From an uncultured Phycisphaerae bacterium (GTDB lineage: Bacteria; Planctomycetota; Phycisphaerae; Sedimentisphaerales; Anaerohalosphaeraceae): a stretch of DNA of 64,000 bases. A program made the position numbers and the translations under genes. The notes beneath the pieces were generated by a model that was not told the origin of the DNA, made no database searches, and saw only the letters and a program-made list of their open reading frames with translations. The DNA lies in NCBI GenBank assembly GCA_937949545.1, contig CALEDR010000002.1:62001-126000 (forward strand), written 5' to 3'. Shown here one piece after another: positions 1-64,000 of this stretch. Positions within the stretch are counted from its first letter, which is position 1; the number at the start of each line of letters is the position of its first letter.

Positions 1-746
1 TGGACGGGCTGGCCTATTATGACGGGGCGAATCTGAATGCGATTGTCGGCAAGGTGCGGCCGGGGGATTTGGGCTTCGATATTGTGCATGTCAATCTGCA
101 CAAGACCTTTGCAACGCCGCACGGCGGGGGCGGGCCCGGCGCCGGTCCGGTTGGGGTCGTGGAAAAACTGGTTGATTATCTGCCGGTGTCGGTGGTGGTC
201 AAACGGGAGGACGGGACGTATGCGCTGGAGTACAATCGCCCCAAGTCGATCGGCTATATCGCGCCGTTTTACGGCAATTTCGGGGTCATTCTGCGGGCGT
301 ATGTGTACCTGCTGATGCTGGGCCGGGAGGGGCTGGAGCGGGTGGCGGAAAATGCCGTGCTGAATGCCAATTACATTAAGGAAAAACTGAAACCGTATTA
401 CGACCTGCCGCATCCGGGCATCTGCAAACACGAGTGTGTCTTAAGTGCAGCTCGGCAGGTCAAGGAGAGCGGCACTTACGCCCTCGACATCGCCAAGGCG
501 CTGATTGATGCGGGGTTTCATCCGCCGACGATGTATTTTCCGACGATTGTGAAAGAATCGCTGATGATCGAGCCGACGGAGTGCGAAAGCAGAGAAACGC
601 TGGATGCGTTTATCGAGGCGATGATAGCGATTGCCCAAAAGGCCCGAACGGAACCGGAAACCCTCAAAGCCGCCCCGGTTACAACGCCGGTCGGTCGGCT
701 GGATGAGACCAAAGCGGCCCGGGAGCTGAATATTGCCTGCCTGTAG
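1..746 (+). CDS. gcvPB: Glycine dehydrogenase (decarboxylating) subunit 2, 3' part
   Basis: C-terminal part (about 247 residues, frame opening at base 3) of the P2 subunit of the two-subunit glycine cleavage P protein. This PLP enzyme decarboxylates glycine and passes the aminomethyl group to the lipoyl H protein. The reading frame runs off the left edge, so the start is not visible. It contains the family signature YYDGANLNA followed by [16 protein letters not shown], whose lysine is the PLP Schiff-base residue in this family. A partner gcvPA would be expected to lie upstream, outside the window. The C-terminus ends normally with TAG at 744-746. The split P protein is typical of Gram-positives, Thermotogae and many planctomycetes. 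Identity is near certain; only the length is unknown. Confidence 0.96.
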
Positions 747-780
747 AAACGACCAAAGAAACAAAGGGCAGAGCGACGGC

Positions 781-1932
781 CTATTTCCTGCCGGACGGCA
801 GGGGCGGTTTTTCAGAACCGAGCAGGGTAGCCAGCCATTGGGTATCCGGGCGGCTCTGAAGGATGATTTTGACCAGCATTGTCAGCGGGACCGCCAGCAG
901 CATCCCGAAAGGCCCCAGAATCCAGCCCCAGAAAACCAAAGACAGGAAAACCACCAGTACGGATAAGCCCAGGTGCCTGCCGAGTATTCGCGGTTCAAGA
1001 AAATTGCCGATGACCACATTGATCACCAGATAACCGAGCGCTGTCAGCAGGGCGGTACCAGGGCCGAGCTGCAGGAGGGCCATCAGGACAGCGGGCACGG
1101 CGGCTACCAGCGAGCCGATGGTCGGAACAAAATTCAGCAGGAAGGCAATCAGTCCCCACAGGACGGCATAATTGACCTTCAAAACGATCAGCCAGACGGT
1201 AATCAGCAGGCCGGTCAGAAGACTGATGGCGGTTTTGATGGCCAGATAGCGTTTGACGTCATTGGCCATTCGGGCCAGATTATCGAAGGTCTGAGGAGAC
1301 TGCTGCATGGCGGCTCGGATTTTGGCCGGCAGAATGGAGGCCTCCAGCAGGATAAAGACCGTTGTCAGAAAGATGAGAAAGCCGTTGGTCAGAATGCCGC
1401 CCAGCTGAGAGAGCAGGTCTTTGAGGACGTTTACGATTTCGTCCGGATGGATATACCGCTGGATGGAATTTTGAATCAGTCGAAGGATTTCATTGACTTT
1501 TTCTTCGGCCCGGCGGTCGATGGATTCTTCACCGGTCGGGCTGATGTCGGAGACGGGCGAAGGCGAAAACCATTCCGTCCATTCCACGATGGTTTTTTGG
1601 AGATTTTTTTCAAATTCCGGCAGGGCGCGGGTGAAATCGGCAATAGTGGCGGCCAGCAGGGCTCCCAGGAGCAGGCCGGCAATCAGAATGACGGCGGAGA
1701 GGATAAAGACGGCAAGGCCGGTGGGAATCCGCTTCTTCTGGAGCCAGAAAAGGGCCGGTGTGGCGATAATGGCCAGAAAAACAGCCATCAGGAACGGTAC
1801 AATGATGGAAACAGCCGCCCGCAACCCGGCAATGATGATTACAAGGGCCGCCAGGGGGACGAGAATTTGTGAGATAGGGGAATGCCCGGACGGACCGGCA
1901 TGGGTCGGATGCGAAGACGGCTGTGCTGTCAT
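781..1932 (-). CDS. AI-2E family transporter / PerM-like permease
   Basis: Integral membrane protein of 383 residues from the AI-2 exporter/PerM superfamily (UPF0118). These proteins include autoinducer-2 exporters and ion or solute permeases, and the substrate cannot be told from sequence. After a short Ser/His-rich cytoplasmic start come hydrophobic segments (LVPLAALVIIIAGL, FLMAVFLAIIA, GLAVFILSAVILIAGLLLG). A long extracytoplasmic helical region follows, then a cluster of C-terminal membrane helices including VWLIVLKVNYAVLWGLIAF and the family-typical FVPTIGSL. I chose the ATG at 1932 because GAGGAAA sits 8 bases upstream. A longer frame to 2073 would overlap the promoter of the next gene. 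It converges on gcvPB and is divergent from the YkgJ-type gene. Confidence 0.88.
   Translation of the reverse strand: MTAQPSSHPTHAGPSGHSPISQILVPLAALVIIIAGLRAAVSIIVPFLMAVFLAIIATPALFWLQKKRIPTGLAVFILSAVILIAGLLLGALLAATIADFTRALPEFEKNLQKTIVEWTEWFSPSPVSDISPTGEESIDRRAEEKVNEILRLIQNSIQRYIHPDEIVNVLKDLLSQLGGILTNGFLIFLTTVFILLEASILPAKIRAAMQQSPQTFDNLARMANDVKRYLAIKTAISLLTGLLITVWLIVLKVNYAVLWGLIAFLLNFVPTIGSLVAAVPAVLMALLQLGPGTALLTALGYLVINVVIGNFLEPRILGRHLGLSVLVVFLSLVFWGWILGPFGMLLAVPLTMLVKIILQSRPDTQWLATLLGSEKPPLPSGRK
787..812 (+). terminator. Possible terminator after gcvPB
   Basis: A short perfect stem (CCTGCC / GGCAGG, loop GGAC) is followed by GGCG and five T residues. It lies inside the 3' end of the convergent AI-2E permease gene, about 40 bases after the gcvPB stop. 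The T-run is displaced from the stem, so this is a weak call. Confidence 0.35.
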
Positions 1933-2028
1933 ACCCGGGTTTCCTCGGTTGGTCCTGAATGATTGTTTTGAAAAGACAATAGCTGCCGGCAGCGTGTCTG
2001 TCAAGGCCGTTTCGCCGAGGCGGTGTTC

Positions 2029-2056
2029 TTGACGGGGCGGGCGGGGGTGGTATAAT
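2029..2056 (+). promoter_or_regulatory. Sigma-70-type promoter for the ykgJ-hisS pair
   Basis: TTGACG (2029-2034) and a perfect TATAAT (2051-2056) are separated by 16 bases. The GTG start of the next gene lies 40 bases downstream of the -10. The site is in the divergent gap between the permease and the Cys-cluster protein. Confidence 0.7.
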
Positions 2057-2096
2057 CCGCGTTTCTGACTCAATCTTCAGCGAAACGGAGCGGGTT

Positions 2097-2543
2097 GTGC
2101 CTGTTCAGAAAAAAAGCAAAAAAAAGAAAACAACGCAAGGGGCGGATTGTCGCGACTGCAATGGTTTGTGCTGTCGGTATTTTGCCCTGCCGATTGATAC
2201 GCCCAAAACCTGGAAGGATTATGATGATATCCGCTGGTATTTGAGCCATCGTGGGGTCTCGGTTTTTGTGGAGAAAGGCGATTGGTACCTTCAGGTGGAC
2301 AATCGCTGCAGATATCTGGACCGGAGTCATCGGTGCCGTCAGTATCCGTTGCGTCCCCGCATCTGCCGGACGTATCATACGGGAGATTGTGAGAAGACCG
2401 CTGACGAGTACGGATATGACCTGCATTTTCTCAATGACAGGCAGATGGCGGAGTATATGCGAAGCCGCTTCGGAGTGAATGTGTTTAATCGGCTTGAGAA
2501 AATCAAGGAAGAAAAAACGGTTCGGCGAAAGGGTCGCTTGTGA
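2097..2543 (+). CDS. YkgJ family cysteine cluster protein
   Basis: Small soluble protein (148 residues) of the YkgJ/CxxCxxCC zinc- or iron-chelating family, whose biochemical role is unknown. The cysteine cluster is visible as DCRDCNGLCC near residues 17-26, with further cysteines in RCRYLDRSHRCRQYPLRPRIC and TGDC. The conserved 'yPlRPriCR' segment matches the family. The N-terminus is a lysine-rich tract and the C-terminus is basic. Translation starts at GTG 2097 after GGAGCGGG. The stop overlaps the GTG start of hisS (GTGA), so the two are probably translationally coupled. Family assignment is firm, function is not. Confidence 0.85.
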   Translation: MPVQKKSKKKKTTQGADCRDCNGLCCRYFALPIDTPKTWKDYDDIRWYLSHRGVSVFVEKGDWYLQVDNRCRYLDRSHRCRQYPLRPRICRTYHTGDCEKTADEYGYDLHFLNDRQMAEYMRSRFGVNVFNRLEKIKEEKTVRRKGRL

Positions 2544-3826
2544 AGATACCGGCGGTCAAAGGAACACGGGATTTTTATCCGCCGCAGATGGCGGTGCGGA
2601 ATTTTATTGTGGAAGGGTGGAAGGCGGCCTCCCGCCGAAGCGGCTTTGAGGAATACGACGGGCCGATTTTTGAATATCTTTCGATGTATCAAATCAAAAG
2701 CGGGGAGGAAATTGTCGAACAGCTGTTTTCGCTGACGGACCGGGGCGGCCGCCAGCTGGCGATTCGTCCGGAAATGACACCCACGCTGGCCCGAATGGTC
2801 AATCAGCAGATTCATACGCTGCCGCGTCCGATCAAATGGTTTTCGGTGCCGCGGCTTTGCCGGGCTGAGCGGCCCCAGAAGGGGCGTCTGCGGGAGTTTT
2901 TCCAGTGGAATCTGGATATTGTCGGGGCAGAGGATGTGCTGGCGGATGCGGAGGTCATCTTCTGTGCGGTGGATTATCTTCGTTCGACCGGGCTGACGGC
3001 GCAGGATATTGTGGTGCGGCTTTCGAGCCGGCGGCTGCTGGCAGCCTTGCTGAAGGAAGCGGGGGCGTCCGAGGAGCAGCTTGCGGCCATTTATGGGGTG
3101 TTGGATAAGAAAGCCAAGGTGCCGGCGGAGGCGTTTGAAGCGATGCTTCAGGAGGCAGTGCCGTCGGACCAGATGCGCGGACGCATTCTTCAGGTAATGA
3201 ACAGCCGAAGTCTGGATGAACTGGAGCCGAAAACCTCAGAAGGGCGGGAAGCGATGGAGGAGCTGCGCCGGCTGTTTGCACTGCTGGACCTGATGGGAAT
3301 CGGCGAGTATGCCCAGTTTGATATCGGAGTGGTTCGGGGACTGGCGTATTATACCGGCGTGGTGTACGAGATTTATGACCGCGGGGCTTCGCTGCGGGCG
3401 ATTTGCGGGGGCGGCCGGTATGATAATCTGCTTCGGGATTTCGGGGGGCCTGCCGTATCGGCGACGGGAATGGGAATGGGCGATTGTGTGCTGGAGATTC
3501 TGCTGCGGGAAAAGGGGCTTTTAAAGGACGAGAATCTGCCGACCCGCCGGCTGGATTATTATGTGGTGTTTGCCGGGGAGCAGTGGGCCTCAGAAGTGGT
3601 GCGGCTGGCGGCACAGATTCGTCTGGCAGGCTGGGCCTGTGATTTCAGTTATAAAGGCGGGAATCTGGGCAAGCAGCTCAAGCAGGCCGACCAGTCCGGT
3701 GCCGAGCGGGCAGTCCTTTTGGGCCAAGAGTACACCGCCGGAAAACTGGTTGTCAAAGAAATGAAGAGCGGCCGACAGGAAGAAGTCAGCAGGGAAGATT
3801 TCCTCGCTTCCCTGAAGCGGGTGTAA
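2540..3826 (+). CDS. hisS: Histidyl-tRNA synthetase
   Basis: Class II aminoacyl-tRNA synthetase that charges tRNA-His in the cytoplasm; 428 residues, normal for a bacterial HisRS. The start is KGTRDFYP, the usual HisRS N-terminal motif. Class II motif 2 appears as FSVPRLCRAERPQKGRLREF. The HisRS-specific signatures are VVRGLAYYTGVVYEIY (HisA-type loop) and AICGGGRYDNLL. A C-terminal anticodon-binding domain occupies about residues 335-428. The GTG start overlaps the stop of the preceding Cys-cluster gene. The signature residues looked for are present. Confidence 0.97.
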   Translation: MKIPAVKGTRDFYPPQMAVRNFIVEGWKAASRRSGFEEYDGPIFEYLSMYQIKSGEEIVEQLFSLTDRGGRQLAIRPEMTPTLARMVNQQIHTLPRPIKWFSVPRLCRAERPQKGRLREFFQWNLDIVGAEDVLADAEVIFCAVDYLRSTGLTAQDIVVRLSSRRLLAALLKEAGASEEQLAAIYGVLDKKAKVPAEAFEAMLQEAVPSDQMRGRILQVMNSRSLDELEPKTSEGREAMEELRRLFALLDLMGIGEYAQFDIGVVRGLAYYTGVVYEIYDRGASLRAICGGGRYDNLLRDFGGPAVSATGMGMGDCVLEILLREKGLLKDENLPTRRLDYYVVFAGEQWASEVVRLAAQIRLAGWACDFSYKGGNLGKQLKQADQSGAERAVLLGQEYTAGKLVVKEMKSGRQEEVSREDFLASLKRV

Positions 3827-3836
3827 TCCGCTCTTT

Positions 3837-4166
3837 CTACCATTTTTTGAAGACGAAAAACACGGCGGCGATAATCAGAGCAAATCCGACAATATAATTC
3901 CACTTGAGGGGTTCTTTGAGATAGAGGATGGAGAACGCGCAAAAAACCAGCAGGGTAATCACTTCCTGAATGGTTTTTAGCTGGGCGGCGGTGAAGATGC
4001 CGTGTCCGATCCGGTTGGCCGGCACCTGGAAGCAGTATTCGAGGAAGGCAATCAGCCAGCTGCACAGAATAACAATCAGAATCGGTTTGTCCTTGAATTT
4101 CAGGTGCCCGTACCAGGCAAAAGTCATAAAAATATTCGAAATCGTCAGAAGGAGTATCGTTTTCAT
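3837..4166 (-). CDS. DUF486 / DMT-superfamily small membrane protein
   Basis: A 109-residue protein with four predicted membrane helices (ILLLTISNIFMTFAWYGHL, PILIVILCSWLIAFLEYCF, ITLLVFCAFSILYL, YIVGFALIIAAVFFVF). The motif EYCFQVPANRIG is characteristic of DUF486, a small relative of the drug/metabolite transporter superfamily with no established substrate. It lies convergent to hisS (10 bases apart) and is divergent from the HYExAFE-like gene. AAAGGGAAACGAA immediately upstream of the ATG supplies a plausible ribosome site. Confidence 0.85.
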   Translation of the reverse strand: MKTILLLTISNIFMTFAWYGHLKFKDKPILIVILCSWLIAFLEYCFQVPANRIGHGIFTAAQLKTIQEVITLLVFCAFSILYLKEPLKWNYIVGFALIIAAVFFVFKKW

Positions 4167-4277
4167 TTCGTTTCCCTTTGTTGAACCGTTTCTTTGATTG
4201 AAGCGGTGAATTATACAGAAAGAGGAGGTCGGATTGTCAATTGTATTTTGGCGGAGGATAGGGTATGTTTTCGTCTG

Positions 4278-4850
4278 ATGATGAGGATGAACCGAAAGAT
4301 ACGGGAGCGGACGGAATCTCCGAATGCCTATGAAGCGGCTTTTGAGAGCTGGCTGGCGGAGCGGAGAATATCGTATCGGGCCGTGCCGCAGGGGCGTCGG
4401 ACGGTGCCGGAGCGGCCGGATAAACGGTTCGACTATCTGCTTTGTCCCGAAGGGACTATGCCGATTTTGGCGGAAGTGAAGGGGCGGACATTTGAGGGGG
4501 AGTCCCTGGTCGGACGGCGCGGGCTGGACGGCTGGACAACCCGGGAAGATTTGCAGGGCTTACAGCAATGGAAGGAGATGTTTGTGCAGTATTATCCGGG
4601 CTGCCGAGCAGTTTTTGTGTTTGTCTTTTGTTTACAGCAGCCGGATGTGGACGCCGACGGCCTGGAGATTTTTGTGCAGGACGGAAGACGATATGTTTTT
4701 TTGGCTGTTGAGGCGGACGAGTATAGAGCGTTTGCAAGGCAGCGCAGTCCGAGATGGAAGACGGTGACCTTAAAAGCAGAGGATTTTCGGAGATGTGCGG
4801 TGCCGTTTGAAGGGTATCTGGAGAAGATTTGGAATGAATCAGGTGATTAA
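4278..4850 (+). CDS. HYExAFE-family protein, nuclease-like fold suspected
   Basis: About 190 residues. The segment NAYEAAFESWL is a variant of the HYExAFE motif that names a protein family I know mainly from planctomycetes. Its function is unknown. Further on, FDYLL and ILAEVKGR resemble the D...ExK core of PD-(D/E)XK nucleases, and a QQW helix follows. That is only my inference from the pattern. The start is uncertain. ATG 4278 or 4287 precedes the conserved part, whereas an open TTG frame extends to 4194 past an unused AGGAGG at 4222. The 3' end overlaps bioB by 17 bases, so the two may be cotranscribed. Confidence 0.72.
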   Translation: MMRMNRKIRERTESPNAYEAAFESWLAERRISYRAVPQGRRTVPERPDKRFDYLLCPEGTMPILAEVKGRTFEGESLVGRRGLDGWTTREDLQGLQQWKEMFVQYYPGCRAVFVFVFCLQQPDVDADGLEIFVQDGRRYVFLAVEADEYRAFARQRSPRWKTVTLKAEDFRRCAVPFEGYLEKIWNESGD

Positions 4851-5820
4851 ATCATATGCGGAGTGTGTTTTGTCCGGCGGAATGCTGAATCGTCAGCAGG
4901 CCTCTGAGTTGGCCCGGGCGGGTCATACGGATTTTGAAGACCTGCTGTATTGGGCGGACCGGATTCGGCGTCATTATTTCGGGGAAACGGTGCATCTGTG
5001 TTCAATTGTGCCGGGTCGGCTGGGCGGGTGCAGTCAGGATTGCGCGTTTTGTGCGCAATCGGTTCATTATGACACGGCGGTGGATAAAAGACCGCGTCTT
5101 CTGACAGAGGAAGAGATTGTGTCGGCGGCGGTTCAGGCCAAGGCCGGGCGGGTCAATCATTTCGGAATCGTAACCAGCGGCCGTTCGGTTCCGGAAGGTG
5201 AGCTCCAGCGGCTGGAGAGGATTATCCGCCGGCTCCGTGAGGAAATCGGTATTCGGATTTGTGCGGCGCTGGGAATCCTGGATGAAAAAGCAATGAGGCG
5301 GCTGGCCGCAGCGGGTGTGGAGCGCTACAACCATAATTTAGAGACGTCCGAGCGGCATTTTCCGAATATTGTAAAGACTCATCGGTACCACGAGCGGGTT
5401 GCGACGATTCGGGCAGCCCTGAATGCGGGGCTGAAGGTCTGTGCGGGCGGCATTTTCGGAATCGGGGAGACCCTGGAAGACCGGATTGATATGGCGATGG
5501 AACTTCGGGAACTGGGAGTGGATATGGTGCCGCTGAACTTTCTGCATCCGATTCCCGGAACACCGCTGGGGACAATGCCGACACTGGCTCCCCGAGAGAT
5601 TCTCCAAATTGTGGCCTTGTATCGGTTTCTTCTTCCGCAAACGCATCTGAAGGTGGCGGGGGGGCGTGTGAAGAACTTGCGGGATTTGCAAAGCTGGATA
5701 TTCCGGGCGGGCTGTACGAGCATCATCAGCGGTAATTACCTGACCACGGCGGGCCGGGCGGTCGAAGAAGACAAACAGATGATTGCAGATTTGGGACTGA
5801 GAACATCTGATTATCGCTGA
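4834..5820 (+). CDS. bioB: Biotin synthase
   Basis: Radical SAM enzyme that inserts sulfur into dethiobiotin in the last step of biotin synthesis; 328 residues. The radical SAM cysteines are in CSQDCAFCAQS (CxxxCxxC plus the BioB-typical AQS). YNHNLETS and the C-terminal AGCTSIISGNYLTTAGR carry the conserved BioB motifs for SAM/dethiobiotin and the [2Fe-2S] cluster. I chose ATG 4834 over the upstream in-frame codon at 4795 because the family begins close to it and GGAGAAGAT lies in front. No other bio genes are in the window. It converges on the HTH-receiver gene with only 15 bases between. Confidence 0.97.
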   Translation: MNQVIKSYAECVLSGGMLNRQQASELARAGHTDFEDLLYWADRIRRHYFGETVHLCSIVPGRLGGCSQDCAFCAQSVHYDTAVDKRPRLLTEEEIVSAAVQAKAGRVNHFGIVTSGRSVPEGELQRLERIIRRLREEIGIRICAALGILDEKAMRRLAAAGVERYNHNLETSERHFPNIVKTHRYHERVATIRAALNAGLKVCAGGIFGIGETLEDRIDMAMELRELGVDMVPLNFLHPIPGTPLGTMPTLAPREILQIVALYRFLLPQTHLKVAGGRVKNLRDLQSWIFRAGCTSIISGNYLTTAGRAVEEDKQMIADLGLRTSDYR

Positions 5821-5835
5821 ACGCCGCACCGCGTT

Positions 5836-6411
5836 TTAATGCAGCACCGAGCAGCAGTCCTGAATCAGTTTAACGGCCTGGTCTACATCCGTCGGATTGG
5901 TGAGAACGGCGTCAAATCCTTTTTTGCGAAGGGCGGCGGTTTCGTTTTCGTTCAGTCCGGAAACGACGGCAATGATTTTGGTGTACTGCAGGTCCTGATG
6001 CTGGCGGACATATGTGCATAGCTGCTGGGGGTTGACGGCATTGGACATCAGATCGACTAAGATAACTTGGGGTTTGAATTTTTCTGCCGAGAGACCCGCG
6101 TCGAAACTGTTGTGCGCACAAATCGTCTCAAAACTTCCTTTGATTTGGAGTTTTTCGGCAAACTGACGACTTTTTTCCGGACAGGAGTCGATAATCAAGA
6201 CCTTCATTTGCCCTTTTTCGAGGGCATCCGTCGGCATATTGTGTGCTTTCATAAAGCGGATGAGCTCGCTGGTCGGGATGCGACGGTCACGGGAGCCGGG
6301 GATTCGATATCCTTTCAACTGTCCGGAATCAAACCATTTTGTGACGGTGCGAGGGGCCACATTACACAGTTTGGCTACCTCTCCGGTGGTCAGAACATCT
6401 TTTTTCTTCAT
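5836..6411 (-). CDS. MerR/excisionase-type HTH fused to an atypical receiver domain
   Basis: A 191-residue DNA-binding regulator. Residues 1-60 form a BldC/excisionase-like helix-turn-helix (LTTGEVAKLCNVAPRTVTKW, RIPGSRDRRIPTSEL). Residues 68-190 form a response-regulator receiver (VLIIDSCPEKSRQF, QVILVDLMSN, KIIAVVSG). The candidate phosphoacceptor aspartate is present in VDLM. The lysine normally found near the end of a receiver (TKP) is replaced by asparagine (VLTNP), so phosphorylation-dependent switching may be altered or lost. No histidine kinase is adjacent. A long gene-free region lies upstream. Domain architecture is clear; target genes are unknown. Confidence 0.85.
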   Translation of the reverse strand: MKKKDVLTTGEVAKLCNVAPRTVTKWFDSGQLKGYRIPGSRDRRIPTSELIRFMKAHNMPTDALEKGQMKVLIIDSCPEKSRQFAEKLQIKGSFETICAHNSFDAGLSAEKFKPQVILVDLMSNAVNPQQLCTYVRQHQDLQYTKIIAVVSGLNENETAALRKKGFDAVLTNPTDVDQAVKLIQDCCSVLH

Positions 6412-7234
6412 TGTTCAAAATCCTGCAAGAGTCGGCTGTTGCCGTAAACATTCTGCCGTAAATGACTGGACAGCGGTTTTCCAGCCGTGACTTACATCGG
6501 TTTATGGCTTTCCCTGTTTAACATCCTTCTAAAAAAAATGAGGATTTTTTCTTTTTTAGGGGTGTTTAGAAAAGACTCCTGTGATGGAGGTCCGATAAAG
6601 TACAAGATATATTTGAGTTATTTTGTTTTGTTATTTTTTTGGCGGAAAGATTTGAGTATTGTCAGGAAATTGTTCGTATAGGGGGATAAAGAAACAGGGA
6701 CCTTTTGACATTTCCCTGTTAAACGAAAGGTTTCGGCTTGACCGATAAGAAAAGTACGGATATGATTCGACAAGATATAAGTTTTCTTAAAAAGTGAAGC
6801 GCATAACAGAAAAGCCCTTTTGAAGATGGGCGAAGTCGAAAACGGCAACTTGGCAGATGGTTGGCAGAGCTTCATGAACATCGTTTTCTGACGGCAGGGC
6901 GAAAGGCGTCGAGTGATTTCAAAATCGCCAAGTCCAAAATCCGTCAGAAGCGGTGAATGGGACGAATTTGGAATTTGTGGATAAAAAAACAACGATGAGA
7001 GGGCAGGCAGGAGGCCGGCCGACAATGACTGACGAAACAAAAAGATTTAGGGCCTTTCAAGCAGCCGACGGAGATTCCCCGGGCGGAGAAAGCGAGATGG
7101 TCTAATGGTCTTTTTGGGTATGTAAGTCCACAATTTTCCTTATTTTGTGCCTTTCTGAGGTTCCCCCCTTCTCAGGTGCCGGTTGTGTTGTGCGCCCAGT
7201 GAACGATAAACGGTAACCTTGAAAGGTGCAAGCT
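6412..7234. other. Long gene-free region between the HTH-receiver gene and rny
   Basis: About 820 bases, more AT-rich at the left, with no open frame that looks like a protein. Visible structure: an inverted repeat AACAGGGA (6693-6700) / TCCCTGTT (6713-6720) with TTGACA in its loop, and a CTGAG/CTCAG hairpin around a C-run near 7155-7175. Both flanking genes point away from it, so it must hold two promoters and possibly a long 5' leader for rny. I could not match it to tmRNA, RNase P, 6S RNA or a riboswitch by eye. Confidence 0.5.
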
Positions 7235-8815
7235 ATGGAAGTGTTGATGGCCATTAACACAGCGTCTTGGATTGTGGGCATTTTGCTGGGGGGGATGATT
7301 GGTCTTGCGGTTTCTGTTCTTGTTGGTTTTTCCATATCCAAAATCCGTCTTCAAGAAGCAGAAAAGGACATTCAAGGTCGGATAGAAACGGCCCGGCGGG
7401 AAGCCGAGACGATTCTGAAGGAAGCCCGTCTGGATGCCGCCAGTGAGTTTATCCGCAAGCGGGAAGAGTTTACCAATGAGGTGGCGGCCAAGGAGGCCCA
7501 AATCCAGAAGCAGGAACTTCAGCTGGAAAAGATGAAGGATGCTCTGGAGCGGCAGCAGGAACAGATTGAACAGCGGGACAAGCAGTTAAAGAATCTCGAA
7601 AAAGACCTTCAGCGGAAGATTGAGAGTGTGGACAATAAAAACCGGGAATTGTCGGCTTTACTGGTCCAGCAGAAAAATCAGCTGCTGAAGATTGCCGGAA
7701 TGACGGTAGAAGAGGCCAAAAATCTTTTGCTTCAGGAGCTCGAGGAGGAATGTGAAAAGGAGATGAGCGAGCTGATCAGCCGCAAGGTTGCCCAGGCGGA
7801 GGAGCAGGCGGAGGAAAAGGCCAAAGAGATTATCAACCTGGCGATTCAGCGGTATGCCGCCGAGCAGACCTGCGAGGTGAGCGTCTCGATGGTGGATATT
7901 CCGAATGATGAGATGAAGGGCCGGATTATCGGACGTGAAGGGCGGAATATCCGGGCGTTCGAGAAGGCCACGGGTGTGGATGTGATTGTGGATGATACCC
8001 CGGGCGTGATTGTGGTCAGCGGGTTTAATCCGATTCGCCGCGAGGTGGCCCGGCTGAGTATGGAGCGGCTGATACAGGACGGGCGGATTCACCCGACTCG
8101 GATTGAAGAGATAGTGGCACAGACCAAAAAGGATGTGCATCAGCGGGTCATTCAGCTGGGCAAGGAGGCGGCGGAAGAGGTGGATGTTCGCGGGCTGAAC
8201 AATAAGATTATTGGGATGCTTGGGGCTCTGCATTACCGGACCAGTTATGGACAAAATGTGCTGCGGCACAGTGTAGAGGTGGCTTTTTTGGCCCAGGTGA
8301 TGGCGGATGAACTGGGTCTGGACGGCTCACTGGCCAAGCGGGCGGGGCTTCTGCATGATATCGGCAAGGCGATGGACCGGGAAATTGAGGGCGGGCATCC
8401 GGCGATTGGAGCCAATTATCTTCGGCGGTTCAAGGAATCTCCGGTAGTTCTGAATGCGGTTGAGGCCCATCACGGAGATATTCCGGCGGACAATCCGTAT
8501 ACGCCGTTGATTGCGGCGGCGGATGCGATCAGTGCTTCTCGTCCTGGAGCCCGCCGGGAGACGCTGGAGCGTTATATCAAACGTCTGGAGAAGCTGGAAG
8601 AAATTGCCCGCGGTTTTGAGGGAGTGGAAGGGTGTTATGCGATTCAGGCCGGCCGAGAAGTGCGTGTGATTGTGAATGCGGAGAAGGTCAGCGATGAGGC
8701 GGCGATGAAGACGGCGCGGGATATTGCCAAGAAGATTGAGGAAGAGATGACCTATCCGGGAGAGATAAAAGTGACGCTGCTGCGGGAGGTTCGGTGCATT
8801 GAATATGCGCGATGA
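7235..8815 (+). CDS. rny: Ribonuclease Y
   Basis: Membrane-anchored endoribonuclease that initiates mRNA decay; 526 residues, the usual length. Order of parts: N-terminal membrane helix ([20 protein letters not shown]), long coiled coil with heptads of E/K/Q/R (about 30-205), KH domain with [17 protein letters not shown] phosphohydrolase domain with LLHDIGKA, and C-terminal RNase Y domain. The start is ATG 7235, with AAAGG about nine bases before it; GTG 7226 is the alternative. Its stop overlaps the earliest ATG of the ymdB frame. The rny-ymdB pair is conserved in many phyla, which supports both calls. Confidence 0.97.
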
Positions 8816-8871
8816 CGGGATCTGTCTGGAGCCAGTCCGGAGCGGTTCGGCTTTCAGAAAGTGAGCGGTTT

Positions 8872-9726
8872 GTGAAGATTAAGGTCCTTTGTATAGGGGA
8901 TATTGTGGGCCGTCCCGGCCGGCGGATTTTATCTTCTCAGCTTCCTGCTTTGGTGCGGGCGCATCAGGTGGATGCGGTGATTGCCAATGCGGAGAATGCG
9001 GCGGGCGGTTCGGGGCTGACTCCTCAGATTTATGAGAAATTAGGACGGTATGGGGTGCATCTGATTACGTTGGGTGACCACTGTTATCGGAAGAAGGAGA
9101 TTTTGCCGATTTTGGAAAGCGGAGGCAACATTGTCCGTCCGGCCAATCTTTCGCCGGCCTCGGCGGGGAAGGATTTTGCGGTGTACCAGACATCCAAAGG
9201 CATCTGCATTGGGGTCGTAACTTTGATTGGGCGGATTTTTATGAAGCCGGCGGATTGTCCGTACGCGAAGATTGATTCCCTTCTGCCGCGTTTGGCTCAG
9301 CAGGCGGAGGTGATTTTTGTGGAGATGCATGCGGAGGCCACCAGTGAGAAGGCGGCGATGGCATATTATCTGGACAGCAAGGTCAGCTGTGTGTTTGGTA
9401 CGCATACGCATGTGATGACGGCGGATGAGCGGATTCTGCCGGGCGGGACGGCGTTTATTACAGATATCGGGATGACGGGATCGCATGATTCCGTTTTGGG
9501 CCGCAAGAGTGAATGTGTCATTCGGGCGTTTCGTACCCAGATGCCGTATCCGTTTGAACTGGCCGTCGGAGATGTGCGGATGAGCGGGATTCTGGTGACG
9601 GTGGACAGCCATACCCGACGAGCGGAGTCCATAGAACGGATTCAGGTTCGGGAAGAGACGGCCGACGAGATGACGTACGACAGCGATGACGGCAAACCGG
9701 ATTCGTCGAACGGATTTATGAGTTAG
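8872..9726 (+). CDS. ymdB: YmdB-type metallophosphoesterase (TIGR00282)
   Basis: Calcineurin-like dinuclear-metal phosphoesterase; family members hydrolyse 2',3'-cyclic nucleotides and some cAMP. The metal-binding motifs are GDIVGRPGR, NAENAAGGSG, TLGDHCYRK, EMHAEATSEK and FGTHTHVMTAD. The length of 284 residues is slightly longer than usual because of an acidic C-terminal tail (DEMTYDSDDGKPD). I chose GTG 8872 because the family starts at KIKVLCIGDIVG and a GAAAGTGAG stretch precedes it. ATG 8812, overlapping the rny stop, would add 20 residues with no family match. Directly downstream of rny, so probably one transcript. Confidence 0.92.
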   Translation: MKIKVLCIGDIVGRPGRRILSSQLPALVRAHQVDAVIANAENAAGGSGLTPQIYEKLGRYGVHLITLGDHCYRKKEILPILESGGNIVRPANLSPASAGKDFAVYQTSKGICIGVVTLIGRIFMKPADCPYAKIDSLLPRLAQQAEVIFVEMHAEATSEKAAMAYYLDSKVSCVFGTHTHVMTADERILPGGTAFITDIGMTGSHDSVLGRKSECVIRAFRTQMPYPFELAVGDVRMSGILVTVDSHTRRAESIERIQVREETADEMTYDSDDGKPDSSNGFMS

Positions 9727-9794
9727 CCAGAAGGAGAAGGCAAGTTTCTTGAGGGATTTCTCGTCGAACGAGGCCGATCGGAAAATCTTCCCGG

Positions 9795-12700
9795 TCAAGA
9801 GGTGCGTTGTTTTTTGTAATTTTCTGCCAGTTGACGGAGTTTGAGGAGATCGGTTTTGCCGGAACCGAGACGCGGAATCTCGTCGATGGCGATGATATTT
9901 TCGCGTTTGGGCAGATACAGTTTCGGCAGGTCGGTTTCGGCGAGTTTTTCATAAAGGTCTTCAGGATTCACTTTGTCTTTCACATACAGCAGGACGATTT
10001 GCTCGCCTTTTTTCTCATCGGGCAGACTGGTGACGGCGATAACCGGTTCGTTCAGATTCAGCAGTTTTAAGCACGTTTCTTCTATTGTCAGATGCGAGAC
10101 CATTTCGCCGCCGATTTTGCTGAAACGGCTGAGCCGGTCGGTGATGGTGATGAAGCCGTCCCGATCGAGCCAGACAATGTCGCCGGTATTGTACCAGCCG
10201 TTCTGAAGGACTTGAGCGGTTTTTTCAGGCAGGTTCAGATACCCTTTCATTACATTGGGGCCTTTGACCCAAAGCAGCCCGGGCTGTCCAATGGGGACAG
10301 GATGGCCGGTTTCGGGGTGAAGGATTTTGACGGCGATGCCGGGCAGCGGATGTCCGGCGGTGCCGTCTTTGGTGCCGATTTGACGGACGCCGGCGACTTG
10401 GACATCGTGGACATTGATGGCAATCAGCGGGGAACATTCGGTGGTTCCGTAGCCTTCTCGCGGACGGACCCCGAATTTCTTTTCGAATTCGCAAATGAGT
10501 TCAATTTTCAATTTTTCTGCGCCGGCGATGATAAATCGCAGTGTTTTGAAATCGTCTGCTTCACATCGTTTCAGGTAGTTCAGCAGGAACGTGGGGGTGG
10601 CGAACAAAAGGGTGGCGTTTTCGGTGCGGACGGACTGGCCGACGGCTTTGGCGTCGAGGGGATTTGGAACAAAGCAGACCGGCACGCCGGCCAGAATCGG
10701 CAGCCAGAGCGTGCAGGTCAAGCCGAAGGAGTGGAACAGCGGCAGAACGGCACAGAGTTTGTCATGGGGCAGTGTTCGGAAGATCATCAAGGCTCCTTCG
10801 AGGTTGGACAAAATGTTGTGGTGGCTCAAAAGGATGCCTTTGGGTTTGCCGGAGCTGCCGGAGGAAAAGAGGATGACGGCGGTCTGGTCAGGGTCGAAGG
10901 TTTCGGCACAGGCCAGACGGCGGCGCGGACAAAACAGGGCCTTGAGGGCGGCCCGCCGTTTTTGTGCCGGAGTAAATTGAGTCAGAAGGTCTTCGAGGAA
11001 TAACGCACCGGGCAGGTCGGTCGGAGAAACGCTTATCTTTTCAAGAAACAGACGGCTGGTGAGGATGGTCTTCAGGACGGTCTGCTCGATCATAAATTGC
11101 CGGTCGGACGGAGAAACAGCATAGGAGAGGTTGACGGCGGTTTTGTTGAGCAGGGCGACCGCCAGGTTGGCACAGACGGCTCCGACGGAGGGCGGCAGGA
11201 AGATGCCGATGTTGGGCTGGTCGGCGGTGCGGTTTTTCAGATAATCCCGCAAAAGGACGGCAGCAATGAGGGTATTGCCCCACGTGAGCCGTTTGCCGCT
11301 GGTGTCGCTGATAAAGGGCTGTCGGAAGTGTTTGCGGGCGGATCGGATGAAGGTTTCTCCGAGACTGATTCGGCGAGGTTTTTGGCTTTCAAAGTATTCG
11401 CAGGACAATTCTGCGATGGCCTGACGGGCTTCTTCGGCGGATGTATCGGTCGGCAGCGGATTTCCGAAGTGAACCTGGACGGGATAAGGCAGTTTTTTCG
11501 GCCAGGCAGACAGCAGGCGTCCGTGATAATGGCTGAGGATGCTGCCCCACAGTCCTCCCAGATAGGTGGGGATGACGGGGATAGGAAGACCTTCGGCGAT
11601 TTTTTCGAACCCGGGCCGAAAGCAGTTCATCTGGCCGGTGCGGGTAATGCCGCCTTCCGGAAAGACACAGACCAGCTCGCCGTTTTGAAGGGCCCGGCGG
11701 GCTTGCTCAATGGATTCAAAGATTGATTTGGGGGAGTCGGAAGGGCTGACAGGAATTGCTTTCACCAGCCGAAAGAGCCAGTGAAGGCCTTTGTTTTGAT
11801 AAAGAGACTTGTCCATCAGGAAACGGACCGGACGGGGCAGGGAGGCCATCAGAATGACAGCATCGACCCAGGAAACATGATTGGAGACGAGCAGGGCCGG
11901 ACCGGAGGCGGGAATATGTTCGGTGCCGAAAAGGCGGGGGCGGTAAATCAGTCGGGTCAGAACAGCGGCCAGAAATCGAAGGAGCGGATAGGGCAGGCGA
12001 ATGACGGCTCCGACAGCCAGAACCGCTGTTAGGAGTCCGAACAGAAGAAACATCCAGCTGGGACTGATTTTCAGAAAGGTCGTGCAGAGATTGACCAGAA
12101 CGGAAGCGAGCAGGACGCCGAACCAGCTGAGAAAATTGGAAGCGGCCAGCACCTGTCCGCGGATGGCGGCGGGGGCTTTCATCTGGATGAAGGCGTGGAT
12201 GGGAATAATAAAGAGGCCGGCGCCGACTCCGAACAGGAAAGTCAGGGAGAAAATGCCGGGATTTTGAGCAAACATTTCTTTCCAGTTTTGAGGGGAATGG
12301 GAATTGGGATTGACCAGACCGAGGGCAACAGCAGCAGCGGCCATCATCAGGCCCCCGATGGGAACAATCCCCAATTCAATCGAGCGGCCGGACAGTTTGC
12401 CGGACAGATAGGAACCCAGGCCAATGGCCAAAGAAGCCATCACAAACAACAGGGCGCTGAGTTCTTCGTTGGCTTTGCAGATTTCCAGACCGTAAGGGAT
12501 TAAATTGATTTGAGCAAAGGCCCCCAGGAAAAGGAAATAGGCCGCTGCGGCCATGGCAACCAGGAGGCCGGTTTCGGAACGGATGCTCTTTAGGGTCCGC
12601 CCGATGTCTTTGAAAAACAGGAAAGAAGCGTGAACGGTTTTACCACCGGCGGGGGTTTTTTCAATTTGGAGACTGGTGAGAACCCCGACAGCGGCCACCA

Positions 12701-13265
12701 GGATACAGGCGGCATTGGCCAGGGGGTAGTTTCGGTTTGTGGCCAGGACAAGAATGGGGGCGGCGGCGCTGCCGAGGACGATGGCCAGGTAGGTCATGCC
12801 TTCGAGGAATCCGTTGGCCTTGGAGAGCTGGTCAGGGGGGACCAGTTCGGGGATAATGCCGTATTTGGAGGGGCCAAAGAAGGCGCTTTGGGTGCACATC
12901 AGGAAAAGGACACAATAGAGGCCCACAGCGTTTTGGTAGAGGAACATCAGCAGTCCGAGCATCATAATGGCCAATTCAGCGATTTTGGCCAGGACGATGA
13001 TATGACGTTTGCTGAAGCGGTCGGCCAGAATACCGGCGTAGGACGTAAAGAAAAGAAACGGAGTGACAAAAATTCCGGCGGTCCAGGCGCCGATTTGTGC
13101 GGCTTTCTCCTGACCAAACAGTCCAATCAGGAACAGGACCATCAGCCAGCGGTAAAGGTTGTCATTCAGAGCGCCCAGAAACTGGGTGATGTTGTGCCAC
13201 AGAAACGAGCGGCTGAGATGATTGCCGCCGGTTTGGACTGAGATATTTGTTTCCTTCGGTTTCAT
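9795..13265 (-). CDS. MFS transporter - PlsC acyltransferase - acyl ligase fusion (LplT/Aas-like)
   Basis: A 1156-residue three-part protein for lysophospholipid uptake and re-acylation. Residues about 20-425 are an MFS transporter of LplT type. Residues 440-630 are a PlsC-type glycerolipid acyltransferase with the catalytic NHVSWVD (His463, Asp468) and the acceptor motif FPEGGITRTG. Residues 635-1150 are an AMP-forming acyl-ACP/acyl-CoA ligase with the P-loop SSGSSGKPKG near 801-810. Escherichia coli encodes LplT and Aas separately; the single-chain form is found in several other phyla. The start ATG at 13265 follows the alpha/beta hydrolase stop by 31 bases, suggesting cotranscription with it and the radical SAM gene. 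The predicted reaction is flipping lyso-PE inward and acylating it at the membrane. Confidence 0.9.
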   Translation of the reverse strand: MKPKETNISVQTGGNHLSRSFLWHNITQFLGALNDNLYRWLMVLFLIGLFGQEKAAQIGAWTAGIFVTPFLFFTSYAGILADRFSKRHIIVLAKIAELAIMMLGLLMFLYQNAVGLYCVLFLMCTQSAFFGPSKYGIIPELVPPDQLSKANGFLEGMTYLAIVLGSAAAPILVLATNRNYPLANAACILVAAVGVLTSLQIEKTPAGGKTVHASFLFFKDIGRTLKSIRSETGLLVAMAAAAYFLFLGAFAQINLIPYGLEICKANEELSALLFVMASLAIGLGSYLSGKLSGRSIELGIVPIGGLMMAAAAVALGLVNPNSHSPQNWKEMFAQNPGIFSLTFLFGVGAGLFIIPIHAFIQMKAPAAIRGQVLAASNFLSWFGVLLASVLVNLCTTFLKISPSWMFLLFGLLTAVLAVGAVIRLPYPLLRFLAAVLTRLIYRPRLFGTEHIPASGPALLVSNHVSWVDAVILMASLPRPVRFLMDKSLYQNKGLHWLFRLVKAIPVSPSDSPKSIFESIEQARRALQNGELVCVFPEGGITRTGQMNCFRPGFEKIAEGLPIPVIPTYLGGLWGSILSHYHGRLLSAWPKKLPYPVQVHFGNPLPTDTSAEEARQAIAELSCEYFESQKPRRISLGETFIRSARKHFRQPFISDTSGKRLTWGNTLIAAVLLRDYLKNRTADQPNIGIFLPPSVGAVCANLAVALLNKTAVNLSYAVSPSDRQFMIEQTVLKTILTSRLFLEKISVSPTDLPGALFLEDLLTQFTPAQKRRAALKALFCPRRRLACAETFDPDQTAVILFSSGSSGKPKGILLSHHNILSNLEGALMIFRTLPHDKLCAVLPLFHSFGLTCTLWLPILAGVPVCFVPNPLDAKAVGQSVRTENATLLFATPTFLLNYLKRCEADDFKTLRFIIAGAEKLKIELICEFEKKFGVRPREGYGTTECSPLIAINVHDVQVAGVRQIGTKDGTAGHPLPGIAVKILHPETGHPVPIGQPGLLWVKGPNVMKGYLNLPEKTAQVLQNGWYNTGDIVWLDRDGFITITDRLSRFSKIGGEMVSHLTIEETCLKLLNLNEPVIAVTSLPDEKKGEQIVLLYVKDKVNPEDLYEKLAETDLPKLYLPKRENIIAIDEIPRLGSGKTDLLKLRQLAENYKKQRTS

Positions 13266-13296
13266 GGGTTTTCAGTTTTTTGATTGTTCTCCATTC

Positions 13297-14298
13297 TTAA
13301 CTTTTACCGGTTTTTGTGGAAAAAAGAAACGGTTCTTTTCCGGAAAAATAATCGAGAACGGCCCGGATGGCTGTCTGACGATAAGGGCTTGTCTCATTGA
13401 ACAGTTCGTGCCGGGCGCCGGGGAGCATTTGAAGCCGGGCGGCGGGAAATTTCTTTTGGAGGATTTTTAGGTTAAACGGCCAGTCCACCGTTTTATCCTT
13501 TTTCGGTTGAAGGATGAGGATTTCCCGATCGGAAGGCGGCAGGGTTCGAAGCTTGTCATTCCATTCGGAAAGAGCTTTGACCCATTGCAAGGATACGGCT
13601 CGGGCGTGGAGGAAATCCCGGGTTCGATTGAAAGACAGGTATTCGGGATCGGAGGAGTTCTTCCACTGGATACGGGGAATGCGGTCCGTAAAACGGCAGG
13701 CGGCTTTCCAGAGGGGTTTGGAGAGGTTGTAGACGGCCCAGCGGAGAAGGGGGGCGGCCAGAATGACTTGCTGGAGGGATGGAACCGCGCCGGTCAGAAG
13801 GGCATCGGTGAGGACGGCGGCTCCCATGCTGAAGCCAAGGGCGTAATAGGGGCCGTGCAGTCGGGCACGAACTTTTTTGAGAAAATCGGACAAAGCGATG
13901 GTGTACTCTTCAAAATGATTGATTGAGACAGGTGAGCCGGAGGACAGACCGTGACCGGGCCAGTCGAAGAGGGCGACGGCAAAGTGATTTTCAAGCAGGG
14001 CAGAGAGCAGGTGCCGCATCTGACCGCTGTGATTCAGATAGCCGTGAAGCAGAACCACGGCGGCTTCATAAGAGGCAGGCCGATATAGATGACCGGCTAA
14101 CATATAGGGGCCGGACACAAAAGAACCCCAAAAATGCTCAATTGGGGATTTACAATCTAAGCCGTAATGAACAAAGTAAGACTTGGCGGAGTCAGAATAA
14201 TGACGGGGATTCACCTGTTCGAGCGGCTCAGGGACGGGCAGCCGGCCGCTGCTTTTGTTTTTCCGGCTTTCCTTTTCTTTTGGGGTTTGAGGTTTCAT
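13297..14298 (-). CDS. Alpha/beta hydrolase, monoacylglycerol lipase-like
   Basis: A 333-residue serine hydrolase. It shows the oxyanion-side motif LLHGYLNHSG, the nucleophile elbow GFSMGA (serine of the triad), an acid region around LQPKKDKTVDW and the late histidine in PGARHELFNE. The layout resembles lysophospholipase/monoglyceride lipases. The N-terminal 30 residues are a basic, proline-rich tail without signal features, so it is probably cytoplasmic. It sits between a B12-type radical SAM gene and the PlsC-Aas fusion, so a role in glycerolipid turnover is a reasonable inference. The substrate is not determined by the sequence. Confidence 0.85.
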   Translation of the reverse strand: MKPQTPKEKESRKNKSSGRLPVPEPLEQVNPRHYSDSAKSYFVHYGLDCKSPIEHFWGSFVSGPYMLAGHLYRPASYEAAVVLLHGYLNHSGQMRHLLSALLENHFAVALFDWPGHGLSSGSPVSINHFEEYTIALSDFLKKVRARLHGPYYALGFSMGAAVLTDALLTGAVPSLQQVILAAPLLRWAVYNLSKPLWKAACRFTDRIPRIQWKNSSDPEYLSFNRTRDFLHARAVSLQWVKALSEWNDKLRTLPPSDREILILQPKKDKTVDWPFNLKILQKKFPAARLQMLPGARHELFNETSPYRQTAIRAVLDYFSGKEPFLFSTKTGKS

Positions 14299-14349
14299 AG
14301 GAATTTCTGTTTAAGTTTATCTTATTCTATTCAAAGGATTTAGCCGCAT

Positions 14350-15810
14350 TTAAGAATTCTTCGTTTCACGAAGAAAAGGTAAATGGCGAAGATAAGCACA
14401 AGCGAAGCGGTCCAACAGTTTTATCAGAAACAAAGAGCGTGAACGGAAAAGTATTTTAGCTGTATTCGGATTGTCAACAAGGGGAACGGGGTGAATAGCA
14501 GGGTTGTAACCTTTTATTTTGAAAGTGATTACACGACCGAAGTAGGCCCAGTTCAGAACAAAGGGATAAATAAAGTTTTGCAGACCGCCGGGGGCGGCAA
14601 GCCAGCGAAGGGTTCGCCGGAAAATCGGCCAGGGAGAATAAAACTTTCGGATGACCCAGTCGGTGCCGGCCTGCAACTGTTCGGGGGACATAAGTCTCGG
14701 CTGGAAAACGACATGACGATAATCGTAGTGTTCCAAGTTAGAATCAGTAATGCGGGGTTTGATCTCCTCGTACAGAGGGGTTCCTGGCAGAGGGGTGAGG
14801 ATGGAAACCTGGATAGCGTCGATGCCGATGTTTTCCAGTAAGTTCCGTGTTGACTGGAAGATACGGACATCATCGTTGTCGAAGCCGAAGATGATGCCTG
14901 CTTCGACAAAGATGCCGTAACGATGGATGGTTTCCACGGCTTTTTTGTAATGGGAAGGAATGTTAAATCCTTTTTCTGTAAGGGTTAAGGCGGACTGACT
15001 GAAAGATTCCAGGCCGATGAAAAGGCCGACACATCCGGCTTTCTGAAGCCAACACAGGAGTTCCGGGTCATCGGCGATTTCAATAGAGGCCTGGGTAATC
15101 CATTGTTTCTTGAGCGGTGCTAACTCCTTTAAGAGATTGAGGATATATTCGCGGTTCTGGGTGAGGTTGTCGTCCACGAACATAAAGAAACGGGAGGGGA
15201 AAGCGCGGATTTCTGCGATGACTTCCGGGATGGGGCGGCCGTAATGTTGAGATTTATATAAAGTTCCGATAGAGCAGAACTTACAGCGGTTTTGACAGCC
15301 CATCGTGGCATAGGTCGCATAGGTTGTAGAGTATTGTCTTTTGTCGAGGAGATGGCGGGGGAGGGAAGCGGGGACGTGACCGGCAGGATTTCCGTAATAT
15401 CTTTTCTGCAAACGGTTTGCGCGAAGGTCTTCGAGGAGTTTTGGCCAGGCGTCTATGGCGGGGCCGATGACGACGGTGTCGGAATGCTGCAGGGCCAGGT
15501 CGGGATTGAGGGTGGGGAAGAAGCCGCCGAGGGCAACAGGGATGTTATACTTCCTGTAGTGGTCAGCCAGTTCGAAAGCACGAGGGGCAGTGGCTGTCAT
15601 GCAGGTGATTCCGACCAGGTCAAAGTCGGTATCGGGGGGCAAATCGTCGATTTGCTCGTCGATGAGCGTGATTTGAGCGTCATAAGGGCTTAATTTGACG
15701 AGAGTTAAGAGAGAGAGCATGGAGAAGCGGAATGTCCTGCCGTTGAAGAATTTCCTTCTGCCGACCTTGCGCCAGTAGCCCGATGCTGGAGAAATCAGGA
15801 GTATCTTCAT
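14350..15810 (-). CDS. B12-binding-domain radical SAM protein
   Basis: A 486-residue radical SAM enzyme with an N-terminal cobalamin-binding-like Rossmann region (residues 1-150, LLISPASGYW, FDLVGITCMTATAPRAFEL, VALGGFFPTLNP). The [4Fe-4S] site is CQNRCKFCSIG. The core continues with FMFVDDNLTQN and GLESFSQSALTL, and a DUF4070-like C-terminus follows with several hydrophobic segments (LQNFIYPFVLNWAYFG). The canonical DxHxxG cobalamin motif is not evident, so B12 may bind base-off or not at all. Relatives act on lipids, hopanoids and other membrane substrates. Placement upstream of a lipase-like gene and an acyltransferase fusion fits a lipid substrate, by inference only. Confidence 0.85.
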   Translation of the reverse strand: MKILLISPASGYWRKVGRRKFFNGRTFRFSMLSLLTLVKLSPYDAQITLIDEQIDDLPPDTDFDLVGITCMTATAPRAFELADHYRKYNIPVALGGFFPTLNPDLALQHSDTVVIGPAIDAWPKLLEDLRANRLQKRYYGNPAGHVPASLPRHLLDKRQYSTTYATYATMGCQNRCKFCSIGTLYKSQHYGRPIPEVIAEIRAFPSRFFMFVDDNLTQNREYILNLLKELAPLKKQWITQASIEIADDPELLCWLQKAGCVGLFIGLESFSQSALTLTEKGFNIPSHYKKAVETIHRYGIFVEAGIIFGFDNDDVRIFQSTRNLLENIGIDAIQVSILTPLPGTPLYEEIKPRITDSNLEHYDYRHVVFQPRLMSPEQLQAGTDWVIRKFYSPWPIFRRTLRWLAAPGGLQNFIYPFVLNWAYFGRVITFKIKGYNPAIHPVPLVDNPNTAKILFRSRSLFLIKLLDRFACAYLRHLPFLRETKNS

Positions 15811-15985
15811 AAGATTTTGTTCCTTTCTAAACTTTTGTATTTCAATGAGTTATGATTTTCGACGAATTCTGTAGGGTATAATAAGCAAGGAGTGTGCCAA
15901 AGATTGTGCTTTGGCTTAAGTGATTATGAACAAAAAGGATACAGAATTTTCTTCGTGCGGATGATTTTTGTTTTCTGTTTTGTGA

Positions 15986-16014
15986 TTGACAAAAAATGTA
16001 TACACGATATACAT
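15986..16014 (+). promoter_or_regulatory. Promoter with embedded perfect palindrome (autoregulatory site?)
   Basis: TTGACA (15986-15991), 16-base spacer, TATACA (16008-16013). A perfect inverted repeat ATGTATA-CACGA-TATACAT (15996-16014) covers the spacer and the -10, and a third half-like copy ATGTATATG follows at 16018. The placement is that of a repressor operator. The sigma-54 activator gene starts within ten bases of the -10. Confidence 0.62.
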
Positions 16015-16023
16015 AAAATGTAT

Positions 16024-17463
16024 ATGAGGAAATTAATAAATAAAGATAGACAATTCTTTAATCTGGTGACAGAAGCCACCTTTTCGAATCCATTTAGTCC
16101 GGACCGTGAGGCGATCGACCAGCGGATTACGGGTATGGATTCTTCGAAACCGAGGTCGGAGGTTCTGGATGAAGAAATCCGTTTAACCCGTCAGCGGCTG
16201 GCGGATTTGGACCGTGGGAAACGGTGCCGGCTGGAGGATTTTGAGGGGCCGGACCGAGAGCTGATGAAATATGTTTTTTTGTTTGTGATTTATCATCAGT
16301 GGGCGGAGGCGTTTGATAAACTGATTGCCCAGCAGGCGACAGCGGGGGAGCACAATGTAAAGGTTTGGTTTGCGCCGGAGGTTCTCAAGCAGCTGCAGGA
16401 GCGGGGATTCAGCGGGGAGGATTCGGTGCGGTGCCTTTCGATGTTTTATCAGATACGGCGGGCGTATTATCTGATCGGCCGGATGCTGATTGGCCCCAGT
16501 GCGTCGATGCGCCGGCTGCGGATGCATTTGTGGAATCATATTTTCACGCAGGATATTCGTCTGTATGAGCGGTATTTGTGGGACAAGATGGAGGATTTTT
16601 CGACGCTACTGGAAGGGCCGACGGGCAGCGGCAAGGGTGCGGCAGCGGCGGCCATCGGCCGGTCGGGATATATTCCGTTTGATGCGTCGAAGAACTGTTT
16701 TGTGATTCCGTTCACGAAGCTGCTGGTGGAGGTGAATCTGGCGCAGTTTACGCCGACGCTGCTGGAGTCGGAGCTGTTCGGGCATGCCAAGGGGGCGTTT
16801 ACGGGGGCGGTGGCGGATTACGGGGGTGTGCTTTCGCTGTGCGGCCGGCATGGGACGATTTTTCTGGATGAGATTGGAGAGGTTCGGCCGAACGTGCAGG
16901 TGAAGCTCTTGCGGGTTTTGCAGGAGCGTCGGTACTGGCCGGTGGGCAGTCATCAGGAGCGGGTGTTTCCGGGGCGTGTAGTGGGGGCGACGAATCAGCC
17001 GGTGGAGGTGCTGCGTCGTCGGGGTCGGTTTCGGGAGGATTTTTATTATCGGCTGTGTGCGGATGTGATACGGGTTCCGTCGCTGAAGGAGCGGATTGAG
17101 GAAAGCGAGGAGGAGCTGCCGTCGCTGGTTCGTCATTTTGTCGGTCAGATAGTGGGGCAGGCGGATGAGGGGATTTCGGGGCGTGTGCTGGAGGTGATCG
17201 AGCGGCGGCTGGGGCGTGGGTATGGGTGGCCGGGGAATGTTCGGGAGCTGGCGCAGTGCATCCGGCGGGTGGTGCTGCGTGGGGATTATGAGCCGGGGGC
17301 TGTGGGGAAGGCAGGAGAGGCGGGGCGGCCGCTGACGGCGGAGGAGGTGGTGCGGCAGTACTGTCGAGAGCTTTATGCGCGGTACGGCAGCTATGGGGAG
17401 GCGGCGAAGGCGGCGGGACTGGACCGGCGGACGGTCAAACGGTACGTGGAGGGAAGGGAATAG
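16024..17463 (+). CDS. Sigma-54-dependent transcriptional activator with unrecognised N-terminal domain
   Basis: A 479-residue enhancer-binding protein. The AAA+ domain is complete: Walker A EGPTGSGK, the sigma-54 contact loop in ELFGHAKGAFTGAV, Walker B TIFLDEIGE and sensor region RFREDFYYRLCADVI. A Fis-type helix-turn-helix closes the protein (GSYGEAAKAAGLDRRTVKRY). The first 190 residues are not a receiver, GAF or PAS domain that I recognise. They include a FFNLVTEATFSNPFSP segment and a helical sensor-like region. The start is placed at ATG 16024 because a promoter ends at 16013. The frame is open back to 15892, but that part is AT-rich and covers the promoter. The message would be nearly leaderless. 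No sigma-54 target was identified nearby. Confidence 0.85.
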   Translation: MRKLINKDRQFFNLVTEATFSNPFSPDREAIDQRITGMDSSKPRSEVLDEEIRLTRQRLADLDRGKRCRLEDFEGPDRELMKYVFLFVIYHQWAEAFDKLIAQQATAGEHNVKVWFAPEVLKQLQERGFSGEDSVRCLSMFYQIRRAYYLIGRMLIGPSASMRRLRMHLWNHIFTQDIRLYERYLWDKMEDFSTLLEGPTGSGKGAAAAAIGRSGYIPFDASKNCFVIPFTKLLVEVNLAQFTPTLLESELFGHAKGAFTGAVADYGGVLSLCGRHGTIFLDEIGEVRPNVQVKLLRVLQERRYWPVGSHQERVFPGRVVGATNQPVEVLRRRGRFREDFYYRLCADVIRVPSLKERIEESEEELPSLVRHFVGQIVGQADEGISGRVLEVIERRLGRGYGWPGNVRELAQCIRRVVLRGDYEPGAVGKAGEAGRPLTAEEVVRQYCRELYARYGSYGEAAKAAGLDRRTVKRYVEGRE

Positions 17464-17715
17464 AGAATTAAGAAGGAAGAATTAAGAATGAAGAAAGACG
17501 GCCGGAGGGCGGAAGATAAACACCAGCGGCCAGATACCAGACACCAGTAGTGGGGAAATCCGAAGCTCGAAATTCGAAACAGGAAAAATCCTAAACTCTA
17601 AAAAACCGAATCCGAAACAATCTCGAAATTCGAAGCACGAAATCCGAAAAAACCTTAAATTCTAAAACACTCAACTCGAAACAGACTTCAGAGAGAAAGC
17701 GGGGGAAAGGGCAAG
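17464..17715. repeat. Degenerate word-like intergenic repeats
   Basis: A-rich spacer made of short, imperfectly repeated words. First come AGAATTAAGAA-type units (17464-17495), then CCAGATACCAGACACCAG (about 17530-17548). After that come multiple CGAAATTCGAA / CGAAATCCGAA / CTAAACTCTAAAA units (17560-17690). Base composition differs sharply from the GC-rich gene before it. Similar degenerate tracts occur in many environmental planctomycete genomes as far as I recall. No coding frame and no inverted-repeat termini are visible. Confidence 0.7.
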
Positions 17716-17747
17716 ATTTTGCCTTGCTGAACAGGAGGGCTTATCCT

Positions 17748-18560
17748 TCAATTTTTGGTGGGTTGGGGCTGTTCTTGGTTTTTGTCAAACCAGGACAGGT
17801 TCCAGCGGTCGAGCCAGCGGATTTCGAATCGGTTGTCCCGGAGGATGACGGGCAGCCAGATGTAACGGCCGTCAATGGCGTTGTCGGGATTCCAGCGGTC
17901 GCCGATGTAGATGAAGGCGTCTTTTTTGCCGTGTACGGGGAGGATATAGGTGCTTTGGGAGAAGAAGGTTTTGTCGGCGTTGTCGCCGATGCAGGGGTTT
18001 CCTAACTCTTTCCAGGGGCCCCAGATAGAGTCGGCGACGGCGGAACGGGCGGCGTTGGGCCGGAAACTTCGCAGATAGGTGCAGGGGCCGGTCGGGGTAT
18101 CGCTGACGGCTGTGCCGCAGCGGGCGGCGCGGCAGCCCTGGCCGTTGAGCTCGAGGAGGAACCACATAACAAATTTGCCAGTTTTGGAGTTGTAGATGAC
18201 TTTGGAGCGTTCGAGGATGCATCCGGCGACCAGGTTTGTGAGCGGGATTGTCCGGAACAACGGAGAGGGCGACGCCTTCGTTTTTCCAGTTGTACAGGTC
18301 CTTTGGAGGAGCAGTAGGCGCCGATCCAGGTTTTGTTTCCGCGGCAGTCTTCGAGGTTGTGTTCACCGAACCAGGAATCAGTGCCGTTGCGGCAGAGGAA
18401 TCCGCCGCTGTGGGCGTTGATATGGACGCCCTCGGTGTCGGGCCACCGCGCCCGGGCGGAATTCGGTGTGTCCTGCAGGCAGCTGGGTCAGGAGCATTGA
18501 GGAAAAGAATGCGAACAAGGTCAGGCAGGATGCGGAGATAACGAGCCTTTCAGATATGGG
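17748..18560 (-). pseudogene. Broken glycoside hydrolase family 43-like gene
   Basis: Remains of a secreted GH43-type beta-xylosidase/arabinofuranosidase, spread over three frames. From the 5' side: a signal-peptide-like stretch (LVISASCLTLFAFFSSMLL, about 18460-18555) and, in a second frame, WPDTEGVHINAHSGG...WFGEHNLEDCRGNKTW (18310-18450). Then, after a one-base shift near 18303, DLYNWKNEGVALS appears, and after another near 18255, CILERSKVIYNSKTGKFVMW to the stop. The expected active-site stretch after TYLRSFRPN (family members continue with an RDM...DDDG-type segment) is missing and jumps straight to DSIWGPWKELGNPC, an internal deletion. At least three frame changes plus a deletion argue for a true pseudogene, though assembly errors cannot be excluded. 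Confidence 0.78.
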
Positions 18561-18631
18561 ATTTTCAAAGATTTTTCCACGGGCAAGAGGGCCGGAAGAA
18601 TGCGGCCGGCGGATTTCATTGTGCGGATTCC

Positions 18632-19390
18632 TTAGGAAAGCCGGGCTAAAACGGCGTTGGAAAAGTCGGTCAGGTCCACTTCGTACCGTTCATCGGCGAT
18701 AGGGTCCAGGCGGGTGGGGCCGCGATTGATGATGAAAAGTTTGGCACCGGCCCGCTGGGCGTCGAGGGCTAATGAAGCGGCGGGGTTGACCTCCAGCGAT
18801 GAGCCGAGCACCACGAAAACATCCGCCTGCTGGCTGTATTCGCGGGCTTTTTGGAGGGCTTCGAATGGAATCAGGTCGCCGAAAAAGACAACGCCCGGGC
18901 GGATGAGCCCGCCGCATCGGGTGCATTGGGGGATGCCGGCGGAGCGGATTTGGCTGTCCACCAGGGAGCGTGAGGAAGGGCTTTCGCATTCCAGACAATA
19001 GAAGTCGAAGACATTGCCGTGAAATTCGATGACATTTTTTGAGCCGGCTTTGGAATGGAGGCCGTCGATATTCTGGGTAATCAGGGCTTTCAGAAGGTTT
19101 TCCTGCTCGAGCCGGGCGAGCATGGTATGGGCGGAGTTGGGGGCTTTGTCGGCCAGGGGGTGGATGTGTTCGAGGGCGATTTTGTAGTAGTCGCCCGGAT
19201 TGGACAAAAAGAAATCGATTTCAAAGGTGCGCGGGGAGATTTTGGAATACAGGCCGCCTGCTCCGCGAAAATCGGGGATGCCGGAGGCGGTAGAGACCCC
19301 CGCACCGGTGAGGCCGACGGCCCATCGGCTCTGCCGCAGGGCGGACAGGAACGAGTCGGCTGCCTCCTGTGAATTTTGGATTCGGTTCAT
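18632..19390 (-). CDS. Sir2-type NAD-dependent protein deacylase
   Basis: A 252-residue cytoplasmic sirtuin that removes acyl groups from lysines using NAD+. The NAD-binding motif GAGVSTASGIPDFRG, the catalytic TQNIDGLHSKAG and FHGN, and the structural zinc pairs CLEC and CTRC are all present. VVLGSSLEVNPA and INRGPT complete the Rossmann part. It lies tail to head with the broken GH43 gene and is divergent from kdsB. Acetyl-CoA synthetase, a classical sirtuin substrate, is encoded far away at 61.3 kb and carries the target motif PKTRSGK. Confidence 0.95.
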   Translation of the reverse strand: MNRIQNSQEAADSFLSALRQSRWAVGLTGAGVSTASGIPDFRGAGGLYSKISPRTFEIDFFLSNPGDYYKIALEHIHPLADKAPNSAHTMLARLEQENLLKALITQNIDGLHSKAGSKNVIEFHGNVFDFYCLECESPSSRSLVDSQIRSAGIPQCTRCGGLIRPGVVFFGDLIPFEALQKAREYSQQADVFVVLGSSLEVNPAASLALDAQRAGAKLFIINRGPTRLDPIADERYEVDLTDFSNAVLARLS

Positions 19391-19535
19391 AGATTGTTAT
19401 CGTAGTCAGCGGGGAAAATTTTGCAAGGGCGGAAAAAGTTTCGGGCGGTCTTGACAGGGGGGATTGTTTGGTCTATGGTATCCGAGCAGTGGTCAGCAGA
19501 ACAGAAGAGAACACACTGCACGGAAAGCAAGACTG

Positions 19536-20282
19536 GTGAACGCGGTTATTGTCATTCCCGCCCGATACGGGTCCAGCCGGCTGGAGGGGAAAGTTCTCGC
19601 CAAAAAAACGGGGAAATATCTGGTTCAGCACACCTATGAGCAGGCGCTGAAATCGCGATTTGCTCAGCAGGTTCTGATTGCGACGGATGATGAGCGGGTG
19701 ATGCAGGCGTGCCGGGAGTTCGGGGCGCCCTGTGTGATGACTCGTTCGGACCATCCGAGCGGTACGGACCGGATTGCCGAGGCGGTCGGCGGACTGGACT
19801 GCGAGATTGTGGTGAATCTTCAGGCGGATGAGCCGGAAATCCGTCCGGAGTATCTGCGGCGGGCGGCCCAATTGCTGTCGGACCATCCGGAGGCGGATAT
19901 GGCGACGCTTCTGGCGCCGTTTGAAACGGCTCGGCAGGTGTCGGATCCGAATGTTGTCAAGTGTGTGACGGATGCGCAGGGACGGGCGGTGTATTTTTCC
20001 CGTTCGGTGATTCCGTATGACCGGCAGAGCCATGGGGTTGGGGCGGTCGTGCAGTACAAACGGCATTTGGGGCTTTATGCCTATCGAAAATCGTTTTTGA
20101 TGAAGTTTACGAAACTGTCGCCCGGTGTTTTAGAGCAGATCGAGAAACTGGAACAGCTGCGGGCGATTGAGAATGGCTATACGATTTGGACGGCGATGGT
20201 GGAGAAGGCCTGGGACGGAATTGATACCGCCGAGCAGTATGAGGCGTTTGTCAGACGCGTTCAAATTGGTCGGCCGGTCTGA
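19536..20282 (+). CDS. kdsB: 3-deoxy-manno-octulosonate cytidylyltransferase
   Basis: Activates Kdo with CTP to CMP-Kdo for lipopolysaccharide inner-core synthesis; 248 residues. The nucleotide-binding start VIVIPARYGSSRLEGK, the TDDERVM segment, MTRSDHPSGTDRIAEA and NLQADEPEI match the family. The usual NVQGDEP carries alanine in place of glycine here. I chose GTG 19536, which gives the usual short N-terminus; GGAAAGC precedes it. An open frame to 19464 has no family match. Followed after 20 bases by pyrG, which would supply its CTP, a sensible pairing. It indicates a Gram-negative outer membrane with Kdo. Confidence 0.95.
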   Translation: MNAVIVIPARYGSSRLEGKVLAKKTGKYLVQHTYEQALKSRFAQQVLIATDDERVMQACREFGAPCVMTRSDHPSGTDRIAEAVGGLDCEIVVNLQADEPEIRPEYLRRAAQLLSDHPEADMATLLAPFETARQVSDPNVVKCVTDAQGRAVYFSRSVIPYDRQSHGVGAVVQYKRHLGLYAYRKSFLMKFTKLSPGVLEQIEKLEQLRAIENGYTIWTAMVEKAWDGIDTAEQYEAFVRRVQIGRPV

Positions 20283-20302
20283 AGCAAGAATTGAGGTTTG
20301 GA

Positions 20303-22024
20303 ATGAATGAGTTCAGCAGTCAGGATTTGTTTGCGAAAATCAGCCAGATGACGCAGGAGGATGAGTTTTTTCTACCGCTGCCGGAAGGATATCAGAAGGG
20401 GCGGACGAAGTATGTGGTTGTGATGGGGACGGTGATGAGCGGGCTGGGCAAGGGGATTTTCTCTTCCTGTCTGGCCAAGCTGCTTCAGGATAAAGGGCTT
20501 CGGGTGGCGCCGATTAAACTGGAGGGGTATCTGAATATTGATTCGGGGACGCTGAATCCGTACCGGCACGGGGAGGTGTTTGTGCTGGATGACGGGATGG
20601 AAACCGATATGGATTTGGGTACGTATGAGCGGATGCTGGATCAGAATCTGAGCCGGGCGAATTTTGCCACGAGCGGGCAGATTTACAGTTCGGTGCTGCA
20701 TAAGGAGCGTCACGGGGATTATCTGGGGCGGGATGTTCAGATGATTCCGCATGTGACCGGCGAGGTGAAGCTCAAACTGCGGCGGCTGGCGATGTCGGCC
20801 AAGGCGGACGTGGTGTTTGTGGAAATCGGCGGGACGGTGGGGGATTTGGAGAATGCTTTTTATATCGAGGCGATGCGGGAGCTGGCGTATGAGGAGGGAC
20901 CGCACAGTACGTGCTTTGTGGCGCTGACGTATATTCTGGAGCCGAAAACGCTGGGCGAGCAGAAGTCCAAAGCGGCCCAGCTGGGCATCAAGCAGCTGAT
21001 GCAGATGGGGATTCAGCCGGATATTATTGTGTGCCGCTCGGAAAAGCCGGTGCGGGAGCAGGCCCGCCAGAAGATGAGCGTGTTCAGCAATGTTCCGCTG
21101 GAGCGTGTGGTGAGCATGCATGACTCGGCGAGCATTTATGCGATTCCGGCGATGCTGCGGGAGTGCGGGCTGGATTTTGAGGTGATCCGGATGCTCAAAA
21201 TCGAGGACCGCATCAATTTGGGATATGAGCGGAAGGAGTGGGGGCGCTGGTGTGATTTTACGGAAAAAATCGGGCGGGAGACGAAGTCCGTCACCATCGG
21301 GATTACCGGCAAATACACGTCGGTTCGGGACAGTTATGCGTCCATTCTGAATGCGCTGGAGCATGCGGGGGTTCACCTCGGCTGCAAGGTGAATGTCAAA
21401 TGGATTGAGACCACGACGGTTACGGAGCAGAACGCCGCCGAACATCTGCGGGATGCGGATGGGATTATTGTTCCCGGGGGCTTCGGCGTACGGGGGATTG
21501 AGGGGAAGATTGCCTGTGTCCGGTATGCGCGGGAGAACGGGCTTCCGTATCTGGGGCTTTGTCTGGGGTTTCAGGCGGCGGTGATTGAATACGCACGAAA
21601 CGTGTGCGGGCTGAAAGGAGCCAACAGCACGGAGGTGGACCAGAAGTGCCCGGAGCCGGTGATTGATGTTCTGCCGGACCAGAAAAAGATTGAAGGGCTT
21701 GGCGGAAATATGCGGCTGGGAGGCCGGGATGTGGAAATCAAGCCGAACACCAAAGTGTGGGAGTTGTTCGGCAAGGCTGCGTCGGTTCGAATGCGGTTTC
21801 GGCATCGGTATGAAGTGGACCCTCGCTATATTGAAACACTGGAAAAGTCGGGGCTTGTTTTTTCGGGCAAAGCGCCGAATCAGCCGATCATGCAGATTCT
21901 GGAACTTCCGAATCATCCTTTTTTTATTGGCACACAAGCCCATCCGGAACTGACAAGCCGGCCCCTGCGGCCGCATCCGTTTTTTACGGGTCTGGTTCGT
22001 GCGGCCCTGGAGAGAAAGGGATAA
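20303..22024 (+). CDS. pyrG: CTP synthase, divergent form
   Basis: Makes CTP from UTP, ATP and glutamine; 573 residues, longer than the usual ~540. An N-terminal extension of about 35 residues precedes the synthetase domain. That domain reads VVVMGTVMSGLGKGIFSSCL and APIKLEGYLN where most family members have VTGGVVSSLGKG and KFDPYIN. The remaining signatures are present (GTLNPYRHGEVFVLDDG, ETDMDLGTYER, EIGGTVGDLE). The C-terminal class I glutamine amidotransferase has the nucleophile in LGLCLGFQAAV and the His-Glu pair in QAHPEL. I chose ATG 20303, after TTGAGG. It may be cotranscribed with kdsB. The replaced N-terminal motifs mark a distinct subfamily. Confidence 0.93.
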   Translation: MNEFSSQDLFAKISQMTQEDEFFLPLPEGYQKGRTKYVVVMGTVMSGLGKGIFSSCLAKLLQDKGLRVAPIKLEGYLNIDSGTLNPYRHGEVFVLDDGMETDMDLGTYERMLDQNLSRANFATSGQIYSSVLHKERHGDYLGRDVQMIPHVTGEVKLKLRRLAMSAKADVVFVEIGGTVGDLENAFYIEAMRELAYEEGPHSTCFVALTYILEPKTLGEQKSKAAQLGIKQLMQMGIQPDIIVCRSEKPVREQARQKMSVFSNVPLERVVSMHDSASIYAIPAMLRECGLDFEVIRMLKIEDRINLGYERKEWGRWCDFTEKIGRETKSVTIGITGKYTSVRDSYASILNALEHAGVHLGCKVNVKWIETTTVTEQNAAEHLRDADGIIVPGGFGVRGIEGKIACVRYARENGLPYLGLCLGFQAAVIEYARNVCGLKGANSTEVDQKCPEPVIDVLPDQKKIEGLGGNMRLGGRDVEIKPNTKVWELFGKAASVRMRFRHRYEVDPRYIETLEKSGLVFSGKAPNQPIMQILELPNHPFFIGTQAHPELTSRPLRPHPFFTGLVRAALERKG

Positions 22025-22156
22025 TTTCAAGCCGTTTTTCGGGGCACTTCCGGGGTGCGGGCAAAGAGGGGGCACTTCGGCGAATGTTTTTATCTAACTT
22101 CTGGATTTCAAAGGGATTAGGAAGATTGTATTTTCGAGAAACTTTCCCGAGAAACA

Positions 22157-22185
22157 TTGACGAAACCTCTTTTTGGCGGTACACT
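22157..22185 (+). promoter_or_regulatory. Sigma-70-type promoter upstream of gyrA
   Basis: TTGACG (22157-22162) and TACACT (22180-22185) with an ideal 17-base spacer, about 80 bases before the gyrA start. Confidence 0.58.
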
Positions 22186-22267
22186 CCATCTTTTCTTAAG
22201 CGGAAGGGTCCGACCCTTTTGACAAACAGTTTTTTTGCGGAATGACCCGTGTGAGAAAAGGACTTTT

Positions 22268-24859
22268 ATGGACGAGAGCAAAACGGAATTTCCGGAGCGA
22301 TTTGAAGAAAAACAGATTCTGGATGAGCTGAAGACCTCGTATCTGAATTATGCGATGAGTGTGATTGTCTCGCGGGCTCTTCCGGATGTTCGGGACGGTC
22401 TGAAACCCTCTCAGCGGCGCATTCTGGTGGCGATGAATGATTTGAATCTGGGGCCTCGCTCCAAGCACCGAAAATGCGCCAAAATCGTCGGCGATACGAG
22501 CGGCAACTACCATCCGCACGGCGACCAGGCGACGTACGGCACGCTGGTTCGGATGGGGCAGGACTGGAATATGCGGGTTCTGCTGGTGGACCCGCAGGGC
22601 AACTTCGGCAGCATTGATGCGGACCCGCCTGCGGCGATGCGTTATACCGAGGCGCGGCTGACGCAGGCGGCGATGGATATGCTGGAAGATCTGAAGCTGG
22701 ACACCGTGGATTTTGTTCCGAACTACGATGAGACGCGGACGGAGCCGGTGGTGCTGCCGTCGAAGTTTCCCAATCTTCTGGTGAACGGGGCCAGCGGAAT
22801 TGCGGTTGGGATGGCGACGAATATTCCGCCGCACAATGTGGGGGAGGTCTGCGATGCGCTGCTGCTGATGATCGACGACCCGGACTGCGGATTTAAGGAT
22901 ATTCTGGAGAAGCTGCCGGGGCCGGATTTTCCGACGGGGGGCATCATCTGCGGCCGCAAAGGGATTTTGGATGCCTATGTGACGGGCCGCGGACATTTGA
23001 AGGTACGCTGCCGTTCGCATCTCGAGACGACCTCGAAGGGCAAGACGCGGATTGTGATTACGGAGATTCCGTATCAGGTCGTGCGGGCGAATGTCGTGGC
23101 CAAAATCGCCGAATGTGTGCGGGACGGAACGATTGAGGAGATTGCGGACCTTCGGGATGAATCCGACCGCAAGGGGATGCGGATTGTAGTCGAGTTGAAA
23201 AAGGATGCCGACAGCCATGTGGTGCTCAACAAGCTGTACCGCTATACGCCGCTGCAGACGACCTTTGCGGTGAACAATGTGGCGCTGGTGAACAACCGGC
23301 CGGAGACGCTGAACATCAAGCAGATGCTGAAGCTGTTTATCAGCCATCGGCTGGCGGTGATTCGGCGGCGGACGCGCTTTCTGCTGCGCAAATGCCGCAA
23401 CCGGGCTCATATTCTCGAGGGGCTGATTCTGGCGGTCAGCGATATTGATGAGATTATTGCACTGATAAAGGCCTCTCCGGATGCGCCGACGGCTAGAGAG
23501 AATCTGATGAAGAAGCCGCTGCGCCTGGCGGAGACAGAGACGCTCAGGCGGATTCTGCCGGAGGCGTTTGTGACGGAGCGGAGCCGTCAGGATGGGTTTC
23601 TGACGGGGCCGCAGGCGGATGCGATTCTGACGATGCAGCTGCAGCGGCTGACGGGGCTGGAGATTGAGAAGCTGGCCAAAGAGTATGCGGAAGTGGCGGA
23701 GAAAATTGCGGATTATGAGGCGCTGCTGGCCAATCGGAATCTTCAGCTGGATGTGATTCGGGAGGACTTGTACGAAATCAAGGAAAAGTACAAAGACCCG
23801 CGTCGGACGGAGATACTTGCGGAGGAGGCGGATGAGCCCGAACTGGAGGATTTGATTGCGGATGAAGAGACGCTGGTGATGATCAGCCACGGCGGGTACA
23901 TCAAGCGTACGCCGATTGATGCCTACCGCAAACAGGGGCGCGGGGGCAAAGGGGTGATTGCTTCGGACACCAAAGAAGGGGATTTTATTGAGCATCTGTT
24001 TGCGGCCTCGACGCACGATACGATTCTGTTTTTCACGAATCGGGGGATTTGCCACTGGCTGAAGGTCTATCGCATTCCGGAGATGTCGCGTCAGAGCAAA
24101 GGACGAAATCTGGTGAATCTGCTGCAGCTGGACCCGCAGGAGAAGATTGCCTCGATTCTGAATGTGCGCACGTTTGATGATGCGCGGCAGCTGGTGATGG
24201 CGACACGGAACGGTCTGGTGAAGAAGACGGTGCTGTCGGCCTACGGCAATCCGCGTTCGAACGGCGTGATTGCCATTAAGCTGGATGAGAATGATGATTT
24301 AATCGGGGCGGCGATTACCAGCGGAGAAGATGAGATTGTTCTGGGGACGCGGGACGGGATGGCGATTCGGTTCTCGGAGATGCAGGTCCGCTCGACGGGG
24401 CGGGTCAGCCGCGGGGTCCAGGGAATTCGGCTTCGTCCGGGGGATGAGGTGGTGGATTTGGTGATTGCCGAGCCGAACAGTTCTCTGCTGACAGTCTGTG
24501 AGAACGGCTACGGAAAGCGGACGCCGATTGAGGAATATCGACCGCAGAATCGCGGCGGGGTGGGGCTGATCAATATCAAAACCACCGAGCGGAACGGCAA
24601 GGTTGTGGCTCTCAGGACCGTCCATGATGCGGATGAGCTGATGCTGATTACGGCCAACGGGAAGATGATTCGCACGGGGTTGGATCAGATTCGGGAAATC
24701 GGCAGGAATACGGCCGGCGTCCGGATGATTACGCTCAAAGAGGGCGATAAACTGGTGGCGGCGGCGCGGATTGTGCCGGAGGACAAAGAGCCGCCGGCTT
24801 CATCTGAGCCGAAGAATCAGACGAAGGAATCCGAGGAGGCGTCTGAGGAGAATTCATGA
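22268..24859 (+). CDS. gyrA: DNA gyrase subunit A
   Basis: Breakage-reunion subunit of gyrase, which introduces negative supercoils; 863 residues. The catalytic tyrosine is in RYTEARLT. The quinolone-determining region reads HPHGDQATYGTLVRM. The gyrase-specific GyrA box appears as KQGRGGKGV (consensus QRGGRG), which separates it from ParC, and a beta-pinwheel C-terminal domain follows. The tail is acidic and serine-rich (SSEPKNQTKESEEASEE). The start is ATG 22268 with AAAGGA in front. gyrB is not adjacent. The 3' end overlaps the holA start by four bases. Confidence 0.97.
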   Translation: MDESKTEFPERFEEKQILDELKTSYLNYAMSVIVSRALPDVRDGLKPSQRRILVAMNDLNLGPRSKHRKCAKIVGDTSGNYHPHGDQATYGTLVRMGQDWNMRVLLVDPQGNFGSIDADPPAAMRYTEARLTQAAMDMLEDLKLDTVDFVPNYDETRTEPVVLPSKFPNLLVNGASGIAVGMATNIPPHNVGEVCDALLLMIDDPDCGFKDILEKLPGPDFPTGGIICGRKGILDAYVTGRGHLKVRCRSHLETTSKGKTRIVITEIPYQVVRANVVAKIAECVRDGTIEEIADLRDESDRKGMRIVVELKKDADSHVVLNKLYRYTPLQTTFAVNNVALVNNRPETLNIKQMLKLFISHRLAVIRRRTRFLLRKCRNRAHILEGLILAVSDIDEIIALIKASPDAPTARENLMKKPLRLAETETLRRILPEAFVTERSRQDGFLTGPQADAILTMQLQRLTGLEIEKLAKEYAEVAEKIADYEALLANRNLQLDVIREDLYEIKEKYKDPRRTEILAEEADEPELEDLIADEETLVMISHGGYIKRTPIDAYRKQGRGGKGVIASDTKEGDFIEHLFAASTHDTILFFTNRGICHWLKVYRIPEMSRQSKGRNLVNLLQLDPQEKIASILNVRTFDDARQLVMATRNGLVKKTVLSAYGNPRSNGVIAIKLDENDDLIGAAITSGEDEIVLGTRDGMAIRFSEMQVRSTGRVSRGVQGIRLRPGDEVVDLVIAEPNSSLLTVCENGYGKRTPIEEYRPQNRGGVGLINIKTTERNGKVVALRTVHDADELMLITANGKMIRTGLDQIREIGRNTAGVRMITLKEGDKLVAAARIVPEDKEPPASSEPKNQTKESEEASEENS

Positions 24860-25848
24860 ACGCCAAGCGAGCTGCTTCTGTGCCTGCCGTCAGTCCGCTG
24901 TATCTGATTGCCGGAGCCGATCCCTTTTTAAATACCCGGGAGGCCCGTCGTTTGACGGAGCAGCTGCTGACAGAGGAGGAAAGGCCGCTGGCTCTCTGGC
25001 AGCCGTCGGGGGAGGAACCGCCTGAGATTGCTGATGTGCTGGATGAGCTGCGGACGGTGCCTTTTCTGGCGAGCCGTCGGGTGGTGCTGATTCAAAATGC
25101 GGACTTGTTTGTTTCCCAGAACCGGTCGCGGCTTGAAGAGTATCTGGAGCATCCGAGTCCTACCGGGGTTCTGATTTTGACGGTCAGCAAGGCGGATACG
25201 CGGACCCGATTGGTGAAGCGCCTGGCCCCGCTGGGCGGGCTGATTGAAACGGAGGTCAAACCGTGGGAGCTGCCGCGGTTTGCGTGTGCATACTGCCGGA
25301 GTCATTTCGGAAAGACGCTGACCTTGCCGGCGGCTCAGCTGCTCGTGGAGCTGGCGGGGGATGAACCGGGGTCAATCTGCCAGGAAATAGAAAAGCTGGC
25401 GGTTTTTGTCGGTGAGCAGAAAACCATTACACCGGAGCAGGTTCAGCAGCTGGTCGGGCAGAACCGCACGTTCGGCGCCTTTGATGTGATTGATGCGCTG
25501 ATGAAAAGAGATACAGCGGAGGCGCTGCGGCGGCTTCGGGTGATGTTTGAGTCGGACAAGTCGGCGGAGTACACCGTTGTCGGGGCGTTTGCGTACCATT
25601 TTCGGCGGCTTTTTACGGCCAAGTGTCTGCTGGAAAAAGGGGTGTCGGAAGCGGAGGCTGCCAAACAGGTTGGGGTTTGGGAGAAAATCCAGAAATCTTT
25701 TTTTGAGCAGCTCAAGCCGTTTTCTGTGCGGCAGTTGGCCGGGATCCTCGCTCAGTTGGGAGAGGCGGATTATCAGATTAAGACAGGCAAAACCACGGCA
25801 TCGGCGGTCATTGAACGTCTTCTGATTGAGGTAGGGGGCGGCTTGTAA
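24856..25848 (+). CDS. holA: DNA polymerase III subunit delta
   Basis: Clamp-loader delta subunit that opens the beta clamp; 330 residues, normal length. Family features: SPLYLIAGADPFL near the start, LDELRTVPFLASRRVVLIQNAD, the AAA+-like first domain without a Walker A motif, and a C-terminal helical collar (KRDTAEALRRLRVMFESD, AYHFRRLFTAKCLLEKG). The ATG overlaps the gyrA stop (ATGA), so it is translationally coupled to gyrA. It is the last gene before a promoter-bearing gap. Confidence 0.93.
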   Translation: MNAKRAASVPAVSPLYLIAGADPFLNTREARRLTEQLLTEEERPLALWQPSGEEPPEIADVLDELRTVPFLASRRVVLIQNADLFVSQNRSRLEEYLEHPSPTGVLILTVSKADTRTRLVKRLAPLGGLIETEVKPWELPRFACAYCRSHFGKTLTLPAAQLLVELAGDEPGSICQEIEKLAVFVGEQKTITPEQVQQLVGQNRTFGAFDVIDALMKRDTAEALRRLRVMFESDKSAEYTVVGAFAYHFRRLFTAKCLLEKGVSEAEAAKQVGVWEKIQKSFFEQLKPFSVRQLAGILAQLGEADYQIKTGKTTASAVIERLLIEVGGGL

Positions 25849-25871
25849 GATTTTTTCAGGCCAAAAAAATC

Positions 25872-25900
25872 TTGAAAAAAAACGGTCCTGCTATTATAAG
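25872..25900 (+). promoter_or_regulatory. Probable promoter of the nfn-like pair
   Basis: TTGAAA (25872-25877), 17-base spacer, TATAAG (25895-25900), in the AT-rich gap after holA and about 65 bases before the nfnA-like start. Confidence 0.48.
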
Positions 25901-25964
25901 GACAACCCCGTTTTATTATAAGTGATAATTGTTTTTAATTTTGCAGATAAGAAAAGGTTAGAGT

Positions 25965-26822
25965 GTGTATAACATTCTGTCCAAAAAGCAGTTGTCGGAA
26001 CATGTCTTTCAAATGGAGGTGGAAGCGCCGTATGTAGCCCGAGCCCGGAAGCCTGGACAATTTGTGATTGTTTCGGTGGATGAGGAAGACGGGGAGCGGA
26101 TTCCGCTGACGATTGCCGGAGCGGATGAGACGAAGGGGACGATTCGGCTGATTTTTCAGCGGGTGGGCAAGGCGACGGCTCAGATGGCGGATTTGAAGGA
26201 GGGAGACAGTCTGGGGTATGTGGCAGGTCCGCTGGGCAAACCGACGCATCTTGAGAAGTTCGGCGTCTGTGTCTGTGTGGGCGGAGGGATTGGGATTGCC
26301 CCGCTGCTGCCGATAGCCGAGGCGCTCAAAAAAGCGGGCAATCGGGTTGTGAGTATTCTGGGGGCGCGGACGAAAGGGCTTCTGATTCTGGAGGAGGAGT
26401 TCAGGCTGTTCAGCGATGAATTGATTGTGGTGACCGATGACGGTTCGTACGGGCGCAAGGCGCTGGTGACGGAGCCGCTGGGAGAGGTCTGCCGGCGGGC
26501 GTCAAAGCCGGATTTTGTGATGGCCATCGGCCCGACGATTATGATGAAGTTCTGCTGCGAAACGACGCGTCCTTTCGGGATTCCCACGCAGGTTTCGCTG
26601 AATACGATTATGGTGGACGGGACGGGGATGTGCGGCGGGTGCCGGGTGGAGGTGGGCGGCAAGACGCAGTTTGTCTGTGTGGACGGGCCGGAGTTTGACG
26701 GCCATCAGGTCAATTTTGATTTGATGATGAAGCGGATGGCCGCCTACAAGGACCTGGAGCAGCGGGCGTATGAAGAGTACCGGCAGCATCGGTGCAAAAT
26801 TGGGCTGGAGCCGCGGAGGTAG
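25965..26822 (+). CDS. nfnA: Ferredoxin-NADP+ reductase subunit alpha / sulfide dehydrogenase-like flavoprotein
   Basis: A 285-residue FAD/NAD-binding protein of the dihydroorotate dehydrogenase electron-transfer type. KPGQFVIVSVDEEDGERIPLTI binds FAD, VGGGIGIAPLLPIAEAL binds NAD(H), and the [2Fe-2S] ligands are in DGTGMCGGCRVEVGG with a further cysteine in FVCVDGP. With the gene immediately downstream it matches NfnAB/SudBA, the cytoplasmic complex that couples NADH, NADPH and ferredoxin by flavin-based bifurcation. Translation starts at GTG 25965 behind AAAAGG. NfnA and SudB cannot be told apart by sequence reading alone. Confidence 0.88.
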   Translation: MYNILSKKQLSEHVFQMEVEAPYVARARKPGQFVIVSVDEEDGERIPLTIAGADETKGTIRLIFQRVGKATAQMADLKEGDSLGYVAGPLGKPTHLEKFGVCVCVGGGIGIAPLLPIAEALKKAGNRVVSILGARTKGLLILEEEFRLFSDELIVVTDDGSYGRKALVTEPLGEVCRRASKPDFVMAIGPTIMMKFCCETTRPFGIPTQVSLNTIMVDGTGMCGGCRVEVGGKTQFVCVDGPEFDGHQVNFDLMMKRMAAYKDLEQRAYEEYRQHRCKIGLEPRR

Positions 26823-26909
26823 AGCCGGCGCAAGCGAAGAATGCCTTTTCGCCTTCTTTCTTTGCTTGGAGCTTCGGAGGAGAGGCGGCCGGATTGTTGG
26901 GAATATAAG

Positions 26910-26940
26910 GCTGGATTTCCGCCTGCGCGGGAATGACACG
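26910..26940. repeat. Dispersed palindromic repeat (GCCTGCGCGGGAATGACA type)
   Basis: CTGGATTTCCGCCTGCGCGG followed by GAATGACA is a copy of a repeat seen across many bacteria. Its minus-strand translation gives the well-known spurious peptide VIPAQAEIQ. The stem TTCCGC/GCGGGAA is imperfect. It sits between the two nfn-like genes. Confidence 0.6.
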
Positions 26941-26987
26941 ATTTTTTTGATGGAAAAGAATGAGCACTATTTGCTGAAGAGATTGCG

Positions 26988-28463
26988 GTGAGCGAACTGT
27001 CTAAAAAACTTCAGGAACTGCTTGACAAACAGCAGAGCGGGCGTTTGAAGCCGAAAGAGCGATTGGAGATTCCGCCGCAGGAGATGCCGCAGCAGGACCC
27101 TGTTGTGCGGCGGTCGAATATGAATGAGGTGGCGCTGGGCTATACGGAGGAGCAGGCGCGGCTGGAGGCGCTGCGGTGTCTTCAGTGTCCGACGGCTCCG
27201 TGCATCGAGGGCTGTCCGGTTCGGATTCCGATTCCTGCGTTTATTGCGCAGATTGCGGCGGGCAACTATGCCGGTGCGCTGGAGATTATCAAGGAGTATT
27301 CGCTTCTGCCGGCGGTGTGCGGCCGGGTGTGCCCGCAGGAAGTGCAGTGCCAGGAAAAATGCACCGTAGGGCTGAAGTTCAAGGACGTAATGAAGAGTGT
27401 GTCCATCGGCCGGCTGGAGCGGTTTGCGGCGGATTGGGGGGCGGAGAAGGCCCAGACGCCTCGGGCGGCGGCGCCGACGGGACAGAAGGTGGCGATTATC
27501 GGTTCCGGTCCCGGCGGGATTGTGGCGGCTTCGGATACGCGGCGGGCGGGGCATTCGGTGACGATTTTTGAGGCGTTTCACAAGCCGGGCGGAGTGATGG
27601 TGTACGGGATTCCGGAGTTTCGTCTGCCGAAGGCGATTGTGCACAAGGAGATTGAGACGCTGCGGAAGATGGGGGTGGAGATTGTCTGCAATTTTATTGT
27701 CGGGCGGACGCGGACGATCGAGCAGCTGATGAAGGAGGACGGCTTTGATGCGGTGTATATCGGGGTAGGGGCGGGGCTGCCGAAGTTTATGGGGATTGAG
27801 GGCGAGCAGCTGGTCGGGGTGTACAGTGCCAACGAATATCTGACGCGGGCGAATCTGATGAAGGCCTATCAGTTCGGCCGGGGGGCCGATACGCCGATTG
27901 CCCGCAGCCGGCGGGTGGCGGTTTTCGGCGGCGGGAATGTGGCGATGGATGCGGCGCGAATGGCGGTACGACTGGGGGCGGAAAAGGTGTATCTGGTGTA
28001 TCGGCGGAGCGAAAAAGAAATGCCCGCGCGGGTGGAAGAGGTGCATCACGCCAAAGAGGAGGGGGTGGAGTTCTGCCTGCTGCAGAATCCCAAGCGGATA
28101 TTGGGCCATGAGCAGGGGCAGGTGGTCGGTGTGGAGTGCCTGCGGTATGAACTGGGCGAGCCGGATGAGTCGGGGCGTCGGCGTCCGGTGCCGATTGCCG
28201 GCAGTGAGTTTGTGCTGGAGGTGGATACGGTAATTGTGGCGATCGGCAACGGGGCCAATCCGCTTCTGCAGCAGACGACGCCGGGGCTGAAATTCAATAA
28301 ATGGGGCAATATTGAGGTGGATGAGAACTGCCGCACGTCCCTGGAGGGGGTGTATGCGGGCGGGGATATTGTGCTGGGGGCGGCGACGGTGATTTTGGCG
28401 ATGGGACAGGGGCGGATTGCGGCGGCGGCCATCAATGAGTATCTGGCGGGCAAACGGCGATGA
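26988..28463 (+). CDS. nfnB: NADPH-dependent glutamate synthase small-chain-like protein (NfnB/GltD family)
   Basis: A 491-residue FAD/NAD(P) oxidoreductase with an N-terminal double [4Fe-4S] domain (CLQCPTAPCIEGCPV and VCGRVCPQEVQCQEKC). Two nucleotide-binding folds follow (VAIIGSGPGGIVAASDTRRAG for FAD, VAVFGGGNVAMDAARMAVRLG for NADPH). The C-terminal GVYAGGDIVLGAATVILAMGQG is the family hallmark. No glutamate synthase large subunit is present, and the partner is the flavoprotein just upstream. That is the arrangement of NfnAB rather than GltBD. It starts at GTG 26988, 165 bases after nfnA, with a dispersed repeat in the gap. Confidence 0.9.
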   Translation: MSELSKKLQELLDKQQSGRLKPKERLEIPPQEMPQQDPVVRRSNMNEVALGYTEEQARLEALRCLQCPTAPCIEGCPVRIPIPAFIAQIAAGNYAGALEIIKEYSLLPAVCGRVCPQEVQCQEKCTVGLKFKDVMKSVSIGRLERFAADWGAEKAQTPRAAAPTGQKVAIIGSGPGGIVAASDTRRAGHSVTIFEAFHKPGGVMVYGIPEFRLPKAIVHKEIETLRKMGVEIVCNFIVGRTRTIEQLMKEDGFDAVYIGVGAGLPKFMGIEGEQLVGVYSANEYLTRANLMKAYQFGRGADTPIARSRRVAVFGGGNVAMDAARMAVRLGAEKVYLVYRRSEKEMPARVEEVHHAKEEGVEFCLLQNPKRILGHEQGQVVGVECLRYELGEPDESGRRRPVPIAGSEFVLEVDTVIVAIGNGANPLLQQTTPGLKFNKWGNIEVDENCRTSLEGVYAGGDIVLGAATVILAMGQGRIAAAAINEYLAGKRR

Positions 28464-28466
28464 GGG

Positions 28467-28496
28467 TTGACCGGCTGTGCCGGCGGGGTTTATAAT
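28467..28496 (+). promoter_or_regulatory. Promoter of tRNA-Arg
   Basis: TTGACC (28467-28472) and a perfect TATAAT (28491-28496), 18-base spacer, about 60 bases upstream of the tRNA 5' end. Confidence 0.66.
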
Positions 28497-28557
28497 GGGC
28501 GAGGCGGCGGGTTTTCTCCTGCGGGGTTTGAGGCGGGGAACCTGCCGTTTCAATCCG

Positions 28558-28631
<74 letters not shown>

Positions 28632-28639
28632 ATGGGAGA

Positions 28640-28690
28640 CGGGGGCAGGGATACAAGAATTCAAGAATACAGGGATACAGGAATACAGGT
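28640..28690. repeat. Short direct-repeat tract after tRNA-Arg
   Basis: GGGATACA, AGAATTCA, AGAATACA, GGGATACA and GGAATACA units follow one another directly after the tRNA. It resembles the degenerate repeat tract at 17.5 kb. It contains no stem-loop and no T-run. Confidence 0.55.
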
Positions 28691-28853
28691 GGGCAGGGGA
28701 GGGGTGGGGGGCTTTTCGAGTTTTCATTTCCAATTTCTGATTTTTCGGCAGGGATTGTCTGAGTGCAGAGCGGCAAAGGAATGGAGGGATAGAGTCCGGT
28801 TTCAGGCGGCAAGCGGAAAAGAGCAATTTTCCGCCTGCCGCCCGAAGGTGCCG

Positions 28854-29456
28854 TTAGGTTTTGTCTTTTTCTGTGGATTGAGGTCTTAGTGCATTCAGGG
28901 CGTTGTCTGCCTCAACAACCGAATGCGCTGGTTTCGCAGTTTGGGCCGGTGGGAGGGGCTCCGGAAAACCCAGATGCTTCCGCAGCTGTTCGATGCTTCG
29001 CTGATATGACTTTTCCATGCAAAGTTTCCAGACTTTCTGGAAGGGTTTCCACGGATAGAGCCGGTCATTGAAGTCTTTGTGCCATTTTTCGGGGTCTCGC
29101 TTGAATGCCTCATACATTTCATCCATGCCCAATCGGCGCATCCATTCCTGCTCTTCCATCTGGCGTTCGAGCTGCCGCTGCAATTCCTCCTGTTCCTCCG
29201 GGTCCAGGTCTTCCTCAAACTCCTGTCGGGTTTCCAGCCATGCCTCCAGCGACAAAAACCGGTCGGTCTCTGTTTCGTTGGCAAGGGTGTCCGTATATTC
29301 CTTGAGCCACTTGAGCCAGTTGAAGATTTTGTACAGTTCACTGTGGATTTGATGGACTTGCTGTTCTCCTTCCTGAAGCCAGGCCAGTTCCTTTGGGCTC
29401 AGCAGCCATTTCAGAAGCCGCTGTTTCCAGCGGGGACGTGTTTGTTTTGCCGTCAT
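28854..29456 (-). CDS. Uncharacterised acidic coiled-coil protein
   Basis: A 200-residue soluble protein with no family that I recognise. The N-terminus is basic (KQTRPRWKQRLLKW). The middle has a charged helical region, EEDLDPEEQEELQRQLERQM and on, consistent with a coiled coil. Tryptophan-rich helices follow (FNWLKWLKEY, KWHKDFNDRLYPWKPFQKVW) and then a disordered tail. There is no signal peptide or membrane segment. It lies downstream of the ARPP-1-type gene on the same strand, separated by a folded element, and tail to tail with tRNA-Arg. Length, codon usage and the absence of a better overlapping frame support a real gene. Confidence 0.7.
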   Translation of the reverse strand: MTAKQTRPRWKQRLLKWLLSPKELAWLQEGEQQVHQIHSELYKIFNWLKWLKEYTDTLANETETDRFLSLEAWLETRQEFEEDLDPEEQEELQRQLERQMEEQEWMRRLGMDEMYEAFKRDPEKWHKDFNDRLYPWKPFQKVWKLCMEKSYQRSIEQLRKHLGFPEPLPPAQTAKPAHSVVEADNALNALRPQSTEKDKT

Positions 29457-29527
29457 ATTTCAACTCCTTTGCTGAAATTCTCCCGCTGTTTTCAACGTTT
29501 CCATTGCAATTAAAGAAAACGGTTAAC

Positions 29528-29653
29528 GGCGGCGGGGCGGAGGACGTCTCGGCTTAAAGCCGAGAGTCCTCCGCTGTGCAGAGAGCCGGGCTTTCCTATC
29601 AAGCCCTTCTGCCGCTATTCTCCCCTCGCCGCGAGCATTCTCTGCACGCCGCC
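29528..29653. ncRNA. Multi-hairpin structured element, class unknown
   Basis: Five nested or adjacent perfect stems in 126 bases. P1 is GGCGGCG (29528-29534) with CGCCGCC (29647-29653). P2 is a 17-bp hairpin (29537-29574) with TAA loop and one bulged G. P3 is GTGCAGAGA (29576-29584) with TCTCTGCAC (29639-29647). P4 is GGGCTT/AAGCCC (29588-29606) and P5 is CTCG/CGAG (29625-29635). Together they form a closed junction shape. P1 and P3 share one base, so they abut. It lies between two minus-strand genes and has no adjacent T-run typical of a terminator. It could be a structured RNA or a palindromic mobile (MITE/REP-like) element. Confidence 0.55.
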
Positions 29654-29678
29654 TATCTCCAAGGAGAACGCTGCCTGT

Positions 29679-30677
29679 TTACAGCATGTGCCGGGACCGC
29701 CTGAAATCGGGCGGCATTATTCTGTCTTGCCCGTGCTTGCGTCCGTCATTGGGGAACAAGGCCAGATGAATGACGGACTGTTCAAACCATAAGGCCTGTC
29801 CGAAGAGCTCATCGGATTGGAAGCGAAGTTCCTCTCCGAGTCCGACGGCCTTAAAGAGCTGGGTTTGACATCGTTTCAGGCCGTCGAGAAAGAATCGAGC
29901 GTTTTTTTCGTCGAGCGGTTTTGCGGGTTCGTTTCTCTGCTGGAGCGCCTCGAGGGCATAAGCAGCGGTCAGACGCGGCCAGATTTTTTTCAGGGTGTCG
30001 GGCTTATCGAAAACATCGAGTATCAGCACCCGTCCGCAGATGGCTGCGGCCACTCCGCAGGCTCCTTCCGGGTAAGGGAGGGCTTTTATAAAATCCTTCC
30101 AGCTGTCTTTTTGCTGGTCGAAGATATCTTTCATAGCTTTGGTCGGGGAAGGGACTTTGAGGCAATGGAGTGTTTGGTCCACCTCGTCCCAGATTTCGCC
30201 CTGATCAGCGATGGGTTGGCCGATGGAGCAGAGCGACTCGGTAACCCGGCAGGTTTTCGAGGCCCGCAATTTGGGGAACGAGAAGCCGCCGGAAACAAAA
30301 TCGGGCCGGCAGTGCTGCCAGCGGCCCTGTTCGACGCAGGAGACGGGAATATCCTGAACGGTTTGGGCCTCCAAAAGGATTGTGGTGTTCAGGATACGGT
30401 TTTGTTTGGCCCCGACGAGTTCTTCGCCGTCGAGCAGAAGGATGCGATGCGGACTTTTGTTTTCGACACGCAGGGAATTAACTTGTCCTGCTGTGCTGAC
30501 TTCCCGGACAGTCAGCAGCCCCTGCTCGATGGCTTCGGAAGCCAGCAGATAAGAGACCGAGCCGTTCAGTCCGGCCAGCGGAACCAGAGTTAAATTCCGA
30601 TGGCTTAGCGGCGGTCTGGTTTGAAGTTTTTCGGATAACTCTGCAAGAATTTGTACTCCCCTAACTTCTTCGTTCAT
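29679..30677 (-). CDS. ARPP-1 / DUF6569-type domain protein
   Basis: A 332-residue protein whose core LLLDGEELVGAKQNRILNTT followed by IPVSCVEQGRW matches my memory of the ARPP-1 (DUF6569) domain. That domain is associated with ADP-ribosylation-related and phosphatase genes and has no proven activity. There is no signal peptide. The start is ATG 30677, chosen because AGGAAGAG stands about five bases upstream. A longer frame to 30761 would run through a dispersed repeat. Downstream on the same strand come the folded element and an unknown gene. A WYL-type regulator lies upstream on the same strand. Confidence 0.72.
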   Translation of the reverse strand: MNEEVRGVQILAELSEKLQTRPPLSHRNLTLVPLAGLNGSVSYLLASEAIEQGLLTVREVSTAGQVNSLRVENKSPHRILLLDGEELVGAKQNRILNTTILLEAQTVQDIPVSCVEQGRWQHCRPDFVSGGFSFPKLRASKTCRVTESLCSIGQPIADQGEIWDEVDQTLHCLKVPSPTKAMKDIFDQQKDSWKDFIKALPYPEGACGVAAAICGRVLILDVFDKPDTLKKIWPRLTAAYALEALQQRNEPAKPLDEKNARFFLDGLKRCQTQLFKAVGLGEELRFQSDELFGQALWFEQSVIHLALFPNDGRKHGQDRIMPPDFRRSRHML

Positions 30678-30710
30678 TTTTGCTCTTCCTTTCAATCTAT
30701 TTTGAATTCT

Positions 30711-30756
30711 GAATTCCCGCTTTGAAACTACGGGATACGCTGCGGGAGTGACAATC
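30711..30756. repeat. Dispersed inverted repeat (TTCCCGC...GCGGGA)
   Basis: TTCCCGC (30714-30720) pairs with GCGGGA (30742-30747), followed by GTGACAAT. It is related to the repeat at 26.9 kb and lies in the leader of the ARPP-1-type gene. Confidence 0.45.
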
Positions 30757-30931
30757 TTCAAAGTTTGTTCGTTCCTTGTTTACTATACAGGGATGGTCTG
30801 ACAGAGCTGGTCAGGGGATTTTTGGGGGGGGAGGCGGATGGGGATGACAGAACTGGTCGGACCTACGATTTTTGGGGCCTGTAATTGAAAAAAAGAGCTA
30901 TAAGTAGGGGGTTGATGGGAAGAAAAAATTT

Positions 30932-31942
30932 CTAATTTTTTTGACTTTTTTTCTTGCCGGTGTAGAGCTGAATCGTTTGCTGCAGTTCCTGTTCGAGCTG
31001 CCGGATGAGGGATCGCGGCGTCAGGACTTGTGCGTGGGAGCCGAAGCTTAAAATCCATCGAATCAGCTCGGCGCCGGGGGCGATTTCAAATTGAACCAGC
31101 AGCCGGTCTCCGTGATCTTCAAGGATGGTTTGGGAGGGATGTCGGCGTGTTTCGCGGACGTTGGCGGCGGCCCAGCCGTCAAAACGGATGCGGATTTTGC
31201 AGGGTGGGGCGGATTCGAAAAAGATGCCGAAGCTGTCCTGTATGTGTCGGACGAGGGAGAAGTCGGCGGGTCGGCGGAAGGATTGGCCGGCGGCTTCGGC
31301 GCTCTGGATGCGGCTGACTTTGAGGGTACGAATTTCTTCGTATCGCTGCATCCAGCCGATGCAGTACAGGTCGCCGTCGAAAAAGATCAGACCATAGGGC
31401 TGATAGAGGGTTTCGTAGGGCTCAGGGTGCCGGGTGGATTGATACCGGAGGCGGACGGTCTGGGAGTCCTGAATGGCGAGGGTGAGGATTCGGATGACTT
31501 TGTCGTGGGCGGCATAGGTATTCAGAGCGGAGGTTTTGACCAGAAGATGCTCTTCGAGTCGTGAGAAGTATTCGAGGGTGCGTGGGGAAAGCATGGCCTT
31601 GATTTTCTCCAGGAGCGAGGCCAGACCTTCGCCGAATTGGGTGCCGGACAGAGGAGAGAGAAGTTTTTGGCTCAGGTAGATGCTGATGAGTTCTGTGAGG
31701 GTAAAGACGAGCCGGTCGCTTTCGATGAAATGGCGGCTCAATTTCCAGAAACGCTTTCCGAAATCCCGTTCTTCATAGGTGATGGGAAAGCCGAGCTGCC
31801 GGAGGATATTTAAGTCGCGGAGCACCTGCCGCTGGCTGCATTCGAGACGCTGGGCTAGCTCCCGGCTGTCAATACCGAAATAGACGGATTGAAGGGCTTT
31901 CAGGAGGTTCCACTGGCGGATCAATGATTGGCCGCGTGACAT
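30932..31942 (-). CDS. WYL-domain transcriptional regulator
   Basis: A 336-residue regulator with an N-terminal helix-turn-helix (LAQRLECSQRQVLRDLNIL, DeoR/HTH_11 type). The WYL sensor domain covers about residues 140-230 (TVRLRYQST, YQPYGLIFFDGDLYCIGW), followed by a WCX-type C-terminus (IRIRFDGWAAANVRE, RLLVQFEIAPGAELIRWILSFG). WYL proteins bind nucleic-acid or nucleotide ligands and control DNA repair, stress and defence genes. It lies upstream of the ARPP-1-type gene on the same strand with a 250-base gap. The C-terminus is very basic (GKKKSQKN). Confidence 0.9.
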   Translation of the reverse strand: MSRGQSLIRQWNLLKALQSVYFGIDSRELAQRLECSQRQVLRDLNILRQLGFPITYEERDFGKRFWKLSRHFIESDRLVFTLTELISIYLSQKLLSPLSGTQFGEGLASLLEKIKAMLSPRTLEYFSRLEEHLLVKTSALNTYAAHDKVIRILTLAIQDSQTVRLRYQSTRHPEPYETLYQPYGLIFFDGDLYCIGWMQRYEEIRTLKVSRIQSAEAAGQSFRRPADFSLVRHIQDSFGIFFESAPPCKIRIRFDGWAAANVRETRRHPSQTILEDHGDRLLVQFEIAPGAELIRWILSFGSHAQVLTPRSLIRQLEQELQQTIQLYTGKKKSQKN

Positions 31943-32042
31943 GAGAGCTCCTTTCCATCTGCATCCTTCTGTTTTGTTGTTCGAAGAACACAGTGTAAGG
32001 CAATTTCATCTGAAAGCAAGATTTTTTCAGAATCAGGCGGGG

Positions 32043-32900
32043 TTAAGGGTGCTGGGCATAGGCGGCGACGTATTCCTGGAATTTTTTCATCAGGGCGGCG
32101 GTGCAGGGGCCGGGCCGGCCTGTACCGACAGGATTTCCGTCAAACTGCGTAATCGGCAGGACGTCTTTGGTGGTGACGGCCAGGAAGAGTTCATCCATTT
32201 GGGCGGCCTGCTGCGGCGTGACGGCCTGTTCGAGGGGGGTCAGACCGGCATCGCGGGCGATTCGAAGGACCACGGCGCGTGTGATGGAAGGCAGGATTTG
32301 AGGGCCGAGGGGATGGGTATAAAGAGTTTTTTCTTTGCCGCTGACGGCAAAGAAGGCCGAGCCTGCTCCCTCCGTAATCAGCCCTTGGTCATTGACCAGA
32401 ATGGCTTCGGTGCATCCTTTCCGGTCGGCCTCGATGCGGGCCAGGATGTTGGGGAGCAGGTTGAGGGATTTGATGTCGCAGCGTTTCCATCGCAGGTCCG
32501 GGTGCGTGCAGACGCGGATGCCGTCCTGCTTTTTTTTCGGGTCGTCGTGAAGCTCCTGAACGGTCAGAAAGAAAGACGGTTTGAGGTTTGGGCCGGGCAG
32601 GTGTTCACGGAGTTCACAGCCGCGGGTGAGGTGGAAATAGATTTTGGCCGTTTGGAAGCCGGTTTTTTCAAAGGCCTCGAGGATGCGGGAGCGGATTTGT
32701 GCGATGTCAAAGCCGTCCAGGCGGATTTCGGCGGCGCTTCGTTCGAAGCGGGCCAGATGCTCTTCGAGGGCAAAAATGCGTCCATGGTAGCTGCGGAGCA
32801 CCTCATAGACACCGTCTCCGAAGAACAGTCCGCGGTCCATCTTGTCCCGCGGCACTTCAGTCAGCGGCAGCAGGTTTTCATTGATGACAGCCAGTTCCAT
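32043..32900 (-). CDS. Aminotransferase class IV, D-amino-acid transaminase-like
   Basis: A 285-residue PLP enzyme of fold type IV. GLFFGDGVYEVLRSYHGRIFALEEH and IYFHLTRGCELREH match D-amino-acid transaminases. The PLP lysine is in DIKSLNLLPNILA, and ITEGAGSAFFAV binds the cofactor phosphate. It probably interconverts D-alanine and D-glutamate for peptidoglycan, although branched-chain aminotransferase or aminodeoxychorismate lyase remain possible. I chose ATG 32900, after CGGAGAA. An upstream start at 32963 gives a stretch with no family match. It stands alone, upstream of the WYL gene on the same strand. Confidence 0.85.
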   Translation of the reverse strand: MELAVINENLLPLTEVPRDKMDRGLFFGDGVYEVLRSYHGRIFALEEHLARFERSAAEIRLDGFDIAQIRSRILEAFEKTGFQTAKIYFHLTRGCELREHLPGPNLKPSFFLTVQELHDDPKKKQDGIRVCTHPDLRWKRCDIKSLNLLPNILARIEADRKGCTEAILVNDQGLITEGAGSAFFAVSGKEKTLYTHPLGPQILPSITRAVVLRIARDAGLTPLEQAVTPQQAAQMDELFLAVTTKDVLPITQFDGNPVGTGRPGPCTAALMKKFQEYVAAYAQHP

Positions 32901-33067
32901 ATTGAATTCTCCGGTCGATTTTTGTAAAACGGGTATCATAGAATATCGTCTGTATTTTGGCAACGGATAAGATCGGCATTCGGCGGGCAGGGCGAAGGGA
33001 GGTGTCTGTTCTCTAACTTCTTTTTGGACGAGGGCTTGCGGTTTTTAAGTTTGCCGCCAAAAAAGAC

Positions 33068-33096
33068 TTTACAAGCCGATTAAAAGAATCTACAAT
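33068..33096 (+). promoter_or_regulatory. Promoter of rplU
   Basis: TTTACA (33068-33073), 17-base spacer, TACAAT (33091-33096), about 55 bases before the rplU start. Confidence 0.63.
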
Positions 33097-33152
33097 GCCT
33101 GGCTCTGGTTGGTTTTGGATTGAACAAGGTTATTTGACAGATGAGGAAGAAA

Positions 33153-33482
33153 ATGTACGCGATTATTGAACAAGGCGGCAAGCAATACAAGGTGGTTCAG
33201 GGCGATCTGCTTCGGATTGAGCTGACGGATGCGCCGGCGGATGCCCAGACGATTCAGCTGGACAAAGTGATGCTCATCCGGGACGGGGATTCGATCCGAA
33301 TCGGGAATCCCTATGTGAAGGGGGCCAAAGTTACGGCCCGTTTCCAGGGGACGGCGGACGCGTCGATTGTCAAAGGGCCCAAGCTGTATCCGATGTATTT
33401 CCGCCGCCGCAAGAACTCCAAGAAGAAAATCGGACATCGACAGAAATATCAGCAGGTTCTGATCGAACGGATTGAGGCGTAA
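33153..33482 (+). CDS. rplU: 50S ribosomal protein L21
   Basis: A 109-residue ribosomal protein of the large subunit. MYAIIEQGGKQYKV at the start, KVTARFQG in the middle and YFRRRKNSKKKIGHRQKY at the end are standard L21 features (23S rRNA contacts). ATG 33153 is preceded by GAGGAAG. The ATG four codons earlier (33141) lacks a ribosome site. Normally rpmA (L27) follows rplU; here a terminator and marC follow instead, so L27 must be encoded elsewhere. Confidence 0.97.
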   Translation: MYAIIEQGGKQYKVVQGDLLRIELTDAPADAQTIQLDKVMLIRDGDSIRIGNPYVKGAKVTARFQGTADASIVKGPKLYPMYFRRRKNSKKKIGHRQKYQQVLIERIEA

Positions 33483-33517
33483 ACGGGCCTGGTGAAACGG
33501 GGTTGAGGAATTCCAGC

Positions 33518-33548
33518 CTGCCTGCAGAACAGCGGGCAGGTTTTTTTA
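33518..33548 (+). terminator. Intrinsic terminator of rplU
   Basis: Nine-base stem CCTGCCTGC / GCGGGCAGG (one G-T pair), loop AGAACA, then seven T residues. It ends a single-gene rplU transcript. Confidence 0.85.
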
Positions 33549-33632
33549 TAGGGCCGAGCGGGGACAACAAAAACCGAAAGGCAGCGGAACCTGGGATGCG
33601 ATCAAGGAGCAGGGAATCGCGAAAGGGAGTGT

Positions 33633-34223
33633 ATGCGTGATTTCTGGATGGTTTTTGTGCCGCTGTTTGTAGCGATCGATGCGATGGGGATTCTGCCGAT
33701 TTATCTGGGGCTTGTGGAGGGAGTGCCCCAGGGGGAACGAAAGCGTGTCGTCAAGCAGTCTTTTGTGACCGCTTTGACGGTGGCGGTGGGCTTTATTTTT
33801 CTGGGCAAGGGGGTTTTCCGCTTTTTGGGGATCAGCGTTTCTGATTTTATGGTGGCCGGGGGGGTGCTGCTGTTTATCATAGCGACACTGGATTTGACTT
33901 CGGGGACCAAATTTGCCCGCCGGGTGGATACGCTGGGGGCCGTTCCGCTGGGAGTGCCGCTGATTGTGGGTCCGGCGGTGCTGACGACCAGTGTGATGCT
34001 GGTGGATGTGCACGGGCTGGCGGCGACGCTGGCGGCGGTGCTGCTGAATCTGGTGCTGGCGGTCGGGATTCTGCTGACGGCGGATTTTTGGAATCGGCTG
34101 CTGGGTTCGACAGGGTCGCAGGCGCTTTCCAAGGTAGCCAGCCTGATTCTGGCGGCGATTGCCGTGATGATGATTCGCCGGGGTCTGCTGGGTATTTTTC
34201 CGGGCTGTGGCGGGGGTGTTTAG
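33633..34223 (+). CDS. MarC family integral membrane protein
   Basis: A 196-residue protein with about six membrane helices (FWMVFVPLFVAIDAMGILPIY, FVTALTVAVGFIFLGKGVF, VAGGVLLFIIATLDL, LIVGPAVLTTSVMLVDVHG, AATLAAVLLNLVLAVGILL, SLILAAIAVMMIRRGLLGI). The DAMGILPIY and VGPAVLTT motifs are typical of MarC. The family's function is unresolved; the old link to antibiotic resistance was withdrawn. It starts at ATG 33633 after GAAAGGGAGTG. It converges on the E2 gene with a four-base overlap. Confidence 0.9.
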   Translation: MRDFWMVFVPLFVAIDAMGILPIYLGLVEGVPQGERKRVVKQSFVTALTVAVGFIFLGKGVFRFLGISVSDFMVAGGVLLFIIATLDLTSGTKFARRVDTLGAVPLGVPLIVGPAVLTTSVMLVDVHGLAATLAAVLLNLVLAVGILLTADFWNRLLGSTGSQALSKVASLILAAIAVMMIRRGLLGIFPGCGGGV

Positions 34224-35347
34224 GGATTGTCAAGCAGTTCCTGGGGGTGTTCGAGCAGTTTTTTGATGTGGTCGAGGAACTGTGCGGCTTCTGCGCCGTT
34301 GACAATGCGGTGATCCACCGAGAGGGTGAGGGTCATTCGTTTTCGGATTTGGATTTGGTTCCCATCGGGGACGCATTGTTCCCGAATTCGTCCGACGCCC
34401 AAGATGGACGTCTGACCGGGGATGACGATTGGGATAAACGAGTCGATGCCGTAGCTGCCCAGATTGCTGAGGGTCATCGAACCGCCGTCGAGGTCTTCCG
34501 GACGCAGGGCGTTTCGCCGGGTTCGGGTGACCAGGTCTTCAACGGCGGCGGAAATCTGGGGCAAAGACAGGGTATCCACTGCCCGCAGCACCGGAGCCAC
34601 AACCCCCTGTTCAGAAGCAATGGCCAGGCCGATGTCGATTTGGGGGGCCAGTTCAATTGTATCTGTCCCCAAATGTCCTGTTAAAATGGGGTATCGCCGC
34701 AGGGAAACGGCGGCGGCTTTGAGAAGAAAATCATTATAGGAGAGATTGCCTCCCTGTTTCTGGAGGGTAACCCGCAATTGAGTCAATTCCGTCACATCGG
34801 CCTGCAGATTCAGGTAAAAACAGGGGATTTGGCGTTTGGAAACAAGCATTCTTTGGGCTACGACGGCCTGCCATCGAGTAAAAGGAATTTTTTTCCCGGG
34901 TTCAAACTGAGCGCGTGAAATTGCACCAGACTTTTGGAATGCTTCCGCAGCTTCCTTGGGTCTGATGAGGGAAGGGGCTTCCGGAAGCCGCAGAAGGTCT
35001 GTTGGGGAAATCGAATGAGCAAGCGGGGCAGTGGGTTCAAGAACGCTTTCCCGGGCGGTTTGGACCTGCTGTTTGAGTTTTTCCAGCCGTGCTGGGTCGA
35101 TGGGACGGCCGTCTTCGGTGAGGACAAAAAGCGGCGTATCCACCGGGAGGGTGACCGGCGGCTCGATGAGGACGGCGCGTATGGTTCCATCAGCGGGGGA
35201 TTCGATCTGCATGGCCGCCTTGTCTGTTTCGATGTCAGCCAAGACCTGGCCTTTGCAGACTTTCTGTCCGGCCTGGACATGGACGGCCACGATAACGGCT
35301 TGTTCCATTGTACGCCCCAATCGAGGCAGAAGAATTTCAATTGCCAT
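34220..35347 (-). CDS. Lipoyl-bearing 2-oxo acid dehydrogenase E2-like acyltransferase
   Basis: A 375-residue protein. The N-terminal lipoyl domain (1-78) carries the lipoylation lysine in IETDKAAMQIE. A linker of about 60 residues follows without a clear E1/E3-binding domain. The catalytic domain (150-375) has NYND-like LSYNDFLLKAAAVSL and the active-site LSVDHRIVNGAEAAQFL. The usual HRxxDG is HRIVNG here, so asparagine stands in the place of the catalytic aspartate; this variant occurs in some E2 groups. No E1 or E3 gene is in the window, so the complex cannot be named. It converges on marC and follows the cheB end by about 90 bases in the opposite reading sense. Confidence 0.87.
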   Translation of the reverse strand: MAIEILLPRLGRTMEQAVIVAVHVQAGQKVCKGQVLADIETDKAAMQIESPADGTIRAVLIEPPVTLPVDTPLFVLTEDGRPIDPARLEKLKQQVQTARESVLEPTAPLAHSISPTDLLRLPEAPSLIRPKEAAEAFQKSGAISRAQFEPGKKIPFTRWQAVVAQRMLVSKRQIPCFYLNLQADVTELTQLRVTLQKQGGNLSYNDFLLKAAAVSLRRYPILTGHLGTDTIELAPQIDIGLAIASEQGVVAPVLRAVDTLSLPQISAAVEDLVTRTRRNALRPEDLDGGSMTLSNLGSYGIDSFIPIVIPGQTSILGVGRIREQCVPDGNQIQIRKRMTLTLSVDHRIVNGAEAAQFLDHIKKLLEHPQELLDNP

Positions 35348-35435
35348 CCGCCGATTCCTGTTTTTCGACTTGTTCTATCCCGAAACAGGAATTGTATATA
35401 CAGTCAGAGAAAAGGGGCTGCAAGTTTTTTTTGTT

Positions 35436-36485
35436 TTAATTTCGCGCGTACTGGATGAGGGCGGAGGCGATTTTGTCAAGCGGTAAAACAACCTCTGCGG
35501 CCTCCAGTTTGATGGCCTCTTTGGGCATACCGAACACAATGCAGGTGGCCTCATCCTGTGCGATGGTGTGAGCGCCGGCCTGTCTCATAGCCAGCAGTCC
35601 CTTGGCGCCGTCGTTGCCCATGCCGGTGAGGATGGTGCCGACGGCGTTGGGGCCGGCATATTTGGCGACGGAATTGAAAAGGACTTCGACACTGGGTTTC
35701 TGATGACAGACGGCCGGCCCGTCTTTGATGGAGACATAGTAATTGGCGCCGGAGCGCTGAAGGACCATGTGGTAGCCGCCGGGGGCGATGAGAACTCTGC
35801 CGGGGATAACGGAATCGCCGTCGGCGGCTTCCTTGACCTGAACTTTGCATTCGCTGTTGAGCCGTTCCGCAAAGGAATGGGTGAATTGGGCGGGCATGTG
35901 CTGAACGACGACGGTTCCCGGACAGTCCGGCGGGAGGGCGGACAGGACACAAGTGAGGGCCTGGACACCGCCGGTGGAGGCGCCGATGGCCAAAATTTTG
36001 TTTGTCGTCTCGAGCATCGAGGCAGATTCGATGGGCTGAATCGGTTCAGCCTGAGTCGAGACGGGTTTGGGATAACGGCCTTTGGGAATAGCCAGGATGG
36101 TTTCGCAAAGCTGTTTGCAGGCATCTCCTACCGAGTAGGAAGGACCGGGTTTGGCCAGCACTTCGACGGCTCCGGAGGCGAGGGCTTCGATGGCGGTTTT
36201 GCTGCCCTGGGGGGTCAGCGAGCTGAAGATAATGACAGGCATCGGATGATACTTCATCAGTTTTTTGAGGAAAGTGACGCCGTCCATTCGGGGCATTTCG
36301 ACATCCAGAATCAACACATCAGGGTTGAGCTGGACGATTTTGTCCCGGGCGATATAGGGATCAGGAGCGGTGGCAATAACTTCAATAGACGGATGGGTTC
36401 CCAGCTGAGTACTGAGGATTTTTCGGACGATGGCGGAATCGTCGACGATCAGAACTTTGGTTGTTTCGAGTGTTGCAGAGGACAT
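35436..36485 (-). CDS. cheB: Chemotaxis protein-glutamate methylesterase/glutamine deamidase
   Basis: A 349-residue response regulator that demethylates chemoreceptors. The receiver domain (residues 8-130) has DDSAIVRK and the phosphoacceptor in LILDVEMPRMDG. After a linker the methylesterase domain shows its Ser-His-Asp residues in IGASTGGVQAL, VVQHMP and GMGNDGAKGL. It is the last gene of the chemotaxis operon, 11 bases after cheD. With CheR it provides the adaptation cycle. Confidence 0.97.
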   Translation of the reverse strand: MSSATLETTKVLIVDDSAIVRKILSTQLGTHPSIEVIATAPDPYIARDKIVQLNPDVLILDVEMPRMDGVTFLKKLMKYHPMPVIIFSSLTPQGSKTAIEALASGAVEVLAKPGPSYSVGDACKQLCETILAIPKGRYPKPVSTQAEPIQPIESASMLETTNKILAIGASTGGVQALTCVLSALPPDCPGTVVVQHMPAQFTHSFAERLNSECKVQVKEAADGDSVIPGRVLIAPGGYHMVLQRSGANYYVSIKDGPAVCHQKPSVEVLFNSVAKYAGPNAVGTILTGMGNDGAKGLLAMRQAGAHTIAQDEATCIVFGMPKEAIKLEAAEVVLPLDKIASALIQYARN

Positions 36486-36496
36486 GGGCGATTCCT

Positions 36497-36991
36497 TTAG
36501 AGATTTTTTTCAATTCCGCCGCTTTTGACCACGACGGTGCCGTCATTCATATACAGATAGAGATTGCGGGGCTGGTCGCCGCCGACGTCGTGACCTTTGA
36601 GAAGAAGGCCGTATTTCCAGAGAACCTTCCGAAGAGCCAGGAAGTTTCGCTTGCCAATGTCGAATCCTTGGGGCCCGGCCTTCATAGCGGCGCCGCCGGC
36701 AGCTTTCACAATAAGCCGGTATTTATCCGCACCGAGCTGCTGGAGATTTGCCATGAGGACATCCATGCCGGTATCGCAGAACAGGAACGGTTCGACTTCC
36801 GCTCTTTTGGGGTCCATGGCGGATTCCGGCAGCTGGTAATGAATCATTCCGCCAATGGTCAGGGCGGGGTCGTAGAGAGCAACCGCAATACAGGAGCCGA
36901 GCGAATAGGTGACGAGGACCGAATCGGGATCTGTTGAGATATGGGCATCGGAAACCTGGACAACGATATTTTTTTTCACGGCTGTAAGCAT
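36497..36991 (-). CDS. cheD: Chemoreceptor glutamine deamidase CheD
   Basis: A 164-residue protein that deamidates receptor glutamines and can bind CheC. The catalytic cysteine-histidine pair is in TYSLGSCIAVALYD and GGMIHYQLP. The C-terminal NDGTVVVKSGG is less standard. ATG 36991 was chosen because AGGAAA precedes it; the frame extends to 37102 inside cheR. It lies between cheR (end 36994) and cheB. Its presence alongside CheC-like proteins indicates the Bacillus/Thermotoga style of adaptation. Confidence 0.95.
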   Translation of the reverse strand: MLTAVKKNIVVQVSDAHISTDPDSVLVTYSLGSCIAVALYDPALTIGGMIHYQLPESAMDPKRAEVEPFLFCDTGMDVLMANLQQLGADKYRLIVKAAGGAAMKAGPQGFDIGKRNFLALRKVLWKYGLLLKGHDVGGDQPRNLYLYMNDGTVVVKSGGIEKNL

Positions 36992-36993
36992 AG

Positions 36994-37848
36994 TTATTTC
37001 CTGTAAATCGTTGGCTGCACGTATTGAAACGGGTGATAGATTCCAGTCAGGGATTCGGAATGACCGGTAAAAAAGTGTCCGCCGGTGTCCAGAACATTCC
37101 AAAAGCGGTTGACGAGTTTTTCCTGCGTGGGCTTATCGAAGTAGATCATCACATTTCTGCAGAAGATAAAGTCAAAGGGACCTCGGAAGGGCCAGGGGTC
37201 CATCAGGTTCAGATACTTAAAGGTCAGGATGCTCCGAACCGCCGGGGCGACTTCGTAGCACATTTCGCCGTTTTTTTCCTTTCGGGGGATTAAGTAGCGT
37301 TTTTTGAGGTTGGCGGAGACGGCGGCGACACGCTGGGCTTCATAGAGTCCCTGCTGGGCTGTCTGAAGGACGCGTGTGGAGATATCCGTGGCCAGAATCC
37401 GCACGTCCCAAGTCTGGTTTTTGGGAAGGGATTCGAGCAGGGTAATGGCCATGGAGTACGGTTCTTCACCGGAAGAACATCCAGCGCTCCAGGCGCGGAT
37501 TCGAAGTCGGCCGGTTTTCTGCTTTTCGGCCGCCAGTTCCGGCAGGAACTTCTGGGTAAGGTATTCAAAGTGTTTGGGTTCGCGGAAGAAGCTGGTCAGG
37601 TTGGTGCTGATTTGGTCAATCATTTCATAAAAGGTTTTCCCGCCGACATCCTGCAGGACGAAGTCGATGTATTCGTCGTAGGATTTCAGGTTGTATTTTC
37701 GGAGCATTTTGGCCAGGCGGGCGCGGACGAGTTCCTTTTTGCCTTCGTGAAGATTGATGCCGCAGTGCTCATAGACCAGCCGGCAAATACGGGCAAACTG
37801 CTCGTCCGTCAGAACCAGTTCGTCCAGAATGGGCTGAATCAGGGGCAT
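36994..37848 (-). CDS. cheR: Chemoreceptor methyltransferase CheR
   Basis: A 284-residue SAM-dependent glutamate methyltransferase. The N-terminal helical domain (DEQFARICRLVYEHCGINL) is followed by the SAM fold with AWSAGCSSGEEPYSMAI, ILATDISTRVL and DFIFCRNVMIYFDK. All family signatures are intact. It lies three bases upstream of cheD and ten bases after cheA. The single receptor of this operon lacks the NWETF-type C-terminal CheR tether. Confidence 0.97.
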   Translation of the reverse strand: MPLIQPILDELVLTDEQFARICRLVYEHCGINLHEGKKELVRARLAKMLRKYNLKSYDEYIDFVLQDVGGKTFYEMIDQISTNLTSFFREPKHFEYLTQKFLPELAAEKQKTGRLRIRAWSAGCSSGEEPYSMAITLLESLPKNQTWDVRILATDISTRVLQTAQQGLYEAQRVAAVSANLKKRYLIPRKEKNGEMCYEVAPAVRSILTFKYLNLMDPWPFRGPFDFIFCRNVMIYFDKPTQEKLVNRFWNVLDTGGHFFTGHSESLTGIYHPFQYVQPTIYRK

Positions 37849-37857
37849 ACGTTCACC

Positions 37858-39939
37858 TCACAGAGTTGCATCCGGGTTCTGGGCCAGTTCCAGAAGTCCC
37901 GGAACATCGAGAATCAAACTGATTTGGCCGTCTCCCATGATGGCACCGCCGGAGATGCCTTTGATTTTTCCCAATCCGCGGAGGGATTTGATGACCACCT
38001 GCTGCTGGCCGAGCAGGTCGTCCACCTGCAGGCAGCATTGGCGGCTTCCCTCCCCGACAACCACCAGAAGGGCCTGTTCGGGTTCTTCCACGGCGCCGGC
38101 GATGCGGAAGAGCTTGTAGAGCGGAACCAGCGGATGAAGCCGGCCGCGAATCATCACGACTTTGGAGCGGTTTCGAATGGTGGAAATCTGGTCCGGTGTC
38201 GGGCGCAGACTCTGAATGACGGAGCTGATCGGGATGATGTATCGCTGGGAGCCGATGGTGACGATTTGTCCGTCAATAATGGCCAAGGTCAGAGGCAGCC
38301 GAATCAAAAAGAGGGTTCCTTTGTTCGGCGTTGTCTTCATTTCGATCTTGCCGTTGAGGGCGTCGATATTTTTCTTGACAACATCCATACCGACGCCTCG
38401 CCCGGAAATTTCGGTGACTTTGTCGGCGGTGGAGAAGCCGGGTTTGAAAATCAGGTTGAGGAGTTCTTCTTCGCTAAGTTCCTGGTGTTCAGAAATTAGG
38501 CCTTTTTCGATAGCTTTCCTGCGGATTTTTTCGGCATTCAGGCCGCGTCCATCATCTTCGATTTCGATGACGATACTTCCGGCCTGATGATAGGCGGACA
38601 GACGCAGCAGACCCTGAGGCGATTTGCCTTTTTTGACGCGCTCCTCCGGCGGTTCGATGCCGTGATCGATAGAGTTTCGCACCATATGAATCAGCGGGTC
38701 GGTGATTTTGTCCACGATGGTGCGGTCCAGTTCGGTTTCTTCGCCGGAGGTCTGAAAATTGATGGGTTTGCCGGCTTTTTGGGAGAGGTCGCGGACGAGC
38801 CGGGCCATTTTCTGAAAGGCGCCCTGCATCGGAATCATCCGCATGGACATGGACAATTCCTGCAGGTCGCGGACGATTTTGGACTGGCTGGCGACTTTTC
38901 GGTAAAGGTCGCTGTCGGTGTGGCAGGTTTTGCTGACCTCTTCGGAAATCATCAGCTGGGCGACAGCCAGTTCGCCGGTCATATTGATTAGGTCATCCAG
39001 ACGTTTGGTGCTGACTTTGATGGTTTCTCGTGCGGCGGCAGAGGCCGCAACGGAGGAAACGGCGGTTTTTGTCTGGGATTCGGGCTGAAGAATAGGTTCA
39101 AGCTGGATGTCCTGTTGGATATCTGAGGGGGTCGACGCAGGTTCCGGCTGGAGTCTGCCTTCGACGCAGTCCTGGATTTTCTGAATCAGAGAAGGCAGGT
39201 CTTTCGGAGCCGGGATGGGTTGATTTTGAGCCAATCCGGCTTCGAGGTCCTTGAGCATGGTTTTGAGCATGTCGATGGAGCCGAAGGCCAGGTTGCTGGC
39301 GGCGCCGGACATCATCAGGGTGCCTTTGCGGGCACGGTCAAGCAGGTTTTCGGAGACATGAGCCAGCCGATTGATGGCGGTCAGATTCAGGAAGCCGGCC
39401 ATGCCCTTGATGGTATGGAAGCCGCGAAAAATCTGGTTCAGTGTTTCGGTATTGGTCGGGTCATTTTCGAGATTTAAAAGGGCTGTTTCCGCCGATTCAA
39501 GATGCTCGCGGGATTCGTTGAGGAAGTCCTGAACGAGCGGAGCATCATCGGGTGCAATGACCGTCGGCGGAAAGTCAGATGGTTCGGACGGGGCCGCCGA
39601 AGGCGGTGCGGAGCCGGAGGAAGGGGCTGAAGTGAGCGAGTGGGTCAGGCTCTGCAGCTGACTGACGGCTTTTGTAAGCTCCTGAAGCACTTGTTCGGAA
39701 GACTGGAGTTCCTGACGGAGGAGTTTTTCAATCTGTTCGGCTCCCAGATGAGCCAGGGATTGAGCTTGAAGCCGGGAGGAGTCCTCACAGCCGTTGAGGG
39801 CTTTGACGGCTTCTTCGATCTGTTTGAAGACGCCGGCGATTTCCTCGATGTCGCGGGTATCCTGGGGGTCCAGCAGGGGGATTTTGCCGGCGGCCTGTTC
39901 AATCAGTTCTGCGATTTTCACTGTCTTTTCCATAAACAT
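37858..39939 (-). CDS. cheA: Chemotaxis histidine kinase CheA
   Basis: A 693-residue sensor kinase. The Hpt domain is not at the N-terminus but at about 135-235, with the phospho-histidine near 175 (FRGFHTIKGMAGFL). About 100 helical residues and a Ser/Pro linker precede it. There is no recognisable P2 (CheY/CheB-binding) domain; a 50-residue linker leads to the dimerisation helices (305-375). The ATPase has HMVRNSIDHGIEPPEER (N box), IEDDGRGLN (G1) and GRGVGMDVV (G2). The C-terminal CheW-like domain covers about 555-690. It is the central gene of the operon. The unusual N-terminus could be a degenerate Hpt. Confidence 0.95.
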   Translation of the reverse strand: MFMEKTVKIAELIEQAAGKIPLLDPQDTRDIEEIAGVFKQIEEAVKALNGCEDSSRLQAQSLAHLGAEQIEKLLRQELQSSEQVLQELTKAVSQLQSLTHSLTSAPSSGSAPPSAAPSEPSDFPPTVIAPDDAPLVQDFLNESREHLESAETALLNLENDPTNTETLNQIFRGFHTIKGMAGFLNLTAINRLAHVSENLLDRARKGTLMMSGAASNLAFGSIDMLKTMLKDLEAGLAQNQPIPAPKDLPSLIQKIQDCVEGRLQPEPASTPSDIQQDIQLEPILQPESQTKTAVSSVAASAAARETIKVSTKRLDDLINMTGELAVAQLMISEEVSKTCHTDSDLYRKVASQSKIVRDLQELSMSMRMIPMQGAFQKMARLVRDLSQKAGKPINFQTSGEETELDRTIVDKITDPLIHMVRNSIDHGIEPPEERVKKGKSPQGLLRLSAYHQAGSIVIEIEDDGRGLNAEKIRRKAIEKGLISEHQELSEEELLNLIFKPGFSTADKVTEISGRGVGMDVVKKNIDALNGKIEMKTTPNKGTLFLIRLPLTLAIIDGQIVTIGSQRYIIPISSVIQSLRPTPDQISTIRNRSKVVMIRGRLHPLVPLYKLFRIAGAVEEPEQALLVVVGEGSRQCCLQVDDLLGQQQVVIKSLRGLGKIKGISGGAIMGDGQISLILDVPGLLELAQNPDATL

Positions 39940-39940
39940 T

Positions 39941-41257
39941 TCAATCCGTTTTTATGCAGTCTTTGGTCGGTTCCGGCTGAACGGCGGGGGAGCCGCCGGT
40001 CAGCGTTTTCAGCAGGGTTTGAAAGATTTCCGTAACGGTGACCAGTCCGGTGACGGTGCCGCCGGCGTCCTGTATGGGGACGGCGCGGATTTGGTGACGG
40101 CACATGATATCCATTAGCTTCCACATCGGCGTATCCGGCGAGGCCGTATGGACGGGTCGGCTCATAAACCATCGGATGCGAATCTGCAAAGAGGCCTCGT
40201 CGAGCGGCCGGCGATATTCTTCGAACGGGGTTCGCAGGTACGGACTGAGGGCGGCTTGGACGTCTCCCTGGGAGAGGATGCCGACCAGCTGGTCTTTTTC
40301 TTCTACCAGTGCGTATCGGGTGTTATTCTGCTGCATTCGCTGGCGGGCTGTTTCGACGGAATCATTGGGAGAAAGCCACAGGGGTTTTGGGTTCATAAAG
40401 ACCCGGGCCGGGCAGTTCAGAACAGCGGCGTCCAGCGGAGCGGCGTAGATTGCGTCCGGGGCGGACCGGACCCTCTGCTGAATGGCATTCCAGACCGGAT
40501 GGGGGTCGGTTGATTCCTGAGTTTGCGGACAGACCAGTGCAGCGTCAGCGGGTTCGGAGGGCTGCGGCGGTTGGACTGCAGCCGGCTCGGGCTGTGCCGG
40601 AGCTGCGGCGGATTCCGCCGGTGTTTGTGCCGGGGCTTCTGCCGGAGCGGGTTCTTCTTTGGGCGGTTCGAACAAAGCAGCGGGAAAGACCGCCGCCCCG
40701 TGGAAGGGCGGATAATCCCCCATGGTCATTTCCCAGACTATCAGCAGGCAGGTTGTGTCTTCCTTGAAACCGAATATATTGGCGGGTTTGTCCCATAGAT
40801 TGAGAATTTGGGTGTTGGTCTGGAGCAGGTGTTTATGGCCGGGCATCTGTTCGCGGAAGATTCGGTCCCAGGCGCCGACAATAAGGTTGCCGATTTCTTT
40901 GATGGTGTCGGAGAGTTTGAGGGCATTCTCGAGTGTGCCTTGTTTGCATTGCTCTTTGATTTTGTCCTCGGGGAGCATCACAATTGTTCCGGCTAGCAGA
41001 AAGAGGGCATTTTTATCGAGAAGCAGGTCGAAGCGTCCGCTCAGCGTCCCCTGCGCTTTGACGGAATAGACGGCGGCGAATTTGGGGAAGAAGGGTTTGA
41101 GTCTGTCAAGGGTCCCCGGAGCGGCCTGACAGAGCGCGCAGCTGATGGAGATGCCGAGCATTCCGTCCATGTCTTCGCAGAAGGTCTGCATGGACAGGGT
41201 GCTGACCTGCGGCAGCATCGTTTCGAGCGGGACGGATTGGACGGTTGGTTCTGTCAT
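39941..41257 (-). CDS. CheC/CheX-like domain fused to a CBS-domain pair
   Basis: A 438-residue protein inside the chemotaxis operon. Residues 1-190 resemble the CheC/CheX/FliY phosphatase fold, with the active-site helix SDTIKEIGNLIVGAW (ExxN, Glu121 and Asn124). Residues 197-240 are a Pro/Ala-rich linker. Residues 283-420 form two CBS repeats (VFMNPKPLWLSPNDSVETAR, QLVGILSQGDVQ; FMSRPVHTASPDTPMWKLMD, TVTGLVTVTEIFQ). CBS pairs bind adenosine nucleotides. The predicted role is dephosphorylating CheY-P, or binding CheD, under control of AMP/ATP or a similar ligand. I know of no described protein with this fusion. It lies one base upstream of cheA. Confidence 0.82.
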   Translation of the reverse strand: MTEPTVQSVPLETMLPQVSTLSMQTFCEDMDGMLGISISCALCQAAPGTLDRLKPFFPKFAAVYSVKAQGTLSGRFDLLLDKNALFLLAGTIVMLPEDKIKEQCKQGTLENALKLSDTIKEIGNLIVGAWDRIFREQMPGHKHLLQTNTQILNLWDKPANIFGFKEDTTCLLIVWEMTMGDYPPFHGAAVFPAALFEPPKEEPAPAEAPAQTPAESAAAPAQPEPAAVQPPQPSEPADAALVCPQTQESTDPHPVWNAIQQRVRSAPDAIYAAPLDAAVLNCPARVFMNPKPLWLSPNDSVETARQRMQQNNTRYALVEEKDQLVGILSQGDVQAALSPYLRTPFEEYRRPLDEASLQIRIRWFMSRPVHTASPDTPMWKLMDIMCRHQIRAVPIQDAGGTVTGLVTVTEIFQTLLKTLTGGSPAVQPEPTKDCIKTD

Positions 41258-41287
41258 GGCCGATGAATCCTTTCGGTTCCGGCTGAT

Positions 41288-41761
41288 TTATTTTCTTCGA
41301 TACAGAAGAAGGAATACGGCCGTAAACTCTTCATTGAGACAGACGGGTACGGCTACTTTTTCAGCGTCTTCGCCGAGTGTACTGTTCAATTCTCTGCCGG
41401 TGACCACCGTCGGAATGGAGACGGCGATGTTCGAGTAGATGTCCTGGAGGCGGCTTTTGATGCTTCCCATGACCATATTGGCCACCTCGCCGACGGCATC
41501 GCAGACTTCCTGGCGAGAGACCTCTGCGTTCGATTCCATGGCCAGCATGTTGCGGGCGATGGTCTGTCCGCAGGGCCAGGACAGGCTGATGGCCATGCAT
41601 CCTTCGATGTCGCCATTGAAGGTGATCGTGCCCAGCATGGACAGGGCGGATTCATCTATGGACGCCTGATCGGACGGCTCGATTTCCATGAAAATCATCG
41701 TTTCAAATACTTCTTTGGCGGCATCGAGTACAATTTCATGATAGGTTTTCTGTTCGATCAT
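41288..41761 (-). CDS. cheX: CheX-type CheY-P phosphatase
   Basis: A 157-residue protein of the CheC/CheX phosphatase family, which removes phosphate from CheY. The catalytic ExxN sits in DAVGEVANMVMGSIKS. The surrounding sheet motifs (MLGTITFNGDIEGCMAISLSW) match CheX. It has one active-site helix, as CheX does. It lies between cheY and the CheC-CBS gene. An alternative name is chemotaxis phosphatase, CheC/CheX superfamily. Confidence 0.9.
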   Translation of the reverse strand: MIEQKTYHEIVLDAAKEVFETMIFMEIEPSDQASIDESALSMLGTITFNGDIEGCMAISLSWPCGQTIARNMLAMESNAEVSRQEVCDAVGEVANMVMGSIKSRLQDIYSNIAVSIPTVVTGRELNSTLGEDAEKVAVPVCLNEEFTAVFLLLYRRK

Positions 41762-41793
41762 TGTGGGTTCCTTTCCGCATTTCGGCCCTGCGT

Positions 41794-42174
41794 TCAGCTC
41801 ATAAACGGAGCCAGCTGTTCCTGAAATTTTTCCGGCGTAAACGGTTTGGTGATGTATCCGTTCGCCCCGCTGGCCAGAACGCTGTTGATCAAATCCTGTG
41901 CACTTTCCGTGGACACCATAATAATCTTGGTATTCTGGCAGTTGGGCAGCTGGCGGGCCTGTTTGACCATCTCTGTGCCGGGCATTTCAGGCATGTTGAT
42001 GTCGCACAGGACAATGTCCACCGGCGAGGCCTTCAGCTTTTCAATGGCTTCGGCTCCGTTGCCGGCTTCTTCGGTCCGGTCGAATTCGAGGCCGGACATT
42101 CGGACAGTGCGCATGATGATTTTCCGCATTGTGGCCGAATCATCAACAATCATCAGTGATTTTGGCATAGGCAA
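41794..42174 (-). CDS. cheY: Chemotaxis response regulator CheY
   Basis: A single-domain receiver of 126 residues. Acidic pair in MIVDDSATMRK, phosphoacceptor in VLCDINMPEMPG, Ser/Thr switch in IIMVSTES and conserved lysine in YITKPFTPE. The output partner (FliM/FliN or another motor) is not in the window. ATG 42174 or the second ATG at 42168 may be used. It lies between the receptor gene and cheX. Confidence 0.95.
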   Translation of the reverse strand: MPMPKSLMIVDDSATMRKIIMRTVRMSGLEFDRTEEAGNGAEAIEKLKASPVDIVLCDINMPEMPGTEMVKQARQLPNCQNTKIIMVSTESAQDLINSVLASGANGYITKPFTPEKFQEQLAPFMS

Positions 42175-42183
42175 ACTCCTTAC

Positions 42184-44328
42184 TTACGGGTTGCAAACCG
42201 ACAGGGATTCATGCTCGTCGAGCGGAATGGTCCGAGCGGCGCTGCTTCGGTTTGATGCTGCAGCAGGACCGCGGGCTCCTTCGGCGATTTGGTGGAAAAC
42301 CTGATTGGACAAAGACGGCTTCGGACCGGCTGTTGTCTTCTTTGGTTTTGTGGATGGATTGTCCGCCGTTCGGCTGCGGATAAGTGTTTGGAGCTGAGAG
42401 ACCGTCTGCTTCATTGATTCGGCCTGAGCGGCCAGTTCCTCGGCGGCGCTGGCGGATTCTTCGGCTCCGGCGGCATTCTGCTGGGTGACCTTGTCCATCT
42501 GGGAAACCGCTGAGTTAATCTGTTCGATGCCCTGGGCCTGTTCTTTGCAGGCGGCGGCGATTTCATTGACCAGAGCCGAAGTTTTTCCGATGCCGCCGAC
42601 AATCTGGTCGAGAGCGGTTTTGACTTCGTTGGAGATTTGAACACCGTTTTTGGCGTTCTTGACAGACTGCTCAATCAGTACAGTTGTTTTTTCCGCCGCC
42701 TCAGATGAACGAATCGCCAGATTCCGCACTTCTTCGGCGACGACCGCAAAGCCCTTTCCGGCTTCCCCGGCGCGAGCGGCTTCGACGGCGGCATTTAAGG
42801 CCAGCAGATTGGTCTGGAAGGCGATTTCATCGATGACTTTGATGATCTTGGCCGTTTCGTCGGAACTTTTCTGAATTGCCTCAATAGCCGTCATCATTTT
42901 CTGCATGGCCTTGGCGCCGTTGTCGGCGGCCTGCTGGGCGCCGGAGGCCAGGGTAGCGGCCTGGGCGGCGTTGTCGGCATTCTGCTTGGTCATCGAAGCC
43001 ATCTCTTCCAACGAAGAAGAGGTTTCCTCGAGCCCGGCGGCCTGCTCGGTCGTTCCTTGAGCGAGGGCCTGCGAAGCCGAAGCTACTTGACCGGAGGCAT
43101 CGGATACTTGTTCGGCCCCTGTCCATATCTGTTCTGCCACTCTGGTCAGCTGGCTGGTCAGTTTGTGCGAAACAAAGAACCAGATGGCCAGGGATACAAA
43201 CATGGAAACGGCTGCCAGCATTCCGATTTGAATCATCGAAGCACGGCCGATCGAACGAAACCGGCTGCTGGATTCATAAAATTCATCCAGATAGGAACTG
43301 ACGCCGATGACCCAGTCCCAGGGCTGGAAATACACGATGCGGGCGATTTTTTCCCGCGGGGCGGGTTCGCCCGGATTTTGCCAGGGGTATTTCTGTTCGG
43401 TGATTTCACCGGGTTTGGAGGCAAGGGCTTTTTTGCAGATTTCCTGGATGAAGAGCACCCCATTTGCATCCTTGGCATTCGCGATATTTTCCCCGTCTCG
43501 TTTGCCGTCTTTGGAGATTATGTAGCTGCCTTTGGAGTCCAGCACAAAGACATAGCCGGTCTTGCCGACAACGGTTTTCAGGATGGCCTGACGGATGTTG
43601 GTGCAGCGTTCCTGCGGAATCCCGACATACAGGGCCCCAATCACCTTTTTCTGAGCATCGAAAATCGGTTCATAGGCCGTGATGTACCAGCGGTCCACCA
43701 CAAAGGCCCTGCCTTCGTAGCGCTGGCCTTGCAGGACGGCGGAGACGACCGGATTGGGGGTTCCGTCCGGCTGGGTTTTGGGGATGAAGGTTCCGATGGC
43801 GCGGGTTCCGTCTTTCTTTTCGACATTGGTGCAGATCCGCAGCAGATCGCCCTGCTCATTCATCCGCTGGAAGATGGTGCAGGTGACGCCCATGAGGTCT
43901 TTGACCTTGTCAACAATCGGAGAGGGGACCTGCCGGCTAGTGTTTTGGCCCAGCCAGGTGTCGCCGACCATCATTTTGGGCAAGGTGACCGTTTGAGCGG
44001 CTTGGTTATACTGGTTGACGGCCTGCCAGGTTATCGGCGATTCATCCAAGCGGACCGACCCTGTCTGATTGAAGATGTCTCGTGCGACCCGCAGAGTTTG
44101 GTTGACGTTTTCCTGAATGGAACGCTGTTCATTCTCGAGCATATAATAGATACTCTGCGCAATATGATCGAGATCGCTGTAGGCCATTTTTGTGCTTTCC
44201 TCATCGGCGGCGAGAACCATCCGGCGGTTTTGAACGGTCACGATTGCCAGGATGAGCAGCAGCGGTGTCAGGGTTAAAATAAAACCGTACATGAGCAATT
44301 TTGTTTTGAGAGCCATTTTGTTCAGCAT
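42184..44328 (-). CDS. Methyl-accepting chemotaxis protein with dCache-type sensor
   Basis: A 714-residue transmembrane receptor. The N-terminal membrane helix ([20 protein letters not shown]) is followed by a large periplasmic sensor of Cache_3-Cache_2 type ([35 protein letters not shown]). A second helix follows ([21 protein letters not shown]) and a cytoplasmic signalling hairpin whose tip is [25 protein letters not shown] domain is not recognisable between helix and hairpin. Methylation-type sequences such as [13 protein letters not shown]-like repeats are present. The start was set to ATG 44328, six bases after AAGGAG. Cache sensors of this kind bind small organic acids or amino acids; the ligand is unknown here. 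Confidence 0.93.
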
Positions 44329-44384
44329 ACTCATCTCCTTAGCGAACTGCTTGGATCTGGACTTCAATGCTGTTTATGTTTGCT

Positions 44385-44897
44385 TTATTCGCAAACAGTT
44401 TCCGTAGAGGTCTCGTTCAGGCGAACACCGCCGAGAACCTGGTCAATGTCCAAGAGAATCTTGATGGACGAGCCGACTTTGCCGATGCCGAGAATGAAAT
44501 CGGTCTGAACGGCCGAACCGAGGTGAGAGGACTCTTCGATGTCTTCAGCGGCGATGTCGAGCACTTCCTGGACACGGTCCACAATCAGGCCGGCGTTGAA
44601 GGTTTTGCCGTTCTGGTTGATTTCCGCCACGATGATGCAGGTTTGGTCGGTGACTTCGGCGGCTTCCATTCCGAAGCGAAGGCGAAGGTCAATCACGGGG
44701 ATTACCTGTCCCCGCAGGTTGATGACGCCTTTGACAAATTCTGGCGTACGGGGAACGGCAGTGATATTCATATAGCCGATGATTTCCCGCACTTTCAGGA
44801 TTTCTAATCCGTACTCTTCTTTTCCCAGAGCAAAGGTTAGATATTTGCCTTCCTGGGCATTGTTTTTTGTGGTTTTTTCTTGTACGGCAGTTGTCAT
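44385..44897 (-). CDS. cheW: Chemotaxis coupling protein CheW
   Basis: A 170-residue scaffold linking receptor and CheA. KYLTFALGKEEYGLEILKVREII, the AVPRTPEFVKGVINLRGQVIPVIDL signature and GLIVDRVQEVLDI are standard. It has a 15-residue charged N-terminal tail and a short acidic C-terminal one. First gene of the operon; TTAGGAGTC lies ahead of the ATG. Confidence 0.96.
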   Translation of the reverse strand: MTTAVQEKTTKNNAQEGKYLTFALGKEEYGLEILKVREIIGYMNITAVPRTPEFVKGVINLRGQVIPVIDLRLRFGMEAAEVTDQTCIIVAEINQNGKTFNAGLIVDRVQEVLDIAAEDIEESSHLGSAVQTDFILGIGKVGSSIKILLDIDQVLGGVRLNETSTETVCE

Positions 44898-45223
44898 GAT
44901 TTTGACTCCTAAACGGCTTTGGTTATCGGTCTATTTTTTTCGGTCAACTCTTTCAGACCTTTGGCATTCAATTCGGATAAAGAAAGCCGGAGCTTAAACG
45001 GCGGTTGTGCAAAATGAACAATTACAAGGGCAAATGATTTCCGAGAGTGATTCAGGCGGCTTGGGAACACTGAAAAGCGAGTTTTTTTCAGTCGGCAAAA
45101 AGGCGGACTGGTTTAAGCGGGTCTGATAACAATGCAAAGAGCGGGGATTGTGTGAAAAAAAGCAAGCCGGCCCTTACCGAGAAGAGCCGGCTTTTTAATT
45201 CCTTTTATTAAGAGATTTGAAGC
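44898..45223. other. Gap upstream of the chemotaxis operon
   Basis: This 326-base gap must contain the operon promoter, read on the minus strand. The minus strand has ACCGATAA at 44923-44930, close to the sigma-28 -10 GCCGATAA, but no matching TAAA-type -35 at the right distance. The left part has nothing recognisable. The right part ends with the terminator of the lipoprotein gene. Confidence 0.4.
45154..45193 (-). terminator. Intrinsic terminator of the lipoprotein gene
   Basis: AAGCCGGC (45164-45171) pairs with GCCGGCTT (45186-45193). Read on the minus strand the stem is followed by GCTTTTTTT. The plus strand also has T residues, so it could act in both directions. Confidence 0.78.
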
Positions 45224-45592
45224 TTAGGGGTTGGCCGGTGCCGGAGCCGGTGTCGGTGCTGCGGCAGGGGTTTCTGATAATTTTTTCTGGAGTTCGGCGA
45301 GCTGTTTCTGAAGTTCCTGAATTTGTTTATCTTTTTGGGTGGATTCATTTTTGAACTGGGTGGATTTTTCCATCAAGGTCCGAGTAATTTCGAGGGCCTT
45401 CTGGTTGACCTCTTCGTATTTTTTCTGAAGAGAAGCGATTTTTTCGTTTTGCTGCTCAATGGTTTTTTGGGCGTCGGTCAGTTCCTGCTGGAGGGCCTGC
45501 TTTTCGTTCTGGCAGGTTACGAGTTTCGGGTTCGGTTTGCATCCGAGCAGCACAAAAGCCGCCAGTCCGATAAACACGAGTGTTTTTTTCAT
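45224..45592 (-). CDS. Small coiled-coil lipoprotein
   Basis: A 122-residue predicted lipoprotein. The signal peptide KKTLVFIGLAAFVLLGC ends in a lipobox with the acylated cysteine at about residue 18. A long coiled coil of about 70 residues with Q/E/K heptads follows (NEKQALQQELTDAQKTIEQQ), then a Pro/Ala tail (APTPAPAPANP) that could pass through peptidoglycan. The architecture recalls Lpp/SlyB-like murein spacers, but I recognise no named family. ATG 45592 is preceded by AAAGGGA. It is single-gene, closed by a terminator. Confidence 0.82.
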   Translation of the reverse strand: MKKTLVFIGLAAFVLLGCKPNPKLVTCQNEKQALQQELTDAQKTIEQQNEKIASLQKKYEEVNQKALEITRTLMEKSTQFKNESTQKDKQIQELQKQLAELQKKLSETPAAAPTPAPAPANP

Positions 45593-45700
45593 AGGCAATC
45601 CCTTTCCTTTGACAGTTGAATCTTTCCTATTGAATTGATAGATATCTTACAGCTCCCTCTTACCGGAAGCAAGAAATTCTGCGGATTTCTGAAAAGGAAA

Positions 45701-46909
45701 TCAGAGAGGAGAGAGAGCATTTTCAAAAAGAGCGGCGGCTGCGCCCTGAATCAGGGCTTCCTTGCCGGCCTGCGCAGGGATGATTTGAATGGTTCTGGAA
45801 GCAAAGTTATAGACGTGTTCGACAAAGGAATCCTGAAGGCGTTTTGTGAAATACTGAATAAAAGGGTGACTGACATATCCGGCGAGGATCAGGACATCCG
45901 GATCGAAGAGGTTGACGGCGGCAGAAGCGGCAAAGCAGAGATGGTCGGCAATGAAATCACGGACAGACAGGGCGTAGGGGTCCTGTTGGTCTACGGCCCA
46001 GGCCAGCTCTTCAACGGCCTGTTCCGGAGAGCGGAGTTCCGGGAGACGCCGCTGCAGAAGTGAAGAACATCCTTCGGCGAGTTCCTGCCGCAATTTTCGA
46101 AGGACGGCGGGTCCGGAAATCAGGGCCTCCAGGCAGCCCCTGTGTCCGCAGCCGCACAAAGGACCATCAGGCATGACTGTGATGTGTCCGATTTCTCCGC
46201 TTCGGCGGGTGGCTCCGTACACGAGTTTTCCGTCTATTAAGAGAGTGGAACCGACGCCGTCGGCTATATTGAAATAGATAATGTTTTTGGATTGGAGAGA
46301 GGGCTGAAGGCGAATTTCCGCCAGAAGTCGAACTTTGGTGGAGTAGATTTCCACCGGCCAGTTAAAGCGGCCTTGGAGGAGCCGTTGAAGAGGGACCGTT
46401 TTCCAGCCGAGGGGGCTGGACAGTTCGACGACGCCGGCGGGGGTGATGGAGCCGCTGAGGGTGACGGCGATGCCGAGGATTCTGTCGGGGCGAATGCCGG
46501 CTTTGCTGACCAGCCCTCGAATATTGATTTCAAGCAGGCGCAGAACATGCTCTACAGAATGATCTGTACCGAGAGCAATGGCAATTTGTTCGGTCAGCTG
46601 ACAATGAAAATCAAACAGTCCGAGCCGAATGGTGTGCGGATTGATTTCGGCGGCGATTAAATGTCCTCCCTGAGGATTGATGCGGATAAGGATGGGTTTG
46701 GCGCCGCGCTTTCCGCTGGGAAGGGGGGTTTCATGAATCCACTCTTTTTCCCGAAGTCGGCTGACGATGGTGCTGACGGTCGAGCTTCCCAAATGAGTCA
46801 TCTGGCAGATTTGGCTTTGGGACAGGGGGCCGTGCCTGGCCAGAAGGGAGAGCACGACTTTCTCGTTTCGGCGTCCGGCCGCCTTGGAATTAATAGCTGT
46901 TTTTTCCAT
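45701..46909 (-). CDS. ROK-family transcriptional repressor (NagC/XylR type)
   Basis: A 402-residue regulator. An N-terminal winged helix (PLSQSQICQMTHLGSSTVSTIVSRL) is followed by the ROK sugar-kinase fold with the zinc site CGCGHRGCLEA and ADGVGSTLLIDGKL. A kinase-type catalytic motif is not evident, so it is a sensor rather than an enzyme. The ATG at 46909 lies nine bases after the -10 of its promoter, implying a nearly leaderless message. It is divergent from the uronate operon, and the palindrome CTCAA-N3-TTGAG occurs on both promoters. It should repress itself and the operon, with a uronate or its product as inducer. Confidence 0.9.
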   Translation of the reverse strand: MEKTAINSKAAGRRNEKVVLSLLARHGPLSQSQICQMTHLGSSTVSTIVSRLREKEWIHETPLPSGKRGAKPILIRINPQGGHLIAAEINPHTIRLGLFDFHCQLTEQIAIALGTDHSVEHVLRLLEINIRGLVSKAGIRPDRILGIAVTLSGSITPAGVVELSSPLGWKTVPLQRLLQGRFNWPVEIYSTKVRLLAEIRLQPSLQSKNIIYFNIADGVGSTLLIDGKLVYGATRRSGEIGHITVMPDGPLCGCGHRGCLEALISGPAVLRKLRQELAEGCSSLLQRRLPELRSPEQAVEELAWAVDQQDPYALSVRDFIADHLCFAASAAVNLFDPDVLILAGYVSHPFIQYFTKRLQDSFVEHVYNFASRTIQIIPAQAGKEALIQGAAAALFENALSPL

Positions 46910-46918
46910 AGGATATTT

Positions 46919-46947
46919 ATAATATCTCAATTCTTGAGTTTTTTCAA
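46919..46947 (-). promoter_or_regulatory. ROK gene promoter
   Basis: Read on the minus strand: TTGAAA (46947-46942), 17-base spacer, TATTAT (46924-46919). The palindrome 46926-46938 fills the spacer. Confidence 0.6.
46926..46938. promoter_or_regulatory. ROK operator copy 1
   Basis: Perfect palindrome CTCAA-TTC-TTGAG between -35 and -10 of the ROK gene promoter. A second copy lies at 47056-47068. Confidence 0.7.
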
Positions 46948-47022
46948 GATTAACATGCCTTTTCTTTGTGCGAACTATAACTTATTTTACAATAATAAGA
47001 TAAAAGAATAATAATAAAAAAC

Positions 47023-47052
47023 TTGCAAACTTTGTCTGTCTTGTCGTAAAAT
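47023..47052 (+). promoter_or_regulatory. Promoter of the uronate operon
   Basis: TTGCAA (47023-47028), 18-base spacer, TAAAAT (47047-47052), immediately followed by ROK operator copy 2. The surrounding DNA is very AT-rich. Confidence 0.5.
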
Positions 47053-47055
47053 AAT

Positions 47056-47068
47056 CTCAAATATTGAG
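47056..47068. promoter_or_regulatory. ROK operator copy 2
   Basis: Perfect palindrome CTCAA-ATA-TTGAG just downstream of the operon -10, where a bound repressor would block initiation. Same half-sites and spacing as copy 1. Confidence 0.7.
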
Positions 47069-47128
47069 GATAAAATTTTCTTTTTCTGTGCCCTTATTTA
47101 AGTTTAACAAGTTTAAGGAGTCCAGCCG

Positions 47129-47947
47129 ATGGCGGATTGGTTTGATGTGAAAGATAAATGTGTGGTGATTACCGGCGGGGCGGGGATTTTATGCGGGGCA
47201 ATTGCGGAGGATTTGGCTTCCGCCGGCGCAAAGGTCTGTATTGCGGACTATGATGAAATGCGAGCGAAGGAATTGGCCCAAAAGATTGAATCAAAAGGGC
47301 ATTTTGCGATGCCGCTTCGCATCAATGTTCTGGACAAAAAAGAGATTCAGGAGGCGTTTTCCTGTGCCAGGGAGACAATGGGGCGTGTGGATGTGCTGAT
47401 TAACGGCGCCGGCGGGAATAAGAAAGAAGCGACTACATCGGAACAGATGCCGTTTTTTGACCTGCCGGAGGAAGCGCTTCGCTCTGTATTCGAATTGAAT
47501 TTTATGGGGACATTTCTGCCTTCTCAGGTTTTTGGGCGGTATTTCGCTCAGCAAAAGAAGGGGGTTATTCTGAATATTTCGAGTATGAGCGCATTCAGCC
47601 CCCTTACGAAAGTGGTCGGCTATTCGGCGGCCAAGGCGGCGGTAAGCAATTTTACGGAATGGCTGGCAGTGCATATGTGTCAGAATTATTCGCCCCAGAT
47701 TCGCGTGAATGCGATTGCGCCGGGCTTTTTCCTGACCCAGCAGAACCGGTATTTGCTGACGGATGAAAAGACGGGGGCTTTGACGCCGCGGGGACAGACG
47801 ATTATTGCTCATACGCCGATGGGACGATTCGGAAGCCCGGAGGAACTGTGCGGGACCGTCCGCTGGCTGATCAGCGACGCCTCCCGTTTTGTGACCGGTG
47901 TGGTGGTGCCGATTGACGGCGGTTTTAATGCATTCAGCGGTGTTTAG
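47129..47947 (+). CDS. SDR-family D-mannonate oxidoreductase (fructuronate reductase type)
   Basis: A 272-residue short-chain dehydrogenase. The NAD(P)-binding VVITGGAGILCGAIAEDLA, LINGAGGN, catalytic serine in NISSMSAF, and the tyrosine-lysine pair in VGYSAAKAAV are present. AIAPGFFLTQQNRYLL and HTPMGRFGSPEEL match the SDR group annotated as D-mannonate oxidoreductase, which replaces UxuB in many anaerobes. It would reduce fructuronate to mannonate. GTTTAAGGAG precedes the ATG. First gene of the operon; its neighbours uxaC, gnd and the TRAP transporter support a uronate substrate. Confidence 0.88.
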   Translation: MADWFDVKDKCVVITGGAGILCGAIAEDLASAGAKVCIADYDEMRAKELAQKIESKGHFAMPLRINVLDKKEIQEAFSCARETMGRVDVLINGAGGNKKEATTSEQMPFFDLPEEALRSVFELNFMGTFLPSQVFGRYFAQQKKGVILNISSMSAFSPLTKVVGYSAAKAAVSNFTEWLAVHMCQNYSPQIRVNAIAPGFFLTQQNRYLLTDEKTGALTPRGQTIIAHTPMGRFGSPEELCGTVRWLISDASRFVTGVVVPIDGGFNAFSGV

Positions 47948-47963
47948 TAGGTGGGTGAACGAT

Positions 47964-49229
47964 ATGCTTTATTATGCATCCGGCAATCCGCAGGGGGAAT
48001 TGACGCCTGAACAGATGCGGGAAGGGCTTCTGTCGGCGCTGGAGCAGCTGGGCCCCCGTCGAAAAGTGCTGGCGGTGCCGCCGGATATCACCCGGCTGCA
48101 TTCGCAGGCAGGTCTTCTGACCAGGATGGCCTGGGATTATTATGGGGCGGCTTTGACGGACGTGCTGCCGGCTATCGGGACCCATCGACCGATGACGCCG
48201 GAGGAAATCCGGAAAATGTATCCGGGGATGCCGCTGTCGATGTTCCGGGTTCACGACTGGCGAAACGGGATTGTAACGATGGGAATGGTCCCGGGGGATT
48301 TTGTTCGTCAGGTGAGCGAAGGAAAGGTTGATTACGACTGGCCGGCGCAGGTGGACCGTCTGCTGGTTGAAGGCGGATATGACCTGATTCTTTCGATCGG
48401 CCAGGTGGTGCCTCACGAGGTGACGGGGATGGCCAATTACAATAAGAATATCCTGGTGGGCACCGGCGGGTCGGAGGGCATCAACAAAAGCCATTTCCTC
48501 GGGGCGGTTTATGGAATGGAGCGGATGATGGGCCGCGCGGATACGCCGGTTCGTCGGGTCTTGAATTATGCGTCTGAGCATTTTTTGAAGGATCTGCCGA
48601 TTCTCTATGTGCTGACGGTGGTGGACGGGGGAGGCGGCCGGCCGAAGGTGCGGGGGCTGTTTATCGGCGAGGATACGGAATGCTTTCTGCAGGCGGCTCG
48701 GCTGGCCCTGCAGGTCAATTTTACGATGCTCGAACGACCGCTGAAGAAGACCGTAGTCTATCTGGATCCGGAAGAATACAAAAGCACCTGGCTGGGCAAT
48801 AAAAGCATTTACCGCACGCGGATGGCGATGGCGGACGCCGGGGAGTTGATTGTCCTGGCGCCGGGGCTTGTCGAGTTTGGCGAGGATGCTCAGATTGACC
48901 GGCTCATCCGCAAGTACGGGTATGTCGGAACGGAGCGTGTGCTGGCACTGACGGCGGAGAATGAAGATTTGCAGGCCAATCTGAGTGCGGCGGCTCATTT
49001 GATTCACGGCTCTTCGGAGGGGCGTTTTTTGGTGCGGTACTGCCCAGGCAAACTGAGTCGAAAAGAAATTGAATCGGTGGGGTTTGCGTGGGGGGATTTG
49101 AAAGAGATGGTGAAAAAATACAAGCCGGCCGAGCGCACGGATGGGTTTCATACTGTGGACGGCGAGGATGTGTTTTTCATTTCCAATCCGGGCTTGGGGC
49201 TTTGGGCCTATCGGGAACGTTTTCAATGA
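47964..49229 (+). CDS. LarA-family nickel-pincer racemase/epimerase-like protein
   Basis: A 421-residue protein of the lactate racemase (LarA) superfamily. Residues that bind the nickel-pincer cofactor and substrate in LarA appear conserved: PPDITRLHS (arginine), AIGTHRPMTPEE (histidine), VVPHEVTG (histidine), NYNKNILVG (cofactor lysine) and INKSHFLGA (histidine). Superfamily members with hydroxy-acid and sugar-acid substrates, including a gluconate 2-epimerase, have been described. The position between a mannonate oxidoreductase and gnd suggests D-mannonate/D-gluconate epimerisation. ATG 47964 was chosen; the frame opens earlier inside the SDR gene. The larB, larC and larE cofactor genes are not in the window. 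Confidence 0.82.
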   Translation: MLYYASGNPQGELTPEQMREGLLSALEQLGPRRKVLAVPPDITRLHSQAGLLTRMAWDYYGAALTDVLPAIGTHRPMTPEEIRKMYPGMPLSMFRVHDWRNGIVTMGMVPGDFVRQVSEGKVDYDWPAQVDRLLVEGGYDLILSIGQVVPHEVTGMANYNKNILVGTGGSEGINKSHFLGAVYGMERMMGRADTPVRRVLNYASEHFLKDLPILYVLTVVDGGGGRPKVRGLFIGEDTECFLQAARLALQVNFTMLERPLKKTVVYLDPEEYKSTWLGNKSIYRTRMAMADAGELIVLAPGLVEFGEDAQIDRLIRKYGYVGTERVLALTAENEDLQANLSAAAHLIHGSSEGRFLVRYCPGKLSRKEIESVGFAWGDLKEMVKKYKPAERTDGFHTVDGEDVFFISNPGLGLWAYRERFQ

Positions 49230-49264
49230 AAAACAAAAAAACTTTTGAATTGGGAGATAGAAAG

Positions 49265-50716
49265 ATGGCACAGGCGGATATCGGCTTAATCGGACTGGCG
49301 GTGATGGGGGAGAATCTGATTTTGAATATGGAGAGCAAGGGCTTTACGGTGGCCTGCTACAATCGGACCGTCGAGAAGGTGGATGCCTTTCTGGCCGGCC
49401 GTGCGAAAGGCAAGAACATCATCGGCTGCCGTTCGATTGAGGAGCTGGTGAAGGTTTTAAAGAAGCCCCGCAAGATTATGATGATGGTCAAGGCGGGCAA
49501 GCCGGTGGATGAGTTCATCGAGCAGATTCTGCCGCATCTGGAGGATGGAGACATTTTGATTGACGGCGGCAACAGTCATTTCCCCGATACGATTCGGCGG
49601 ACCCAGTATGTGGAAAGCAAGGGCAAACTGTATATCGGTACGGGTGTGTCCGGCGGAGAGGAAGGGGCCCTGCGAGGCCCGTCGATTATGCCGGGCGGTT
49701 CGCCGGCGGCCTGGCCCCATGTGAAACCGATTTTCCAGAAGATTGCGGCCAAGACGGATCAGGGCGAACCGTGCTGTGAATGGGTTGGTGAAAACGGAGC
49801 CGGCCATTTTGTCAAGATGGTGCACAACGGCATTGAGTACGGCGATATGCAGATGATTGGCGAGACGTATCATCTGATGAAGGACGGCCTGGGAATGACC
49901 AACGAGGAAATGCATAAGGTCTTCGCCGAATGGTACGAAGGGGAGCTGAATTCGTATCTGATTGAGATTACCCGGGATATCCTGGCGTACAAGGATGAGG
50001 AAGGCAAGTATGTGCTGGATTTGATTCTGGATGCGGCGGGCCAGAAGGGTACGGGCAAATGGACGGTGATTGCGGCGCTGGATACCGGCCAGCCGCTGAC
50101 GCTGATTGGAGAAGCAGTCTTTGCGCGGTGCCTGTCGGCCCTGAAGGAGGAGCGCCTGGCTGCTTCGAAGGTGCTCAGGGGGCCTCAGGCGTCCTTTCCG
50201 GGCGATAAGAAACAGATGATTGATGATTTGCGCAAGGCCCTGTACGCTTCCAAGATTGTCAGTTATGCCCAGGGGTATCAGCTGATGCGGGCGGCGGCGG
50301 CGGAATACAAATGGAATCTGAACTACGGCGGGATTGCCCTGATGTGGCGGGGCGGCTGCATCATTCGGTCGGTCTTTTTGGGCAAGATTAAGGAGGCGTT
50401 TGACCGCAATCCGAATCTGTCGAATCTGCTGCTGGACCCGTTCTTTTCGGATGCGGTTCAGCAAGGTCAGTCCAGCTGGCGCCGGGTGGTCACGATGGCG
50501 GTCCAGATGGGGATACCGGTGCCGGCGATGGGCAGCGCCCTGGCGTTCTATGACGGATACCGCAGCGAGCGTCTGCCGGCCAACCTGCTGCAGGCCCAGC
50601 GGGATTACTTCGGTGCGCATACGTACGAGCGGGTGGACCGGCCGCGTGGGCAGTATTTCCATACGAACTGGACGGGACGGGGCGGTGAGACGTCTGCTTC
50701 GACGTATGTTGTGTAA
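49265..50716 (+). CDS. gnd: 6-phosphogluconate dehydrogenase (decarboxylating)
   Basis: A 483-residue enzyme oxidising 6-phosphogluconate to ribulose 5-phosphate and CO2. NADP-binding IGLIGLAVMGENLILNME, the signature VMHN-type MVHNGIEYGDMQMIGE with catalytic lysine in GHFVKMVHN, and the C-terminal HTNWTGRGGE are intact. It is a long-form (classical) Gnd. ATG 49265 follows GGGAGAT; ATG 49226, overlapping the preceding stop, is less likely. Its inclusion in a uronate operon is unusual and suggests the pathway ends in the pentose phosphate route. A gluconate kinase is not in the operon. Confidence 0.96.
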   Translation: MAQADIGLIGLAVMGENLILNMESKGFTVACYNRTVEKVDAFLAGRAKGKNIIGCRSIEELVKVLKKPRKIMMMVKAGKPVDEFIEQILPHLEDGDILIDGGNSHFPDTIRRTQYVESKGKLYIGTGVSGGEEGALRGPSIMPGGSPAAWPHVKPIFQKIAAKTDQGEPCCEWVGENGAGHFVKMVHNGIEYGDMQMIGETYHLMKDGLGMTNEEMHKVFAEWYEGELNSYLIEITRDILAYKDEEGKYVLDLILDAAGQKGTGKWTVIAALDTGQPLTLIGEAVFARCLSALKEERLAASKVLRGPQASFPGDKKQMIDDLRKALYASKIVSYAQGYQLMRAAAAEYKWNLNYGGIALMWRGGCIIRSVFLGKIKEAFDRNPNLSNLLLDPFFSDAVQQGQSSWRRVVTMAVQMGIPVPAMGSALAFYDGYRSERLPANLLQAQRDYFGAHTYERVDRPRGQYFHTNWTGRGGETSASTYVV

Positions 50717-50736
50717 GGATGAGAAAGGGAACGGCG

Positions 50737-52158
50737 ATGCGACCGTTTATTCACGAGGATTTTCTGCTGGAAACGAAGGCGGCTTCGCGTCTGTATCATG
50801 AATGCGCCGAAAAGATGCCGATTTATGATTACCATTGCCATCTGCCGGTGCGGCTGATTGCGGAGGATGCCTGCTTTGAAAATCTGACGCAGGCCTGGCT
50901 CAAAGGGGACCACTACAAATGGCGGGCGATGCGGACCAACGGCATTCCGGAGGAGCGGATTACCGGTTCGGCGTCGGATTGGGATAAGTTTTCCGCCTGG
51001 GCGGCCACGGTGCCTTATACCCTCCGCAATCCCCTGTATCACTGGACGCATCTGGAACTGAAGCGGTATTTCGGAATCGACCGGCTGCTGGGTCCGGACA
51101 CGGCCGAGCGGATTTATGAGGCCTGCAGCGACCTGCTCAAGACCCCGGAATTCAGCATCCGCAATCTGCTGCGGAAGATGAATGTTCAGGTGCTCTGCAC
51201 GACGGAGGACCCTCTGGATTCTCTCGAATGGCATCGGCAAATCCGGCAGGACGGATTTGAGATTTTTGTACATACGGCCTGGCGGCCGGACAAGGCGCTG
51301 ATGGCGGAAACCCCCGTTTTTTTAAATTCATGGCTGGATGGCCTGCAACAGGTTTCCGGCGTGGAGATTCGAACGTATTCGAATCTGCTGGAGGCGCTGC
51401 AGAGGCGTCATGATGAATTCCATGCCAACGGGTGCCGGCTGTCGGATTACGGGCTGGAGACGGTGTATGCGGCGCCGTACACGCGGCGGGAGGTCGAAAC
51501 GGCTTTTTCGAAACTGCGGGCCGGACAGGCGCTGAACGAGCAAGAGCGGCTTCAGTACAAATCGGCCCTTCTGTATGATATGGCGGTGATGGATGCCAAG
51601 GCCGGCTGGGTGCTTCAGCTGCATCTGGGGGCCTTGCGCAACACCAACAGCAAGATTATGAAGCGGCTGGGAGCCGATACCGGCTGTGATTCCATCGGGG
51701 ATTTGGAAATCGCCCGTCCGCTGGCGGCCTTTCTGGACCGTCTGAACCGCGAAGACCTGCTGCCCAAGACCATTCTGTACAATCTGAATCCGCGGGACAA
51801 TGAACTGATGGCTGCGATGATCGGCAACTTTCAGGATGGATCCTGTCCGGGAAAACTTCAATACGGTTCGGCGTGGTGGTTTCTGGACCAGAAAGACGGG
51901 ATTGAAAAGCAGATAGAAGCCCTCTCGAATATGGGACTCTTGAGCCGGTTCGTGGGGATGCTGACGGATTCGAGGAGCTTTTTATCATTTCCACGACATG
52001 AATATTTTCGTAGAATTCTGTGCAATATCCTCGGCTCGGATGTGGAAAAGGGCCTTCTGCCGCCGGATTTTGAATGGCTGGGCCGGATTGTGGAGGATAT
52101 TTGTTTTCGGAATGCGTGCCGTTATTTTGATATGGAATGTAAGCGTTGTGATTCGTGA
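50737..52158 (+). CDS. uxaC: Glucuronate isomerase (uronate isomerase)
   Basis: A 473-residue amidohydrolase-superfamily enzyme that converts glucuronate to fructuronate and galacturonate to tagaturonate. The metal-site motif YDYHCHLPV at residues 29-37, RLGADTGCDSIGD, MLTDSRSFLSFPRHEYFRR and the C-terminal ICFRNACRYF are typical. ATG 50737 is preceded by AAAGGGAACGG; ATG 50719 lies only two bases after the gnd stop. It supplies the fructuronate for the SDR gene. Confidence 0.96.
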   Translation: MRPFIHEDFLLETKAASRLYHECAEKMPIYDYHCHLPVRLIAEDACFENLTQAWLKGDHYKWRAMRTNGIPEERITGSASDWDKFSAWAATVPYTLRNPLYHWTHLELKRYFGIDRLLGPDTAERIYEACSDLLKTPEFSIRNLLRKMNVQVLCTTEDPLDSLEWHRQIRQDGFEIFVHTAWRPDKALMAETPVFLNSWLDGLQQVSGVEIRTYSNLLEALQRRHDEFHANGCRLSDYGLETVYAAPYTRREVETAFSKLRAGQALNEQERLQYKSALLYDMAVMDAKAGWVLQLHLGALRNTNSKIMKRLGADTGCDSIGDLEIARPLAAFLDRLNREDLLPKTILYNLNPRDNELMAAMIGNFQDGSCPGKLQYGSAWWFLDQKDGIEKQIEALSNMGLLSRFVGMLTDSRSFLSFPRHEYFRRILCNILGSDVEKGLLPPDFEWLGRIVEDICFRNACRYFDMECKRCDS

Positions 52159-52164
52159 GGGCCT

Positions 52165-53154
52165 ATGCGCAAAGGGCTTCTGATTTTTATCGGTCTGCTG
52201 CTGGTTTTGCTGGGGATTGGGTATGCCGTATCCGTGCTGCGCGGGGAGCAGGAGATTCGAGTTCTTCGACTGGCACACAGTCTCAGCCCCCGTCATCCGG
52301 TTCATATTACGATGGAGTATATGGCCAAACTGGTGGAGGAGAAATCCGGCGGCCGGCTGATTGTGCAGATTTTTCCCAATGAGCAGCTGGGCTCGGAAAA
52401 GGAGCAGATTGAGGCCCTGCAGATTGGTTATATGTCGATGACCAAGACATCGACGGCGCCGATGGAAGGATTTGTGCCGGAGATAAAAATCTTCGGGATT
52501 CCTTACCTGTTTCGTGATTCGGAGCATTTTTGGAAGGTTGCGCAGGGGCCGATCGGAAAGAAGCTTCTGGAGGCAGGAGCGGACAAAGGGCTTAAGGGGC
52601 TTTGCTATTATGATGCCGGGGCCCGAAGTTTTTATGCCAAAAAGCCGATTCAAAGTCCGGAGGACCTCAAAGGCCTGAAGGTGCGGGTGATGCAGAGTAT
52701 TATGTCGATGCAGATGATTGAGACGATGGGCGGGGCCCCGACACCGATTGCTTGGGGGGAGCTGTACACCTCGTTGGATCAGGGGGTTGTGGATGCGGCC
52801 GAGAACAATCCGCCTTCGTTTGAGACGTCGCGTCATTTTGAAGTCTGCCGTTATTATATCCTGGATGAGCATGTCCGTGTACCGGATATGCTGGTCATCA
52901 GCACGCGGGTGTGGGAGAGTCTGACGCCGGAGCAGCAGCGGATTTTGCAGGAGGCGGTGGATGAATCGGTTGTGTTTAATCGAAAATTGTGGGCGGAGGC
53001 GGAGCGAGCTTCGCTGGAGGCCGTTCGGGCGGCCGGCGTGACGATCATCGAGCCGGACAAAACCCTCTTTCAGCAGGCCGTCAAACCGATGTGGGAACGG
53101 TATAAGGGGACGGAACTGGGCGATTTGATTGAGCAGATTCAGGAGATTCACTGA
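52165..53154 (+). CDS. dctP: TRAP transporter substrate-binding protein (DctP family)
   Basis: A 329-residue periplasmic binding protein with a signal anchor (LLIFIGLLLVLLGIGYAV). RLAHSLSPRHPVHITMEYMAKLVEEKSGG, IPYLFRDSEH and RVMQSIMSMQMIETMGG match DctP, and the conserved carboxylate-binding arginine is expected in KVRVMQS. It lies six bases after uxaC, so the ligand is probably a uronate or another sugar acid. It overlaps dctQ by one base. Confidence 0.93.
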   Translation: MRKGLLIFIGLLLVLLGIGYAVSVLRGEQEIRVLRLAHSLSPRHPVHITMEYMAKLVEEKSGGRLIVQIFPNEQLGSEKEQIEALQIGYMSMTKTSTAPMEGFVPEIKIFGIPYLFRDSEHFWKVAQGPIGKKLLEAGADKGLKGLCYYDAGARSFYAKKPIQSPEDLKGLKVRVMQSIMSMQMIETMGGAPTPIAWGELYTSLDQGVVDAAENNPPSFETSRHFEVCRYYILDEHVRVPDMLVISTRVWESLTPEQQRILQEAVDESVVFNRKLWAEAERASLEAVRAAGVTIIEPDKTLFQQAVKPMWERYKGTELGDLIEQIQEIH

Positions 53155-53678
53155 TGGCCGAACGGGTTAAAAAGATTCTCGACGCGTGCCTGGAAATTTT
53201 AGTGATGGTGGTGGTCGGGATTCTGGTTTTGGATGTTCTCTGGCAGGTGTTCAGCCGATATGTGCTTCGGAATCCGAGCAAGTGGACGGAGGAGCTGGCG
53301 ATTTTTCTTCTGATTTGGGTAGCTCTGCTGGGGGCGGCGGTGGCTACCGGTCGAGGAGCTCATTTGGGAATCGATTATTTTGTGCAGAAACTGCCGCGTC
53401 GGGATCAGATTGGGGTGGAGATTTTTATTTTTCTGTGCATTGTTCTTTTTGCCTTTTTTGTGATGATTGTCGGCGGGGCAGAGCTGGTTCGAATGACGCT
53501 GCGGCTGCAGCAGAAATCGCCGGCACTGGGGGTTCAGATGGGGTATGTGTATCTGGCGGTTCCCATCAGCGGTTTCTTTATGTTGCTGTACAGCGGGATC
53601 GGCCTATATGAACGAGCGGTACAGTTTTTCAAAAAATCTGAACAGAGAACGAATGGACTTGCCAGCGAGGAGAAGTAA
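53154..53678 (+). CDS. dctQ: TRAP transporter small permease (DctQ family)
   Basis: A 174-residue four-helix membrane protein (ILVMVVVGILVLDVLWQVFSRY, FLLIWVALLGAAVATGRGAH, IFIFLCIVLFAFFVMIVGG, VPISGFFMLLYSGIGL). NPSKWTEELAIFLLIWV is the family signature. It is translationally coupled on both sides (one-base overlaps). Confidence 0.93.
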   Translation: MAERVKKILDACLEILVMVVVGILVLDVLWQVFSRYVLRNPSKWTEELAIFLLIWVALLGAAVATGRGAHLGIDYFVQKLPRRDQIGVEIFIFLCIVLFAFFVMIVGGAELVRMTLRLQQKSPALGVQMGYVYLAVPISGFFMLLYSGIGLYERAVQFFKKSEQRTNGLASEEK

Positions 53679-54979
53679 TGGATTTTCCGATTCAGATTCT
53701 GATTGTCAGTTTTGTGATTCTGCTGGTGCTGGGGGTTCCGGTGGCCTTTTCGATGGGGATTGCAGCCCTGCTGGGAATGCTGGCGATGGGGGATTTGCCG
53801 GCCTGTGCGGCAATTGCACACAAAATGGCTACGGGGATTGATGAGTTTTCCCTGCTGGCGATTCCCTTTTTTATTCTTTCCGGATTGTTTATGGGGCGAG
53901 GAGGAATTGCCCGTCGGCTGATAGACTTTGCAAACGTTCTGGTGGGGCATTTCCGCGGAGGGCTGGCGCTGGTCAATATTCTGACGTGTATGCTGTTCGG
54001 GGCGATTTCCGGTTCAGCAACGGCGGCGGTGTCGAGCGTCGGGGGCTTTATGGTTCCCCTGATGAACAAGCGGGGGTATGACCGGGATTTCAATGCCTCC
54101 GTGACGATTACGGCGGCCACGACAGGCCTGCTGATTCCGCCGAGCAACGTGATGATTGTCTATTCGCTGGCGACCGGCGGGGCGGTTTCCATCGCCGCGA
54201 TTTTTATGGCGGGGGTTATTCCGGGGATTTTGGTCGGAGTGGGGCTGATGCTGGTCAGCAGTCTTATTTCCTGGAGGCGGAATTACGGTAAAGGTGAGAC
54301 ACTGACGGGGGGAGATTCCATTAAACGTTTCTTTCAAGCGATTCCGGCACTGTTGCTGATTGTGATAGTCATGGGCGGGATTTTGAAGGGGATTTTTACG
54401 GCGACAGAGGCCTCTGCGGTGGCAGTGCTGTATTCCTTTCTGTTGGCGGTGGTATTTTATCGAGAGGTCAAATGGTCTGACATTCCGGGCATTCTGCTGC
54501 AGGCGGGGGTGATGACCTCAGTGGTGTTTCTGCTGATTGCCACGAGTATGGCGATGAGCTGGGTGCTGGCCGCAGAACGAGTGCCGCAGGATATCAGTGC
54601 TTCTTTGCTGGGGCTGACGCATAACCGGATTTTGGTTTTGCTGATGATCAATCTGATTTTGCTGGCGGTGGGTACCTTTATGGATATGACGCCGGCGGTT
54701 TTGATTTTCACACCGATTTTTCTCCCGGTGGTGGCTACCTTTGGGGTCCATCCGCTTCATTTCGGCATCATTATGATTATGAATTTGTGTATTGGGCTGT
54801 GCACACCGCCGGTGGGGACGTGTTTGTTTTTGGGCTGCGGGATTGCAGAGACAACTGTTACAAAAGTGATGAAGCAGATTGTCTATTTTTATGCGGCGAT
54901 GGTTACCGTGCTGCTGATTTGTTCCTATGTTCCTTCTTTGTCACTGTGGCTGCCGAAACAGCTGGGGCTTTTAAAATAG
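53678..54979 (+). CDS. dctM: TRAP transporter large permease (DctM family)
   Basis: A 433-residue membrane protein with about twelve hydrophobic segments. Signatures: VPVAFSMGIAALLGML, AIPFFILSGLFMGRGGI, AISGSATAAVSSVGGFMVPLM, ITAATTGLLIPPSNVMIVYSLATG and NLCIGLCTPPVGTCLFLGC. It is the sodium-coupled translocation subunit and the last gene of the uronate operon. The 30-base gap to the convergent glycyl radical gene has no obvious terminator. Confidence 0.95.
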   Translation: MDFPIQILIVSFVILLVLGVPVAFSMGIAALLGMLAMGDLPACAAIAHKMATGIDEFSLLAIPFFILSGLFMGRGGIARRLIDFANVLVGHFRGGLALVNILTCMLFGAISGSATAAVSSVGGFMVPLMNKRGYDRDFNASVTITAATTGLLIPPSNVMIVYSLATGGAVSIAAIFMAGVIPGILVGVGLMLVSSLISWRRNYGKGETLTGGDSIKRFFQAIPALLLIVIVMGGILKGIFTATEASAVAVLYSFLLAVVFYREVKWSDIPGILLQAGVMTSVVFLLIATSMAMSWVLAAERVPQDISASLLGLTHNRILVLLMINLILLAVGTFMDMTPAVLIFTPIFLPVVATFGVHPLHFGIIMIMNLCIGLCTPPVGTCLFLGCGIAETTVTKVMKQIVYFYAAMVTVLLICSYVPSLSLWLPKQLGLLK

Positions 54980-55009
54980 GCGTCCGGCTCTCAGACGAAA
55001 ACAATTCTC

Positions 55010-57370
55010 TCAGATAGATGTCTGTTCCGTTCGGGCGATGATTTCGTTCTGCAGACCTTCTCCGAGCTCTACAAAGTAGTCGCTGTATCCGGCGACCCGT
55101 ACAATCAGGTGCCGATGCTGCTGGGGTTTTTTCTGTGCTTCCAGCAGGGTCTGCCGATTGACGACATTGAACTGGATATGGTGACCGTCCAGCCGGAAAT
55201 AGCTGCGGATCAGCTGAACCAGTTTGTCCAGCCCTTCCCCTTCAAGCACCTGCGGGATAAATTTCATATTGAGCAGGGTGCCGCCGGTTCGGGCATGGTC
55301 GAGTTTGGCGGCGGATTTGAGAACAGCCGTCGGGCCGTGTGTATCGGCTCCCTGACTGGGAGAAATGCCGTCGGAGAGGGGCAGACCGGCTTTGCGTCCG
55401 TTGGGCAGGGCGCCGGTGATCTGACCGAAATAGATGTGGACGGTGGTCGGCAGCAGATTGATGCGGTATTTGCCGCCCTTGGTGTTGGGTCTGCCGTTGA
55501 TTGCGTCGTAGTAAAGGTTGAATAAATCAACGGCGATGGAGTCGGCGTAATCGTCATCGTTGCCGTAGCAGGGGGCCTGCCGCAGGAGATTCTGAATGTC
55601 TTCCATTCCTTCGAAGTTGGCGTCGAGGGCTTTTAAGAGGGTCCGTATGGTGAGCGTCTTGCGGTCGAAGACGTGGAATTTGACGGCCGTGAGGGCATCC
55701 GTGAGTGTGCCGATGCCGACGCCCTGAATGTAGGTTGTGTTGTAGCGCGGGCCGCCGTTGTGGTAGTCTTTGCCCCGTTTGATGCAGTCATCGACCAGCA
55801 CGGACATAAAGACGGCGGGCATCCATTCTGCATAAAGCCGTTCGATGATTTGATTGCCGCAGATTTTGATGTTGATAAAGTGATTCAGCTGCTTTTTGTA
55901 GGCGTCGCGCAGCTGCTCGAAGGCTGTAAAGGTTTCCGGATCGCCGGTCTTCGGGCCGACCTGGGCGCCGGTTCGCGGGTCGCGTCCGTTGTGAAGGGTG
56001 ACCTCGAAGATTTTGGGCCAGTTGCAGTAGCCGGTGAGGATGCAGCTTTCTTTGCCGAAGGCGCTGACTTCCACGCAGCCGCTGGGGCCGCCGCTTCGCG
56101 CATCGAAGAGGGATTTGCCGTCGTGGAGCATTTCACGGATGATGACATCCGTATTGAAGACGGACGGCTGACCCAATCCGGTTCGGATGACCTGACAGGC
56201 CCGTTTGACGAATCGGTCGGGGTTTTTGGCGCTGATTTGGATGCAGCAGCTGGGCTGAACGAGCTGCATTTCCTCGACGACTTCGAGGATCAGATAGGAA
56301 ACGTCGTTGACGGCGTCCTGCCCGGTCTGGGGGTCCACACCGCCGACGTTGATGAGCGAAAAATCGGCATAGGTGCCGCTCTGTTCTTCCGTGATGCCGA
56401 CCTTGGGCGGGGCGGGCTGGTTGTTGAATTTTATCCAGAAGCACTCCAGCAGCTCTTTGGCCTGCTCGCGGGTGAGCGTTCCGGCTTCCAATTCTCGTTT
56501 GTAGAAGGGATACAGATGCTGGTCGAGGCGGCCCGGATTGAAGGAGTCCCAGACGTTCAGGTCTGTGATGACGCCCAGATGCACGAACCAGTAGGCCTGC
56601 AGGGCCTCGCGGAATGTTCGGGGGGGGTAGGCGGGCACATGCCGGCAGACGGCGGCGATTTCCTCCAGCTCTTTTTTGCGGACGGGGTCGGATTCACTTT
56701 GGGCCAGGTGTTGGGCTTTTTCAGCATACCGTCGGGCCAGAGTCAGCACGGCATCGATGGCCAGTTTCATTCCTTTGAGTTCCTGGAGCTTGGCGTGGGC
56801 CTCCGGATCGCCGTAAAAGTCCAGACTGTGGATAGACTGGCTGATTTCATCCTGCAGGTCGAGCAGACCTTTTCGGTAAATCTTGTCATCGAGGATGGCA
56901 TGTCCGGGAGCCCGCTGCTCCATAAACTCGGTAAAAATGCCTGCTTCAAAGGCCTGATGCCAGTCTTCGCTCATAGCGGCGAAGACCTTTTCCCGCATCG
57001 TTTTGCCCTTCCAGAAAGGAATGATTTTTTCTTTATAAACCTTTTTGACATCCTCGCTCACATCGAAGGAGGTGCGGGTGCGCCGCGCCATCGTTTCGAA
57101 ATCCTCGAGGGTATGACAGCACAGTTCCGGATAGGTATAGGTGGCTTTGGGCGCCGGTCCCCGCTCGCCGACGATCAATTCGCCGTTGTTGATGCAGATG
57201 TGCTTGCGGCTCATGATGTAGTTGAGGGCCAGGCCGCGGACGACGGGGGGAGAAAACTCCATTGTGACGCCGCTCTGATAGAAATCGGTAATCAGTTCGG
57301 CCCGTTCAGCGCTGATGTAGGGTTTGGTATTGACGCTTTGCTCACGCAGTTTGGCAACTCGTTCGTTCAT
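55010..57370 (-). CDS. Glycyl radical enzyme, trans-4-hydroxyproline dehydratase (HypD)-like
   Basis: A 786-residue pyruvate formate-lyase-superfamily enzyme. The active-site thiyl cysteine and following glutamate are in GGPSGCVEVSAFG (Cys432, Glu434), and the glycyl radical is in VRVAGYSDYF (Gly761). Cys-x-Glu marks the dehydratases/lyases rather than PFL. Long stretches (ERAELITDFY, TEFMEQRAPGHAI, FNNQPAPPKVGIT, YNTTYIQGVGIGT) resemble HypD. Counterparts of HypD residues (His157, Asp275) seem present, from memory of that enzyme. No proC (P5C reductase) is adjacent, so another substrate is possible. It is oxygen-sensitive and indicates anaerobic life. The activase gene is five bases upstream. 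Confidence 0.88.
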   Translation of the reverse strand: MNERVAKLREQSVNTKPYISAERAELITDFYQSGVTMEFSPPVVRGLALNYIMSRKHICINNGELIVGERGPAPKATYTYPELCCHTLEDFETMARRTRTSFDVSEDVKKVYKEKIIPFWKGKTMREKVFAAMSEDWHQAFEAGIFTEFMEQRAPGHAILDDKIYRKGLLDLQDEISQSIHSLDFYGDPEAHAKLQELKGMKLAIDAVLTLARRYAEKAQHLAQSESDPVRKKELEEIAAVCRHVPAYPPRTFREALQAYWFVHLGVITDLNVWDSFNPGRLDQHLYPFYKRELEAGTLTREQAKELLECFWIKFNNQPAPPKVGITEEQSGTYADFSLINVGGVDPQTGQDAVNDVSYLILEVVEEMQLVQPSCCIQISAKNPDRFVKRACQVIRTGLGQPSVFNTDVIIREMLHDGKSLFDARSGGPSGCVEVSAFGKESCILTGYCNWPKIFEVTLHNGRDPRTGAQVGPKTGDPETFTAFEQLRDAYKKQLNHFINIKICGNQIIERLYAEWMPAVFMSVLVDDCIKRGKDYHNGGPRYNTTYIQGVGIGTLTDALTAVKFHVFDRKTLTIRTLLKALDANFEGMEDIQNLLRQAPCYGNDDDYADSIAVDLFNLYYDAINGRPNTKGGKYRINLLPTTVHIYFGQITGALPNGRKAGLPLSDGISPSQGADTHGPTAVLKSAAKLDHARTGGTLLNMKFIPQVLEGEGLDKLVQLIRSYFRLDGHHIQFNVVNRQTLLEAQKKPQQHRHLIVRVAGYSDYFVELGEGLQNEIIARTEQTSI

Positions 57371-57375
57371 AGGTT

Positions 57376-58293
57376 CTATCCGCCGACTGTTACTGTAAAG
57401 CCCATTTGCCGAAGCTGCTGGGCAAATTCCTGCATCTGCTGCTCGGAAGGCCGGCTGGAACGGAACATTGGTTCGCTTTTTCCGAGCCGCTCGGCCTTGA
57501 CGAGTCCTCCACTATTATACGGCAGGAGGTCAATTTGTTTTATCTTTTTCAGGTTTTGAATGAATTGGCCGATGGCTTCAATCACTTTTGTGGATGCGTT
57601 GAAACCGGTAATAACGGGAATCCGAATAATGATTTGTCGTGCATTCCGACTTAACCAACGTATATTATCCAGAATCAGGGAATTGTCCGCGCCGGTAAAT
57701 TCATGATGTTTTTGGGGATCGAGATGTTTGATGTCGCATAAAAACAGGTCTGTCAAGTCCAGAATTGACTGTAATGTTTCCCTCTTTCCGCAACAGGAAG
57801 TGTCCACGGCCGTATGGAACCCTCTTTCTTTACAGGCGGTCAGTAAAGCGAGGAGAAAATCGGGCTGGGCAAGGGGTTCACCACCTGAAATAGTGACGCC
57901 GCCGCCGGATTGGTCATAAAAAACGGAATCTTTTTCCACCTCTTTTAAGACTTGCTCCACCGTGACTTGTCGGCCGACTTTTTCCATGGACTGAGTTGGG
58001 CAGGGAGAAATGCAGGCGCCGCAAATGGTACAACGGCTTAAATCTCGGTGTATTTTTCCATTCATCTTGCTTAGGGCATGGCTTGGACAGATTTGGATAC
58101 ATCGTCCGCACTGGATGCAGCGGACGGGCCGATGGAGCATTTCAAAGCTTGTTTCCCAGCTTTCCGGATTGTGACACCAGGAACACCGCAACGGGCAGCC
58201 TTTCAAAAAGATGGTCGTGCGGATGCCCGGGCCGTCGTGGATGGCATATTTTTTTATGTCAAAGATTGTACCGGTTATCTGATCGGAATTCAT
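57376..58293 (-). CDS. Glycyl-radical enzyme activating enzyme
   Basis: A 305-residue radical SAM activase. DGPGIRTTIFLKGCPLRCSWC carries the radical SAM CxxxCxxC, and an inserted ferredoxin-type domain provides two more clusters (CIQCGRCIQICP and CTICGACISPCP). GGGVTISGGEPLAQ is the SAM-binding GGE motif. The inserted clusters are typical of activases for dehydratase/decarboxylase GREs rather than PFL. It is transcribed with the HypD-like gene, being the upstream gene on the minus strand. The region above it holds no other partner. Confidence 0.94.
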   Translation of the reverse strand: MNSDQITGTIFDIKKYAIHDGPGIRTTIFLKGCPLRCSWCHNPESWETSFEMLHRPVRCIQCGRCIQICPSHALSKMNGKIHRDLSRCTICGACISPCPTQSMEKVGRQVTVEQVLKEVEKDSVFYDQSGGGVTISGGEPLAQPDFLLALLTACKERGFHTAVDTSCCGKRETLQSILDLTDLFLCDIKHLDPQKHHEFTGADNSLILDNIRWLSRNARQIIIRIPVITGFNASTKVIEAIGQFIQNLKKIKQIDLLPYNSGGLVKAERLGKSEPMFRSSRPSEQQMQEFAQQLRQMGFTVTVGG

Positions 58294-58531
58294 ATTTTTT
58301 CTTTTATGAGAAAAAGAAGAAAAATGATTCTATCAAAAATATCTTCTTTATTCAATTGTTGTTTTGCCGAGGCGGAGAGGAGGAGCTTTCCGAGCGGCAT
58401 CACGGGTTGCAGGAAAAGAACCCTGTCTGCGGCCTGTATTTCTAAAGAAAATTTCAGATTCCATCTGGAAGACCGGCAGGTTTTGGATATACTGTACCCT
58501 AAACAGTCCCGGTACATTGGAAGGGTCGCGT

Positions 58532-59668
58532 GTGAAAAAAGCATTTATTCACGGCCCCCAGCTGGAGGCATACACCTATCCGGATACCTGTCCGTTTAAG
58601 ACTTATCGTGCGTCCCTGCTTCGCCGCAAACTGGTCTCGATGGGGCTGCTGAGCGGTCCGGATGTGTTTGAGGTCAATCCGGAAAAAGCCGACCGGTCTG
58701 TTTTGGAGCAGTTTCATTCGTCGGCTTATCTGGATGCGCTGGAGCGGGCGAACAAGGGAGAGTTTGATTCTTCGATGCTGTGGATGGGCCTGGGGACGGG
58801 AGATTGTCCGGTTTTTTCCGGGGTTTATGATTATGCGGCCCTTGCGTCGGGAGCCACGATTACGGGGGCTCGTCTGATTTCAGAAGGGAAAGCCGGGATT
58901 GCCTTTAATCCTTCCGGGGGGTATCACCATGCCCATGCCGCGCGGGCCGGGGGGTTTTGTTATTTGAATGATGTTGTTTTGGGATGTCTGGAATTTGTGA
59001 AAGCGGGCAAGCGGGTGTTGTTTCTCGATGTAGATGTGCATCACTGCGATGGAGTCCAGGCGGCCTTTTATGCGCGTGCCGATGTGATGACGATTTCGAT
59101 GCATCAGGACGGCCGGACTCTGTTTCCCGGTACGGGGTTTGTGGATGAAATCGGAGAGGGAGAGGGGCGCGGGTACAGTGTGAATTTTCCGCTGCCTCCT
59201 GGGGTCTATGATGAGGTTTATCTGAAGGTGTTTCGGGAGGGAGTTCTTCCGCTGATCGGGGTTTACAGGCCGGATGTGATTGTGCTGGAAATCGGGGCCG
59301 ACACGCTGGCCGGAGACCCGTTGGCCGGTTTTTCGTTAACCAACAATGTGTATGTCGAGGCAGTGCGGTCTCTGCTGGCGTTCGGCAAGCCGCTTTTGGT
59401 GGTCGGCGGAGGCGGGTATCATGTGGAGAATACGGTGCGGGCCTGGGCTCTGGTTTGGGCGACTTTGTGCGGACGTCAGCAGACGGATGAAACCTGGGCG
59501 GGTCTGGGCGGTGTGATGCTGCAAAGCACGGACTGGAACGATGACAGGGGGCTTCGGGACCGGGTTTTGGTTCCTTCAAATTGGCAGAGAGAATCCGTGC
59601 GGCCGGCGGCGGAACAAGTGCTCGATGCAGTGCGCCGCACGGTTTTCCCGCTGCATGGGCTTTCCTGA
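58532..59668 (+). CDS. Histone-deacetylase-superfamily protein (AcuC-like)
   Basis: A 378-residue zinc hydrolase of the HDAC/AcuC/AphA superfamily. Zinc and catalytic residues appear in GYHHAHAARAGGFCYLND, LFLDVDVHHCDGVQAAFY, GADTLAGDPLAGFSLT and VVGGGGYHVENT. The usual HHGDG carries a cysteine in place of glycine. It may deacetylate acetylated lysines such as those in acetyl-CoA synthetase, or small acetyl-amines. GTG 58532 is supported by GGAAGGG. A TATACT at 58488-58493 could be its -10, with only a weak -35. It is single-gene, closed by a strong terminator. The acs gene is encoded 2 kb away. Confidence 0.9.
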   Translation: MKKAFIHGPQLEAYTYPDTCPFKTYRASLLRRKLVSMGLLSGPDVFEVNPEKADRSVLEQFHSSAYLDALERANKGEFDSSMLWMGLGTGDCPVFSGVYDYAALASGATITGARLISEGKAGIAFNPSGGYHHAHAARAGGFCYLNDVVLGCLEFVKAGKRVLFLDVDVHHCDGVQAAFYARADVMTISMHQDGRTLFPGTGFVDEIGEGEGRGYSVNFPLPPGVYDEVYLKVFREGVLPLIGVYRPDVIVLEIGADTLAGDPLAGFSLTNNVYVEAVRSLLAFGKPLLVVGGGGYHVENTVRAWALVWATLCGRQQTDETWAGLGGVMLQSTDWNDDRGLRDRVLVPSNWQRESVRPAAEQVLDAVRRTVFPLHGLS

Positions 59669-59776
59669 GTCAATTTATTTTTGGAACGGGAAAGGGAGCG
59701 GCCGCTTAAAAAGCAGAAAAGATGATTTTTTCTTCGGCTTATCCGGCGCAGGAGATTCATGGATAGAAGGTTATGA

Positions 59777-59817
59777 AAAAAAGGAGCCCGGAGGGGCGGT
59801 CGGGCTCCTGAGGTTTT
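59777..59817. terminator. Bidirectional intrinsic terminator
   Basis: GGAGCCCG (59783-59790) pairs with CGGGCTCC (59801-59808). On the minus strand, seven T residues follow directly; on the plus strand TGAGG then TTTTT follows. It serves the OFA transporter gene and probably also the convergent deacetylase gene. Confidence 0.85.
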
Positions 59818-59826
59818 TAGCGGAAA

Positions 59827-61206
59827 TTATGCTTTTTTGGGCGGTTTAATCTGCGTCATAACAGCTGCCGCTGCCAGGCAGGCGATACCGGCGACCCAAA
59901 ATGCGAGGCGGTAATTGCCGATGGTGAAGAGTTTTTCTACGACGGTCCCGCTGGAATCTCTGGACAGGTATGAAATGGTGTTTACTGTCTTCATCAGGGC
60001 GGCGGCCAGGTAGGGGCCGACGATTCCGCCGGCACCGAATGCCGTGAACATACAGCCGTAATTGACGCCGAAATGTTTGGTGCCGAAGAAATCCGCCGTG
60101 ACAGCCGGGTACAGGGCCAGATAACCGCCGAAACATAAACCGATTAGGGAAACGCCGAACAGATAGATGGGATATTCCCGAAGCCGGTCCAGTAAAAGCA
60201 TGGCAGCGCCGCAAAGGATAAACATCGTAATCAGCGTTCCTTTTCTTCCGAAGGCGTCTGAAATTTTTCCCCAGAGAATCCGTCCGAGAGAATTAAAAAT
60301 TGCCAGAACGGCGACGGCCGTAGCACCGGCGGCGGCAATCTGATTGAACGCTTCTTCCTGAATCGGAGCAGTCATCACGGCTGTTCGGAAAGACTGCCAA
60401 ATGGGCGATGCCTTCATGATGATTTGAAGACCGGCGGTGCAGCCGGCAAAATAGGTAATCCAGAGCAGCCAAAAAGCGGGCAGCCGCAGCATTTCGGAAG
60501 GGGTATAGTCGGCCTTGGGAGCGGCGGATTGAGCGGGCTGTGGCGGGTTCCATCCGGCCGGCTTATAACCGGCGGGCGGATTGCGCAGCAGCTGGGCACC
60601 GGTAACGACAGCCGTCAGGAAGATGATACCCAGTGCCAGAAAGGTATTAAAGACGCCGATTTTTGGCAGAGAGAACAAGGGCTGATTAAAGAGTTGATAA
60701 GCTCCGCCGGTAATCAGGGCTTTGGCCAGCGGCGCGAAAAAGAAGGCCCCCGCTCCAAAGCCGGCTACGGCCAAACCGGTAACGAGGCCTCGTTTGTCCG
60801 GGAACCATTTGACGCAGGTGGCAATCGGGCAGACGTACCCGGTTCCGATGCCGATGCCGCCCAGGACGGAGAAGGTCAGAATCAGCCACAGCAGGGCCCA
60901 GGAAGGGTCGAAAAATTCCGTGAAACGGGCGAGAATGAGTCCTGTGCCGAGAATAATGCCGCCGGCAGTAGCGACTTTGCGCGGACCGATGCGGTCCTGA
61001 ATGCGTCCGCCGGCAATTACCGCCAAAGCAAACATAGCCAGAACCATTTGGGCCGGCAGTGTGACGGCGGTTTCAGACCAGGTTGGGAAAAAGGTTTTCA
61101 GCGGTGTCTGAAAGACGCTCCAGATATAGACAGCGCCAAGACTGATTTGAATAATCAGGGCGCCGACGACAACCCACCATCGATTCATGTATTTGGTTTC
61201 TGACAT
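59827..61206 (-). CDS. OFA-family MFS transporter (oxalate/formate antiporter type)
   Basis: A 459-residue major facilitator with twelve helices. WWVVVGALIIQISLGAVYIWSVF at the start and GIGTGYVCPIATCVKWFPDKRGLVTGLAVAGFGAGAF are typical of the OFA group, which carries formate, oxalate, lactate or other short acids. Its neighbour acs, upstream on the same strand, suggests acetate or a related monocarboxylate, but the substrate is open. A terminator stands between the two genes. The C-terminus is a short basic KPPKKA. Confidence 0.9.
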   Translation of the reverse strand: MSETKYMNRWWVVVGALIIQISLGAVYIWSVFQTPLKTFFPTWSETAVTLPAQMVLAMFALAVIAGGRIQDRIGPRKVATAGGIILGTGLILARFTEFFDPSWALLWLILTFSVLGGIGIGTGYVCPIATCVKWFPDKRGLVTGLAVAGFGAGAFFFAPLAKALITGGAYQLFNQPLFSLPKIGVFNTFLALGIIFLTAVVTGAQLLRNPPAGYKPAGWNPPQPAQSAAPKADYTPSEMLRLPAFWLLWITYFAGCTAGLQIIMKASPIWQSFRTAVMTAPIQEEAFNQIAAAGATAVAVLAIFNSLGRILWGKISDAFGRKGTLITMFILCGAAMLLLDRLREYPIYLFGVSLIGLCFGGYLALYPAVTADFFGTKHFGVNYGCMFTAFGAGGIVGPYLAAALMKTVNTISYLSRDSSGTVVEKLFTIGNYRLAFWVAGIACLAAAAVMTQIKPPKKA

Positions 61207-61230
61207 AAAATATCCTTTCGAAAGATTGCT

Positions 61231-61270
61231 AAAAAAAAGCCGGGCGTGATGAACACGTCCGGCTTTTTTT
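61231..61270. terminator. Intrinsic terminator of acs
   Basis: AAAAGCCGG-CGTG / CACG-CCGGCTTTT with one mismatch and a short ATGAA loop (stem 61235-61268), flanked by A-run and T-run on either side. It works on the minus strand for acs. Confidence 0.85.
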
Positions 61271-61283
61271 AAGGGATTCTTTT

Positions 61284-63266
<1,983 letters not shown>

Positions 63267-63301
63267 ACCACCTCTTCCTTTCATAGATTGAGTTGACGTT
63301 T

Positions 63302-63316
63302 ATCGGGAAGCCCGAT
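63302..63316. promoter_or_regulatory. Palindrome in the acs leader
   Basis: Perfect ATCGGG-AAG-CCCGAT, 36 bases before the acs start on the minus strand. It could be an operator or a small RNA hairpin; there is no T-run. The gap 63317-63526 otherwise holds only AT-rich sequence. Confidence 0.4.
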
Positions 63317-63526
63317 GGATATCTCGACTTTAGACAGATAAATTATGTCCTGGAGATAAAATTTCAACTAAAAAAAACGTTTTTGTGAAGAAAACCGGAT
63401 TTCAAAGAATATAAGTGCGCACAACCACGCAATTGTGGAGGAAAATTGATTTTTATGTCTTTATTGCTTTAGAAGGGATAGCAGGGCTTGGGCAAAGAAA
63501 TTATCTTGTACAAAAAGAGATTCGTT

Positions 63527-64000
63527 CTATTTGTTAATTTGGGAAAGATATTTTTTAATAAGGTCTTTTGCGGGGGCAAAATCGGACAGGTGCACTCCAT
63601 TTTTTGTGATTTCCGCTGAAAGCTCATTCAAATAATCGGCCAGGCCCTCTACCGCTTGAAGGGTTCCGTTGATTCGTTTTTTGTAGCTGCGTATGAACTC
63701 TGCGAATGTGCGAAGGGCTTTGGCGCAGAGGGGATTTTCGATGTTCCCTTCAATGAAATCAATCTCTTCCAGCTGGATTTGTATTTGTTTGTCGGCAACG
63801 GTAAACAGATATATTTGTTTTTGCTGAGGAAGAGGAATTCCGTTGTATTCAGCTGTGCGAGCCGCTTGATTGATCTCACCGACTGTTTTGTCAAATTCTT
63901 CCTGAAGCGTTTGGATTTGCTCAGGGGTAAGTTCACCGCTTTGAGCTTGTTTGACGATTTCGAGAAGGCGAGGAAGTTTCTCAACGATTGTCTGCAGGTT
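63527..64000 (-). CDS. Flagellin-like helical protein, 3' part
   Basis: An open minus-strand frame enters from the right edge and stops at TAG 63527-63529, giving 158 residues without a start in the window. The segment LTPEQIQTLQEEFDKTVGEI followed by NQAARTAEYNGIPL resembles the D1 domain of flagellins (LQ.E...L..EI.RIA..T.FNG..L). The rest is helical (FAEFIRSYKKRINGTLQAVE, GLADYLNELSAEI), as in flagellin termini, then a lysine-rich end. It is not a full flagellin C-terminus. A hook- or filament-related protein, or a secreted flagellin-fold protein, is possible. Overlapping frames look like noise by comparison. Confidence 0.6.
   Translation of the reverse strand, partial: NLQTIVEKLPRLLEIVKQAQSGELTPEQIQTLQEEFDKTVGEINQAARTAEYNGIPLPQQKQIYLFTVADKQIQIQLEEIDFIEGNIENPLCAKALRTFAEFIRSYKKRINGTLQAVEGLADYLNELSAEITKNGVHLSDFAPAKDLIKKYLSQINK

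What the first reader, a model, noticed from the sequence alone, without database searches (positions are those of the whole stretch)
29528..29653. Five-stem folded element between the ARPP-1-type and unknown genes
Within 126 bases there is a closing stem, a 17-bp hairpin, a second long stem 62 bases apart at its base, and two inner hairpins, all essentially perfect. It is not a terminator. Either an unrecognised structured RNA or a palindromic mobile element would explain it.
Basis: seen in the sequence. Interest (0 to 1): 0.6.

Follow-up and report, generated by a model that had tools for sequence, protein, structure and literature searches.

The report
Structured RNA beside a WYL regulator
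A five-stem folded element in a planctomycete genome is kept, with matching changes on both sides of its stems, next to one gene regulator that appears to have a single target promoter, so it is probably an unrecognised RNA switched on with a stress or phage-defence locus.

Summary
The folded element at 29528-29653 is real. It is single copy in its genome and matches no Rfam family. I found four relatives: three in congeners and one in another genus of the family. All keep the three-way architecture (closing stem P1, hairpin P2, long stem P3 with inner hairpin P3a), though P1 is weak or absent in the other genus. Stem arms change in a compensating way, and CCCUUCUGCCGC is invariant. This supports a structured nucleic acid; a MITE/REP is not supported.

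The constant neighbour is not ARPP-1 or the unknown gene but a WYL-domain regulator (window 30932-31942). In the genus, element and regulator are present or absent together in 6 of 6 genomes. Behind the WYL gene lie two tandem operators and a PafBC-like promoter (TGTCAKACC-N7-TANNNT) pointing at the element. The operator has no other intergenic match in the four congeners that carry the regulator, and none in the two that lack it. In two of five genomes no gene of recognised family lies between promoter and element.

Best reading: a WYL-controlled structured RNA of a stress or defence locus. Transcription, folding strand (pair evidence 6:2 for the opposite strand) and action are not shown.

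The parts
29528..29653 (.). The element: three-way-junction fold P1/P2/P3 with inner hairpins P3a and P3b. The functional strand is unresolved. Context (WYL promoter) points to the - strand; G-T versus A-C pair counts lean weakly to the + strand.
29528..29533 (.). P1 5' arm GGCGGC (pairs with 29648-29653); G001 has GACGG/CCGTC, a compensating G-C to A-T change; not clear in G025
29648..29653 (.). P1 3' arm GCCGCC
29537..29574 (.). P2, 17-bp hairpin; the stem is kept while sequence and length vary among relatives
29576..29585 (.). P3 5' arm GTGCAGAGAG; TGCGGAA in G025, matched by TTCCGCA on the other arm
29638..29647 (.). P3 3' arm TTCTCTGCAC
29588..29606 (.). P3a inner hairpin GGGCTT/AAGCCC
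29604..29615 (.). CCCTTCTGCCGC, identical in all five copies (GCGGCAGAAGGG on the - strand)
30932..31942 (-). WYL-domain transcription regulator (HTH_11 + WYL + WCX), the gene that always accompanies the element
30841..30858 (-). Operator 2 (distal), GACCAGTTCTGTCATCCC
30795..30812 (-). Operator 1 (proximal), GACCAGCTCTGTCAGACC; the two starts are 46 bp apart
30782..30803 (-). Candidate WYL-dependent promoter TGTCAGACC-N7-TATAGT, reading towards ARPP-1 and the element; only match of its pattern in the 64-kb window
29679..30677 (-). ARPP-1 domain gene (likely ATG at 30677, counted from the translation), between promoter and element here and in G003 and G004; no match reported in G001 and G025
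28854..29456 (-). 200-aa ORF of unknown family beyond the element; in the genus present only in G000 and G004, so not part of the conserved unit

Best explanation
The element is a structured noncoding RNA (or the structured 3' part of a transcript) made from a promoter that the neighbouring WYL regulator controls. Proposed course: (1) the WYL protein sits at two tandem GACC-N4-CTGTCA operators just behind its own gene; (2) on a signal, probably single-stranded nucleic acid as for PafBC and DriD, it lets RNA polymerase start at TGTCAKACC-N7-TANNNT; (3) the transcript runs through ARPP-1 where present and then the element, or directly into the element (G001, G025); (4) the folded RNA is stable and acts through its three-way junction and the invariant GCGGCAGAAGGG/CCCUUCUGCCGC strand, most likely by binding a protein or an RNA during the stress or phage response. 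Shown by computation: conservation, compensating changes, co-occurrence with WYL, position of the operators and promoter, and rarity of the operator in the genomes. Inferred: that the WYL protein binds these sites, activation rather than repression, transcription, strand, and everything in step 4.
For: Structure: z -4.0 to -6.2 for all five elements on both strands, 0 of 200 shuffles each. On a four-sequence alignment fitted to the model, 3 of 34 pairs changed on both sides (shuffle mean 1.0; 18 of 500 shuffles as high); sliding partners by 1-3 columns drops paired cells from 94.8% to 38-56%. Adding the fifth member by hand gives two-sided changes in P1 (1), P2 (4) and P3 (3). Co-occurrence: within the genus 4 of 6 genomes have the WYL gene, the same 4 have the element, and the other 2 lack both. 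The other-genus copy was found by looking downstream of the WYL homologue. Promoter: the pattern occurs behind WYL in 5 of 5 element loci and once in the 64-kb window (expected 0.11). Operator: exactly two copies, both behind WYL, in G000, G001 and G004; two plus one inside an ORF in G003; none in G002 and G005. G001 and G025 have no ARPP-1 or other gene of recognised family between promoter and element. In G001 and G003 the gene beyond the element has its own sigma-70-like promoter, so the element is not simply its leader. Not translated in register: 1-base indels inside the element between relatives about 90% alike.
Against: No transcript data. Only five members, four from one genus, so covariation statistics are weak. 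Strand unresolved: of eight pair columns with a wobble or an A-C, six keep a G-U on the + strand (against the WYL transcript) and two on the - strand (plus one P2 pair counted by eye). In G025 an open frame of 138 codons crosses the element; it has no Pfam match and nearly flat position GC, but coding is not excluded. In G000, G003 and G004 the element could be just a 3' UTR. Most WYL homologues of the class lack it: 1 plausible hit among the 26 loci, the one in G025.
Confidence: 0.55

Rival explanations
1. It is a 3'-end or insulator structure: the strong P2/P1/P3 stems stop or protect the WYL-driven transcript before the next gene, with no separate RNA function.
For: It lies at the downstream end of the WYL unit in 5 of 5 genomes. 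Next genes have their own promoters in G001 and G003. In G025, P2 is followed by a T6 run and is terminator-like. It directly follows ARPP-1 in three genomes.
Against: No terminator-like site at the element in the scans of G000, G001, G003 or G004. A terminator needs neither the three-way junction nor the unpaired-looking invariant CCCTTCTGCCGC and the nearly unchanged P3 interior (98.6% and 93.2% identity to G004 and G003 against 86.8% and 78.9% for P2).
Confidence: 0.2
2. It is an RNA from the opposite (+) strand, an antisense or independent sRNA whose transcript opposes the WYL unit.
For: Six pair columns keep G-U on the + strand and two on the - strand (and, for one pair, by eye). Minimum free energy is better on + in G003, G001 and G025.
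Against: 6:2 is not significant. Energy is better on - in G000 and G004. No sigma-70-like promoter was found on the + strand upstream of the element in the window, G003, G001 or G004; the one + strand match in the G001 region lies beyond the element. In G025 the best model-strand match lies more than 120 bases upstream.
Confidence: 0.15
3. It works as folded single-stranded DNA or as a cruciform: a recombination site next to which defence genes are swapped, or a DNA ligand of the WYL domain.
For: The sequence on the left changes abruptly at the element: 200-aa gene (G000, G004), cas genes (G003), Mrr_N gene (G001). WYL domains of PafBC and DriD bind ssDNA (PMC11804915, passages; PMC10693628, passages).
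Against: No attC core (GTTRRRY or RYYYAAC) and no flanking direct repeat. Single copy in the genomes where it was found. The left neighbours with own promoters may simply be the next genes.
Confidence: 0.07
4. A palindromic mobile element (MITE/REP).
For: Strong inverted repeats.
Against: One copy per genome. Own-genome search gave only 18-36 bp partial matches besides itself. No hit in plasmids, only 26-bp partial hits in phages. Conserved position beside WYL.
Confidence: 0.03

Closest known systems
WYL-regulated loci (PafBC of mycobacteria, DriD of Caulobacter, SiwR, BrxR)
   Same: HTH-WYL-WCX regulator next to its target; palindromic operator between -35 and -10 as reported for SiwR (PMC10693628, passages); inverted-repeat binding as for BrxR (PMC9122601, passages); promoter resembles the PafBC motif TTGTCRGTG-N8-TANNNT (recalled, not seen in a call).
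   Different: The targets named in the passages read are protein genes. Here, in two of five genomes, the only conserved feature behind the promoter is a structured, apparently noncoding element.
RtcR-controlled rsr-yrlBA-rtcBA operon with Y RNAs
   Same: A stress regulator with an oligonucleotide-binding domain controls an operon that also carries noncoding RNA (PMC7790460, abstract start and passages).
   Different: Different regulator class, partner proteins and RNA; no Y-RNA family match here.
Candidate structured RNAs of CRISPR operons (PMC9067536)
   Same: Structured element next to cas genes in G003.
   Different: A term search of that paper's main text gives no WYL, Planctomycet- or Phycisphaer- match; only one of the five loci has cas genes next to the element.
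Rfam 15 families
   Same: None at gathering threshold over the element.
   Different: Best matches at E 0.26-10 are chance-level miRNA and other models far below their thresholds.

Membership tests
Conserved structured RNA | Fold more stable than shuffled sequence in homologues | tested here: met
   5 of 5 elements, 0 of 200 shuffles each
Conserved structured RNA | Compensating base-pair changes | tested here: met
   modest statistics (18 of 500 shuffles as high), few sequences
Conserved structured RNA | Transcribed as RNA, strand known | tested here: inconclusive
   promoter context on - strand; pair-type asymmetry 6:2 for +; no expression data
Known Rfam family | Match at the curated score | tested here: not met
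MITE / REP palindromic repeat | Several copies with shared ends in one genome | tested here: not met
   single copy
Integron attC site | RYYYAAC / GTTRRRY core sites | tested here: not met
   none in 29500-29690 on either strand
Intrinsic terminator | GC-rich stem directly followed by a T run | tested here: not met
   (window); met only in the G025 copy for P2 on the WYL-sense strand
PafBC/WYL-dependent promoter | TGTC-type motif about 7-8 bases before TANNNT, near a WYL gene | tested here: met
   8 of 23 WYL loci scanned, including 5 of 5 with the element; the PafBC consensus itself is recalled
PafBC/WYL-dependent promoter | Bound and activated by the WYL protein with ssDNA | not testable with these tools
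   needs protein biochemistry
Retron noncoding RNA | Adjacent reverse transcriptase gene | not tested
   No dedicated RT search was run; the neighbouring proteins scanned gave ARPP-1, WYL, oxidoreductase and no-family results, none an RT.

The most novel reading that the evidence does not exclude
A WYL regulator with one target promoter controls an RNA-only output: in at least two genomes the sole conserved product of a DNA-damage or phage-responsive promoter is a new structured RNA, which acts as a defence effector or as a feedback ligand for the WYL domain.
Probability: 0.25. Interest if true: 0.8.

Novelty: new variant of a known kind. Interest (0 to 1): 0.58.

Why it matters
WYL regulators are widespread around phage-defence loci, but the outputs described in the papers seen here are proteins. 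A structured RNA tied to one such regulator, with a motif that marks the regulated promoter, would add a noncoding component to defence or damage responses in Planctomycetota and gives a compact, testable locus: one regulator, two operators, one promoter, one RNA.

Tried and rejected
Mobile element: rejected on copy number, absence from plasmids and only short partial phage matches, no direct repeats. Known RNA families: nothing at threshold, only chance-level hits with E up to 10. Integron attC: no core sites. Leader of the downstream gene: rejected because the downstream gene differs (200-aa unknown, cas6, Mrr_N, a convergent gene) and two of these have their own promoters. ARPP-1-dependent element: rejected as general, since ARPP-1 gave no match in G001 and G025.

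Searches that led nowhere: ARPP-1 and WYL proteins in viral contigs; pattern scans of viral contigs (1 and 9 loci; none supported by the model); genome-contig scan (16 loci, of which only L029 and L037, the G003 and G001 records, score as real). The model search of 198 relatives missed the G025 copy, so other distant copies may be missed too. MAFFT alignments misplaced G001 and G025 in parts, so the pair table uses helix arms picked by hand, and the model-based count leaves G025 out. In one search, 8 of 397 genomes matched; I dropped 3 (L133-L135) as chance because they lack the CCC before TTCTGCCGC, by eye only. In some searches the extra operator matches in G003, G025 (2) and one in G210 lie inside ORFs. 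PafBC motif wording is recalled: the paper sought for it was not held. One helix string (P2in of G001, 3' arm) was located by the script at a second, wrong place; the pair letters used are those of the hairpin.

Full report
The observation. Both strands fold far better than shuffles (z -6.3 and -5.7, 0 of 200 each). No Rfam family matches.

Copies. The own genome has one copy. BLAST against 59 genomes (own included) gave G004 (93%), G003 (88%) and G001 (78% over part of the element); the other hits were 24-27 bp. A covariance model built from the four found, in 198 genomes, only those four.

What travels with it. The next gene on the left differs: a 200-aa ORF without a family in G000 and G004, cas6 and then an HD-domain gene that looks like cas10 in G003, an Mrr_N protein in G001. 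On the right the WYL-domain regulator is always there; ARPP-1 lies between in G000, G003 and G004 but not in G001. In the genus, 4 of 6 genomes have this WYL gene and the same 4 have the element; G002 and G005 have neither, although both keep the adjacent aminotransferase and the gene after it.

A copy in another genus. WYL homologues were sought in 397 genomes. Of 26 homologue loci scanned with the model, one gave a plausible hit: L068 (G025, same family, WYL 59% identical), 24 bits, E 0.04, about 470 bases behind the WYL stop and in the same orientation. Its stem P3 reads GUGCGGAA/UUCCGCAU where the genus has GUGCAGAGA/UCUCUGCAC, so pairs changed on both sides and stayed paired. P2 is a different sequence but still a hairpin, and CCCUUCUGCCGC is identical. 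The weak score alone would not be convincing; position plus motif plus paired changes are. A pattern for this core in 397 genomes found the five and three matches that look like chance.

Pair evidence. On the four-sequence model alignment, 34 pairs are 94.8% paired, 3 pairs changed on both sides (shuffle mean 1.0, 18 of 500 shuffles as high), and slid partners fall to 38-56% paired. With G025 added by hand, two-sided changes are seen at P1-2, P2out-5, P2in-1, -3, -5 and P3-6, -9, -10. Against a clean strand call, columns with G-T on the + strand number six and columns with A-C (G-U on the - strand) two, one of the latter counted from the sequence and not in the script. Energies favour + in three and - in two of five.

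The promoter. Behind the WYL gene and on its sense strand, all five loci have TGTCAKACC-N7-TANNNT, 127-134 bases (198 in G003) after the end of the aligned WYL region. The pattern occurs once in the 64-kb window, expected 0.11. In all, 8 of 23 WYL loci scanned have it; 15 do not. The wider site GACC-N4-CTGTCA-NN-CC occurs exactly twice, 46-47 bases apart and both behind WYL, in G000, G001 and G004; twice there plus once inside an ORF in G003; and not at all in G002 and G005; the reversed control pattern hit once each in G002 and G004. In G025 one site lies at the WYL locus and two inside ORFs. So in these genomes the regulator appears to have one target promoter. In relatives of the class the same site lies before ARPP-1 (G325), a cse1 gene of a type I-E CRISPR system (G328), an AAA_5 gene (G037, two sites 47 bases apart) and an AAA_23 gene (G295), which fits a defence or damage regulon. 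WYL regulators activated by ssDNA (PafBC, DriD), and SiwR with a palindrome between -35 and -10, are the nearest known systems (PMC11804915 and PMC10693628, passages only).

What the transcript would carry. In G000, G003 and G004 it would be ARPP-1 then the element. In G001 the element follows the promoter within about 60 bases, with no gene of recognised family, and the Mrr_N gene has its own sigma-70-like promoter (TTGCCA-16-TATGAT) beyond it; cas6 of G003 likewise (TTGAAA-17-TAATAT). In G025 the next gene is convergent, and a terminator-like P2 plus T6 ends the element. An open frame of 138 codons crosses the G025 element, without Pfam match and with nearly equal GC at the three codon positions (0.54, 0.51, 0.57, against 0.53, 0.38, 0.55 in the WYL gene), so I take it as non-coding but cannot exclude it. 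Within the genus, 1-base indels in the element argue against a conserved frame.

Conservation. The P3 region is more conserved than the ARPP-1 coding sequence (98.6% and 93.2% against 90.7% and 87.1% to G004 and G003), P2 less (86.8%, 78.9%), and the stretch from element to next gene much less (70.4%, 43.7%).

Conclusion. That it is transcribed, on which strand, and what it does are inference. Literature searches for a WYL-linked noncoding RNA and for Planctomycetes structured RNAs listed no description of it (search listings and abstract starts seen); these cover open-licence PMC papers only.

Noticed in passing
window 30782-30858 (-): Two tandem palindromic operators (GACC-N4-CTGTCA) and a PafBC-like promoter behind a WYL gene; the same promoter pattern recurs behind WYL homologues in several genera of the class.
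   Followed up: yes
L145:2500-2563 (+) (G037) and L148:283-300 (+) (G328): The same operator away from the WYL gene, before an AAA_5 ATPase gene and before a type I-E cse1 gene: possible distant defence targets of the regulator.
   Followed up: partly
L043:1-8000: CRISPR-repeat-like stretches (repeated peptides in the mechanical ORFs), cas6 and a cas10-like gene directly beyond the element in G003; cas10 label by eye apart from the HD and Cas6 Pfam matches.
   Followed up: partly
L068:2840-2880: A second CTTCTGCCGCCTAT motif (model strand) between WYL and the element in G025, similar to the invariant core motif; meaning unknown.
   Followed up: no
L068:2691-3107 (+): 138-codon open frame behind the WYL promoter crossing the element in G025, with a ribosome-site-like stretch before an internal ATG; no Pfam match.
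   Followed up: partly
window 29654-29678: Short stretch between ARPP-1 stop and element with a TCTCCAAGGAGA inverted repeat, conserved in G003 and G004 (92% and 84%), outside the described element.
   Followed up: no
window 28558-28631 (+): tRNA-Arg (TCT), the only tRNA and the only Rfam gathering match of the window; near the variable left flank.
   Followed up: no

Follow-up and report, generated by a model that had tools for sequence, protein, structure and literature searches.

CheC usually carries two ExxN sites, and the CheC-type consensus, reportedly given by Muff and Ordal in 2008, is D/S-x3-E-x2-N-x22-P. Accounts of energy taxis normally invoke receptors or control of the kinase. In CBS modules that bind adenosyl ligands, the positions G-x-x-S/T-x-x-D build the ribose/phosphate site, and CBS pairs may also have a purely structural role or recognize different ligands (SAM, c-di-AMP). 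Enzymes of the CheC/CheX/FliY type put an acidic residue and an Asn into CheY, where the Asn orients the attacking water and the acidic residue forms a salt bridge with the receiver lysine (PMC3035606). AcuB is a precedent for a CBS protein that reads energy charge and controls a partner (PMC13121692). An unusual fusion of CheC/CheX has been published for the Leptospirae, in which it is joined to CheA (PMC10542144).

We analyzed a window of 64,000 nucleotides, the whole stretch of DNA studied here, from an uncultured Phycisphaerae bacterium. One gene of the window, the focal gene, encodes an N-terminal domain of predicted CheC/FliY fold (N-domain) joined to a CBS pair. Taken singly, the components are all of known kinds; to our knowledge, both their combination and the swapping of C-terminal modules across the phylum are new. 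The sequence-only reading made earlier had considered the architecture undescribed, and we likewise found no published CheC/CheX-CBS fusion in the open-access papers searched, which were covered mostly at the level of titles and abstracts.

The closest described proteins each share part of this design. FliY (Thermotoga maritima 4hyn; B. subtilis FliY) is the best fold match, is of similar length (about 200 aa), and has the ExxN helix; however, the focal protein has a CBS pair in place of the motor domain, with no FliN/SpoA domain, and ExxN is missing from the first of its active-site helices. CheX (PF13690; 1xko, 1squ, 3hzh) belongs to the same superfamily, has one active site, and is encoded next to the focal gene, and some orthologues of the focal protein give borderline matches to the Pfam CheX model. 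In contrast, the focal N-domain is about 40 residues longer than CheX, is nearer in fold to FliY/FliM, and is followed by CBS repeats. The canonical CheX next door gave a weak profile-profile match to the N-domain (probability 52%) and keeps Pro117, which the focal family does not have. CheC, including the class I CheC-CheD type, is alike in fold (2f9z, 1xkr). The focal operon also includes CheD, but the focal protein has one ExxN site rather than two. AcuB (9s4v) resembles the C-terminal part in fold and in its CBS pair with an adenosyl-site signature; it differs in that the focal protein has no ACT domain and carries a CheC-type effector in cis, whereas AcuB acts on AcuC in trans. The Leptospirae protein is fused to a kinase and not, as here, to a small-molecule sensor.

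Operon context

The sequence-only reading placed the gene inside a chemotaxis operon, and this was borne out. The order on the minus strand is CheW, MCP, CheY, CheX, focal gene, CheA, CheR, CheD, and CheB (Table 1), with the focal gene between CheX and CheA. The start codon of CheA sits one base past the focal stop codon, and this gap suggests coupled translation of the two genes. The focal open reading frame has exactly the limits given in Table 1, begins with ATG, and encodes 438 aa. Elsewhere in the window, an ARPP-1 family protein (PF20208, E 1.8e-87) is encoded at 29679-30761 (-).

Table 1. Chemotaxis genes of the window and parts of the focal protein
Feature	Position	Strand	Basis
CheW	44385..44897	(-)	domain search
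Chemoreceptor, Cache_3-Cache_2 and MCP signal domain	42184..44367	(-)	domain search
CheY, single receiver domain	41794..42174	(-)	Pfam E 2.3e-26
CheX, canonical (D88-x3-E92-x2-N95, P117)	41288..41761	(-)	Pfam CheX E 4.6e-20, alignment
Focal gene, CheC/FliY-fold domain (predicted), linker, CBS pair	39941..41257	(-)	ORF call, orthologues
N-domain, residues 11-196, predicted CheC/FliY/FliM/CheX fold	40670..41227	(-)	AF2, Foldseek, Pfam CheX in orthologues
Active-site motif D117-x3-E121-x2-N124	40886..40909	(-)	phylum-wide N-domain alignment
Pro/Ala-rich linker, residues 197-280	40418..40669	(-)	AF2 pLDDT mostly under 50
Short conserved linker helix, family consensus GPVSxAIxxM	about 40466-40498	(-)	orthologue alignment
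CBS repeat 1 (287-337), G326-x2-S329-x2-D332	40247..40399	(-)	Pfam
Conserved insert SPYL...F..YRRP.DEASLQI, then CBS repeat 2, G404-x2-T407-x2-E410	40004..40246	(-)	orthologue alignment
CheA	37858..39939	(-)	ORF and domain search
CheR	36994..37848	(-)	domain search
CheD, open frame over end of CheR; CheD domain 36521-36832	36497..37102	(-)	domain search
CheB	35436..36485	(-)	domain search

Fold of the N-domain

The full-length AF2 model, for which 28 orthologues were the input, had confident domains at about residues 11-196 and 281-419, and the linker that separates them was disordered. When modeled separately, the N-domain reached a pLDDT of 93 and a pTM of 0.89, and its top PDB match in Foldseek was FliY 4hyn (E 1.1e-11, TM 0.72), followed by FliM, CheC (2f9z/1xkr), and CheX (1xko/1squ). 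When the N-domain profile was run against PDB sequences, 4hyn was the sole match, and a weak one (E 0.0049 over the whole sequence, 0.18 for the best single stretch). Pfam found only the CBS pair, and no CheC or CheX match, in the window copy of the protein; among orthologues, 14 of 40 N-domains gave Pfam CheX matches with E values of 0.1 or lower, the best being 1.1e-5. The orthologue at locus L058 scored 27.1 bits in the genome search, with neighbors, and 23.6 bits in hmmscan, against a cut-off of 27.

From these models the N-domain almost certainly has a CheC-type fold, and we regard the fold as settled. The sequence-only reading had called this half CheC/CheX-like; membership in the superfamily stands, but the predicted fold is nearer to FliY/FliM than to CheX. 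Because the fold and the catalytic pair are present and the consensus Pro is absent, we assigned the N-domain to the CL0355 superfamily and to no named subgroup. A plain duplicate of CheX is too simple an account, given the weak profile match to the adjacent CheX and the fold nearer FliY/FliM.

Active site

Residues 116-130 of the focal protein, SDTIKEIGNLIVGAW, contain Glu121 and Asn124. These were the only internal invariant columns (the start Met aside) in a 28-sequence phylum-wide alignment of the N-domain, in which identity to the window protein reaches down to 13-19%, and each was kept in 66 of 68 sequences of a larger set. Judged by alignment, the focal protein carries the D/S-x3-E-x2-N catalytic motif of the CheC/CheX/FliY superfamily, in agreement with the active-site helix picked out by the sequence-only reading. 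The ExxN pattern was not found in the first helix (residues 18-35) of the N-domain in the alignment. The Pro about 22 residues past the Asn, a feature of the CheC-type consensus and not needed for the fold, was not found in the orthologue alignment of the focal family, which has T/S at 147 and G/N/D at 148.

The two exceptions at Glu121, Gln at L052 and Asp at L111, both lie outside the CheY-CheX-focal gene triad, and the paralogue of L111 in the same genome, L100, lies in the triad with its motif intact. Two other genes outside the usual triad, L049 and L043, retain the motif. Loss outside the triad is what one would expect if selection maintained an action on CheY, although the cases are few. 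Two REC-type relatives, L175:1483-2478 and L179:1483-2478, keep the Glu and have lost the catalytic Asn (EFSRQ, EFSGQ), and perhaps bind without hydrolysis.

Linker and CBS pair

The Pro/Ala linker and the two CBS repeats of the sequence-only reading were both recovered, the linker as a stretch predicted to be disordered and the repeats as a Pfam CBS pair (residues 287-418, two stretches, E 9.3e-19). In Foldseek, the C-terminal part of the model matched CBS pairs including MJ1225, MJ0100, and AcuB. In the orthologue alignment, repeat 1 had Gly at 326 in 28/28, Ser/Thr at 329 in 28/28, and Asp at 332 in 27/28; repeat 2 had Gly at 404 and Thr/Ser at 407 in all 28, and Asp (16) or Glu (8) at 410. 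By these positions, both predicted CBS sites have the adenosyl-ligand signature G-x-x-S/T-x-x-D/E. Position 410 is Glu in the genus of the window (Gly in L036) instead of Asp, so the second site of that genus may differ.

Other proteins of the order carry the same CBS type, with an insert like SPYL...RRP.DDATLQI, joined to coiled coils. Two of these CBS/coiled-coil proteins, L095 and L098, have no CheC-fold domain and share a VSETIQKM-like linker helix as well as the CBS; the recurrence of this CBS type and its helix points to a mobile local module. Long coiled-coil-like proteins end in the same CBS type at L093:6435-9377, L094:454-4992, L095:6270-9062, and L096:6059-7453, and one begins with it at L097:4002-5396. 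Three of them (L093, L094, L096) have N-terminal CxxCGxxHWPxDPxC-like motifs.

These observations bear on whether the focal protein could be a phosphatase whose CBS pair only dimerizes or anchors it and senses nothing. CBS modules commonly dimerize, a scaffold role is plausible for the same CBS type on the long coiled coils, and relatives with no C-terminal domain at all exist. A pure scaffold, however, would not require ligand-site signatures that are near-invariant in both repeats, and we consider this explanation rather unlikely.

Distribution and synteny

The order of N-domain and CBS pair is kept in about 43 orthologues, all from one Planctomycetota order. Chance or an annotation artefact is ruled out by these orthologues, with their whole domain order and synteny. 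The contig scan with the single protein reached close relatives only, and the profile searches of genomes covered the phylum. Among 297 genomes of the class, matches to the N-domain with CBS were confined to that order, and matches outside it were CBS-only. The gene was carried by 31 of 59 genomes (that of the window and 58 relatives), in several families of the order. A plasmid search gave no match.

CheY, CheX, and the focal gene were contiguous in nearly all orthologue loci, often followed by CheA, CheR, and CheB. At some loci the triad had no adjacent CheA (for example, L050, L054-L058, and L060), and those at L054 and L058 adjoin flagellin and/or FliK genes. The orthologue at L043:5934-9599 is outside a chemotaxis operon, where a hybrid histidine kinase (HK-REC-Hpt) and a single receiver precede the CheC-fold/CBS gene, which keeps its Glu and Asn; a GH127 glycosidase gene adjoins this locus.

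Across the 59 genomes, the focal gene co-occurred with CheX (P 1e-6), CheD (P 3e-4), and flagellar switch genes (31/31 carriers versus 17/28 non-carriers; Fisher P 8e-5), P values that ignore shared ancestry and are descriptive only. CheD was found in 27 of the 31 carriers, and the 4 without it were the same 4 without CheX. Together with the CheD gene of the window operon and the presence of CheC, including its CheD complex 2f9z, among the fold matches, this co-occurrence is in line with the main rival explanation, a CheC-like role. In that case the N-domain would bind CheD (and CheY-P) and control the action of CheD on receptors, the CBS pair would tune the adaptation loop, and phosphatase activity would be secondary. 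The CheD-binding decoy raised by the sequence-only reading would likewise agree with these gene patterns. In contrast, the CheY-CheX triad persists without adjacent CheA, as at L054 and L058, and genomes G048 and G057 have the focal gene, its Glu and Asn intact, with no CheD detected. We hold a CheC-like role to be improbable, though still to be reckoned with.

Besides FliG, the genome of the window has a cluster of FliL-like, FliM-like, FliN, and FlhA genes, in which the FliM-like protein is divergent. The Pfam FliM middle-domain model missed such divergent proteins in the carriers examined, and FliM exceeded the Pfam cut-off in 0/31 carriers versus 6/28 non-carriers. Carriers without flagella, as the absence of Pfam FliM (PF02154) might suggest, are ruled out by their FliG and FliN/SpoA genes. 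Genes at L149:7015-7974 (the window genome) and L151:6116-7108 encode two such proteins, missed by the Pfam FliM model, whose N-terminal peptide resembles that of FliM; the L149 protein also has a SpoA domain. PilT-family genes were present in 59/59 genomes, which makes type IV pili as an output uninformative.

With FliM so divergent in carriers and the middle domains of FliY and FliM as the best fold matches, the focal protein could serve as a motor adaptor and not as a free phosphatase, either by joining or capping the C-ring or by retaining CheY-P at the switch. However, FliM-like and FliN genes already exist in the organism's flagellar operon, Pfam finds no SpoA/FliN domain in the focal protein, and the focal protein keeps the catalytic pair, whereas no ExxN was found in the matching region of the FliM-like protein of the window genome. 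We consider such an adaptor very unlikely.

Relatives in other classes

N-domain relatives were found in other Planctomycetota classes, 12 at first; once the profile was widened, 62 of 392 genomes had matches, a count that takes in the window's own group. At most of the examined loci with readable flanks in those classes, the N-domain gene again followed CheY and CheX. Some of these relatives end in a true receiver (L136 and others) and some in a degenerate one (L134, L138, L139, and L140, with a profile that matches response regulators at E 3e-4), and in the rest (L135 and others) no C-terminal domain follows. Triads of CheY, CheX, and a second CheC-fold gene in these non-CBS forms are present at L134, L136, L138, L139, L140, and L156-L179, and no description of them was found in the literature searched.

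When the four C-terminal forms were placed on a maximum-likelihood tree built from 68 N-domains, 4 changes were needed (minimum 3; shuffled mean 24), the extra change being L062, which is cut at a contig end. The CBS forms made up one clade, and likewise the REC and the degenerate REC forms. Each C-terminal form arose about once. The clades are set apart by long branches, which leaves their order uncertain, and no ancestral form is claimed. Exchange of the C-terminal module about once per clade fits a regulatory domain. More broadly, the second phosphatase of the Planctomycetota triad might be a regulated hub with an exchangeable input, a receiver or a CBS pair that senses energy charge, bypassing receptors and CheA; we offer this tentatively, as a somewhat doubtful extension.

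Proposed function

A nucleotide-gated CheY-P phosphatase, as put forward in the sequence-only reading, is our leading reading because the domains are real, the catalytic pair is constrained, and CBS signatures are present at both sites. The focal protein would be a second CheY-P phosphatase beside CheX, with activity set by an adenosyl ligand at its CBS pair, and would link metabolism to switching; as a whole, we give this an even chance. Its parts differ in strength. Action on CheY-P is quite probable, binding of an adenosyl ligand by the CBS pair is somewhat less so though still likely, and for an effect of the ligand on the activity or interactions of the protein the balance is level. The analysis shows the fold, the domain order, the constraint on the catalytic pair, the linkage to CheY and CheX, the swapping of modules among relatives, and the CBS signatures; that the protein hydrolyzes CheY-P, that it binds a nucleotide, and in which direction regulation would run are inferred.

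In the proposed mechanism, the FliY/CheC-type domain, with its one intact active site (E121/N124), would remove CheY-P. The C-terminal CBS pair would sense an adenosyl ligand, AMP, ADP, or ATP most likely, and the ligand state would shift the dimer or the domain arrangement and set the rate of CheY-P removal. This rate would couple metabolic state to flagellar switching.

The phosphatase reading is favored by the triad, which holds even without adjacent CheA and across the phylum, by the placement of most motif exceptions (L052, L111) outside it, and by the flagellar switch genes of every carrier. Against it, the CheC-type consensus Pro is not kept, two REC-type relatives have lost the Asn, and a second phosphatase looks redundant beside a CheX whose own site is intact. 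The long flexible linker makes tight allostery less obvious.

If true, such a phosphatase, with an adenosyl sensor of its own, would feed metabolic information to the motor directly and without receptors, and the energy state of the cell could steer swimming directly in one flagellated Planctomycetota order. The family also lends itself to comparison: depending on the clade, the same phosphatase-like domain is followed by CBS repeats, by an intact or a degenerate receiver, or by no module, so side-by-side assays could reveal what the module does.
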